Positions 1 through 40,523 of a stretch of 40,523 bases of DNA are shown in pieces. The stretch is from an uncultured Bacteroidales bacterium (lineage in GTDB: Bacteria > Bacteroidota > Bacteroidia > Bacteroidales > Bacteroidaceae): positions 1 through 40,523 of the forward strand of contig CADBXO010000022.1 in assembly GCA_902798685.1 (NCBI GenBank), read 5' to 3'. The notes beneath the pieces are model-generated. The model saw nothing but the letters and a program-made list of their open reading frames with translations. It was not told the DNA's origin and ran no database searches. The position numbers and the translations under genes were made by a program. How positions within the stretch are numbered: the first letter of the stretch is position 1; each line of letters begins with the position of its first letter.

Positions 1-435
1 ACAATATATACGGTATGCTACTTCTTCTCTGACAATCCTGCCGAGGTCGATGACCTTTTCCAGGAAGTGTTGGTTAATCTTTGGAAAGGGTACCCCAAAT
101 TCCGCGGTGAAAGCAGTGTAAAGACTTGGCTTTGGCGCGTAAGCCTTAACACCTGCTGTGCGATAAGCCGAGGCGAAAAGCGGAAAGCACCAACAGTTCC
201 GCTTGGTATTGAAAGCGACATCCTCAGCACCGGAAATGATGAGTCAAGTCATCAGATCAAGATGCTGTACGACAGGATCAACAAACTTGAAGTGTTTGAC
301 CGCGCTATAATCCTTCTGTGGTTGGAGAGTATGAGTTATGATGAGATTGCAGCCATTGTAGGCCTTACGACATCGGCCGTTACAAGCAGGCTGTTCCGCA
401 TCAAGGAGCAACTCAAATCAATGTCTAACAATTAA
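1..435 (+). CDS. ECF-type RNA polymerase sigma factor, 5' partial
   Basis: The reading frame is open from the first base, so the start lies outside the window. The first residues visible continue a sigma-70 region 2: an acidic NPAEVDDLFQEV stretch followed by LWKGYPKFRGESSVKTWLWR, the core-binding and -10 recognition part. A region 4 helix-turn-helix follows at the C-terminus (MSYDEIAAIVGLTTSAVTSRL). These are hallmarks of extracytoplasmic-function sigma factors, which direct RNA polymerase to a small regulon in response to envelope signals. The gene for a multi-pass membrane protein starts 12 bases downstream and is a candidate partner, but it lacks a recognisable anti-sigma domain. The internal ATG at 67 is not the start, because it would cut region 2 in half. 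Confidence 0.9.
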   Translation, partial: TIYTVCYFFSDNPAEVDDLFQEVLVNLWKGYPKFRGESSVKTWLWRVSLNTCCAISRGEKRKAPTVPLGIESDILSTGNDESSHQIKMLYDRINKLEVFDRAIILLWLESMSYDEIAAIVGLTTSAVTSRLFRIKEQLKSMSNN

Positions 436-447
436 TCCGTTAATCCT

Positions 448-1278
448 ATGACAGACAATACTTTCAACCTCGATGAACTCAATGAGTTGAAGCAGGCTTA
501 TCACCTTATTGATGAGAAACTGGACGGCAAGGAGATCGTAACTCCCGAGCAGATCCGCACCGTTACTCTCAAGAACATAAGCATCTTTACAAGATTGTTC
601 AAGTTCAATACCTCATGGAGTCTCTATGCCTTCACCCCCATATTGATTCTCATGTTTGCATTCAGCCCCAAAATCACAGCCACCGGCATGTGGATACTTG
701 GCATATATCTGGCTGTTGAACTTCTGCTGCACTTCTTGCTGATACGCAAAATGAACAGTGTCGATCATTCTGAGCTTGACCTAAGGACGCTGTTAAGCGA
801 CGAGTTGTTCTACACTAAGAGCACTTTCGCATTGTCATGTTCAGGATTTGCCTTCTGGATTGTGTTTAACTACTTCTACATGGGCATCGGCGCATCCATA
901 GCAATGGCGGTATTATTCATATTGGCCATCGGTAGCAGAACCCGATTCTTTACCAAGAAGGTAAGCTTCAGGGAACTCACAATGCCGGTTGAGCCCAAGG
1001 AGCCCGGAAAGTTCAGAAAGGCAATGACATGGTTCTTCCTCGGCATTTTGATCATAGTAACTCTCATATTGGCCGCAGGTTTAATCTATAATTCGGTAGG
1101 TGGCACAATAAACCCCATGGAATTCTTTGCCTCAGCGGGTTGCGTAATAATCTACATAGCTTTTGCAGTCAACTTCCTGTTCCTTGAGAGATACAGAAAA
1201 GGTCTGGCCGATAAGCTGTTCAGAGTTATTACAATTGCAATTATTGTCGGCATACAATTGCAATTATTGTCGGCATAG
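448..1278 (+). CDS. Multi-pass membrane protein next to the ECF sigma gene, C-terminus altered by a tandem duplication
   Basis: The 276-residue product has a soluble N-terminus of about 65 residues rich in charged residues, then about six hydrophobic segments. No family is recognised. Its position 12 bases after the sigma factor gene suggests co-transcription and perhaps a role in sensing or sigma control; this is inference only. The last residues (QLQLLSA) are read from the second copy of a 23-bp tandem duplication. Removing one copy joins the frame to an open stretch ending at 1412. That restored protein would be 313 residues, gaining another hydrophobic segment and a basic tail ending KRTRNK. 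The present gene therefore looks like a truncated form of a longer protein. Confidence 0.75.
   Translation: MTDNTFNLDELNELKQAYHLIDEKLDGKEIVTPEQIRTVTLKNISIFTRLFKFNTSWSLYAFTPILILMFAFSPKITATGMWILGIYLAVELLLHFLLIRKMNSVDHSELDLRTLLSDELFYTKSTFALSCSGFAFWIVFNYFYMGIGASIAMAVLFILAIGSRTRFFTKKVSFRELTMPVEPKEPGKFRKAMTWFFLGILIIVTLILAAGLIYNSVGGTINPMEFFASAGCVIIYIAFAVNFLFLERYRKGLADKLFRVITIAIIVGIQLQLLSA
1232..1277 (+). repeat. Perfect 23-bp tandem duplication
   Basis: Copies lie at 1232-1254 and 1255-1277 and are identical, each starting CAATTGCAATTATTG. Because 23 is not a multiple of three, the second copy shifts the reading frame of the membrane protein and creates the TAG stop at 1276-1278. A single copy gives a frame open to 1412. 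Confidence 0.95.
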
Positions 1279-1412
1279 TGCTGTCCGCCATACCCATCGC
1301 GCATTCGATTGTAATTAATCATACCTTTAACAATGGCACTTTATCACCGCTGTTGATTGGAACATTGGCACTGTTCATAAACGGCACCATAAAGCGTACC
1401 AGGAACAAGTGA
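1279..1412 (+). pseudogene. Out-of-frame C-terminal remnant of the membrane protein
   Basis: Read as a direct continuation of a single repeat copy, this stretch encodes VLSAIPIAHSIVINH, then a hydrophobic segment (LLIGTLALFI) and a basic end, stopping with TGA at 1410-1412. It has the composition of the preceding membrane protein and no start codon of its own, so it is the displaced tail of that gene. Confidence 0.7.
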
Positions 1413-1458
1413 TATAAGAGAATTACCCATCAAAGTCCAACCTAAAAAATATACAGAA

Positions 1459-2622
1459 ATGAAATACCTCAGATTATTTGTTTGCATGACAGCCACAGTC
1501 CTGCTGTTCACAGAGTGTAAGAAAACCCAGTCCTTTGTAAACTTTGTTTCAATAACCGATTGCGATAAGGCCCAGGAAGTTGCATTTGAGGATGTAACGA
1601 CCGATGTCAGGATAGTTCCCCTCATAAGCGATGAGCCCATAGGCGGCTGTACCGGAATCAAATGTTACGGATCCACAGTTCTGGTACGTGCCGATCAGGG
1701 ACAAAGCCTGTTCATCTTTGAAGACGGCAAACTGACAGCACATCTGTGCAAGGTTGGCCGCGGTCGTGGAGAATACACTCGCATAGGTGATTTTGTATAC
1801 TCCCCCAAGAACAAACTCCTTTATATCAAAGGAGCCGCTGGTATCAACCATGTACTTGTCTATTCCTTCCCTGACCTGGAGTTCCTGAGATCATTTGACG
1901 GCGGTGACTTCACAGCTTTTGCCGAGCATGACGATTCCACTCTCATCTGCCGAATGGCTTATGAATATGACTGCAAGTTTGCCGATTATTTCGTCAGCAC
2001 AAAAACAGGCGAGAAACTCGGCTTAGCAAAAGAGGTTGGCCTGACATCCCTAATGTACAACACCGAGATGAATTATTACACTCCCGATCACAGAATTCTG
2101 CTTGAAACGGGCTCTGTCAATACCATATCGGAAATTCCGGCCAAGATAGGTGAAAAAGAGAGAATCATACGTAAGTTCGACTTTGGTGACAAGAGTATTT
2201 CCTCCAAATACGATTCAATCAACTCAGAAGATGACCTGAACTCCATGTTAACAGACTTCATGCAGTCCATCTTAAGCAATACAGAAACCATCCTGAACAT
2301 AAACAATGCCGTTGCGGCCGAAGGTTCTGTCTCCTTCTGGTATAGTTCCCTCATCAAGGGAAAGGATGCCACCTATTGCCGCATCAACGACAACGATCAA
2401 ATGGTCAGATACTGCGGTTTCAAAGCTTCGGGAACAAAAACCGGACTGTTTGCAACCACCGTAACTGAGAAAGGCGAATACGTAACTCTGGTTGAAGGAC
2501 TCCCCGAGACACTTTTCGATGAAGGGGCCGATGAGCGCAGCGAGTTCTCTGCCAAACTGGAGAACACAATGAAAGCCCAGGCCTTCAACAACCCCGTCCT
2601 GGTATTTTATAACATAAAATAA
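1459..2622 (+). CDS. Exported 6-bladed beta-propeller-like protein
   Basis: The 387-residue product starts with a hydrophobic export signal ending FTEC-KK. The cysteine at 20 suggests a lipoprotein, but glutamate at -1 is a poor lipobox residue, so it could be a secreted or weakly processed form. The body resembles the 6-bladed beta-propeller proteins common in Bacteroidales: a strand-rich start ending in IVPLISDEPIGG, a GRGRGEYTRIGDFVYSP motif near residues 100-120, and repeated short beta segments. Members of that family are usually of unknown function. It follows the sigma factor and membrane protein genes on the same strand and may belong to the same regulon. No catalytic residues are recognised. 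Confidence 0.7.
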   Translation: MKYLRLFVCMTATVLLFTECKKTQSFVNFVSITDCDKAQEVAFEDVTTDVRIVPLISDEPIGGCTGIKCYGSTVLVRADQGQSLFIFEDGKLTAHLCKVGRGRGEYTRIGDFVYSPKNKLLYIKGAAGINHVLVYSFPDLEFLRSFDGGDFTAFAEHDDSTLICRMAYEYDCKFADYFVSTKTGEKLGLAKEVGLTSLMYNTEMNYYTPDHRILLETGSVNTISEIPAKIGEKERIIRKFDFGDKSISSKYDSINSEDDLNSMLTDFMQSILSNTETILNINNAVAAEGSVSFWYSSLIKGKDATYCRINDNDQMVRYCGFKASGTKTGLFATTVTEKGEYVTLVEGLPETLFDEGADERSEFSAKLENTMKAQAFNNPVLVFYNIK

Positions 2623-2623
2623 A

Positions 2624-2674
2624 ATATAGCCGCTCGTTTCACGTTATTACAACAGATGAAACGAACGGCTGTAT
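2624..2674 (+). promoter_or_regulatory. Long hairpin enclosing the start codon of the OmpA lipoprotein gene
   Basis: The arms at 2624-2641 and 2657-2674 pair over 18 positions (core AGCCGCTCGTTTCA against TGAAACGAACGGCT) with one mismatch and one G-U pair, around a 15-base loop. The ATG at 2656-2658 sits at the loop/right-arm junction and the first codons form the right arm. There is no T-tract, so this is not a standard terminator. It could limit translation initiation of the downstream gene or protect the upstream mRNA end. Confidence 0.6.
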
Positions 2675-4635
2675 ACCTCTTGGTTCCAGCCCTGTGGTTG
2701 CTTTGCAGCTGCGGGGCTGAACTCAGTCTGCGCAAGGGTGACCAGCGCTATGCCCTGGGTGAATACACCGAGGCCGCCAATCTCTACAAGAAAGCCTACG
2801 CCGGAACGCCCTCATCTGAGAAGGAGCTGCGCGCCGAGACCGCCTTCAAGCTGGGCGAATGTTACCGCCGCACCAACTACGTGCCGCGTGCCCTGGCCGC
2901 CTACCGCAACGCCATCCGCTACAACTACCCCGACTCTGTAGTCTATCGCCACCTGGCCGATATGCTCCGACTGGACGGAAAGACCGCCGAGGCTCAGAAG
3001 AACTACCTGATTGCCCTGGAGCATGACTCCACCGACATACTTGCACTGAACGGTCTTGAATCCTGCCGCAAGATACAGGACTGGAAAGACAACCCCACCC
3101 GATACATCGTCAAGAAGGACCCCATACTCAACGGCCGTTACAGCGACTGGTCACCGGTTTACGGCAGCCCTGAGTATGATGTGCTCTACTTCACCTCATC
3201 CCGCAAGGAGTGCACCGGCGAGGAGATAAACGCCATAACCGGCATGAAGAACTGTGACATATTCGTGTCACGCAAGGATGACAAGGGCATCTGGAAAAAA
3301 CCTGAACCCGTTGAGGGAGGACTCAACTCCGAGTTTGAGGACGGAACCTGCGCAATGAGCCCCGATTTCTCCACCATGTACTACACCTACTGTGCATCGG
3401 ACCCCCAGCAACCCCGTCCCGCCACCATCTACAAATCCTCCAGGTCCGATGCCGCATGGTCCAAAGGAAACCCCTTCGGCAGCTCCAAGGACTCAATCTA
3501 TAACTTTGCGCACCCCACCGTATCGCCTGACGGAGAGTGGCTCTATTTCGTGTCCGATATGGACGGAGGCTACGGCGGAATGGACCTGTGGCGCATTCCC
3601 ATAGACGGCCGTCTGATAGGAGCCGAGAACCTGGGGCACGATATCAACACCCCCGGCAATGAGATGTTCCCCATGTTCCGCAAGAACGGAGAACTCTACT
3701 TCTCTTCAAACGGTCATCCCGGCATGGGCGGACTGGATATATTCTGCGCCGTAAGCACCAGTGACACTACCTGGACCGTGACCAATCTGGGCACGCCCGT
3801 AAACTCCCAGGCCGATGACTTCGGCATGACCTTTGAGGGTGACTACACCCGCGGATTCTTCAGCAGCAACCGCGGTGACGGACGCGGACGCGACCACATC
3901 TACACCTTTGAACTGCCCGAGACCGTTCACAACATAATTGGCTGGGTCTATGAGAAAGACGGCTACGAACTGCCCGATGCACTTGTCTACCTGATAGGAA
4001 ATGACGGTACGAACCTCAAGCTGAACGTCAGGGAGGACGGTTCATTCACACAGCGCGTCAAGCCCGGAGTAAGTTACCTGCTGCTTGGAACCGCCAAGGG
4101 ATTCATGAACTACAAACAGGAGATGACGGCCGACAGCACCGACCAGGACCGCGAGTACGTGCTGCAGTTCCCGCTCTCATCAATCTCCAAGCCTGTTCTC
4201 ATAGACAACATCTTCTTTGACTTCAACAGCGCCAACCTGCGCTCCGAATCGGCCCAGTCACTTGATGAACTGGTACAATTGCTCACCGACAACGCAGGCG
4301 TAACAATAGAGATTGGAGCCCATTGCGACTATAAGGGTGATGACGATTATAACAAACGCCTCTCACAGCAGCGCGCCGAGAGCGTAGTGGAGTATCTGAT
4401 CAGACACGGCATAAAGCAAGACCGCCTTACAGCACGCGGTTACGGTGAGTCACAGCCCAAGACCATCAACAAGAAGGTAGCCGAGAAATATGATTTCCTG
4501 CCGGAGAATACCGTCCTGACAGAGGAGTTCATACTGAGTCTGCCCGATGCACAGCAGGAAATCTGCAACCAGTTGAACCGTCGCACCGAGTTCCGCGTAA
4601 TACGCACCACCTACGGCCTGTTCGGCGGAAAATAA
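2656..4635 (+). CDS. OmpA-family lipoprotein with TPR, PD40 propeller and CRD domains (PorE-like architecture)
   Basis: The 659-residue protein has a lipoprotein signal (LWLLCSC, Cys19 as acylated residue). After it come TPR-like repeats (about 25-135), a PD40/WD40-like propeller (about 150-420) with the repeated pattern SPDGEWLYFVSD and GxxDIF/GGMDLW, a carboxypeptidase-regulatory-like fold (about 425-510), and a C-terminal OmpA peptidoglycan-binding domain (about 525-655; FDFNSANLRSES, RLSQQRAESVVEYL). This order matches PorE, an outer-membrane-anchored, peptidoglycan-binding part of the type IX secretion system. Similar proteins also occur in species without that system, and no other T9SS gene is in the window, so the role is left open. 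Its stop codon directly abuts that of the convergent methyltransferase gene. Confidence 0.85.
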   Translation: MKRTAVYLLVPALWLLCSCGAELSLRKGDQRYALGEYTEAANLYKKAYAGTPSSEKELRAETAFKLGECYRRTNYVPRALAAYRNAIRYNYPDSVVYRHLADMLRLDGKTAEAQKNYLIALEHDSTDILALNGLESCRKIQDWKDNPTRYIVKKDPILNGRYSDWSPVYGSPEYDVLYFTSSRKECTGEEINAITGMKNCDIFVSRKDDKGIWKKPEPVEGGLNSEFEDGTCAMSPDFSTMYYTYCASDPQQPRPATIYKSSRSDAAWSKGNPFGSSKDSIYNFAHPTVSPDGEWLYFVSDMDGGYGGMDLWRIPIDGRLIGAENLGHDINTPGNEMFPMFRKNGELYFSSNGHPGMGGLDIFCAVSTSDTTWTVTNLGTPVNSQADDFGMTFEGDYTRGFFSSNRGDGRGRDHIYTFELPETVHNIIGWVYEKDGYELPDALVYLIGNDGTNLKLNVREDGSFTQRVKPGVSYLLLGTAKGFMNYKQEMTADSTDQDREYVLQFPLSSISKPVLIDNIFFDFNSANLRSESAQSLDELVQLLTDNAGVTIEIGAHCDYKGDDDYNKRLSQQRAESVVEYLIRHGIKQDRLTARGYGESQPKTINKKVAEKYDFLPENTVLTEEFILSLPDAQQEICNQLNRRTEFRVIRTTYGLFGGK

Positions 4636-5991
4636 TCAGGATATGGAATTGCGTATCCTCCACTCCTGAGGATACATGTTGTTGGCGCGGTTGCCAATGT
4701 TCTTGGCAAATCCCAGAGGTATGTTCTTATAGGTGAGCAGCACTATCCCGCGCGGCACATCCTCAAGTCTCACGGCATCACAGTGAAGGTATGCAAGTGC
4801 CTGCTGACGCGTAACCTCAACCCTGTTGAAAGCATCTGGATTCAAAGCGGTACTCATGGCCAGAGCATGAGCCGGAACCCAGTCACGTCCCTTCATGACA
4901 GCCACCTCAATACCCGGCACCAGTGCATACAGTTCCTGTCCGGCCTGCCACATATCATCCTTGAGGGCCGATGGCAACGCAAAGACAGACTCATTCTTTA
5001 TAAAGAACTCGTATCCGTCGGCAAGCCATGTCTTGCACTCAGCCGGTATCTTTGAGCTGTCAGCCTTGAAAGGTCTGCCCTTCAATGCAACCTGTCCCCC
5101 TTCAGGCTTGCGCAACAGGCAGAGGAAGAAACCCTCGCCGCGTGTGCGGTGCTGCATGAAATGGTATACAGGCAGATTATCCTCAGTAAGCGAACCGGCA
5201 ATATTCCACTTGGAATCAGGATTCAGGTCAATGGCCTGAGCCCCGAACCTGTCCATAATCCAACGTACATTGTCCTCATCCTCCTGACGGTTGAAAGTAC
5301 AGGTACTGTAAATAAGGTATCCGCCGGCCTTGAGTGCGGGCCAGATATTCTCAATTATCTCACGCTGGCGCACAGCACACATCTCAACGTTCTTAAGGCT
5401 CCAGTCACGGACAGCACCCTCATCCTTGCGGAACATACCCTCACCCGAGCAGGGTGCATCGATGGCAATCAGATCAAACAAAAGGCTTGACTCACCTATC
5501 TGCTTGGGTGAATTGCAGGTGACCATCACACCTGGACGGCCCCACTTGACCATATTCTCGGCCAGTATCTGCGCACGTGAACGCTGAATCTCATTTGATA
5601 CGAGCAGGCTTCCCTCAGGAAGCAACTGTGCCAGAAGGGTTGACTTGCCGCCGGGAGCCGCGCAAAGGTCAAGCGCACGGACCGGTCCGCTGACGCATTT
5701 CCTCAACGCCTCGGCCAGGAACATGGACGAGGCCTCCTGCACATAGTAGCAGCCCTGATGCAGCAGCGGATCCATAGTGAACTGGGGACGGTGGTCCAGA
5801 TAGACGGCGCGGTCCATCCACAGGACGCGAGCATCGGCCCTGCATTCAAGTGACTCAAGGACAAGATTTTCGGCATCAGGAGCCTTGGTGTTGAACCTTA
5901 TGCTTACCTCCGGTTCAGTCTCCAATGCAGCCAGCAGAGCGTCACGCTCCGCGGCCGGCAAGATGTTGATAAATTCCTGCTGAAAAGCCAT
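4636..5991 (-). CDS. rsmF: RsmF/NOL1-NOP2-Sun family rRNA (cytosine-5) methyltransferase
   Basis: The 451-residue protein shows all the main motifs of the RNA m5C methyltransferase family. SAM-binding motif I is LDLCAAPGGKS at 107-117, motif IV is DAPCSGEGMF at 178-187, and motif VI is YSTCTFNRQEDE with the catalytic cysteine at 231. The two cysteines (181 and 231) are the release and nucleophile residues. An extra C-terminal part of about 150 residues (including the end GFAKNIGNRANNMYPQEWRI) matches the RsmF/YebU-type tail that binds 16S rRNA. It probably methylates a 16S rRNA cytosine. It is transcribed divergently from thyA and converges with the OmpA lipoprotein gene with no bases between the stops. 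The exact target nucleotide cannot be read from sequence. Confidence 0.92.
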   Translation of the reverse strand: MAFQQEFINILPAAERDALLAALETEPEVSIRFNTKAPDAENLVLESLECRADARVLWMDRAVYLDHRPQFTMDPLLHQGCYYVQEASSMFLAEALRKCVSGPVRALDLCAAPGGKSTLLAQLLPEGSLLVSNEIQRSRAQILAENMVKWGRPGVMVTCNSPKQIGESSLLFDLIAIDAPCSGEGMFRKDEGAVRDWSLKNVEMCAVRQREIIENIWPALKAGGYLIYSTCTFNRQEDEDNVRWIMDRFGAQAIDLNPDSKWNIAGSLTEDNLPVYHFMQHRTRGEGFFLCLLRKPEGGQVALKGRPFKADSSKIPAECKTWLADGYEFFIKNESVFALPSALKDDMWQAGQELYALVPGIEVAVMKGRDWVPAHALAMSTALNPDAFNRVEVTRQQALAYLHCDAVRLEDVPRGIVLLTYKNIPLGFAKNIGNRANNMYPQEWRIRNSIS

Positions 5992-6011
5992 GCCTTAGTT
6001 GAATTATAACG

Positions 6012-6019
6012 CGAAGGTA
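6012..6019 (-). promoter_or_regulatory. Candidate -7 box for the methyltransferase gene
   Basis: On the minus strand this reads TACCTTCG, one base from the Bacteroidota -7 consensus TAnnTTTG, about 20 bases before the rsmF-like start. No convincing -33 TTTG is seen. Confidence 0.35.
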
Positions 6020-6033
6020 AGCCAAAAAATCAG

Positions 6034-6041
6034 TATATTCG
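6034..6041 (+). promoter_or_regulatory. Candidate -7 box for thyA-folA
   Basis: TATATTCG matches TAnnTTTG with one change, 22 bases before the thyA start. No clear -33 element is visible. The same TANNTTCG variant occurs on the opposite strand at 6012-6019. Confidence 0.4.
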
Positions 6042-6063
6042 CAGACAATAAAAAGGAAAACTG

Positions 6064-6858
6064 ATGAAACAGTATCTCGACCTGCTTGACAGGATACTTC
6101 GTGAAGGAGTGCAGAAAGGTGACCGCACCGGCACCGGCACAATCAGTGTGTTCGGACACCAGATGCGTTTCAATCTGGAGGAGGGATTTCCGCTCCTTAC
6201 CACCAAGAAACTGCACCTCAAATCCATCATATACGAGCTGCTCTGGTTCCTTGACGGCAACACCAACGCCAACTGGCTGCAGGAGCGCGGTGTACGCATC
6301 TGGAACGAGTGGGCCGATCCCGACGGCAGCCTGGGTCATATCTACGGCTACCAGTGGCGCTCATGGCCCGATTATGAGGGAGGTTTCATAGATCAGATTT
6401 CCGAGGCTGTAGAGACCATCAAGCACAACCCCGATTCACGCCGCATAATCGTGAGCGCATGGAATGTGGCAGACCTCAAGAACATGAACCTGCCCCCCTG
6501 CCATGCCTTCTTCCAGTTCTATGTGGCTAACGGACGACTGAGCCTTCAGCTCTACCAGCGCAGTGCCGACTGTTTCCTGGGCGTGCCCTTCAACATAGCA
6601 TCGTATGCACTGCTCACCATGATGATGGCACAGGTAACAGGACTCAAACCCGGTGATTTCATCCACACTACTGGTGATACTCACCTCTATCTGAACCACC
6701 TGGAGCAGGCCCGTCTGCAGCTCACACGTGAGCCGCGTCCGCTGCCCAAGATGATCATCAACCCCGATGTAAAGAGCATATTCGACTTCAAGTATGAGGA
6801 CTTCCAGCTTGAGGGATATGACCCGCATCCGCACATCAAAGCCGACGTTTCAGTATGA
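6064..6858 (+). CDS. thyA: Thymidylate synthase
   Basis: The 264-residue product has the length and sequence of the classical ThyA family, which methylates dUMP to dTMP using methylene-tetrahydrofolate and releases dihydrofolate. Visible hallmarks are the phosphate-binding DRTGTGT (20-26), the active-site [10 protein letters not shown] with catalytic Cys146, the [17 protein letters not shown] dUMP-binding stretch and the [12 protein letters not shown] motif. The C-terminus ends in IKADVSV. It overlaps folA by ATGA, so the two are translationally coupled. The dihydrofolate made by ThyA is the substrate of the next enzyme. Confidence 0.98.
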
Positions 6859-7343
6859 TATCGATAATCGTAGCTATAGCCCAGAACGGAGCCATAGGTT
6901 ATAAAGGGGACTTGATCTATCATCTGTCAGCTGACCTGCGTCGTTTCAAGGAACTCACCACAGGCCATACCGTGATCATGGGACGCAAGACCTATGAATC
7001 ACTTCCCAAGGGTGCCCTGCCCAACCGCCGCAACATAGTACTTACGCGCCAGCAGGGAGTCTCATTTCCCGGCACCGAGGTCTATTCATCACTTGACGAA
7101 GCCCTGAGCAAATGCGCCCGTGACGAGAAGGTTTACATCATGGGAGGAGCACAGGTCTACACACAGGCGCTACCAATGGCAGATGAACTTGAAGTCACTC
7201 TGGTACATGACTCACCCGCCCAGGCCGATACATTCTTCCCCGAGTTCGGAAGTGATCCCACATGGCATCTTATCAACCGCGAGGATCATGATCCCGATGA
7301 GAAAAACCCCTATCCCTACTCGTTCCTGACCTACCGCAGATAA
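6855..7343 (+). CDS. folA: Dihydrofolate reductase
   Basis: The 162-residue protein reduces dihydrofolate to tetrahydrofolate with NADPH. It starts [20 protein letters not shown], with the substrate-loop region followed by [14 protein letters not shown], where Asp27 is the usual catalytic acid. [14 protein letters not shown] is the NADPH-binding segment, and [14 protein letters not shown] is the second nucleotide loop. The usual tryptophan of the W-H-L motif is tyrosine here. The start overlaps the thyA stop (ATGA), and a terminator follows the gene. It is a typical chromosomal DHFR, not a trimethoprim-resistance cassette type. Confidence 0.97.
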
Positions 7344-7346
7344 AAC

Positions 7347-7378
7347 AAGAAAGGCTCCTTGAAAAAGGGGCCTTTCTT
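7347..7378. terminator. Rho-independent terminator between folA and exbD
   Basis: AAGAAAGGCTCC and GGGGCCTTTCTT pair as a 12-bp stem with one G-U pair around an 8-base loop. A-rich and T-rich ends on both sides make it usable by both convergent operons. Confidence 0.8.
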
Positions 7379-7397
7379 ATAAAGGAACGTATAAACG

Positions 7398-7874
7398 TTA
7401 TTTATCCTTATTATCCTTACCGGCTGAATAGACGATGTTCAGAGCACGTGCCTTACGAAGCTCCTGCTTCACGTCGGTTACGATACCCATCTGAACACCC
7501 TGGTCTATCTTAAGAGACATCTTCATAAGGGGCTTATCCTTCTCGAACATGCTCTCACGCTCAGTTGATACGAACTCACGGATTGCCTCCGGCTCAGCGA
7601 AAAACTCATTAAGCTGAATACGGGGAGCGGCACCGTAAATTGCGCGATACTGCTTTGAGGGAGGACCGATGTAAATGTGTGACACCAGTGACTTTCTCTC
7701 AAGCTTCTCGATCTCTGAACCTCCAGTAGGAGTCTTGACCTGAACCTTTACCTCTACATCACGCATGGATGTTACCATCATGAAGAAGAACAATACGGTA
7801 AAGATAAGGTCAGGAAGTGACGAAGTATTCAACTCCGGCATTTCTCTTTTTCCGTTACTTCTGAATTTACTCAT
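7398..7874 (-). CDS. exbD: ExbD/TolR-family energy-transducing protein (second copy)
   Basis: The 158-residue protein has a short basic N-terminus, one membrane segment (about 20-37, LPDLIFTVLFFFMMVTSM) and a periplasmic domain, the layout of ExbD/TolR. Asp22 at the start of the segment corresponds to the conserved proton-carrying aspartate. ExbD works with the ExbB channel to turn proton flow into movement of TonB, powering outer-membrane transporters. Its start overlaps the stop of the preceding exbD by four bases (ATGA). Having two different ExbD proteins is common in Bacteroidota TonB clusters. Confidence 0.9.
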   Translation of the reverse strand: MSKFRSNGKREMPELNTSSLPDLIFTVLFFFMMVTSMRDVEVKVQVKTPTGGSEIEKLERKSLVSHIYIGPPSKQYRAIYGAAPRIQLNEFFAEPEAIREFVSTERESMFEKDKPLMKMSLKIDQGVQMGIVTDVKQELRKARALNIVYSAGKDNKDK

Positions 7875-8473
7875 TGTGCAGTACCATATTGTTTAGGTTC
7901 AGCCTCCGATATCTTGTTAGAGTAAACACCTCTAACTACCGGCTGCTCAGTCTTCTCATCACAATCGCTGTAGTGCTTGCCAAAATGCTTTCTGGCCCAA
8001 GCATCTCTCAACTCGCTATAAGCTTTTGACAGCTCATGCTGGACTTGGAAATAAATCTCGTAATTGGTGGTACGGTCCGTCTGAAGTGAAATGACATGCT
8101 TGATAGTTGTGTTAACTGTGCCATATCCTTCAATCTCGAACGGCTCGATTACAGGGAGGTTGGGGTTATCGTCAGGATTTGCAATGAACTCCTTGGCGAT
8201 ATCCTTCAGCTCGCTGACCTCAATCTGGCGATTTATTACACCATTCTTGACATAGATCTCATTGAATTTGTTGACCTGGACCGTCATTACATTACGCTCC
8301 TTGATCTTCATCTCCTGCTCAATCTCATCGGGGTTCCACTCCGGAAGACGACGGGACAGACCCGAGTCAGTATCCATAGATGTGGTCACCAGGAAGAAGA
8401 TCAGCAAGATAAATGAGATATCCGCTGTCGAAGACTGGTTAAGTCCGGGAACTTTTCTTTTTCCTTTTCCCAT
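7871..8473 (-). CDS. exbD: ExbD/TolR-family energy-transducing protein (first copy)
   Basis: This 200-residue protein has the ExbD plan: basic N-terminus, membrane segment (about 17-34, ADISFILLIFFLVTTSM) with conserved Asp18, and a long periplasmic domain. It is about 40 residues longer than its neighbour, carrying a charged C-terminal extension. It is expected to form a complex with the ExbB-like channel and the second ExbD encoded alongside. The gene lies 26 bases after the membrane protein gene and overlaps the next exbD, so all are probably one transcript. Confidence 0.9.
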   Translation of the reverse strand: MGKGKRKVPGLNQSSTADISFILLIFFLVTTSMDTDSGLSRRLPEWNPDEIEQEMKIKERNVMTVQVNKFNEIYVKNGVINRQIEVSELKDIAKEFIANPDDNPNLPVIEPFEIEGYGTVNTTIKHVISLQTDRTTNYEIYFQVQHELSKAYSELRDAWARKHFGKHYSDCDEKTEQPVVRGVYSNKISEAEPKQYGTAQ

Positions 8474-8499
8474 AACTCTGTTTCTTCAATTTAATCTTC

Positions 8500-8994
8500 T
8501 TACTTTCTTGCCTTGAAGATACCGATCATTGAAAGAACGGTGCAGATTATTGAAACTACTACAAGAGTGTAGATTGAATACAGGCAGACATCTGTCAACT
8601 GGAGAGCCCATACAGTCCTTACAAGCTCGCCGTCACCCTTGCGGACAGGAGTTGTGCTTGACAGGAAATATGATACAGCCAGGATTGCGAAGGTGAATAT
8701 GAATACCCAACCTGCGAAACCGGTTCTGCGCTGTCCGGAAGTCTTTGTCTTCAAGTTCCTGATACCTGCTACGATACCGAATCCAAGAACTGATGCTACG
8801 CAAATGCCTACAAGGGCATAGAGCCAGATCAGCAACAGACCGGTAAACTCAGGATCTGTCAGGTTTTTACCGTTCAAGCTGGTCTTATTTCCGTATCCTA
8901 CGCCGAAGAACAGTACGAGTACTACGGCTGAGAGGATAAAGAGAATAGCAAGGACCCACTTGGACGCCTTTATTTGTTTATTCTCGTTTTCCAT
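8500..8994 (-). CDS. Four-helix membrane protein in the exbB-exbD cluster
   Basis: The 164-residue protein has about four predicted membrane segments: about 11-31, 51-76, 91-110 and 132-160. The N-terminus is charged and the tail is short and basic (IFKARK). No enzymatic motif is visible. A protein of this kind placed between exbB and exbD is a recurring feature of Bacteroidales TonB-energising clusters, so it is probably an accessory part of the complex. That role is inferred from position only. Confidence 0.7.
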   Translation of the reverse strand: MENENKQIKASKWVLAILFILSAVVLVLFFGVGYGNKTSLNGKNLTDPEFTGLLLIWLYALVGICVASVLGFGIVAGIRNLKTKTSGQRRTGFAGWVFIFTFAILAVSYFLSSTTPVRKGDGELVRTVWALQLTDVCLYSIYTLVVVSIICTVLSMIGIFKARK

Positions 8995-9006
8995 AATTTG
9001 GAGCTA

Positions 9007-9111
9007 TTACTTTTTGAACTTCAGGTTGTACTTCATGATGATGTCGAGCAGAGATACTGAAGAATCCTCCATATCTGTGTTAAGAGCCTCGACCTTACTC
9101 AGAATGTAGTT
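9007..9111 (-). pseudogene. Displaced C-terminal fragment of exbB
   Basis: In the frame shifted from the exbB ORF, this stretch reads NYILSKVEALNTDMEDSS and continues to a KFKK end and a TAA stop. From knowledge of the family, this is the normal C-terminus of Bacteroidota ExbB/MotA-TolQ proteins, which follows the third membrane segment. It has no start codon and overlaps the end of the exbB ORF, so it is the tail left after an internal deletion. Confidence 0.8.
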
Positions 9112-9746
9112 ACACCAGCCTTCTGGATATCATCGAATGCCTGTACCATACCGATCACAGTTCCAAGGAATCCGAGTGAAGGAGACATTGCAATGAACAG
9201 GGTGATCCATGAGAGGTTCTTCTCAAGGTTAGAAGCCTGAACGCTACCGTAAGAAACAACTGAACGCTCAACTACGTCAAGACCCTCGTCGATACGGAGC
9301 ATGCCCTGATAGCAGATTGAAGCAACAGGACCACGAGTGTCGCGGCAGATAGCCTTGGCACCTTCTACATCACCGTTCTCAAGAGCAGCCTGAATGTCCT
9401 CGAGGAGCTTCTTGCTGTTGATCTCAGAAAGGCTGAGGAAAATAATACGCTCGATGCAAAGAGCAAGACCGAAGATCATAGCGATGGCAACCAGAGCCAT
9501 GAAGCCTGCACTACCCTCGATGAACTTAACCTTGATGGTCTTGTGAAGACCCTTAGCGTCATCCTCCTCCTCGGCGATAACGTCGTCAGCCTCTACATCT
9601 TCAGCAGCTGCGATTGTATCTACAGCAGCAGAATCTTCCTGAGCAACCTCCTCTATGGCAGGTGCTTCTTCCTGAGCATTGATTGTCTGGTTCACTCCAA
9701 AAGTAAGGAGGCCCATCATTGCAACGAATGCAAATACCTTTTTCAT
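9099..9746 (-). CDS. exbB: ExbB/TolQ-type proton channel, disrupted by an internal deletion
   Basis: The 215-residue ORF begins with a signal peptide (MKKVFAFVAMMGLLTFGVNQTINAQ is hydrophobic to about residue 24), then an acidic linker and TM1 (about 79-105). The cytoplasmic loop contains GPVASICYQGMLRIDEGLDVVERSVVSYG, and TM2 follows (SWITLFIAMSPSLGFLGTVIGMVQAFDDIQ). After KAG the normal sequence stops. The expected loop and third membrane helix (about 35 residues by comparison with family members) are missing, and translation ends after VTTF. The usual tail is present but out of frame at 9007-9111. TM3 lines the proton path, so this product should not work. Either the gene is broken in this strain or the sequence was collapsed in assembly. 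Confidence 0.85.
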   Translation of the reverse strand: MKKVFAFVAMMGLLTFGVNQTINAQEEAPAIEEVAQEDSAAVDTIAAAEDVEADDVIAEEEDDAKGLHKTIKVKFIEGSAGFMALVAIAMIFGLALCIERIIFLSLSEINSKKLLEDIQAALENGDVEGAKAICRDTRGPVASICYQGMLRIDEGLDVVERSVVSYGSVQASNLEKNLSWITLFIAMSPSLGFLGTVIGMVQAFDDIQKAGVTTF

Positions 9747-9807
9747 TTGAGATAATTTTTAGTTATTGGTTATATTAATTGTTTCAAGTAATCAGTTTCA
9801 AACTCTG

Positions 9808-9895
9808 CGGAAAGACGGGGATTCGAACCCCGGATACGCTTTTGGCGTATACACGCTTTCCAGGCGTGCCTCTTCAACCACTCGAGCATCTTTCC
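9808..9895 (-). tRNA. tRNA-Ser(GGA)
   Basis: The minus strand folds as a class II tRNA: acceptor stem GGAAAGA/TCTTTCC with discriminator G, and an anticodon stem with loop CTGGAAA giving anticodon GGA. The long variable arm (ATACGC CAAAA GCGTAT) is typical of serine tRNAs, and the T-arm is CCGGG-GTTCGAA-TCCCCG. CCA is not encoded. Confidence 0.97.
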
Positions 9896-9958
9896 CTTCA
9901 GGCACTATTTCTATCAAAGCCGTGAACTCCGAATATACCCTATATTCTATATTTTGCG

Positions 9959-9966
9959 TACTTTTG
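9959..9966 (+). promoter_or_regulatory. Candidate -7 box for lpxK
   Basis: TACTTTTG fits TAnnTTTG and lies 40 bases before the lpxK start. No strong -33 TTTG is seen at the right distance. Confidence 0.45.
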
Positions 9967-9980
9967 TACCAAATAATGTT

Positions 9981-9988
9981 CAAAGATA
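9981..9988 (-). promoter_or_regulatory. Candidate -7 box for tRNA-Ser
   Basis: The minus strand reads TATCTTTG, a full TAnnTTTG match, about 85 bases before the tRNA. A weaker TATATTCG at 9930-9937 is closer and is an alternative. Confidence 0.4.
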
Positions 9989-10006
9989 GGGTATTATAAC
10001 TGAATA

Positions 10007-11065
10007 ATGAAGTCAGAATTCAGAATAAACAACGCGCTTCGTCCGCTGGGATGGCTTTACGGTCTGGTTACCGGCATAAGAAACCTTCTATATGACAAAG
10101 GTATACGCAAAAGCCAGCAGTTCGGACTGCCTGTAATCAGCATAGGCAACATCACCGTAGGCGGTACAGGCAAGACCCCGCACGCAGAATACACCGCCAC
10201 CCTGCTCAAGGACCGTTTCAAGACAGCAGTCCTGAGCCGCGGATACGGACGCCATACCAAGGGTTTCTTCATGTCCGATGCCCATTCCGACAGCGGACTG
10301 ATAGGCGATGAGCCTCTGCAGATAAAGCGCCGTTTCCCTGATCTTGAGGTTGCAGTATGCTCTGACAGGGCTCAGGGAATAAAACGCCTGGTAGAGATGT
10401 GCAATCCGCAGGTGATCATACTCGATGACGCATTCCAGCACCGCAGGGTAAAACCCTCACTGAACATACTTCTGGTAAACTGGCACCGCAACATCATGGA
10501 TGACGCCATGCTGCCCGCCGGTTATCTGCGCGAAAGCGTCAAGGGACGCCGCAGGGCTGATATCATCATCGTCACCAAGTGCCCCGAGGACCTCTCCAAG
10601 GAGGCCATGAATGACCTGGAGCAGAGGCTTAAGGTAAATCCCGGGCAGCAGGTCTACTTTACCACCCCGCATTACAACAAGCCCTACCTGATAGACGATG
10701 CAGGACAGCCCCTTGAGCTTCCTCGTGTGCCCCTGCTGGCCGTAACAGGCATAGCCTCACCCGCCCTTATGAAGGCCGAACTTGAGCGTCAGGGCCACAA
10801 TCTCTCATATATGGACTACCCGGACCATTACCGCTACTGCAAGCAGGATATAGCAAATATCACATCCCGCCTTGAGAGCCTTGGACCGGATGCGGCAATG
10901 GTGACTACAGCCAAGGATGCCGCCCGTCTGCAGGATCTGAACCTGGCCGACGAGTTAAAGAAAAAGATTTACATACTCCCTGTAGGAGTCCGTTTCCTCC
11001 GCGATGCCGACAAGTTTGAAAAGACCGTCATCAGTCACGTGGAATCATTCGCAAACAAGAAATAA
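10007..11065 (+). CDS. lpxK: Tetraacyldisaccharide 4'-kinase
   Basis: The 352-residue protein phosphorylates the 4' position of the lipid A disaccharide precursor at the inner membrane, the sixth step of the Raetz pathway. It carries the LpxK-type P-loop SIGNITVGGTGKTP (GGTGKT at 52-57), then the acidic SRGYGR segment, DEPLQIKRRFP and the DDAFQHRRVKPSLNILLVN motif with the catalytic DDxFQH. N-terminal hydrophobic residues (RPLGWLYGLVTGIRNLLYD) form the membrane-contact helix. The length is normal for Bacteroidota LpxK. thiL follows after 9 bases, probably in the same transcript. Confidence 0.97.
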   Translation: MKSEFRINNALRPLGWLYGLVTGIRNLLYDKGIRKSQQFGLPVISIGNITVGGTGKTPHAEYTATLLKDRFKTAVLSRGYGRHTKGFFMSDAHSDSGLIGDEPLQIKRRFPDLEVAVCSDRAQGIKRLVEMCNPQVIILDDAFQHRRVKPSLNILLVNWHRNIMDDAMLPAGYLRESVKGRRRADIIIVTKCPEDLSKEAMNDLEQRLKVNPGQQVYFTTPHYNKPYLIDDAGQPLELPRVPLLAVTGIASPALMKAELERQGHNLSYMDYPDHYRYCKQDIANITSRLESLGPDAAMVTTAKDAARLQDLNLADELKKKIYILPVGVRFLRDADKFEKTVISHVESFANKK

Positions 11066-11074
11066 CAGAATACA

Positions 11075-12130
11075 ATGGCAGATACCAAACGTACCGAGAT
11101 AGCAGAACTCGGAGAGTTCGGTCTTATAGACCACCTCACCAAAGACCTCAAACCGCAGAACGCCTCCACCCTCTACGGAGTTGGCGATGACTGCGCCGTA
11201 CTTGACTATTCAGGAAAGGACAAGGAGGTCCTTGTTACAACCGATATGCTCATGGAGGGAGTTCACTTTGACCTCACCTACGTACCCCTGAAGCATCTGG
11301 GATACAAGAGCGCCATGGTCAATATATCCGATATCTACGCCATGAACGGTACACCCCGTCAGATGACCGTATCAGTAGCCCTGAGCAAGCGTTTCTCAGT
11401 TGAGGACATGGAGGATTTCTATGCCGGCATCGTGCTTGCCTGCCAGCGTCACAACGTGGATCTGGTTGGAGGTGACACCACATCATCACTTACCGGTCTG
11501 GCCATCAGCATAACCTGCATAGGTGAGGCCGAAAAGGGCAAGGCCGTTTACCGTAACGGCGCCGGCCAGAACGACCTGATCTGCGTATCTGGCAACCTTG
11601 GTGCCGCCTATATGGGACTCCAGTTGCTGGAGCGTGAGAAAGCCGTGTTCAACAGCACCCCGCATGACCCCAACGAACCTTTCAGCCCCGATTTTGCCGG
11701 AAAGGAGTATCTGCTGGAGCGCCAGCTCAAGCCCGAGGCACGCGGCGACATCATTAAGCAGCTCCGCGAGGCCGGAATCCAGCCCACCGCCATGATGGAC
11801 ATATCCGACGGTCTGTCATCGGAACTCATACATATCTGCAAGCAGAGTAACACAGGCTGCAGCGTCTATCAGGAGCGAATCCCCATTGACTACCAGACAG
11901 CAGTCATGGCCGAGGAACTCAACATGGACGTCTACACCTGCGCCCTCAACGGAGGCGAGGACTACGAACTCCTGTTCACCGTGCCTCTGACCGACCACGA
12001 CAAGATCATCCAGCTCAAGGATGTCAAGCTGATAGGCCACATGACAAAACCCGAACTTGGCCGCCACTTAGTGACCAAATCCGGGCAGGAAGTCGAGTTG
12101 AAAGCCCAGGGTTGGACTTCCAATCTTTAA
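11075..12130 (+). CDS. thiL: Thiamine-monophosphate kinase
   Basis: The 351-residue product belongs to the PurM/ThiL ATP-binding superfamily and phosphorylates thiamine monophosphate to the active cofactor thiamine diphosphate. Recognisable motifs are GVGDDCAVLD near the N-terminus, TTDMLMEGVHFD, the GGDTTSS metal-binding segment, DISDGLSSEL and the late GGEDYELLFTVP motif. It is closely spaced after lpxK although the pathways are unrelated. Its last four bases overlap the 3' end of the convergent PII-like gene, so the two transcripts must overlap. No TPP riboswitch is seen upstream. Confidence 0.95.
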   Translation: MADTKRTEIAELGEFGLIDHLTKDLKPQNASTLYGVGDDCAVLDYSGKDKEVLVTTDMLMEGVHFDLTYVPLKHLGYKSAMVNISDIYAMNGTPRQMTVSVALSKRFSVEDMEDFYAGIVLACQRHNVDLVGGDTTSSLTGLAISITCIGEAEKGKAVYRNGAGQNDLICVSGNLGAAYMGLQLLEREKAVFNSTPHDPNEPFSPDFAGKEYLLERQLKPEARGDIIKQLREAGIQPTAMMDISDGLSSELIHICKQSNTGCSVYQERIPIDYQTAVMAEELNMDVYTCALNGGEDYELLFTVPLTDHDKIIQLKDVKLIGHMTKPELGRHLVTKSGQEVELKAQGWTSNL

Positions 12131-12420
12131 ATACTTTTTTCGATATTCCAAACGAACGCACGGAGGCCGAGTTTCTCGGTCGCTACGTCCATTGCGTGCA
12201 GTTTCTCCAGGACTATATCCACCTTGTTGTCATCAACCATGGTGATTATGCCCGAGCACATTGAGGGCCACGCGTGGTTGCCGTAGTGAGGCTCACCGGT
12301 CTTGGAGCCCCTGCCCTGCAGCTGCTCCACCATGGAGAAGCCGCGGCAGTTGCTTGTGGTAAGCAGGTCAATTATACGCTCTGTATATGACTGGTCGAAT
12401 GCTATAAATATTGCTTTCAT
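12127..12420 (-). CDS. PII-like small protein at the end of the RND efflux operon
   Basis: The 97-residue protein begins MKAIFIAFDQSYTERIIDLL. It has a glycine-rich loop (EQLQGRGSKTGEPHYGNHAWPSM) followed by IITMVDDNKVDIVLEKL, the beta-alpha-beta pattern with T-loop region of PII-like (P-II/CutA-like ferredoxin-fold) proteins. The canonical PII uridylylation tyrosine context is absent, so it is not GlnB/GlnK. Proteins of this kind are often encoded next to heavy-metal or multidrug RND pumps, possibly as sensors. It is 12 bases after the pump gene and is the last gene of the operon. Ligand unknown. Confidence 0.65.
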   Translation of the reverse strand: MKAIFIAFDQSYTERIIDLLTTSNCRGFSMVEQLQGRGSKTGEPHYGNHAWPSMCSGIITMVDDNKVDIVLEKLHAMDVATEKLGLRAFVWNIEKSI

Positions 12421-12432
12421 AGTTGTGCCTGA

Positions 12433-14715
12433 TTAATGTTTTGCAGTCTTGTCATGAATGAACTGATCCTTGTTCTGGGCCCAGAAAGCGGCCAGCTCCA
12501 ACTGCTTGCGGTGCTTGCGGCGAGCCTTCTTGATACCGGTGCTCTGGAACATGCAGTACAGGGTAGGTACAAGAATCAGGGTCAGCAGGGTTGATACTGT
12601 AAGACCGCCTATTACCGATATACCCAGCGGGCGCCACAAGGCCGATCCCTGTCCATGGCTGAGAGCCATAGGAATCATACCCAGGATAGTGGTAAGGGTT
12701 GTCATAAGTACAGGACGCAGACGGCTGCGGGCAGCAGTTACGGTAGCCGTAATGGCCGACATTCCGCGCTCGCGGCACAGACCCGTATAGTCAATGAGCA
12801 CGATACCGTTCTTAACTACGATACCAATCAGCATTATGGCACCCAGCATACTCATCAGGTTGATGGATGTACCGGTAAGTGCAAGTGCAATCAGCACACC
12901 GCTGAGTGCGAACGGTATTGAGAACATGATGATGAACGGCAGAGTGAGAGACTCAAACTGTGCAGCCATCACGATGAACACAAGCATGATGATAAGCAGT
13001 GCCAGGGTAGCCATATCGGCAAATGACTCCTGCTGGTCCTCATAGTCACCGGAAATCTGGATAGTCACACCCTCGGGCAACTCCATACCGGCAATCACCT
13101 CCTGACCGGCCTCGACCACATCACTAAGGGCAGCGCCGCCGGCAATTACGCAGGTAACGGTATTGATACGCTGACGGTCCTTACGCTGGATGGTAGGCGG
13201 AGTGAACACCTCCTCCAGATGACCTACGTCACGGACGCGGACTGCGTTGGTACCGCTGCCGTAAAGCAGGATGTTCTCGATATCGGACAGTTCAGTACGG
13301 TACTCGGGAGCATAACGTACCTTTATATAATACTCCTCACCGTCCTCACGGAAATATGATGCGGTGGCACCGTAAATGCGGTTACGCAGATATGTGGCTG
13401 CGGTAGAGAGGTTCAGACCGTGCTGAGCCAGTTTCTCGCGGTCAAACACCACCTCATATTCAGGCTGGTAGTTGTCACGGCTTATGTAAGCCTCACCCAC
13501 GCCGGGCACATCCTTCATTGCGGCCAGGAATTCGGCGGCCACCTTATCGGTCTCACCAAAGTCATAACCGTAAATCTCGAACTCGGCGCTTGACTGACCG
13601 CCCATGCTCATACCGCCGCCGGCAGTAACCATGAAACGCTCAATCTCGGGACGGGCATTCAGGTCGGCACGCATCTCGGCCACAACCTGGTCCGATGAGA
13701 TGTTACGATCACCCAGTTCCTTAAGTGAGATGGTGAATGATATGATATGGGTACCGTTGGTCTGCATTGATGCGAATGTGTTGTTCTCATCGGCAGCACC
13801 CACGCGGTAGTTGCAGGTCACCAGGTCATCGGCATAGCGCTTCATCCAGGTATCCGACAACTCCTGAGCCACCGCCCTTGAACGGTTGGTGTTAGTGTTG
13901 ATAGGCATGTAGATGGTGGCCGATATACGTGACTGCTCATCGGACGGGAAGAACTCGGACTTGAGGTTTCCGGCAGTGAACAGTGATGCCACGAACAGCA
14001 CAATGGCTATAAGCACAATAGTCTTGCGGTGACGTACTGCCACGTTGATAAGTTTTGAATACCAGTGATCCAGACCATCCAGAGCCTTCTGGATTGGACG
14101 GTACAGGAATGTATGTATGCGGCTGCCCTTCTTCTCCAGCTTGAGCATACGTGAGCAGAGCATAGGAGTAAGGGTCAGTGACACAACCAGTGAGATGGCA
14201 ATGATGATACACATCATCCAACCCAGCTGCTTGAACATGACGCCTGCCATACCCGACATCATGGTGAGCGGGAAGAACACGGCGAATATGGTCATTGTGG
14301 ATGCCATAACCGATACAGCCACCTCATTGGTAGCATGTATGGCAGCCTGCTTGGGGTTGGCGCCGCGCTCAATATGAGTTGTGATGTTCTCCAATACCAC
14401 AATGGTATCATCCACAACCATACCGATGGCAATGGTCAGTGAACTCAGAGATATGATATTGAGAGAACCGTCGGTCACAAACAGATATATGAACGATGCA
14501 ATCAGTGACAGCGGGATGGTGATAGCCACAACCATTGTAGCACGCCAGCGGCCAGTAAAGAAGTATACCACCAGCACCACAAACAGCAGGGCGTAGAGAA
14601 TAGTCTCAGCCAGAGAGTTCACGGTCTGTATGATATCCTCCGATCCGTCATGGATCATACCTATATGAATATCGCTGGGCAGGTTCTTCTGCAATGCAGG
14701 CAGAGCGGCATTCAC
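12433..14715 (-). CDS. RND efflux transporter, C-terminal three quarters (split by frameshift)
   Basis: This 760-residue ORF, opening with a GTG at 14715, continues the AcrB/HAE1-family pump that begins at 15602. It contains the cluster of membrane helices TM2-TM6 with IAIGMVVDDTIVVLENI (the TM4 region with paired aspartates of the proton relay). The second periplasmic lobe follows, then TM8-TM12 ending in SVIGGLTVSTLLTLILVPTLYCMF. It starts exactly where the upstream ORF stops. Adding one base near 14716 joins them as ...EISKVNAALP..., giving a normal 1056-residue pump. Internal initiation here could not give a working transporter because the first periplasmic lobe would be missing. Confidence 0.9.
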   Translation of the reverse strand: MNAALPALQKNLPSDIHIGMIHDGSEDIIQTVNSLAETILYALLFVVLVVYFFTGRWRATMVVAITIPLSLIASFIYLFVTDGSLNIISLSSLTIAIGMVVDDTIVVLENITTHIERGANPKQAAIHATNEVAVSVMASTMTIFAVFFPLTMMSGMAGVMFKQLGWMMCIIIAISLVVSLTLTPMLCSRMLKLEKKGSRIHTFLYRPIQKALDGLDHWYSKLINVAVRHRKTIVLIAIVLFVASLFTAGNLKSEFFPSDEQSRISATIYMPINTNTNRSRAVAQELSDTWMKRYADDLVTCNYRVGAADENNTFASMQTNGTHIISFTISLKELGDRNISSDQVVAEMRADLNARPEIERFMVTAGGGMSMGGQSSAEFEIYGYDFGETDKVAAEFLAAMKDVPGVGEAYISRDNYQPEYEVVFDREKLAQHGLNLSTAATYLRNRIYGATASYFREDGEEYYIKVRYAPEYRTELSDIENILLYGSGTNAVRVRDVGHLEEVFTPPTIQRKDRQRINTVTCVIAGGAALSDVVEAGQEVIAGMELPEGVTIQISGDYEDQQESFADMATLALLIIMLVFIVMAAQFESLTLPFIIMFSIPFALSGVLIALALTGTSINLMSMLGAIMLIGIVVKNGIVLIDYTGLCRERGMSAITATVTAARSRLRPVLMTTLTTILGMIPMALSHGQGSALWRPLGISVIGGLTVSTLLTLILVPTLYCMFQSTGIKKARRKHRKQLELAAFWAQNKDQFIHDKTAKH

Positions 14716-15602
14716 CTTGAAATCTCCACGGTATTGGCACCTGTCTGCTTCTGGATAACCATCATGGCACCCTGAACACCGTTGTTGTAAGACTCCTGGG
14801 CACGCTCCTGGGTACGGTCCACAATCTCGGCCAGGTCACTCAGATAGACGTTACGTCCGCCTATTGAAGCCACAACCAGGTTGGCCATGTCACGCGGATC
14901 CTTGAATTCACCGTCCACGCGCAGGGCATAGGTCTCATTACCCAGATCCAGGTTACCGCCCGGGATACTGCGGTTCTCAGAACCTATCAGGGCTGCAATA
15001 ACCTCAATGGTCAGGTTGTAAGCCTCCAGCTTGGCGGGATCGCAGTAAACGTAAATCTCACGCTGCGGGGCACCTGTAACAGAAACGGTACCCACACCGG
15101 GAATACGTGCCAGCGGGTTGACCACATTCTCATCCAGAATCTTGTAAAGAGCGCTCTGGCTCTCACCTGCCTGGACTGACAGCAGCATGATAGGCATCAT
15201 ACTGGTATCAAACTTGAATATGATAGGCTGTCCCGCGCCGTCCGGCAGCGAGTTTGAAATCATACTGAGTTTGTCACGCACATCGTTGGTAAGGTCATCA
15301 ATGGAGTGGCCGAACTCAAACTCAAGCGTGATTACGGATACGTTCTCCGATGAACGCGATGTGATATGCTTGATGTGACTGCAACTGTTGAGTGTGTTCT
15401 CAAGCGGGCGGGTCACGTTATTCTCTATATCCGATGCGTTAGCGCCGTTATAGTACGTAAACACCATGATGGTGTTGGACTCTATATCGGGCAACTGGTC
15501 AATGGGCAGCTTGGAGTAAGAGAACAAGCCGAACACCACCACTGCCACGAAACAGAGTGCCGTAAATATTGGTCTTTTGACCGATCCTTCGTATAGACTC
15601 AT
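14712..15602 (-). CDS. RND efflux transporter, N-terminal quarter (split by frameshift)
   Basis: The 296-residue ORF holds TM1 (about 12-30) and the first part of the porter domain of an AcrB/HAE1-type pump: SVKRPIFTALCFVAVVVFGL, SKLPIDQLPDIE, VTRPLENTLNSCSHIKHITS and PLARIPGVGTVSVTGAP. These motifs mark inner-membrane proton/drug antiporters that work with the MFP and TolC-type proteins encoded just upstream. Translation ends at TGA in AAGGTGA, immediately after GANTVEISR. The sequence should continue into KVNAALP, found in the next frame, so one base appears to be missing. It is 13 bases downstream of the MFP gene. Confidence 0.9.
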   Translation of the reverse strand: MSLYEGSVKRPIFTALCFVAVVVFGLFSYSKLPIDQLPDIESNTIMVFTYYNGANASDIENNVTRPLENTLNSCSHIKHITSRSSENVSVITLEFEFGHSIDDLTNDVRDKLSMISNSLPDGAGQPIIFKFDTSMMPIMLLSVQAGESQSALYKILDENVVNPLARIPGVGTVSVTGAPQREIYVYCDPAKLEAYNLTIEVIAALIGSENRSIPGGNLDLGNETYALRVDGEFKDPRDMANLVVASIGGRNVYLSDLAEIVDRTQERAQESYNNGVQGAMMVIQKQTGANTVEISR

Positions 15603-15615
15603 GGTAACGTGCTGT

Positions 15616-16641
15616 TTACTTCTTTACTTCAACTTCCTTGCCGTCGGCCAGTTTTGACTGACCTTCAATAACAATCTGTGCTCCGTTGGATACACCCGAT
15701 ATCAGCTCGTAGCGGTCACCCAGACGCTGTCCAAGTTCAACCTTGTTGTAGCTAACCTTACCGTTGTTGTATACATATACAAAACGGTCACCTGATCCGG
15801 AACGCTTCTCAATAGCCAGGTCCGGAACAACCACGTGGTTGAGTGTGCCCATATTCAGAGTTGCGCGGGCAAACATACCGGGACGCAGCTTGAGGTCCTG
15901 GTTGGCCACAATAATCTCAACCGGGAAAGTATGAGTCATGGCGTCAACGGTAGGATATATCAGAGATATCTTGCCGGTAAAGGTCTCACCGGGATATGCA
16001 TCCAACTCAATCTTAACCTCATCACCCTTCTTTACTTTTGAGTAATACTGTTCCGATACGTTGACAGTCAACTTTACGGGAGCAATCTTCTGAACAACCA
16101 GGATGGGCTGACCGCCGTAAAGGTCACCGTTGTCATAGGTTCTTGCAGTAACCACGCCGTCAATGGGGCTGGCCAGACGGGTGTTCTCACGCAGTGTCTT
16201 AAGTGATTTGCGTGCCACCTCCAGTTGCAGTTTCACATTCTCCCACTCGGACTGTGACACACCGCCTACCTGATATAACTGGTCTATGCGGTTGAACTCT
16301 GTCTCCAGATTCTTGAGCTGCATCTCCTGCTGGCTCAGAGTGGTCTCATCCATCTCAACCAGGATCTGTCCTTTCTTAACGTTGTCACCCACCTCCACGT
16401 TGATCTTGCTTATGCGTGCGGGAGTAGCGGGAGCGATGTTGTTCTTAATCTCACCTACAATGGTTGCCGAGTAAACCTGAATCTGAGCAACAGGCTCCTC
16501 TACCACCTTGGCAAGTGTTACCAGGGGTTTTGCTGCGGGCTCAGCCTGAGCTGCAGCAGTTGACTCTGTCTTCTTCTGCCCGCAGGCTGCCATAATCAGC
16601 ATGGAGCAGATAGCAATTCCTGAAATTCTGAATGCTTTCAT
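15616..16641 (-). CDS. RND efflux periplasmic adaptor (membrane fusion protein), lipoprotein
   Basis: The 341-residue protein has a lipoprotein signal ending MAAC (Cys20). It then shows the HlyD/AcrA plan: a lipoyl half-motif (INVEVGDNVKKGQILVEMDETT), an alpha-hairpin with QQEMQLKNLETEFNRIDQLYQVGGVSQSEWE, a second lipoyl half (ASPIDGVVTARTYDNGDLYGG) and a beta-barrel (KLTVNVSEQYYSKVKKGDEVKIELD). It links the inner-membrane pump to the outer-membrane channel in a tripartite efflux system. Spacing is 30 bases after tolC and 13 before the pump, consistent with one operon. Confidence 0.93.
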   Translation of the reverse strand: MKAFRISGIAICSMLIMAACGQKKTESTAAAQAEPAAKPLVTLAKVVEEPVAQIQVYSATIVGEIKNNIAPATPARISKINVEVGDNVKKGQILVEMDETTLSQQEMQLKNLETEFNRIDQLYQVGGVSQSEWENVKLQLEVARKSLKTLRENTRLASPIDGVVTARTYDNGDLYGGQPILVVQKIAPVKLTVNVSEQYYSKVKKGDEVKIELDAYPGETFTGKISLIYPTVDAMTHTFPVEIIVANQDLKLRPGMFARATLNMGTLNHVVVPDLAIEKRSGSGDRFVYVYNNGKVSYNKVELGQRLGDRYELISGVSNGAQIVIEGQSKLADGKEVEVKK

Positions 16642-16671
16642 TTTATCTTGACTTTTTAATTATACCCTTAG

Positions 16672-18030
16672 TTATTCATTTCCGGCAGCGGGAATACCCT
16701 CTTCCTTACCCAGAACCTTGTCCAGGTCTGCCTTGGCTGCCAGGTAGTTATAAATTGACTGGCTGTAAGTAAGCTTTGCCTGGGTAAGCTGTACCTCACT
16801 GTTGTTGAGTTCCAGTATTGTACCCTTACCAATCTCATAGCGTTTGCTTGCTATCTCGCGCCCCTTCTCGGCCTGCTCAATAGCCTCACGGTTGCTGGCC
16901 ACCTGCTCGGCATTGGCCTTCATGTTGTCCACGTAACTGCGAACCTGCATACCCAACTGTTTCTCGGTGTAGTCAATGTTCTGGCTCAGCTGGCTTATCT
17001 GCAACTTAGTGCTGCGCAGTTTGGTGAAGTTACCCATACGGAAGATAGGTACTGAAAGAGACAGCACTATCGATGAGCTCTTGGCCCATGTATATTCTCC
17101 AACGTTCCAGTTGTCGTTGTAAAGAGACTGGAAAGAGTATGTTCCTGCCAAAGCAAGTGTGGGAAGGAAATTCATCTTCTGAACTCTGAGAGTCTGGTTG
17201 AGCATAGTCTCATTGTTCTTGAGTTGACGCATGTTCGTATTGTTCTCAAGCGAGTAGTCTGCTGCTGTAAGTGACTCAACATAAAGCCGGTCCTCATAAT
17301 CCTCCAGACTGCCCTCGACAACGATCTCCGTCTCGGGATCCATTCCCATTAGGATCATAAGCTGCAGTTTGGCCAATGTCACGGCGTTGCGGGCCTGGAT
17401 AACGGTTGGATTGAGTGAACGCAACTGCACCTCGGCGCTTATCTTGTCATATTCACTGGTTCCACCCAGTTCATAAAGTGACTTGACCACATTGAAGTTC
17501 TTCTCGGCCTGCTCCAGGCTCTTGCACAGCACGTCATAACTGTCCTGCGCCAGGATAACCTGATAATAGGCCTTGGTAACCTGGTTTACCAGATCCAGCT
17601 TTGAACTGCGGCTCTGCTCAACGGCATTGTCCAGATCACTTTTGGTAAGGTTCATCGTGGCATATACCGTAGGAGCGAACAGAGGCAGGCTCACCTGGAT
17701 CTGACCGTTCCATGTACTGGTATTATCCTGACCCATCTTGAACTCCATTCCGTTCAGTTTCATCACGGCTGCCAAGACTGTGTATTGTATGGTACCGCTG
17801 AAATCGGCACTGGGCAGCAAGGCCTGCCAGGCCTCATCCTTGCTGATTTTCTTAACCTCAATCTGTTGCTCGGCCACCTTGATGGTGGGGTTCTCACTCA
17901 AGGCAATCTTCAGGGCATCGTCAAGCGTGAGTTTCAGTGCACCGCCTGTCTCCTGGGCATTGACGGCAACCGCAAACAATGCAGCTGCAACCAGGAATCC
18001 TGCCCTCCTTAAAAAATCTCTCTTCATCAT
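16672..18030 (-). CDS. TolC-family outer membrane efflux protein
   Basis: The 452-residue protein has a cleavable signal peptide ending near AVNAQ (about residue 26). Two tandem TolC-type repeats of about 200 residues follow, each with long amphipathic helices (LKLTLDDALKIALSENPTI at the start; GREIASKRYEIGKGTILELNNSEVQLTQAKL in the second). Such proteins form trimeric channels that span the outer membrane and periplasm. The ATG overlaps the tetR stop (ATGA), so translation is coupled to the repressor. Another ATG follows directly, so the start is uncertain by one codon. Confidence 0.94.
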   Translation of the reverse strand: MMKRDFLRRAGFLVAAALFAVAVNAQETGGALKLTLDDALKIALSENPTIKVAEQQIEVKKISKDEAWQALLPSADFSGTIQYTVLAAVMKLNGMEFKMGQDNTSTWNGQIQVSLPLFAPTVYATMNLTKSDLDNAVEQSRSSKLDLVNQVTKAYYQVILAQDSYDVLCKSLEQAEKNFNVVKSLYELGGTSEYDKISAEVQLRSLNPTVIQARNAVTLAKLQLMILMGMDPETEIVVEGSLEDYEDRLYVESLTAADYSLENNTNMRQLKNNETMLNQTLRVQKMNFLPTLALAGTYSFQSLYNDNWNVGEYTWAKSSSIVLSLSVPIFRMGNFTKLRSTKLQISQLSQNIDYTEKQLGMQVRSYVDNMKANAEQVASNREAIEQAEKGREIASKRYEIGKGTILELNNSEVQLTQAKLTYSQSIYNYLAAKADLDKVLGKEEGIPAAGNE

Positions 18031-18653
18031 CTATTGTTTGATTTATACCTATACTTTTCAAGCATTGCCATACCCTTGGGTGCGGCAATTCCGCGCAGCA
18101 GCACAACCATGGTACCGTTTATGAGTTGCTCATAATCATAAGTACCCTTACGTGCCTCCTCTCCGACTACCCTTCCTATGGCGTTGAACGCCATCATCTC
18201 GACATCCATATTCAGGTCATCGCGGAACACGCCCTGCTTAACCCCCAGTTCCATGAAACGGCGGATATTGCCTTTCATATCCTCCATGTATTCACAGAAC
18301 AGTTTCTTAAGGTGCGGATACTTGTCCATATCGCTGAACCTGTTGTGATCCGTTTCACGTGATTCCCTGATTATCACCTCAAGATACTTCAGGAAAACCG
18401 TCAGCACATCATCCTCACCGCTCATCTCGGCCTCCATAAGTTGGCTTATGTGACCCATATGATTCTTAAGGCACTCTATCAGGAGCGCCTCCTTGCTTGA
18501 GAATATTTCATACAGGGTACGTTTGGAGACAGACAGTTTCTGAGCCACGTCATCCATGCGCATGGTTAGATTACCGTCATGAAGCAGTATCTCTGTAGCG
18601 GTATCTATCGCCTTAATGCGGATTTCCTCTCTGTTTGTGGGGTTGATTATCAT
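18027..18653 (-). CDS. TetR/AcrR-family transcriptional regulator of the efflux operon
   Basis: The protein from the ATG at 18653 has 208 residues. An upstream ATG at 18692 is in frame but lies within the promoter/-7 region, so it is rejected. The N-terminus has the TetR helix-turn-helix: TEILLHDGNLTMRMDDVAQKLSVSKRTLYEIFSSKEALL. The C-terminal two thirds form the all-helical ligand-binding domain, which varies between members. It is the first gene of tetR-tolC-MFP-RND-PII. A palindromic operator lies just upstream of its own -7 box, so autorepression and control of the whole operon are likely, released by a pump substrate. The inducer is unknown. Confidence 0.92.
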   Translation of the reverse strand: MIINPTNREEIRIKAIDTATEILLHDGNLTMRMDDVAQKLSVSKRTLYEIFSSKEALLIECLKNHMGHISQLMEAEMSGEDDVLTVFLKYLEVIIRESRETDHNRFSDMDKYPHLKKLFCEYMEDMKGNIRRFMELGVKQGVFRDDLNMDVEMMAFNAIGRVVGEEARKGTYDYEQLINGTMVVLLRGIAAPKGMAMLEKYRYKSNNR

Positions 18654-18681
18654 CCTCGTCAAGTCCTCTCTTTTCGGACCG

Positions 18682-18689
18682 CAAAGATA
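18682..18689 (-). promoter_or_regulatory. -7 box of the tetR-efflux operon
   Basis: The minus strand reads TATCTTTG, a full match to TAnnTTTG, 28 bases before the chosen tetR start. The -33 region is occupied by the palindrome at 18694-18720. Confidence 0.65.
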
Positions 18690-18693
18690 CAAG

Positions 18694-18720
18694 AAAACTC
18701 CACGCGGTGCGCAGAGTTTT
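18694..18720. promoter_or_regulatory. Palindromic operator for the TetR-family repressor
   Basis: This 27-bp dyad has outer half-sites AAAACTC/GAGTTTT and inner CGC/GCG, following the form AAAACTCnnCGCnnnGCGnnGAGTTTT. Ten of twelve paired positions match on each side. It sits four bases upstream of the -7 box of the operon, over the expected -33 contact, so a bound repressor would block RNA polymerase. Confidence 0.75.
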
Positions 18721-18726
18721 CCGACG

Positions 18727-18749
18727 AAAACGGCTTATTTAGCCATTTT
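18727..18749 (-). terminator. Candidate terminator after the lipoprotein genes
   Basis: On the minus strand, AAAATGGCT and AGCCGTTTT pair over 9 bp (one G-U) around a 5-base loop and end in TTTT. It lies between the stop of the 498-residue lipoprotein gene and the efflux operator, separating the two operons. Confidence 0.5.
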
Positions 18750-18765
18750 TAGCACTTTATCACTC

Positions 18766-20262
18766 TCATCTTCCGCCAACCGGGTATTCGGCTCTATAAA
18801 TAGTAAAGCCGTTCCTGACAGCTTCGCCCGATACATAATCGTAGTCGTTGTAATCCCAAATTAAACCCTCGGTGGCAAAGAAGGTCGCATTAGAGACATC
18901 ACCCTTGACCTTCAAGAGGGAACCGACCGCCATTCGGACCACACCTTTAATGTCTCCCTCAACAATCACCTGAGCGCCCGGCTGAAGACTCACATTACCA
19001 TCGATGTCACCCTTAATGGTCAGAGTGCTGCCATCTGCTATGGTGATAGGAAGTTCACCGGCATTCAGGATTGCAACTCCGTCGGGATTATTGATAATGC
19101 TATACTCTGAAAAAATCTTGGAAGAGACAGCCGTATGGTTGCTGACGCCGCCCACCAGCTTAATCTGTCCGTCCAGACGCGCATCGAACAGATGCACATT
19201 CAGCACAGTGTAGCCCTCGATATCGGCCGCACCGCCATTGTAAACAGCAACATCACCCATATGTCCCAAACGGTACTTGCCGTTTTCAGGAGTATACACA
19301 GTAACCGGACTGTGATATAGAGTCTGCACCAGCAACGGCTGTTTCTGCATCACCAGGTTCTGCGTGTATGAACTACCCCCAAACTTATTCAGATTAACCG
19401 TCCAACTGGCCTTGTAAGTATCCCATGTCGTGCTGTCAATAGCCGTAAGCGTGAACACATCGGACGTCTGCCCATAAGTTTCCTCAGGACAGTAATTTAT
19501 TGACGCATAAAGTTTTGAGCCCTCAATCGGCCCCATTCTCAGTTTTTCTCTTTTAATGGCAGACATCCTATACTCACGCACCAGGCCATCCAACTCGGTG
19601 GACAAAACAGCACTCTGGACCTTTATGCCCTCGACCGGAGTTGTTCCGTCCTCATCGACGAACTGCATATCAATCTCCAGTCCCGAGTCATTCGGCCACA
19701 GTTTCACAGTGTCCTGCATCACTATCTCATCGCCCTCCTTCAGGCGAGGATGCAACAGGTAAGTACTGGCATGTCGGCTTTCAATCATCTTCTTGGCCGA
19801 TCCGTCCTGCTTGGTGTAATCGCAGTACAAGCCCTCCAATCCCTTGGAACTCTGGCTCCAGCCATACAGAAGCCTAAACTCAAAGTGTCCGTCAACATTG
19901 CGGCGCTCGGGAGTGAGCACAATCTCATCCTGAGTATTATCCTCACGGTAGAATGTCACATCGCCCACAAGAGTACATGACAGACTGTCGGCCGATATGT
20001 TCGTCTGCTCGAGCACCTGCATCTTGCCGTATTTATCGCACGCCATAATATTCCCAGCATCATTGATCAGATACACCTCACGGCCGTCGCCGAACCTTAT
20101 GCCCGACTCGGGGTTCTTAATCAGTGCAGGAATTGAAACGTGAACTATAAGAGCACCGTCATAAGTATACTGGCTCTCTCTTTTTGGTTCAATGATATCA
20201 TCACTATTGCAGGAAGCCAACGCAAAACCTGCCATCAGCAGACAAAACAAGGTCTTTTTCAT
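18766..20262 (-). CDS. Lipoprotein of unknown function with repetitive C-terminal beta region
   Basis: The 498-residue product starts with a lipoprotein signal (FALASC, Cys18) and a short linker NSDDIIEP. No family is recognised with confidence. The middle is strand-rich with few motifs. The C-terminal 100 residues contain a short-period pattern of glycine and beta residues (IADGSTLTIKGDIDGNVSL, then PGAQVIVEGDIKGVV and GSLLKVKGDV). This resembles a short beta-helix or beta-roll. It follows the FISUMP-like lipoprotein gene by 15 bases and is probably co-transcribed. Surface or outer-membrane location is inferred from the signal. Confidence 0.7.
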   Translation of the reverse strand: MKKTLFCLLMAGFALASCNSDDIIEPKRESQYTYDGALIVHVSIPALIKNPESGIRFGDGREVYLINDAGNIMACDKYGKMQVLEQTNISADSLSCTLVGDVTFYREDNTQDEIVLTPERRNVDGHFEFRLLYGWSQSSKGLEGLYCDYTKQDGSAKKMIESRHASTYLLHPRLKEGDEIVMQDTVKLWPNDSGLEIDMQFVDEDGTTPVEGIKVQSAVLSTELDGLVREYRMSAIKREKLRMGPIEGSKLYASINYCPEETYGQTSDVFTLTAIDSTTWDTYKASWTVNLNKFGGSSYTQNLVMQKQPLLVQTLYHSPVTVYTPENGKYRLGHMGDVAVYNGGAADIEGYTVLNVHLFDARLDGQIKLVGGVSNHTAVSSKIFSEYSIINNPDGVAILNAGELPITIADGSTLTIKGDIDGNVSLQPGAQVIVEGDIKGVVRMAVGSLLKVKGDVSNATFFATEGLIWDYNDYDYVSGEAVRNGFTIYRAEYPVGGR

Positions 20263-20277
20263 ATTTGCAATAAAAAA

Positions 20278-21639
20278 CTAAGGTCTGAAAACGGGACGGA
20301 TGTTTACGCATTCACTTCTCTCTCCTACGCTCAATCCGTCGCTACTATTACTGCCTAACATATAAGCAATGCCATAATCATAGTTTATAAGACGAAGGGT
20401 TCTTGACCAGATGTATGCATTAGGCCAATCAAAATATCTGCCTCCTCCGTAATACCCTCCAATAGGAAGATAGATGTAATTGCCATTAATTTTGCTGACA
20501 ACCTTCAGTACCTGTTTCCCATTGATTGTCACCCGAGTAAAGTGATCGCTGTTTTCCCATAAATCCGCTATATCCTGCTGATCCGGCATATGCCAGGGAC
20601 CTCCCCATTTTACTGCCGCCACGTCATCGGCAGGATCGAGAGTGGTTTTTCCGTCAGTGTCAGTATATTTGGAGTATGTAGGTCTGTTGTTTATGAAATC
20701 TATGGTTTCAACCCTAACGCCGTTTATTGTCAACTCCTCGGTCTCTCCCCAACAATAGTAACCTCCCGGCTCTTCCGGGGAAACTGCGTCAACATTGCAG
20801 AACGCCCACATTACGGGAAGGCCTAAGTCCACGTACTCCATTCCGTTTTTCTTAGGCAGAGCCTCAGTCCGGACCTTGATTGTATTTCCAAAATAAAATG
20901 TTGTATCTGTTCCGGTTTTAAAACCGATACATGACCGGATGTAGTAGTCTGTAGAAGTATTCAAGGTTTTCAAATCGGTTTCATTCACTCGCGCATAAGA
21001 TTTGTACTCTATTACCTGAACCCCGTCAGAGAATAAACTGTCATCCGAGATCCAGACGGAATAAACGCTATTGTCAAATCCGTATTCCACCACCTCCATA
21101 GTGTACGAAATGCTCATAGGAGCCGTCTTAGTTATAGAAACCGATGCGTATTCATCAACATCAAACGGTGTTTGACTGACAGTTACTACTTTACCGGAAC
21201 ATATTATCTCGTCCGTTTTTGTCAAATATCTGTTACCCCTCTTATCCATTTGAGACCAAGATATGGCCAACAAATGATCAACTTTTACCAAAATAGGTTT
21301 GAAATAATAAACTGAGTCCGGATACAGATCTGAAAGACGGTTCTGTGTCACATAATCAGCACTTTCGGGATGGCCGAAACTGACTTTTACGGATCTGCGG
21401 AACAAGCTGTCTGTTGAGTACTCCACTCCGCATTCATAGTAACCGAAATGATTATCATACATCTCTCTTGTAGGGCGCATCTGACTTATCAGCACCACAT
21501 CTCTGACACCATCCCTTTCAACCTTGACGAAATCAATTCCGGGTTCGTCAAACAACAACGGTTCCACTGTCTTGTCCTCTTTACACGAACTTAAGACGAG
21601 CAGACCGAGCAAACAAGAAAACAAACATTTATTCTTCAT
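20278..21639 (-). CDS. Lipoprotein with FISUMP-like C-terminal domain
   Basis: I chose the ATG at 21639 because it gives a proper lipoprotein signal (MKNKCLFSCLLGLLVLSSC, Cys19); the longer reading adds eight basic/hydrophobic residues. The protein has 453 residues. The middle resembles fibronectin-like beta modules with repeated 'YYIRSCIGFKTGTDTTFYFG' style ends. The C-terminal half has the Bacteroidales pattern MEYVDLGLPVMWAFCNVDA, then PEEPGGYYCWGE, WGGPWHMPDQQDIADLWE and a final NIRPVF. This is related to the Fib_succ_major (FISUMP) type domain found on many surface proteins. Function is unknown. Confidence 0.75.
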   Translation of the reverse strand: MKNKCLFSCLLGLLVLSSCKEDKTVEPLLFDEPGIDFVKVERDGVRDVVLISQMRPTREMYDNHFGYYECGVEYSTDSLFRRSVKVSFGHPESADYVTQNRLSDLYPDSVYYFKPILVKVDHLLAISWSQMDKRGNRYLTKTDEIICSGKVVTVSQTPFDVDEYASVSITKTAPMSISYTMEVVEYGFDNSVYSVWISDDSLFSDGVQVIEYKSYARVNETDLKTLNTSTDYYIRSCIGFKTGTDTTFYFGNTIKVRTEALPKKNGMEYVDLGLPVMWAFCNVDAVSPEEPGGYYCWGETEELTINGVRVETIDFINNRPTYSKYTDTDGKTTLDPADDVAAVKWGGPWHMPDQQDIADLWENSDHFTRVTINGKQVLKVVSKINGNYIYLPIGGYYGGGRYFDWPNAYIWSRTLRLINYDYGIAYMLGSNSSDGLSVGERSECVNIRPVFRP

Positions 21640-21688
21640 AAACCTTGAACGTATGATTATCAATGTTATTATTTATCGGCCCATTGGT

Positions 21689-22759
21689 TCAGAAAGTGTA
21701 AACCAACTGAGCGCAGAGGCCAAGATGAACCACACCTTCATATTGTTCCTTTGGCAAATCCTGTGTCACAGTCTGAGTGCCATCTGTAACTGTTACCGAT
21801 CTGATTGCACCAGCTGTATATGAGATATCGGCACCTAAGGTGAGATGTTCATTAAGGAAGTATGAGTAGTTGAAGTCAAATGTCCATCCCAGGGTGTTGC
21901 CTTTCATGAGGATGTACTTGTTATTAATGGTTTGCTTGTCATTAAACATGATCACTCCAAGGCCGAAATTGTCAGCAAACAGATGCTTACCGTTACGGCT
22001 TACCATACGGCCGCAATACATCGGTCCCAGGAAACTGATATTGACTCTCTCATCCAGGATTCCTTGCTCAGTAGTACCGTTATCATATGTCAGGGTGACT
22101 GCATCGGCCGATGTGCTATGCATGACCTGATACCTGAAACCCAGACCGGTGTCATTGCGATTCTTTAAATAGCGGATATATTCCGCTCCCACAATTGTAC
22201 CGTTCAACAGTCTCCTTATATGCTGTTGCTCAAACATATCAAGACTGGGATCGATCTTGTTAAGTCTGCGTCCGTATCCCGCATAAACACGGAAGCTGTT
22301 GTATCCGACCTTATCCAGAGGAGAGATAAATGCAACTGATGACTCCTGTGATCCTGTGTTATAGGTACTTACAACGTTTCCGTTACTGTCAATGACCTTT
22401 ATATCATCCTGATTCACTTTGGCTTGATCAGCCAAATAAAGATTGGAATTCATTACGTGGATGTCTGAACGCACGCCGGGAGAACCGAAACTGTTCACCT
22501 TTACGTACTTGGCACCCTCTGACCATGCCTTGGTGCGGGTCACCTCGGCCATCTTTTCATAATTGGCTGAACCTTTGACCTCGATGGTTCCCATCCACTG
22601 GGCATCGGCCGGAAGAGGTTCCTTATCCTGAAGCATTACCACATCCTCAATACTCGGCTGCGGATTCACTCTGCGAATAACATTTGAAGTAACCTGGGGT
22701 GAGCATGAAGACATTGCCCACACTGCAACGCAAACAAAAAAAGCACTCTGAATTTTCAT
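21689..22759 (-). CDS. Lipoprotein with outer-membrane-barrel-like C-terminus
   Basis: The start at 22759 is preferred, since it yields a clean lipoprotein signal ending AMSSC (Cys19); the upstream ATG adds 22 unlikely residues. The 356-residue protein has an N-terminal segment of about 90 residues with a compact alpha/beta pattern (LPADAQWMGTIEVKGSANYEKMAEVTRTKAWSEGAKYVKV). A strand-rich region follows with amphipathic strands (FRVYAGYGRRLN, GLGFRYQVMHS, WTFDFNYSYFLNEHLTLGADISYTAG) and a terminal ...LGLCAQLVYTF. The alternating pattern and final phenylalanine resemble a small outer membrane beta-barrel. A lipoprotein signal with a barrel is unusual. It is probably first in a three-gene operon. 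Confidence 0.65.
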   Translation of the reverse strand: MKIQSAFFVCVAVWAMSSCSPQVTSNVIRRVNPQPSIEDVVMLQDKEPLPADAQWMGTIEVKGSANYEKMAEVTRTKAWSEGAKYVKVNSFGSPGVRSDIHVMNSNLYLADQAKVNQDDIKVIDSNGNVVSTYNTGSQESSVAFISPLDKVGYNSFRVYAGYGRRLNKIDPSLDMFEQQHIRRLLNGTIVGAEYIRYLKNRNDTGLGFRYQVMHSTSADAVTLTYDNGTTEQGILDERVNISFLGPMYCGRMVSRNGKHLFADNFGLGVIMFNDKQTINNKYILMKGNTLGWTFDFNYSYFLNEHLTLGADISYTAGAIRSVTVTDGTQTVTQDLPKEQYEGVVHLGLCAQLVYTF

Positions 22760-22871
22760 TTGAAATATGATTAAAATTATTGCAGAAAAGAAACTATCAA
22801 AGCATCCCAAAAGCACTACAAACAAACAGGTCAGTAATTTTTACCATTAAAAGACAATTGTTATACATTTG

Positions 22872-22879
22872 CGAATATA
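22872..22879 (-). promoter_or_regulatory. Candidate -7 box for the lipoprotein operon
   Basis: The minus strand reads TATATTCG, one change from TAnnTTTG, about 113 bases before the chosen start at 22759. This would give a long 5' leader; no clear -33 is seen. Confidence 0.3.
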
Positions 22880-22896
22880 GTAAGTTAAATAAATAA

Positions 22897-22927
22897 AAAT
22901 GGCCCCAGCTATAAGCCAGGGCCATTT
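22897..22927 (-). terminator. Terminator of the secA operon
   Basis: AAATGGCCC and GGGCCATTT pair perfectly over 9 bp around a 13-base loop. T-rich sequence follows on the minus strand. It lies 19 bases after the stop of the small acidic protein gene. Confidence 0.75.
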
Positions 22928-22945
22928 ATTAGCATTATTTAACCG

Positions 22946-23389
22946 TTACTCGGCAAGGAGGTCCTTAAGGAAACTGTCAAGCTCCTCATCCAGCCCCTGC
23001 ATAAGACTCTGACTGAGCAGGGTGTTGTCCTCATCGAAGAGCATCAGCTCAGCAACTGTCTCGCGGTCATCGTCCACCAGAACAAATGAAAACGGTTTCC
23101 AGATGGCCAGGCTCTCAAGCGGCTCTTCTGCATCTATATCCTTGAGGATACGGCGCAGGGCCTTCTCCATTACCTGATAGAAATCCTCCTCGGGTATCTC
23201 GACCAGATCCGACAGACGGGTGCTAGCCAGATCGCGGTCATCATCACTTACTGTTACCTCACCCGTTTCACGGATGGGCATGATATGTATGTCCGTCACT
23301 ACTGACTGTTCCTGAGGACGGCGGAACTCGTTGATGACTCCGTTGAGGAGTGTCTTGATTTCCTGGAATGATGATTCGCTTAATCTCAT
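22946..23389 (-). CDS. Conserved small acidic protein downstream of secA
   Basis: Starting at the ATG at 23389 gives 147 residues. A longer in-frame reading to 23467 would overlap the end of secA and adds a basic stretch, so it is rejected. The protein is acidic and helix-rich (MRLSESSFQEIKTLLNGVINE, then YQVMEKALRRILKDIDAEEP), with a central beta segment (SFVLVDDDRETVAELMLFDED). No domain is recognised. It lies 23 bases after secA and before a terminator, so it is co-transcribed with it. Any role in export is unproven. Confidence 0.65.
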   Translation of the reverse strand: MRLSESSFQEIKTLLNGVINEFRRPQEQSVVTDIHIMPIRETGEVTVSDDDRDLASTRLSDLVEIPEEDFYQVMEKALRRILKDIDAEEPLESLAIWKPFSFVLVDDDRETVAELMLFDEDNTLLSQSLMQGLDEELDSFLKDLLAE

Positions 23390-23412
23390 AGCTGTATGGT
23401 TTTTATCTTGTT

Positions 23413-26400
23413 TTACAGACCTTGGCCGTGGCAGTTCTTGAACTTCTTGCCGCTTCCGCAAGGACATGGGTCGTTACGTCCCGGAGTCTTGTCTACGCGG
23501 ATAGGCTCACGAACCTGCTGACGGGTATCACGTCCGGCTGCTGCGCGCTGGTTAGGATCACCAAGATCGCTGTTGCGGTTCTCAGTGTACTGACGGCGCT
23601 GCTGACGGTTCTGTGCCGGTGCCTCACGAACCTGATCGGGATCGGGCTCCGGAATCTGACCGCGCATAAGGATTGATACGGTCTGGTCATTCATCTTGTT
23701 GACCATGTTGTCAAACAGGTTGACTGACTCAAGCTTGAATATGAGCAACGGGTCTTTCTGCTCGTAGCTGGCGTTCTGTACTGAATGCTTCAGTTCATCA
23801 AGCTCACGCAGGTTCTCCTTCCAGCACTCATCAATCTGGTGCAGCAGGATTGCCTTCTGGAATGATGTTACTACGCTCTTACCCTCGCTGTCGTATGCCT
23901 CCTTGAGGTTGCACGGGATCTGATATACGCGACGGCCGTCGGTGATGGGAATCAGTATGTTCTCATAACGGTCACCCTGCTCCTCGAATACCTTCTTGAT
24001 GACAGGGGTAACTATCTGAGCCATACGCTCGCACTTACGCTTGAAGGTATCCATAGCGGCATTGAAGATACGCTCTGAAACCTCGTCCTGTTTCATCTTC
24101 ATGAACTCCTCCTCTGTGAACGGGAGCTCAATGGCAAGTACGCGGAAGGCCTCCATCTGCAGGCTCTCATAGTCGGCGCAGTTCTCGGCTGCTCCTGCTG
24201 AACGGTCCCAGATCATGTTGGCTATATCCATTCCGATACGCTCACCTATCAGGGCGTGACGGCGCTTCTCATAAACTACGGTACGCTGCTTGTTCATCAC
24301 GTCATCATACTCCAGCAAGCGCTTACGGATACCAAAGTGGTTCTCCTCAACTTTCTTCTGTGCCTGCTCGATACGCTTGGTGATGAAGCTGTTCTCAATC
24401 ATCTCATCCTCCTCAAGACCCAGCTTGTCCATGAGCGGAGCAATACGGTCAGATCCGAACAGACGCATCAGGTTATCTTCAAGTGAGATGAAGAATACTG
24501 ATGAACCCGGATCGCCCTGACGTCCTGAACGACCGCGCAACTGACGGTCAACACGACGGCTCTCATGACGCTCAGTACCTACGATGGCAAGACCTCCGGC
24601 CTCACGCACCTCAGGTGACAGCTTGATATCGGTACCACGACCGGCCATGTTGGTGGCGATGGTTACGATACTCTTCTGACCTGCCTTTGCAACGATATCG
24701 GCCTCCTTCTGATGCAGTTTGGCGTTCAGAACGTTGTGCTCGATCTTACGCATGGTAAGCATACGGCTCAACTGCTCACTGATCTCGACCGATGTAGTAC
24801 CTACCAGTACAGGACGTCCGGCCTCAACCAGACGTACAATCTCCTCGATTACGGCCTTGTACTTCTCGCGTTTGGTCTTGTATATGCGGTCATTCTGATC
24901 GATACGTGCTATGGGCTTGTTGGTGGGGATTACAACCACATCCAACTTATAGATGTCCCAGAACTCACCTGCCTCAGTCTCAGCGGTACCGGTCATACCG
25001 GCCAGCTTGTGATACATACGGAAGTAGTTCTGAAGAGTGATTGTTGCGAATGTCTGGGTTGCAGCCTCGATGTTGACGCGCTCCTTGGCCTCGACAGCCT
25101 GGTGCAGTCCGTCACTCCAGCGGCGACCCTCCATGATACGGCCGGTCTGCTCATCGACAATCTTTACCTTGCCGTCCTCGGTTACGATGTAGTCAACATC
25201 GCGCTCGAACATGCAGTATGCCTTGAGCAGCTGGTTGATGGTATGTATGCGCTCGCTCTTTACGGCGTAGTTGGTAAGGAGTTCGTCCTTCTTGGCAAGA
25301 CGTTCCTCCTGACTCAGGTCCTTCTCGTTCTCAAGCTCAGACAACTGGGTTGCGATATCGGGCAGGATAAAGAAATCGGGATCCTGGTTGGTGCCGCTTA
25401 TAAGCTCTACGCCCTTGTCGGTCAGGTCTACGCTGTTGAGTTTCTCATCGATCACAAAGTACAGGGGCTCTACAGCCTCAGGCATACGCTTGTTCTGCTG
25501 CTCCATGTAGATCTCCTCGGTCTTCTGCAAACCTACCTTGATACCCGGCTCGCTGAGGAACTTGATAAGAGCCTTGTTCTTGGGCAGGGCCTTGAAACTG
25601 CGGAACAGTGAAAGGAATCCCTCGGCTACCTCATCCTGGTTCTCGGAATGTACCTTCTTACGGGCATCGGCCAGATACTGTGTAGCCAGACGCTTCTGGG
25701 CCTCGAAGAGTTGCTCTACCTGAGGACGCAGCTGTTCGAACTGCTGGTCATCACCCTTGGGTACGGGACCCGATATAATAAGAGGTGTGCGGGCATCGTC
25801 AATGAGCACCGAGTCAACCTCATCCACAATTGCATAATTATGTCCTCTCTGTACAAGTTCGCTGGGATGACCGGCCATATTGTCACGCAGGTAGTCAAAA
25901 CCGAACTCGTTGTTGGTACCGAATGTGATATCGGCACGGTATGCGTTACGACGGGCCTCTGAGTTGGGCTGATGCTTGTCGATGCAGTCAACTGACAGAC
26001 CGTGGAACATATAGAGCGGACCCATCCACTCGGCATCACGCTTAGCCAGGTAATCGTTCACTGTCACAACGTGTACGCCGTTGCCTGTCAATGCGTTAAG
26101 GAATACCGGCAGAGTAGCTACAAGAGTCTTACCTTCACCGGTAGCCATCTCGGCGATCTTACCCTTGTGCAGTACCACGCCACCGAACAGCTGAACATCA
26201 TAGTGGATCATGTTCCAAATGGTGTCGTTACCGCCGGCTACCCAGTGCTGCTGCCAGAGTGCCTTGTCACCGTCTATGACAACAAAGTCATGCTTGGCTG
26301 CCAGGTCACGGTCAAAATCCGTGGCGGTCACCTCAACCTGCGCGTTCTGTGTAAAGCGGCGGGCTGTATCCTTGATGATGGCGAATACATCCGGAAGGAC

Positions 26401-26715
26401 CTCATCCAGAACCACCTCATAGCGGTCCAGGACCTCTTTTTCCAGCTTATCTATCTGGTTGAACAGCGGCTCTCTGTCCTCAAGCTCGGTCTGCTCAACC
26501 TTGGCCTTAAGTTCCTCAATACGTTTTTTCTCAGGTATGACAAAATCGCGCACCTTCTGCTTAATCTGCTGTGTTGCGGCGCGCAGCTCATCATTGGAAA
26601 GTTTTTCATACTTAGGATAAGCTGCCTTGATCTTCTCCACCCACGGCTGAATCTCCTTTATGTCGCGAGTCTGCTTGTTTCCGAACAGTTTCCCAATAAA
26701 CTCGTTAAAACCCAT
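23413..26715 (-). CDS. secA: Preprotein translocase ATPase SecA
   Basis: The 1100-residue protein is the ATP-driven motor of Sec export. It has the Walker A motif ATGEGKT (GEGKT at 193-197), the [20 protein letters not shown] Walker B region, the preprotein cross-linking and helical-scaffold regions and the second helicase core ([44 protein letters not shown]). A zinc-binding C-terminus has Cys1084, Cys1086, Cys1095 and His1096, which binds SecB or phospholipids. The length, about 200 more than E. coli SecA, is normal for Bacteroidota, which carry an insertion between the motor halves. Its -7 box is at 26776-26783. Confidence 0.98.
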
Positions 26716-26775
26716 TATGCGGTATTGTTATTTGTTACTACTGATTACATGGTACGCAAAAACCGTACCGAAACG

Positions 26776-26783
26776 CAAAGTTA
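26776..26783 (-). promoter_or_regulatory. -7 box of secA
   Basis: The minus strand reads TAACTTTG, a full TAnnTTTG match, 60 bases before the secA start. Its first two bases are also the first two bases of the 43-bp repeat copy at 26782-26824. Confidence 0.6.
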
Positions 26784-26824
26784 CTCTTTTTGCGATAATT
26801 TGCGCCATTTTTGTCGCATCATCT
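26782..26824. repeat. 43-bp direct repeat, copy 1
   Basis: Matches 29022-29064 in 42 of 43 positions (single G/A difference), in the same orientation and exactly 2240 bp apart. It starts TACTCTTTTTGCGATAATT. It lies just upstream of the secA -7 box. A further shared 13-mer, AGTACAAAAGGGG, is at 26832-26844 here and at 28995-29007 near the other copy. Confidence 0.9.
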
Positions 26825-26931
26825 ACAAAATAGTACAAAAGGGGACAGTCTTTTAGTCGCTTCACTTTGTAAAAGCGTCCCTTCTGGCCGAGCGCCCCTT
26901 TTTATCACTTTTCAAAAGTTATTAACAAAAA

Positions 26932-26962
26932 TTGGACATACATCTGAATAATATTACCTTTG
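26932..26962 (+). promoter_or_regulatory. Promoter of the small peptide/lipoprotein cassette
   Basis: TTG at 26932-26934 and TACCTTTG at 26955-26962 are separated by 20 bases, a good fit to the Bacteroidota TTTG-N19/21-TAnnTTTG promoter. Transcription would start near 26969, about 180 bases before the first gene. Confidence 0.65.
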
Positions 26963-27147
26963 TGCATCTTTACTCAAAGAATGCGCAATAGTCTTCTACA
27001 CAGCATTATTACCGATGCACTCTCATACATCCCGAAAAGATGTAGCAATGATTTATTAATCAATATATTAAACATATATCATGCGGATTTCGCCCAGAGT
27101 CTGCGCGGTTTTTTTTGCGCCTATAGCCCAATTAATATTTATACAAA
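26963..27147 (+). other. Long 5' leader of the cassette, with hairpin and T-tract
   Basis: No gene is seen here. A hairpin TACATC-ccgaaaa-GATGTA lies at 27026-27044. A run of eight T at about 27110-27117 follows a GC-rich stretch (CTGCGCGG) and could mark an attenuator, but the stem is weak. An AT-rich segment precedes the small ORF. Confidence 0.4.
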
Positions 27148-27279
27148 ATGGAAGTAAAAAAGAAAAAAGAGTATGCAGCTCCCACGACCGATGTCGTAGA
27201 GCTCAGGACAGAGGGGCAACTGCTCCAGATGTCAGGTGGTGATTTTCCCGAATGGTTTGACGGTGGTGATTTATTCTAA
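27148..27279 (+). CDS. Small 43-residue peptide with Gly-Gly motif
   Basis: ATG at 27148 opens a 43-residue frame ending TAA at 27277-27279. It has a basic start (MEVKKKKEYAAP), a hydrophobic/acidic middle (TTDVVELRTEGQLLQM), then SGGDFPEWFDGGDLF. There is no signal peptide. Short ORFs of this style (Lys-rich start, P-x-x-x-VVEL, LL-x-x-SGG) recur next to surface lipoprotein genes in Bacteroidales, but I know of no established function. The Gly-Gly within a leader-like context recalls double-glycine precursor peptides, though no peptidase or modifying enzyme is nearby. It is 13 bases before the lipoprotein gene and shares its promoter. Confidence 0.6.
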   Translation: MEVKKKKEYAAPTTDVVELRTEGQLLQMSGGDFPEWFDGGDLF

Positions 27280-27292
27280 ATTGGATTAAGCT

Positions 27293-28969
27293 ATGAAAAA
27301 GTTATTCATTACACTTTGTGCCGTATTTGCACTTGCAGCTTGCTCAGAGAGCAATATTCCAGAGATTGAGACCCCCCGGCAGAATGAGAACGCATCATCG
27401 CCCGTAACCTTCAATATCACAGTTCAGCAACAGGGTGACACCAAGGCCCGCAAGACCGACTGGGCCACAGGTGACGTGATCTACATCATGTTCCGTGACA
27501 TCAAGACCAAATACCTGACCATTACCTATAACGGTTCTACATGGACGGCCCAGGCTTATGATGGCACCAATGCAGCTACCACTTTTGATGTGGCTGACTT
27601 CAGCCCGGTAACTTGGACAATTTCAACCGCCGTGCATTTCCCAGTTGCAGTAGATGCCTCTCTTAATTCCGAAACAGGTGTACTGACATTCCAGAAAGAC
27701 GGCGATGACGTTAAGACCTACTATCTATGGCAGGCCGGTGCCGATTATACCCTTGACGGCGCCAACGTAAATCTTACCCTAACGCTCCAAAAACCATACC
27801 ACACCGTTATGTTCCATATCCCGGGTATTCAGGACAACGTGGATGACTATAAGCTTTACATAACCAAAGAATCTGTTAATTTAGATTACAATACATGGCG
27901 CAGCATCAATTCCGGCAATCCTTCATATGAAGATATAATTAATGCTGCAGTTGACGGATTCCAGGGCGTAGCTGATGCCGATGGCGCCCTATTTGCCGCA
28001 TTTGTGTATAACGGCATTGGTCTTGGCGAGGCTCAAAACTACACCTTCACTGTGAAAAGCCCCGTTCAGCAGTACACAATCAGCGGTAGCTTGACCCTTA
28101 ACGCCGGCTATCAGTACAGCCTCCCCGCACTGAGCAGCAACAAGTGGACACCTAAGTTTAAGTTTTCAGTGAGCAGCACAAAAAAGGTATTCTTTGCTCC
28201 CGGCAACTTGCAGGCTACTACGACTGACAATGGTGCTACTTGGACTTGGAATTTTGCCGCCCATCAGTATGATTACATCGGCAATGCTACAGCCAACACT
28301 GATATTAACGGAGTTAAAACTGTTTCCCAAAACGGCACTGTGGACCTTTTTGGATATGTTGGAGTATCTGCTGCCGATGCAAATGACTGTTATGGAATCA
28401 ATAACAGCACTGACTACAGAGATTATGGAGCCCAAAAATCTGACATGCTGAAACATGACTGGGGTACACTCGAAATCGGTTCATATCCTGCCGGAACATG
28501 GCGCTCCATTAAGACTAATGAAATAGATTACCTTCTGAATACGAGAACTGTCTCTCATACAAATCTCCCTGATGGAACTAACAGTTCCGAAGCCAGATTT
28601 ACCAGGGCGACTGTCTGTGGTGTTCGCGGACTTATCATTTTCCCTGACAATTATAATCATCCGAATGACATAACTGTGACAGGCTCAAGTAGGAGTTACA
28701 ATGCTTCCAGCGCCTTCAACTCGTTTATTGTTTCAGCAGAATCTGATTGGAATAAAATGGTTGATGCCGGTGCTGTATTCCTGCCTGCAGCCGGATTACG
28801 TGAAGGCACCACAATATCTGATGCTGGCACATATGGCAATTATTGGACTGGAGATGGATATAATGAATATTCACGTTCTTATTGTTGGTATTTCAATGAT
28901 ACTTATTGTACCTATGCCTCTTACGAACGTAAGAAAGGATGCTCTGTCCGTTTAGTACAAGATCTGTAA
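27293..28969 (+). CDS. Fimbrillin-like lipoprotein with FISUMP-like C-terminal domain
   Basis: The 558-residue protein has a lipoprotein signal (FALAAC, Cys17) and a short linker. A fimbrillin-like N-terminal region (about 35-290) follows, with the typical KARKTDWATGDVIYIMF segment and alternating strands. From about 295 a second domain begins with FSVSSTKKVFFAPGNLQATT and ends with YWTGDGYNEYSRSYCWYF and GCSVRLVQDL. This pattern is the C-terminal domain of many Bacteroidales surface proteins related to FISUMP. It is probably exported to the outer membrane surface; a pilus role is possible but unproven. It forms a two-gene unit with the small peptide, ending in a strong terminator. Confidence 0.8.
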   Translation: MKKLFITLCAVFALAACSESNIPEIETPRQNENASSPVTFNITVQQQGDTKARKTDWATGDVIYIMFRDIKTKYLTITYNGSTWTAQAYDGTNAATTFDVADFSPVTWTISTAVHFPVAVDASLNSETGVLTFQKDGDDVKTYYLWQAGADYTLDGANVNLTLTLQKPYHTVMFHIPGIQDNVDDYKLYITKESVNLDYNTWRSINSGNPSYEDIINAAVDGFQGVADADGALFAAFVYNGIGLGEAQNYTFTVKSPVQQYTISGSLTLNAGYQYSLPALSSNKWTPKFKFSVSSTKKVFFAPGNLQATTTDNGATWTWNFAAHQYDYIGNATANTDINGVKTVSQNGTVDLFGYVGVSAADANDCYGINNSTDYRDYGAQKSDMLKHDWGTLEIGSYPAGTWRSIKTNEIDYLLNTRTVSHTNLPDGTNSSEARFTRATVCGVRGLIIFPDNYNHPNDITVTGSSRSYNASSAFNSFIVSAESDWNKMVDAGAVFLPAAGLREGTTISDAGTYGNYWTGDGYNEYSRSYCWYFNDTYCTYASYERKKGCSVRLVQDL

Positions 28970-28989
28970 TCAAGTTATCAATAGATTTA

Positions 28990-29030
28990 AAAAGAGTACA
29001 AAAGGGGCCTGACCCCTTTTGTACTCTTTT
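28990..29030 (+). terminator. Strong rho-independent terminator after the lipoprotein gene
   Basis: Arms at 28990-29007 and 29013-29030 pair perfectly over 18 bp around the loop CCTGA and are followed by T. The right arm overlaps the start of repeat copy 2. Confidence 0.9.
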
Positions 29031-29064
29031 TGCGATAATTTGCGCCATTTTTGTCACATCATCT
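29022..29064. repeat. 43-bp direct repeat, copy 2
   Basis: Nearly identical to 26782-26824 (42 of 43). It overlaps the right arm of the terminator and includes the stop codon of the DUF3810 gene (29059-29061). Confidence 0.9.
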
Positions 29065-30078
29065 TTGCATCGTGATGATCATCCCGATTACTCCTATGTA
29101 ATCATCGGCCCCTTGGCTGACTGAATTGGATTTGAGCATGGTATCCATCATCCTGTACTGGATGTCATCCAACAGCCTGACGCGTTTATTTTGCCAGAAT
29201 TCCCTGTTCTGCCTGTAGTCGTTTATGACCGTGGGACTGACACCGGCCAGCCATTCGTCATATTCCTGTTCGGTAAACAGCGAACGGGCATTGATGGCGA
29301 CATACGGAAACAGATGCAGGTATCCGCTGTACCGGACTCCGTCATCATCGGACCGGCTGCAATACACATATGCCCAGTAGTTTGCCTCTGCCTCACTTGT
29401 CACACCTGCCAGATGTGCCTTCTCGTGGGCCAGCGTAGACGGATATTCGTTGTCCGGAAGGTCCGGATTCAACTGCGATTCACACCAGAACGGTCCCATA
29501 TAACCCAGTACCGATACCCATGAATAGAGAGGGTGTAGCAACACCCGTTTGGTACGTTGCCATTTGTGCAGCCTGGAATACCCCAGCCTTTGGGGTTCCT
29601 GACCGTAAAAAATGTTTATATCCTTCTCCAGATGTTTCCTGTCGGTCCTTACGGTTGCGCCCGCAGTCCGATTCAGTTCATCGGTATAATCCGCGACAAA
29701 GCGACAGAACTCCTCATGGTCAAAATGCCGGCGCTCCACCCCGGCCCGCTCATACAGCGGAGTCCGGAAATAGTTGTTTCCCCAGCCCATGTAGAACCAT
29801 ATCACCAGCCACATGACGGTAAGAGCGGTACTCTTGAGCCAATACAGGAAGCCCCGTCTCCTTTTGATTGCAACCCATATAATCCGGATGAACAGAAAAG
29901 CAAAGAACAGAACCGTTATCTCCTCAAGCGAAAACGGGAAAATACACGACACCAGCGAAAGCACAGTCTGCAAAACGGGATAGCATAAGTCTGCATAAAA
30001 CTCAGCCACAGGAACAAAGAACCTGCAAGCCCCCACAAACCCCAGCAAAATCAACCCGATAAGAGTGCTTCTTTTCAT
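29059..30078 (-). CDS. DUF3810 family membrane protein, putative zinc metallopeptidase
   Basis: The 339-residue protein has about three N-terminal membrane segments (about 7-25, 33-65 and 82-102). A large domain follows containing TLAHEKAHLAGVTSEAEANYWAYVYC. HEKAH matches the HExxH zinc-binding pattern and the later EAEAN supplies a possible third ligand, so it looks like a membrane-bound metalloprotease. The combination matches the DUF3810 family known from Bacteroidota; substrate and role are unknown. Its -7 box lies almost on top of the start codon. The gene points towards secA but is now separated from it by the peptide/lipoprotein cassette. Confidence 0.8.
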   Translation of the reverse strand: MKRSTLIGLILLGFVGACRFFVPVAEFYADLCYPVLQTVLSLVSCIFPFSLEEITVLFFAFLFIRIIWVAIKRRRGFLYWLKSTALTVMWLVIWFYMGWGNNYFRTPLYERAGVERRHFDHEEFCRFVADYTDELNRTAGATVRTDRKHLEKDINIFYGQEPQRLGYSRLHKWQRTKRVLLHPLYSWVSVLGYMGPFWCESQLNPDLPDNEYPSTLAHEKAHLAGVTSEAEANYWAYVYCSRSDDDGVRYSGYLHLFPYVAINARSLFTEQEYDEWLAGVSPTVINDYRQNREFWQNKRVRLLDDIQYRMMDTMLKSNSVSQGADDYIGVIGMIITMQR

Positions 30079-30082
30079 ACCG

Positions 30083-30090
30083 CAAATATA
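30083..30090 (-). promoter_or_regulatory. -7 box of the DUF3810 gene
   Basis: The minus strand reads TATATTTG, a TAnnTTTG match, only four bases before the ATG at 30078. The transcript would start at or just before the start codon, so it may be leaderless. Confidence 0.5.
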
Positions 30091-30159
30091 CTCAAAAAGG
30101 TTCCAAACGGAAGGTTTAGCTCGACGAAGTCAACCGTCCCCAATGGCACCAAATTCAGC

Positions 30160-30356
30160 ACAGTCCGGACTATAGATTAAGGAGCGTTAGTGGAGAGGCG
30201 TTGGGAGGGGCCCACGGAGGATCCCGTTAAGAACGGCGCATGTTTGACGAACGTTAGGCCCCGAAGGGGACTATAAGGAGGAGTTCGACGTTTAGGGTCC
30301 GGAGGGGTCCCGAGTAGACTCGGAACGTCGTCTCCTTAATCTATAGTCCGGACTGT
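30160..30356. repeat. 197-bp element with perfect 25-bp terminal inverted repeats
   Basis: Ends at 30160-30184 and 30332-30356 are exact inverted copies (25/25); each contains the palindrome AGTCCGGACT. The 147-bp interior has no convincing ORF. It carries three small hairpins: CCGTT-AAG-AACGG (30224-30236), CCCC-GAA-GGGG (30259-30269) and CCGAG-TAGA-CTCGG (30310-30323). It could be a MITE-like insertion or a structured RNA. No clear target-site duplication is seen. Confidence 0.75.
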
Positions 30357-30390
30357 TTGATTTATTTATAACATAATTTGCATAAAAATG

Positions 30391-30421
30391 TTTTGGCTTA
30401 TTTATAAAATAGGTATCTTTG
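30391..30421 (+). promoter_or_regulatory. Promoter of the ilv operon
   Basis: TTTTG at 30391-30395 and TATCTTTG at 30414-30421 are separated by 18 bases and match the Bacteroidota -33/-7 pattern. Predicted transcription start is near 30428, about 16 bases before the leader peptide ATG. Confidence 0.75.
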
Positions 30422-30443
30422 CGGTCACATTTTGGAACGAGTT

Positions 30444-30506
30444 ATGTATAACATGTCAGTCATTACCTTTATTGTGGACGTGGTGGTCGCTTGGCCGGCG
30501 CGTTAA
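30444..30506 (+). CDS. ilv operon leader peptide (attenuator sensor)
   Basis: ATG at 30444 opens a 20-residue peptide ending TAA at 30504-30506, beginning MYNMSVITFIVDVVV. Seven residues are valine or isoleucine, five of them in I-V-D-V-V-V around 30471-30488. The regulated genes make exactly these amino acids. The stop codon lies directly before the antiterminator arm. This is the classic layout of a ribosome-sensing leader peptide: scarcity of Val- or Ile-tRNA would stall the ribosome on these codons. Confidence 0.75.
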   Translation: MYNMSVITFIVDVVVAWPAR

Positions 30507-30566
30507 GGGAGAGGTTATACCTGACATTCTGATACAGGCCCTTCTCCCACAAGGAGAGGGGCTTTT
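30507..30566 (+). promoter_or_regulatory. Transcription attenuator of the ilv operon
   Basis: Three mutually exclusive segments are visible. GGGAGAGG at 30507-30514 can pair with CCTTCTCCC at 30540-30548 (antiterminator). GCCCTTCTCC at 30538-30547 can instead pair with GGAGAGGGGC at 30553-30562, followed by TTTT (terminator). An early segment ATGTCAG (30453-30459), inside the leader peptide gene, can pair with CTGACAT (30521-30527). Ribosome position on the leader peptide should select between them. Confidence 0.75.
30538..30566 (+). terminator. Conditional terminator of the ilv attenuator
   Basis: Ten-bp stem with one G-U pair, loop CACAA, then TTTT. It lies 36 bases before the ilvD start, so premature termination would keep RNA polymerase out of the whole operon. 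Confidence 0.8.
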
Positions 30567-30602
30567 GATTGAATATATATACAAAAACAATAAACAGGAG
30601 AT

Positions 30603-32405
30603 ATGAGAATTCCATTACGCAGTGACCAGTGCACCGTAGGACGCCGCATGGCAGGAGCCAGAGCCCTCTGGGTCGCCAACGGCATGAAACCCGGTCAGCT
30701 GGGCAAACCCATCATAGCAATTGCCAACTCATTCACACAGTTTGTACCCGGACACACCCATCTGCACGAGGCCGGTCAGATTGTCAAGGCTGAGATTGAA
30801 CGCCTGGGCTGCTTTGCCGCCGAGTTCAATACAATTGCCGTGGATGACGGTATTGCCATGGGTCACGACGGAATGCTCTACTCTCTGCCCTCACGTGACA
30901 TAATTGCCGACAGCGTAGAGTACATGGTAAACGCCCACAAGGCCGATGCCCTGGTCTGCATAAGCAACTGCGACAAGATCACCCCGGGTATGCTAATGGC
31001 AGCCATGCGCCTGAACATCCCCACCGTATTCGTAAGCGGAGGCCCCATGGAAGCCGGTGAGATGGGCAGTGCCCGTCTGGACCTGATCGACGCCATGATC
31101 AAATCGGCCGATGAGAGCGTATCGGACGCCGATGTAGAGGCAATCGAACGTGCAGCCTGCCCCGGTTGCGGATGCTGCTCAGGTATGTTCACCGCCAACT
31201 CAATGAACTGCCTTACCGAGGCCCTGGGTATGTCACTGCCCGGTAACGGAACCATCCTGGCTACACACAAGAACCGCGTGCAACTCATGAAGGATGCAGC
31301 CGCCCTCATTGTAAAGAACGCCCTCAAGTACTATGAGGAGGGTGACGAGAGCGTACTGCCCCGCAGCATAGCACAGAAGAAGAACTTTGAGAACGCAATG
31401 AACCTGGATATCGCCATGGGCGGTTCCACCAACACCATACTGCACCTACTGGCTGTTGCATATGAGGCCGGCGTTGACTTCAAGATGGACGACATTGACC
31501 GTCTGTCACGTCACGTACCCTGTCTGTGCAAGGTAGCACCCAACACCCAGAAGTACCACGTACAGGATGTAGGCCGCGCAGGCGGTGTACTCAACATCCT
31601 GGCCGAACTTGCAAAGGGAGGTCTGCTCCACATCGATGCCAGGAGTGTGACAGGAATGACATACGGAGAGCTCATTGAGAAGTACAGCATCCTCAAGGCC
31701 GATATCGACCCCGAGGCTAGGCGCATATACTCAACCGCACCTGCACGTAAGTTCAACATAGAGCTGGGCTCACAGGACTGCACATACAGCGAACTTGACA
31801 CCGACCGCGCCGAAGGTTGCATCCGCGACCTGCAGCACGCCTACACCAAGGACGGAGGTCTGGCAATCCTCAAGGGTAACATAGCAGTTGACGGCTGCGT
31901 AGTAAAGACCGCAGGTGTTGATGAGAGCATCTGGAAGTTCTCAGGTCCCGCCAAGGTATTCGACTCACAGGAGGATGCCGTTGAGGGTATACTGGGAGGC
32001 AAGGTTGTAGCCGGCGACGTAGTAGTCATCACCCATGAGGGTCCCAAGGGAGGTCCCGGCATGCAGGAGATGCTCTACCCCACCTCATACATCAAGTCAC
32101 GTCACCTGGGTAAGGAGTGCGCCCTGATCACCGACGGCCGTTTCAGCGGCGGTACATCAGGTCTGAGCATCGGCCACATATCACCCGAGGCAGCCAACGG
32201 AGGTGCAATCGGTAAGGTACTGGACGGTGACATAATTGACATAGACATACCCGCACGCAGCATCAACGTACGCCTGAGCGATGCCGAGCTGGCTGCACGC
32301 CCCATGCGTCCGCTCACCCGCAAGCGTGTAGTTGCCAAGAGCCTCAAGGCTTACGCCAACATGGTAAGCTCAGCCGATAAGGGAGGTGTCAGAATTATTG
32401 AATGA
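30603..32405 (+). CDS. ilvD: Dihydroxy-acid dehydratase
   Basis: The 600-residue enzyme dehydrates dihydroxy-isovalerate and dihydroxy-methylvalerate to the keto acids of valine and isoleucine, using an oxygen-sensitive iron-sulfur cluster. Cluster-binding motifs are [11 protein letters not shown] (Cys123) and [17 protein letters not shown] (cysteines 186-192). Other family motifs are [50 protein letters not shown] and [17 protein letters not shown]. The sequence follows the E. coli type closely over its whole length. It is first in ilvD-ilvB-ilvN-ilvC and overlaps ilvB by four bases (ATGA). Confidence 0.98.
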
Positions 32406-34108
32406 ACGTTATGACAGAACATATCACTGGAGCTGAAGCATTGCTCCGATCACTGCTTGCCGAGAACGTAGATACGGTATTTGCATATCCCGGCGGCTCA
32501 ATCATCAAGGTGTTCGACGCACTCTACGGTCACCGTACTGACCTGCGTCAGATCCTGGTTCGCCACGAGCAGGGTGCCACCCACGCTGCACAGGGTTACG
32601 CCCGCGTATCGGGCCGTACAGGTGTGGCCATCGTGACCAGCGGACCTGGTGCCACCAACACCATCACCGGTATCAGCGATGCCATGCTTGACAGCACCCC
32701 CATCGTTGTAATAGCCGGACAGGTAGGGACCGATGCCCTTGGCACCGACGCATTCCAGGAGATTGACCTGGTAGGCGTAACCCAGCCTATCACCAAGTGG
32801 AGTTATCAGATACGCCGCGCCGAGGATATAGCCTGGGCAGTGGCTCGTGCATTCTATATCGCAGGCTCAGGCCGTCCGGGTCCCGTAGTGCTTGACTTCA
32901 CCAAGACTGCCCAGATGCAGCAGATTGACTTCAAGCCCGCCAAGATAGACTATGTACGCAGTTACATACCTGCACCCGACCCTATCGAGTCACAGATAAA
33001 TGAGGCCGTAGCCCTGATCAACAGCGCCAAGAAGCCGCTCGTACTGGTAGGTCACGGAGTAGAACTGGGTAATGCCGAGAAGGAGCTGGCCGCTTTCATC
33101 GAGAAGGGAAACCTGCCCGCAGCACGCACCCTTCTGGGACTTGCCGCCCTGCCATCGGACCACCCCCTCAACATGGGTATGCTCGGTATGCACGGTAATC
33201 TGGCTCCCAACGTAAAGACCAATGAGTGCGATGTCCTGATTGCAGTCGGCATGCGTTTTGACGATCGCGTAACAGGCACGCTCAGCACATACGCCAAGCA
33301 GGCCAAGATCATACACCTTGACATTGACAAGTCTGAGTTCGGCAAGAACGTAAAGCCCGATGTAACCGTATTGGGTGACTGCCGCCAGACACTCCAGCTC
33401 ATTACCGAGCGCATGGAGAAGGCCGATCACAAGGAGTGGATCGAGAGCTTCAAGCCGCTTGACAAGGAGGAATTTGACAAAGTCATCAATATAGCCGTAA
33501 ATCCCAAGAATGGCCCGCTCAAGATGGGTGAGGTTGTAACTGAGGTAAGCAATCAGTCACCTGCAGATTCAGTTCTTGTAACCGATGTAGGTCTGAACCA
33601 GATGTTCGCATCACGTTACTTCAAATACCGCTCACCGCGCAGCATCGTTACATCAGGCGGTCTGGGAACCATGGGATTCTGCATGCCCGCAGCAATAGGT
33701 GCCACATTCGGTGCTCCCGAGCGTATGGTACTGGCATTCTTCGGCGACGGCGGTTTCCAGATGAACATTCAGGAACTGGGTACCATAATGGAGAACCAGG
33801 CTCCCGTCAAGATGATCCTGATGAACAACACCTATCTGGGCAACGTACGTCAGTGGCAGCAGATGATGTTTGAGGGCCGATACTCATGCACCCACATGAT
33901 GAACCCCGACTACAGCAAGATTGCCGCAGCATACGGCATCCCCTACCTGCTGGTAACTGACCGCAGTCAGCTGGCCGATGCCGTTAAGCAGATGATCAGC
34001 GCCAAGGGTCCGTTCATTCTCGAGGCAGCAGTGCTGGAGGAGGAGAACGTCATGCCTATGATCAAGCCGGGCAATTCGGTTGACCAGATGATCTTTGAAA
34101 TCAAATAA
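32402..34108 (+). CDS. ilvB: Acetolactate synthase, large catalytic subunit
   Basis: The 568-residue thiamine-diphosphate enzyme condenses pyruvate with pyruvate or 2-oxobutyrate, the first common step of valine and isoleucine synthesis. It shows the N-terminal TPP-binding region [16 protein letters not shown] with the catalytic-glutamate segment [16 protein letters not shown]. The middle domain includes [13 protein letters not shown], and the C-terminal ThDP motif is [19 protein letters not shown]...NN. The ATG overlaps the ilvD stop; a second ATG three codons on is possible. The small subunit gene follows after two bases, as expected for a two-subunit enzyme. Confidence 0.97.
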
Positions 34109-34110
34109 GG

Positions 34111-34668
34111 ATGATTATGGAGAACGAGAAGAAACTATACACACTGATTGTTCATTCAGAGAACATCGCCGGTATCCTGAACCAGGTTACCGCAGTGTTC
34201 ACACGCCGTCAGGTAAACATTGAGAGTCTGAACGTATCGGCCTCATCAATACCGGGCGTGCACCGCTACACAATCACCGCATGGGCCGATGCCGAGACCA
34301 TCGTAAAGATTGTGGACCAGATTGAGAAGAAGGTCGACGTACTGCAGTGCCAGTACTTTACCGATGATGAGATATTCATGCAGGAGGTAGCCCTATACAA
34401 GGTTGTCACAAGCGTGCTTACCGAGAACCCCGAGATGTCCAAGATCATCCGCCGCTACGGCGCCAAGCTGATTGAGGTCAACTCAACCTTCTCTGTAATC
34501 GAGAAGACCGGACGTACCGAGGATATCACGGCTCTGAACCGTGAGCTCTCAGCCCAGGGAGGTATGCTCCAGTTCGTAAGCTCAGGCCGCGTGGCAATTA
34601 CCCGCGCCCGCATCGAGCATGTAAACGAGTATCTGGACAAGATGGAGGCCAGATACGGCAAGAAGTAA
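34111..34668 (+). CDS. ilvN: Acetolactate synthase, small regulatory subunit
   Basis: The 185-residue protein starts with an ACT domain (about 7-85; LYTLIVHSENIAGILNQVTAVFTRRQVNIESLNV), which in this family binds valine and mediates feedback inhibition. A C-terminal ALS-small domain (about 95-175) follows, with IRRYGAKLIEVNSTFSVIEKTG. It activates and regulates the large subunit encoded directly before it. An alternative ATG two codons downstream is equally possible. This longer form is more like IlvH/IlvN of many bacteria than the short E. coli IlvN, so the symbol is approximate. Confidence 0.93.
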   Translation: MIMENEKKLYTLIVHSENIAGILNQVTAVFTRRQVNIESLNVSASSIPGVHRYTITAWADAETIVKIVDQIEKKVDVLQCQYFTDDEIFMQEVALYKVVTSVLTENPEMSKIIRRYGAKLIEVNSTFSVIEKTGRTEDITALNRELSAQGGMLQFVSSGRVAITRARIEHVNEYLDKMEARYGKK

Positions 34669-34703
34669 AAACGAGTATTTAACTACATAAAACTAACAAG
34701 ACT

Positions 34704-35744
34704 ATGAAAATGAATTTCGGCGGTGTCATTGAAGAGGTAATGACACGTGAGGAGTTCCCGCTGGAGAAAGCCCGCGAGGTACTCAAGAATGAGACAATTG
34801 CAGTTATAGGTTACGGTGTTCAGGGTCCTGGACAGGCTTGCAACCTTCGCGACAACGGTTTCAACGTAATCGTTGGCCAGCGTCAGGGCAAGACCTATGA
34901 CAAGGCCGTTGCTGACGGTTGGGTTCCCGGCAAGACTCTCTTCTCTATCGAGGAGGCTGCTGAGAAAGGTACAATCATCTGCATGCTTCTGTCTGACGCA
35001 GCTCAGATGCAGCAGTGGCCCAACATCAAGCCTTACCTGACCGCAGGCAAGACTCTCTACTTCTCACACGGTTTCGCTATCACCTGGAACGACCGCACAG
35101 GCGTTGTTCCTCCCAAGGATATCGATGTTATCATGGTTGCTCCTAAGGGTTCAGGTACATCACTCCGTACCATGTTCCTTGAGGGTCGCGGTCTGAACAG
35201 CTCATACGCTGTATATCAGGATGCATCAGGCAAGGCTCTTGAGAAGGTTCTTGCATTCGGTATCGGTATCGGTTCAGGTTACCTGTTCGAGACCACATTC
35301 ATCCGCGAGGCTACATCAGACCTCACCGGTGAGCGCGGTTCACTGATGGGTGCTATCCAGGGTCTGCTCCTGGCTCAGTATGAGGTTCTCCGTGAGAACG
35401 GTCACACTCCCTCTGAGGCATTCAACGAGACAGTTGAGGAGCTCACTCAGTCACTCATGCCTCTGTTCGCACAGAAGGGTATGGACTGGATGTACGCCAA
35501 CTGCTCAACCACTGCACAGCGCGGTGCTCTTGACTGGATGGGCCCGTTCCACGATGCAATCAAGCCCGTTGTTCAGAAGCTCTATGCAAGCGTTAAGAGC
35601 GGTAACGAGGCTCAGATTTCAATCGACAGCAACTCAAAGCCCGGCTATCGTGAGGGTCTTGAGAAAGAGCTGGCTGCCCTGCGCGACAGCGAGATGTGGC
35701 AGACCGGTGCTGTTGTACGCAAGCTCCGTCCTGAGAACAACTGA
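34704..35744 (+). CDS. ilvC: Ketol-acid reductoisomerase (NADP+)
   Basis: The 346-residue class I enzyme isomerises and reduces acetolactate and acetohydroxybutyrate, the second step of the pathway. The nucleotide-binding motif is VIGYGVQGPGQACNLRDNG, followed by VGQRQGKTYD, whose arginine contacts the cofactor phosphate. The HGF(A)ITWN, PKGSGTSLR and ERG-SLMGAIQGLLLAQYE motifs mark the metal and substrate site. It lies 35 bases after ilvN, a larger gap than those between the other ilv genes. It uses more T-ending codons (GCT, GTT, GGT), as ppiD and exbB do, which may reflect higher expression. Confidence 0.97.
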   Translation: MKMNFGGVIEEVMTREEFPLEKAREVLKNETIAVIGYGVQGPGQACNLRDNGFNVIVGQRQGKTYDKAVADGWVPGKTLFSIEEAAEKGTIICMLLSDAAQMQQWPNIKPYLTAGKTLYFSHGFAITWNDRTGVVPPKDIDVIMVAPKGSGTSLRTMFLEGRGLNSSYAVYQDASGKALEKVLAFGIGIGSGYLFETTFIREATSDLTGERGSLMGAIQGLLLAQYEVLRENGHTPSEAFNETVEELTQSLMPLFAQKGMDWMYANCSTTAQRGALDWMGPFHDAIKPVVQKLYASVKSGNEAQISIDSNSKPGYREGLEKELAALRDSEMWQTGAVVRKLRPENN

Positions 35745-35760
35745 TCATAAGAGATCATAC

Positions 35761-35800
35761 AAAAAAGAATCCCTCGGAAATCTCCGAGGGATTCTTTTTT
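35761..35800. terminator. Bidirectional terminator between ilvC and the ppiD-like gene
   Basis: Arms at 35761-35778 and 35783-35800 pair perfectly over 18 bp (core GAATCCCTCGGA) with loop AATC. A-run and T-run on opposite sides let it end both convergent transcripts. Confidence 0.92.
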
Positions 35801-35814
35801 ATGTTCGGTACAGA

Positions 35815-37953
35815 TTAGAAAATCTTGTAGCGGTTGTCAACTACCTTAGCCTGATAGTAGAGCTCCTCAAGTACAGAACCCATGATACGGCTTGAAACCA
35901 TAGAGCGTGTGCGCAGTGACTCTGTCTTCTCGTCAAACTCAGCGGTGTAACGGTCATCAGAGATCTTCTCAGCTACGAATGCGCAATACTCACCCTGCAT
36001 GGGAACGGTAAGTTCGTTCTTCTCCAGATTGAATACGCTGGGACCTACGATAGCCTCATTTGAAACGATAGCTGAAATGTATGCGTCATTGTTGAAGTTC
36101 AAAGACCTGATGGTATCGAATCTTACAACGTCCATAGCCTTGAGCTCATCGATGCTCTTACCTGCAAGCTGTCCCTTGAGAATCTCAAACTTCTTGTTGT
36201 TGAGAGTCTTGAGTGACAGAGAAGCTGTTGCATCCTGGATGCTGCGTGTGCCGCGCGGATGAATCTTCTCAACACCTACAGCAAGAAGATGATCGTTGGC
36301 GTTTCCAACCTCATAGATACGTGATACCTCGCCCTCCTGAGCCTCAAATGCCCAACGAAGAGCCTCACGTGACTTGGCAACACCACCTATGTTATGGTTG
36401 TAGTTCTCAAAACCGGGGTAGTAGAGCAGACGGAAGTCTGAATCCTCGGCATTGTTCTTGAGATCCTCAACTGTTGTGTTCTGTGACAGGAATGCGCTCA
36501 GCTTGTTGTAAGCTGCATTGCTGGTCTCCTCGCTGAACTCTACAGGACGCTTTACAACTGCAAGGTTGTATTTCTTGAGAGGAGTCTTAACATCTGAAAC
36601 CTTGATGACAAGGATTACTCCCTGTACATTGATTCTGGTAACATCACCCTTCTTCATTGAGTTAAGGGTATTTACATAGAGAGCATTCTCACCGTCAATT
36701 GCTGCAGGCTCATATGAATCAGCGGCAAGCCACTGCTCGGGAGCTGACTGACCGTAGTTCTGAGCGATTGCCTGGAAATCGGCACCTCTCTTCTTGGCAG
36801 CGGTAATGATGCTGTCGGCACGCTTGATGGCAGCAGCCTCATCCTCCATGTCAACCTGAATCAGAGCGAACTGGATTGAGTCATAACCTGTAGTGCTTGA
36901 GATATACTTGAATGCATTGTATGTATCGTCAAATGCGTTGTAGTAAGGACCGAAGACCTCGCCTACCTTAACTGAGTCGAGTCTTGCAGCAACATCATCA
37001 GGCAGGTTCTTGGCTGAACGTGCAACCTCGCTGAATGACTCAACTGAACCGGCGCGGCGCAGGAATGAAGCATAATCCTCAACGTCACCCTCCATCTGGT
37101 CAACGATATCACTAACCTCAGCAAGCAGAGCATCGCGGTCAGCCTGGCTGGGAAGGATCTCATAGTCGATGTAAACGATGTCACGGTTCTCAGAGTAGTT
37201 GTAGAGAGCCGGCTTAGCCTCATTGTAAACCTTCTTGAGGTCTGATGTGGTAACCTTGGCGTCTGCATCAGGAACTGATGAGTAGGGAACCAGAGCCATC
37301 AGGACATCAGCTCTCATGATACGGTTGTCAAATGCACTCTTTGAAGCAACGGGGTTGCAAAGCAGAGAAGCCTTTACAAGTGATGTATACTTGTCATAGA
37401 GCAGATTGCTCTTGATGTTCTTCTCGATGAAGAGCCAGTAGTTGTACATGCTCTGATAGTACTGATACTCCTCGGCCTGAACCATAGAGGGATCCATCTC
37501 CTTGTAGAAGGCGAGGAAGCTCTTGAGTACATCTGCATCAAAACCACCGTCTGTAGTGCTGAACGGAGTTCTTGCAAGAATAGGATCTGCACCGCGCTCG
37601 ATTACATCCCTAACCTCAGCATCAGTAACGGTAAGACCGATAGCCTTAGCCTCAGCCTCAATGATACGGGTGCGGACCATGGTAGCCCAAACCTCATCCT
37701 TAAGATTGTTCTGATCCTCCTCTGTGATGTCTGAAATCTGATTTGCGAACTTGACTACGTCTGTGTAGATTTCAAGTTCATCCTGGAAATCCATAGCAGT
37801 GATATCCTCACCTGCAATTGTACCTACATACTGGATTCCCTGGTTGGGACGGATAATCTTCCATGCGTCACCGAGAATAAAGGCGAGCATAGCAAGACCG
37901 ATAACGATAAGAAGCAGTGGTCCTTTGCTTCTGATACTCTGTAATGTTGCCAT
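35815..37953 (-). CDS. PpiD/SurA-like membrane-anchored peptidyl-prolyl isomerase/chaperone
   Basis: The 712-residue protein has a short cytoplasmic start, one membrane segment (about 12-30, GPLLLIVIGLAMLAFILGD) and a large periplasmic part. A SurA-N-like chaperone region (about 40-250) includes the motif RTRIIEAEAKAIGLTVTDAEVRDVI. The middle (about 330-460) resembles a parvulin-type fold (ADFQAIAQNYGQSAPEQW) but the active-site residues are not clear, so isomerase activity is uncertain. Bacteroidota proteins of this kind are annotated as SurA N-terminal or PpiD-like and probably help fold exported proteins. Its promoter lies about 70 bases upstream. Confidence 0.85.
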   Translation of the reverse strand: MATLQSIRSKGPLLLIVIGLAMLAFILGDAWKIIRPNQGIQYVGTIAGEDITAMDFQDELEIYTDVVKFANQISDITEEDQNNLKDEVWATMVRTRIIEAEAKAIGLTVTDAEVRDVIERGADPILARTPFSTTDGGFDADVLKSFLAFYKEMDPSMVQAEEYQYYQSMYNYWLFIEKNIKSNLLYDKYTSLVKASLLCNPVASKSAFDNRIMRADVLMALVPYSSVPDADAKVTTSDLKKVYNEAKPALYNYSENRDIVYIDYEILPSQADRDALLAEVSDIVDQMEGDVEDYASFLRRAGSVESFSEVARSAKNLPDDVAARLDSVKVGEVFGPYYNAFDDTYNAFKYISSTTGYDSIQFALIQVDMEDEAAAIKRADSIITAAKKRGADFQAIAQNYGQSAPEQWLAADSYEPAAIDGENALYVNTLNSMKKGDVTRINVQGVILVIKVSDVKTPLKKYNLAVVKRPVEFSEETSNAAYNKLSAFLSQNTTVEDLKNNAEDSDFRLLYYPGFENYNHNIGGVAKSREALRWAFEAQEGEVSRIYEVGNANDHLLAVGVEKIHPRGTRSIQDATASLSLKTLNNKKFEILKGQLAGKSIDELKAMDVVRFDTIRSLNFNNDAYISAIVSNEAIVGPSVFNLEKNELTVPMQGEYCAFVAEKISDDRYTAEFDEKTESLRTRSMVSSRIMGSVLEELYYQAKVVDNRYKIF

Positions 37954-37983
37954 TTTTATTGTTGTTTTTATTCGTTTTTGCCT

Positions 37984-38004
37984 AAAAAAAATCCGCTAAT
38001 GCGG
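37984..38004 (-). terminator. Weak terminator or attenuator in the ppiD leader
   Basis: On the minus strand CCGC-ATTA-GCGG is followed by AT and a run of eight T. The stem is short. It lies between the proposed ppiD -7 box and the start codon, so it may end the upstream CorC transcript or attenuate ppiD. Confidence 0.4.
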
Positions 38005-38015
38005 GTAAAAGCGCA

Positions 38016-38047
38016 CAAAAATACTAAAAAATGTTCTAAAACTCCAA
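38016..38047 (-). promoter_or_regulatory. Promoter of the ppiD-like gene
   Basis: On the minus strand TTGG at 38047-38044 and TATTTTTG at 38023-38016 are about 20-21 bases apart, matching the TTTG/TAnnTTTG pattern. Confidence 0.55.
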
Positions 38048-38054
38048 TTAGCGC

Positions 38055-39314
38055 TTATTTATTTAATGTAAGTTCCACCAGCTCAATCTTGGTATCACCG
38101 CGTTTCAGTATCCTGAATGAATAATCACCTACGTTTATCTTCTCGTTAACCTTGGGGAAGCCCTTGGTCTTTGTAAGGATAAGACCTCCCACGGTCATAT
38201 ATTCATCGGACTCCGGAATATCCAGACCGAACATGGAGTTCACCTTGTCAATCTCCATTCGGCCCGACAGCAGGTAACCGTCATCGGTCTTCTTGGCAAT
38301 CAGATTCTGAACATCATGTTCATCCTCAATCTCACCCAGAATCTCCTCGATTATATCCTCAAGAGATACTATTCCCGATGTGCCGCCGAACTCGTCAACA
38401 ACCACGGCAAGGCTCTTCTTGCGCGCCATAAGCTGTTTCATAAGCTTTTGGGCTGCAAGGGTTTCGGGTACGAATGGCACAGTCTGTATATGGTCGTGCC
38501 AATCATTCTTATGTCTGAAAAGTTCCGATGAGTGTATGTAACCTATGATATGGTCCATATCCTCGTCATAAACCAGGATCTTGGAGTAGCCGGTCTCTAT
38601 GAACATCTCCCTGAGCGCGTTCCATGAAACACCCTTCTCCACCGCACACACCTCATTGCGGGGTACCATGCAGTCGCGTGTCTTGACATTTGAGAAATCA
38701 AGCACATTCTGGAAAATACGCACCTCCTGATCCGGCTGGCTGTTCTCCTCGTTTCCTGACAGTGCCGACTGGACAAAATAGTCCAGGTCCACCTTTGAGA
38801 AAGCCTTTGCGGTGTTCTCCTTGTCTATCCGTACGCCCAACATCCTGAGCAGCATACGTGACAGCCAGGTGGTGAAGAGGGATATGGGATAGAGGATTAT
38901 GTAAATCAGATAGATGGGGAATGCCAGGAAATTGAGTTTGCCGTTGGGATTGAAACGGAATATCGTTTTGGGAACGAACTCACCTACCACAATTACGATG
39001 GCAGTCGATATCAGAGTCTCAATGACAATCATCAGGAACTCATTGGCGATAAGTCCTGCCGGCACAAGCATCTCTATCAGATGAGCCATCATCGTACTGT
39101 AGAGCACAAGCGCGATGTTGTTGCCCACCAGCATCGTGGAGATGTAGATGTTGGGGTTACGGAAGAATCTCTCCAGAAGACGGGAGCTGAACGTATGACG
39201 CTCCACATCCATCTCAAACCTGAGGCGGTCGGCCGATACAAAGGCTATCTCAAGCCCTGAAAACAGCGCCGAGAAGAACAGCGCCACAAGCATTATGATG
39301 AGAGTGTGGCTCAT
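38055..39314 (-). CDS. CNNM/CorC-family (hemolysin C-like) membrane transporter
   Basis: The 419-residue protein has a CNNM (DUF21) membrane domain (about 1-180) with about four helices (LIIMLVALFFSALFSGLEIAF; ISTMLVGNNIALVLYSTMM). Two CBS domains (about 205-320; VPRNEVCAVEKGVSWNALREMFI and the following VVDEFGGTSGIVSLEDIIEEILGEIEDE) and a CorC/HlyC C-terminal domain (about 330-415) follow. Such proteins are linked to magnesium or other cation export; in Bacteroidota the related GldE is linked to gliding lipoprotein GldD, but no gld genes are here. The start overlaps the lptC stop by four bases (ATGA). Confidence 0.93.
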   Translation of the reverse strand: MSHTLIIMLVALFFSALFSGLEIAFVSADRLRFEMDVERHTFSSRLLERFFRNPNIYISTMLVGNNIALVLYSTMMAHLIEMLVPAGLIANEFLMIVIETLISTAIVIVVGEFVPKTIFRFNPNGKLNFLAFPIYLIYIILYPISLFTTWLSRMLLRMLGVRIDKENTAKAFSKVDLDYFVQSALSGNEENSQPDQEVRIFQNVLDFSNVKTRDCMVPRNEVCAVEKGVSWNALREMFIETGYSKILVYDEDMDHIIGYIHSSELFRHKNDWHDHIQTVPFVPETLAAQKLMKQLMARKKSLAVVVDEFGGTSGIVSLEDIIEEILGEIEDEHDVQNLIAKKTDDGYLLSGRMEIDKVNSMFGLDIPESDEYMTVGGLILTKTKGFPKVNEKINVGDYSFRILKRGDTKIELVELTLNK

Positions 39315-39874
39315 TTGTTCTCAGTGATCGGGAAAATACCTTCAGTCTTGCGGATAGTATACTCGGTCATACTCTGGTTTGAGTTGAAACCACGACCTAC
39401 AAGTATCTGTTTTTCCTGCTTGATATGTATGACGCTGTCGGAGTACATCCTTTCATTGCGGTTGTTCACGAACAGCTCAGGGGTATCGAACTCCTCATTC
39501 CTGATGTTCTCGGCATGGACATTCTTTTTAAGATGCCATAACTCGTCATCAATCATGTAATAGGCGGTATCCGCCACGAGTTTTGACTCCACCTGCATGA
39601 GAGTGTCCAGAATCTCAAGCATTACCCCCTGCTCCATACTGTAGAAGGGAGGCTTCATCTTGTCGAATATCTTCCACTCCTCGGCTATCACATGATAGCG
39701 TATGACTCCGTTCTCGGATATGTACATATCCACACCACGGGTGGTTATGACCGATGTGGAGTCACGACTTGTCACCGCCGGTCCCAACTGCTTGTCCTTG
39801 TTTCCGCAGGAGAGGCAGAAAAACGACGAGACAACCGCCAGAATGACGGTTGCCAGGTACGTTATCTTTTTCAT
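39311..39874 (-). CDS. lptC: LPS export protein LptC
   Basis: Starting at the ATG at 39874 gives 187 residues and a clean N-terminal hydrophobic segment with a lipobox-like FFCLSC (Cys23). The longer reading adds nine unlikely residues. The body is the LptC beta-jellyroll of Bacteroidota (VDMYISENGVIRYHVIAEEWKIFD, then LVADTAYYMIDDELWHLKKNVHAENI). LptC receives lipopolysaccharide from the inner-membrane LptBFG complex and passes it to the periplasmic bridge. E. coli LptC is membrane-anchored; here a lipoprotein form seems likely. It overlaps the CorC-like gene and follows the TPR gene by 27 bases. Confidence 0.85.
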   Translation of the reverse strand: MKKITYLATVILAVVSSFFCLSCGNKDKQLGPAVTSRDSTSVITTRGVDMYISENGVIRYHVIAEEWKIFDKMKPPFYSMEQGVMLEILDTLMQVESKLVADTAYYMIDDELWHLKKNVHAENIRNEEFDTPELFVNNRNERMYSDSVIHIKQEKQILVGRGFNSNQSMTEYTIRKTEGIFPITENK

Positions 39875-39901
39875 CGGTTCAAGACCGGTGGTTTGTATCA
39901 T

Positions 39902-40523
39902 TTATCTGATAGTGGTAGTCTCGTTGATCCAGCCCTTGATCTCGATCTGATCACCTACCTTGTAACCAAGCATGAACAGGTCGTTGGCATCCGGGCACTG
40001 TTTCTTATAGGTGCTGATGAGCTCGTTGGCCTTGGCAGCTACTGAAGGATCAACCTTCTTGGCCTGCTCCAGCTTGTCGATAACTGCAAAGTAAGCGCAA
40101 CGGTTCAGAGCGGGCTCACTTGTCCAGTCACGCTTTACATAGTAGAGCTGAGCCAGAAGGATGTAAGCATCACCTCTGTTGGGGTTGTTCTGCAGGCACT
40201 TCTGCAGGCATGAACGACTGCGGTCGTAGTTCTCCTTTGCGAAGTAGAGGGTTGCCATCAGGTAATAGGTACCTGCAATGCTGGTCTTATCATCATCAAG
40301 CTCGATGGCCTGGTTGTAATACTCAATAGCCTTCTCGGTATCGTCACGCTGCTTGTAGTAGAGAGCACCCAGAGCCTTTGCGGTTCTTGCAGAAGGCTGG
40401 ATGGCGTGAGCATACTCAGAAGCTGCAAAGTAAGCGTCGCTTGAGTTGCACTCGAACATCTGCATGATCTTAACGACCTTGGTCAGATACTCAAGGTTAT
40501 CCTTGTTTGCCTCGATCTTGGGA
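39902..40523 (-). CDS. Tetratricopeptide repeat protein, 5' partial
   Basis: The frame is open to the window edge: residues PKIEANKDNLEYLTKVVKI precede the first internal ATG at 40465. So the start lies outside. About 205 residues are visible, mostly TPR units: AKALGALYYKQRDDTEKAIEYYNQAIELD, then TSIAGTYYLMATLYFAKENYDRSRSCLQKCL and GDAYILLAQLYY. The C-terminal 40 residues are less repetitive and end with YKVGDQIEIKGWINETTTIR. TPR proteins act as protein-interaction scaffolds. Placed before lptC and the CorC-like gene, it is probably part of the same envelope operon; no specific partner is evident. Confidence 0.85.
   Translation of the reverse strand, partial: PKIEANKDNLEYLTKVVKIMQMFECNSSDAYFAASEYAHAIQPSARTAKALGALYYKQRDDTEKAIEYYNQAIELDDDKTSIAGTYYLMATLYFAKENYDRSRSCLQKCLQNNPNRGDAYILLAQLYYVKRDWTSEPALNRCAYFAVIDKLEQAKKVDPSVAAKANELISTYKKQCPDANDLFMLGYKVGDQIEIKGWINETTTIR

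Follow-up and report, generated by a model that had tools for sequence, protein, structure and literature searches.

The question raised by this locus is how transcription of a valine and isoleucine operon is controlled in an uncultured member of the Bacteroidaceae, between the operon's promoter and its first gene. The window analyzed here is the whole 40,523-nucleotide stretch of contig CADBXO010000022.1. The source genome is 2.26 Mb long in 42 contigs, with a completeness of 83.7%; the nearest named IlvD, 94% identical, belongs to a metagenome-assembled genome (MAG) labelled 'Bacteroidaceae bacterium'. Model scores identified the downstream genes as follows:

30603..32405, plus strand: ilvD, dihydroxy-acid dehydratase (TIGR00110, 774.7 bits)
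32402..34108, plus strand: ilvB, acetolactate synthase large subunit (TIGR00118, 668.3 bits)
34111..34668, plus strand: ilvN, acetolactate synthase small subunit (TIGR00119, 83.5 bits)
34704..35744, plus strand: ilvC, ketol-acid reductoisomerase (TIGR00465, 323.1 bits)

Upstream of ilvD, a promoter and a short reading frame were assigned:

30391..30421, plus strand: promoter of Bacteroidota type, with a −33-like TTTG (30392-30395) and a −7-like TATCTTTG (30414-30421), located by eye
30444..30506, plus strand: leader peptide ORF encoding MYNMSVITFIVDVVVAWPAR followed by the stop codon, with Val 11, 13, 14 and 15 as control codons; V/I/L-rich leaders occur in 83 curated positives, the window included

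The promoter was labelled from the likeness of TTTG and TATCTTTG to the Bacteroidota consensus. A sigma-70 promoter scan, which does not cover the Bacteroidota type, found nothing, and a TAnnTTTG-like motif precedes many of the other printed leaders, as judged by eye and without statistics. Seven of the 20 leader residues are valine or isoleucine (V6, I7, I10, V11, V13, V14 and V15), clustering codons for the amino acids of the ilvDBNC operon. Translation probably starts at ATG 30444 rather than at ATG 30453, because leaders L082, L092 and L099 retain the first ATG but not the second. The leader is overlapped by a 72-aa frame (30388-30606). The original prediction, made from the sequence of the window, had named a promoter, a 20-residue ORF with seven Val/Ile residues, an overlapping 72-residue frame and downstream genes for Val and Ile synthesis, and each was seen again, the promoter by eye.

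Four helices are possible in the leader RNA, namely a clamp, a hairpin across the Val codons, an antiterminator and a terminator. They are formed by the following segments:

30453..30459, plus strand: early segment AUGUCAG, the 5' side of the clamp, folding with 30521-30527; native and swapped pairing compared in 47 leaders
30465..30470, plus strand: ACCUUU, beside the clamp, pairing with 30510-30515 (AGAGGU) inside the antiterminator arm when the ribosome is absent (folding)
30477..30504, plus strand: hairpin across the Val codons, GACGUG/CGCGUU and UGGUC/GGCCG (folding)
30507..30514, plus strand: segment 2, the antiterminator 5' arm GGGAGAGG, pairing with 30541-30548 (covariation)
30521..30527, plus strand: CUGACAU, the 3' side of the clamp (folding, swapped-duplex test)
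30536..30548, plus strand: segment 3, comprising the terminator left arm (30536-30547) and the antiterminator 3' arm (30541-30548) (folding, covariation)
30553..30572, plus strand: segment 4, the terminator right arm (30553-30564) followed by a short U tract (folding, covariation)

The stretch 30420-30580 folded better than 200 of 200 shuffles (z −4.2). The terminator has 12 pairs (30536-30547 with 30553-30564), a folding energy of −21.0 kcal/mol and a z of −4.1, equalled or bettered in 1 of 200 shuffles. An intrinsic terminator is present between the leader ORF and ilvD, despite a short T-tract (TTTTGATTG) and a strict terminator scan that did not call the window's hairpin. The antiterminator, in which GGGAGAGG (30507-30514) pairs with CUUCUCCC (30541-30548) at −15.8 kcal/mol (z −2.1), competes for the left arm of the terminator and shows compensatory changes; segment 2 itself resembles the terminator's right arm. 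For the Val-codon hairpin, the mean z in 47 leaders was −1.2, with z below −1 in 26 of them. An antiterminator arm directly after the leader stop and an early segment pairing with 30521-30527 had both been foreseen; the former pairs with 30541-30548, and the latter pairing recurs in other leaders. The predicted terminator hairpin also exists, with 12 pairs at 30536-30564 where 10 had been given at 30538-30566.

The influence of translation on this fold was modelled by a ribosome walk, in which the RNA was folded to the end of segment 3 with the ribosome footprint held unpaired. With a footprint of 15 nt on the 5' side and 12 nt on the 3' side, the probability of the antiterminator in the window, P(2:3), was 0.02 with no ribosome. 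With the A site on Val 13 or Val 14 it rose to about 0.98, on Val 11 it was 0.47 and on Val 15 it was 0.05; a ribosome at the stop codon gave 0.00. Values varied with the 5' footprint: 18-21 nt gave 0.96-0.99 at Val 11, 13, 14 and 15, 15 nt gave only 0.05-0.14 at Val 15 and 0.47-0.97 at Val 11, and 12 nt gave at most 0.22 at Val 14 and Val 15. In 36 of 47 leaders, including the window, P(2:3) exceeded 0.8 with the ribosome on the best-placed V/I/L codon but fell below 0.1 at the stop, and 11 failed; the average over V/I/L codons was 0.75. In 12 of the 47, again with the window, P(2:3) was additionally below 0.2 without a ribosome. Since 2:3 is already favoured without a ribosome in 26 of the 47 leaders, the ribosome-free 'off' state is not general in the model. 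In silico, the choice of helix appears to be decided by ribosome position, in a footprint-dependent manner.

The computed folds suggest a sequence of events for the window. Without a ribosome, the early codons would clamp the stretch after segment 2, segment 2 would be held, and the 3:4 terminator would form. When charged Val-tRNA is scarce, the lead ribosome would be expected to stall on the Val run; according to the folding, a ribosome stalled there would open the clamp and release segment 2 for pairing with segment 3, and the operon would be read. When valine is plentiful, a ribosome at the stop codon is predicted to cover segment 2, and the terminator would form.

The recurrence of this architecture was surveyed in 204 ilvD upstream regions, comprising 80 named loci, regions from genus genomes and family genomes, and the window. 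Since the identical pairs L001/L093 and L002/L132 were kept, the 204 regions represent 202 distinct ones and the 83 curated positives 82; L081, L114 and L115 were omitted as duplicates. The family regions came from the best-scoring matches, 80 of them picked in addition to the loci given by the search, so genus tallies are biased to close relatives; L178 covers only 300 bases because its contig ends there. The detector required three parts: a short V/I/L-rich ORF, a hairpin with a T tail and, close to the ORF end, a segment that pairs with the left arm of that hairpin. It was positive in 85 of 204 ilvD upstream regions, in none of 4,080 dinucleotide shuffles and in 3 of 1,366 other real windows, which confirmed that the attenuator architecture at ilvD exceeds chance. 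Two positives judged false by eye (L027 and L157) were removed to give the curated 83. Several regions were leader-like by eye but detector-negative (L008, L014, L036, L041, L046, L052, L054, L057, L106 and L121) and were left out of the counts, except that L106 entered the by-eye genus classes. Among named loci, with phylum taken from record titles, the detector was positive in 25 of 57 Bacteroidota and in none of the 23 from other phyla. Bacteroides propionicigenes, Phocaeicola faecalis and Odoribacter laneus were among the positives, as were MAGs labelled Alistipes, Saccharicrinis and Paludibacter.

Alignment of related ilvD upstream regions, in which conserved Val/Ile codons and compensatory stem changes had been anticipated, showed three parts that recur with compensatory changes in many Bacteroidales: the Val core, the terminator and the antiterminator arm. 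In 36 aligned leaders, 6 of the 12 terminator pairs carried two-sided changes that kept the pairing, and RNAalifold recovered the terminator as the sole helix of that alignment. In 47 dissimilar leaders, pairing was found in 461 of 526 cells for 2:3, a count that is partly circular because pairing was maximized in placing segment 2, and in 517 of 520 cells for 3:4. Compensatory alternatives occurred in 10 of 12 columns for 2:3 and 9 of 12 for 3:4.

The last V/I/L run ended at a steady distance before segment 2, with a median of 11 nt and an sd of 2.8. The stop codon, in contrast, ranged from 26 nt after to 8 nt before the start of segment 2 (−26 to +8, sd 10). In the Phocaeicola MAG loci L004 and L022, the frame crosses segment 2, and the stop lies 21-22 nt past its start. 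This combination of fixed run spacing and drifting stop suggests that the register is set by the stalled, not the released, ribosome. Codon choice in the leaders was also distinct: GTC/GTG made up 350 of 395 Val codons versus 51% in 40 ilvD genes, and CTA 54 of 241 Leu codons versus 2%. The enrichment of Leu CTA recalls known leaders, in which control codons can be rare codons. The 83 ilvD leaders together contain 394 V, 266 I and 241 L, and VV is present in 79 of them, mostly near segment 2.

RNAalifold gave little structure in the 5' part of a Bacteroides-like set, and the clamp was therefore tested through swapped duplexes. In 47 leaders, pairing of the first 11 codons with the stretch after segment 2 averaged −10.6 kcal/mol for native and −7.6 kcal/mol for permuted combinations, and 0 of 20,000 permutations were as low, under a null whose rows share relatedness. 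Against same-sequence shuffles the mean z was −0.98, with z above 0 in 8 of 47 leaders, and a control stretch past the terminator gave a mean z of −0.04. At least one start-codon base is included in the clamp in 24 of the 47.

A covariance model built from 36 ilvD leaders was used to search 247 genomes of the order. Matches with E ≤ 0.01 occurred in 169 of the 247, although weak part-length ones may be plain terminators; full-length matches with E ≤ 1e−6 occurred in about 61 genomes, counted by eye. At 39 loci (20 as returned by the search and 19 hand-picked from the listing, one site being the window), the downstream gene on the same strand was ilvD in 30, leuA in 8 and ilvE in 1. These correspond to 37 distinct sites, since L252 coincides with L267 and L264 with L268. 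The check was restricted to these three genes, and L266 and L276 themselves supplied the leuA and ilvE references; a small unrelated intervening gene would therefore escape notice. NCBIfam names agreed for leuA in the window's genome and for the ilvE region. The ilvD element is one of a group of leaders that is widespread in Bacteroidales, with codons that vary with the operon (ilvD, leuA, ilvE).

The second model match in the window's genome (L266) ends 28 nt upstream of the leuA start codon and encodes the Ile-rich MRLQGFIIISIIIPDCRCEEA. Taken together, the eight leuA leaders contain 41 Ile, 29 Leu and 3 Val, with VV in none of the eight. The leu operon of the window's genome encodes a 713-aa protein (L212:1486-3624, minus strand) in which LeuD is joined to a domain resembling citramalate synthase (the best model, CimA, scored 633 bits, below its cut-off of 950). 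The citramalate route is an isoleucine pathway, and the dominance of Ile in leuA leaders may fit an operon with a possible isoleucine route. The same genome encodes a His leader, MKRYTVSYHHHHTCRS, ahead of hisG (L207, about 1353-1470), together with an antiterminator and a terminator; no leader was seen in the stretch inspected at the aspartokinase locus L208. Some arrangements are multiple. By eye, L054 has tandem attenuator-like units before ilvD, successive model matches are paired before ilvD at G530:C68:23745-24066 and G421:C25:18272-18545, and the attenuator leader MKLFITIIISIIIYSPP before ilvE (L276, G463:C140:6261-6523) adjoins a second model match.

Within the window's own genus the element is patchy. 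The 37 genus genomes yielded 33 upstream regions, with G002, G006, G010 and G036 omitted because of incomplete ilvD. By eye 11 of the 33 were complete, 10 of which passed the detector; another 6 had a terminator without a leader ORF, 11 only a short promoter-proximal hairpin and 5 neither. On the IlvD gene tree the complete state takes 7 changes, compared with a shuffled mean of 9.6 and an equally low number in 14 of 500 shuffles. Complete leaders were found elsewhere in 11/11 regions of genus g3, 13/13 of g14 and 11/12 of g9, while the same-family genera g13 (0/8), g22 (0/7), g23 (0/7) and g30 (0/5) had none. Absence of conservation in close relatives had been named as an outcome that would count against an attenuator; it applies to part of the genus, given the 10 of 33 regions that pass, but leader and stems are conserved in many wider Bacteroidales. 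From the complete leaders in g3, g14 and g9 and the patchiness of the genus, an ancestral switch that was repeatedly lost seems the simplest reading, although a gene tree can mislead.

The leaderless upstream regions of the same genus (L085, L088, L090, L091, L093-L098, L100, L084, L086, L087, L089, L105 and L108) retain, by eye, either just the hairpin of the terminator or a short one close to where the transcript is predicted to start. A retained hairpin could possibly have been reused as an mRNA-stabilizing 5' hairpin.

The detector, covariation, spacing and ribosome folding support computationally the classic attenuation mechanism first proposed for this locus, and on these models the element very probably controls the ilvDBNC operon by ribosome-mediated transcription attenuation. 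A ligand-binding riboswitch or a protein-binding element, with the Val-rich frame incidental, would account for the strong leader fold (z −4.2). Rfam 15 also leaves a new class formally open: at gathering score the window matched no leader family, T-box or Bacteroid-trp RF01692, its sole match being a tRNA gene (9808-9895, minus strand). Such an element would nevertheless leave unexplained the codon bias, the fixed spacing from run to segment 2 and the operon-dependent residues (Val before ilvD, Ile/Leu before leuA), and the 36-leader RNAalifold consensus contains the terminator helix alone; we regard it as highly improbable. A T-box type tRNA-sensing leader is less credible still. Firmicutes T-boxes do occur in the same gene context, but the leader ORF is conserved and no T-box matched at gathering score or up to E = 10, where a permissive scan of 30370-30620 gave four matches far under cut-offs, none a leader family, T-box or RF01692. 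For the window's leader and for L141, permissive scans gave only matches far under their cut-offs, one of them the Bacteroides sRNA BTnc201 at 17.8 bits against a cut-off of 105.

A terminator that lacks a leader ORF, or a short 5' hairpin, persists in several genus genomes, as would be expected if a leaky terminator and a small functional peptide gene stood side by side, with translation and termination uncoupled. Against this, the likeness of segment 2 to the right arm of the terminator, its covariation with segment 3 and the drift of stop positions make an uncoupled arrangement very unlikely. A variant that lies within the attenuator reading, and whose odds overlap with it, is that the leader senses mainly Ile/Leu codons or the overall translation rate instead of Val. 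The 266 I and 241 L beside 394 V and the enriched CTA point that way, but VV in 79 of 83 ilvD leaders, mostly near segment 2, makes it rather unlikely. Beyond the attenuator at this locus, we tentatively consider a wider scheme that is possible but not the probable outcome. In it, one Bacteroidales RNA family before ilvD, leuA and ilvE would control much of branched-chain amino acid (BCAA) synthesis, with a register that depends solely on how far the Val or Ile/Leu run lies from segment 2, leaving the stop free to drift. The clamp would often pair with the leader start codon and lock out late ribosomes, so that one pioneer ribosome decides, and in the window's genus the switch would have decayed repeatedly to a bare promoter-proximal hairpin.

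The mechanism is classical. The Enterobacterial attenuators, among them E. coli ilvL-ilvGMEDA, ivbL-ilvBN and leuL-leuA, likewise have Val/Ile/Leu codon runs in the leader peptide and mutually exclusive protector, antiterminator and terminator helices, with release at the stop leading to termination. In contrast to these, the Bacteroidales element sits in another phylum behind another promoter and matches no Rfam leader family, its protecting helix is a clamp that joins the first codons to the stretch just past segment 2, and its stop codon may fall well beyond segment 2. If this reading holds, Bacteroidales, a dominant order of gut bacteria, would sense BCAA by coupling transcription to translation, within a phylum that initiates translation largely without Shine-Dalgarno sequences. 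Rfam would gain a new family, unannotated valine-rich frames would be explained, and one genus would offer natural loss mutants to gauge the worth of the switch.

One study describes Ile/Val attenuators as characterized yet absent from Rfam and suggests, from scans of the Rfam His, Leu, Thr and Trp families, that amino-acid attenuator motifs may originate in gamma-proteobacteria (PMC3766115). The present family shares leader-peptide attenuation with them but sits in Bacteroidales, which would qualify that view if confirmed. Bacteroid-trp (RF01692), marked as cis-regulatory in a table (PMC2864571), is also a Bacteroidota cis-regulatory RNA, of the trp operon by its name, and was not matched by the leader. 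Clues of leader-peptide attenuation upstream of amino-acid operons are reported for Flavobacterium psychrophilum; the same mechanism is proposed there in Flavobacteriaceae, and its section on the topic lists pheA and hisG, but not ilvD, with conserved structured 5' elements (PMC9723704). WRC-18-2, a Veillonella ilvD motif proposed as a weak riboswitch candidate, likewise precedes ilvD as a structured RNA and in some cases has a terminator, but it is confined to Veillonella, and the passages on it mention no leader peptide (PMC8632094). The statement that such elements are rarely annotated in Bacteroidota is therefore fair but not absolute, given RF01692 and the F. psychrophilum study. A search of the open-licence literature, with most subscription journals outside its scope, found no description of a BCAA attenuator in Bacteroidales. 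Lopatovskaya 2010 reportedly treats attenuation across bacteria and may already predict the Bacteroidales ilvD element.

A separate feature, a dispersed element, lies immediately upstream of the ilv promoter at 30156-30360. It was matched in 24 of the 37 genus genomes, with up to at least 22 matches per genome; further copies are present in L084, L088, L094, L097 and some of L214-L245, and Rfam at gathering score gave no match to it. The element has a core of ~150 bp, with copies up to 99% identical, and flanking arms of ~20 nt each, which mostly differ between copies and are complementary inside each copy. In 30 near-complete copies, among which L223 and L224 have the same arms, native arms paired at −44.5 kcal/mol and swapped arms at −21.0 kcal/mol. 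The arms seem to be acquired afresh at every site.
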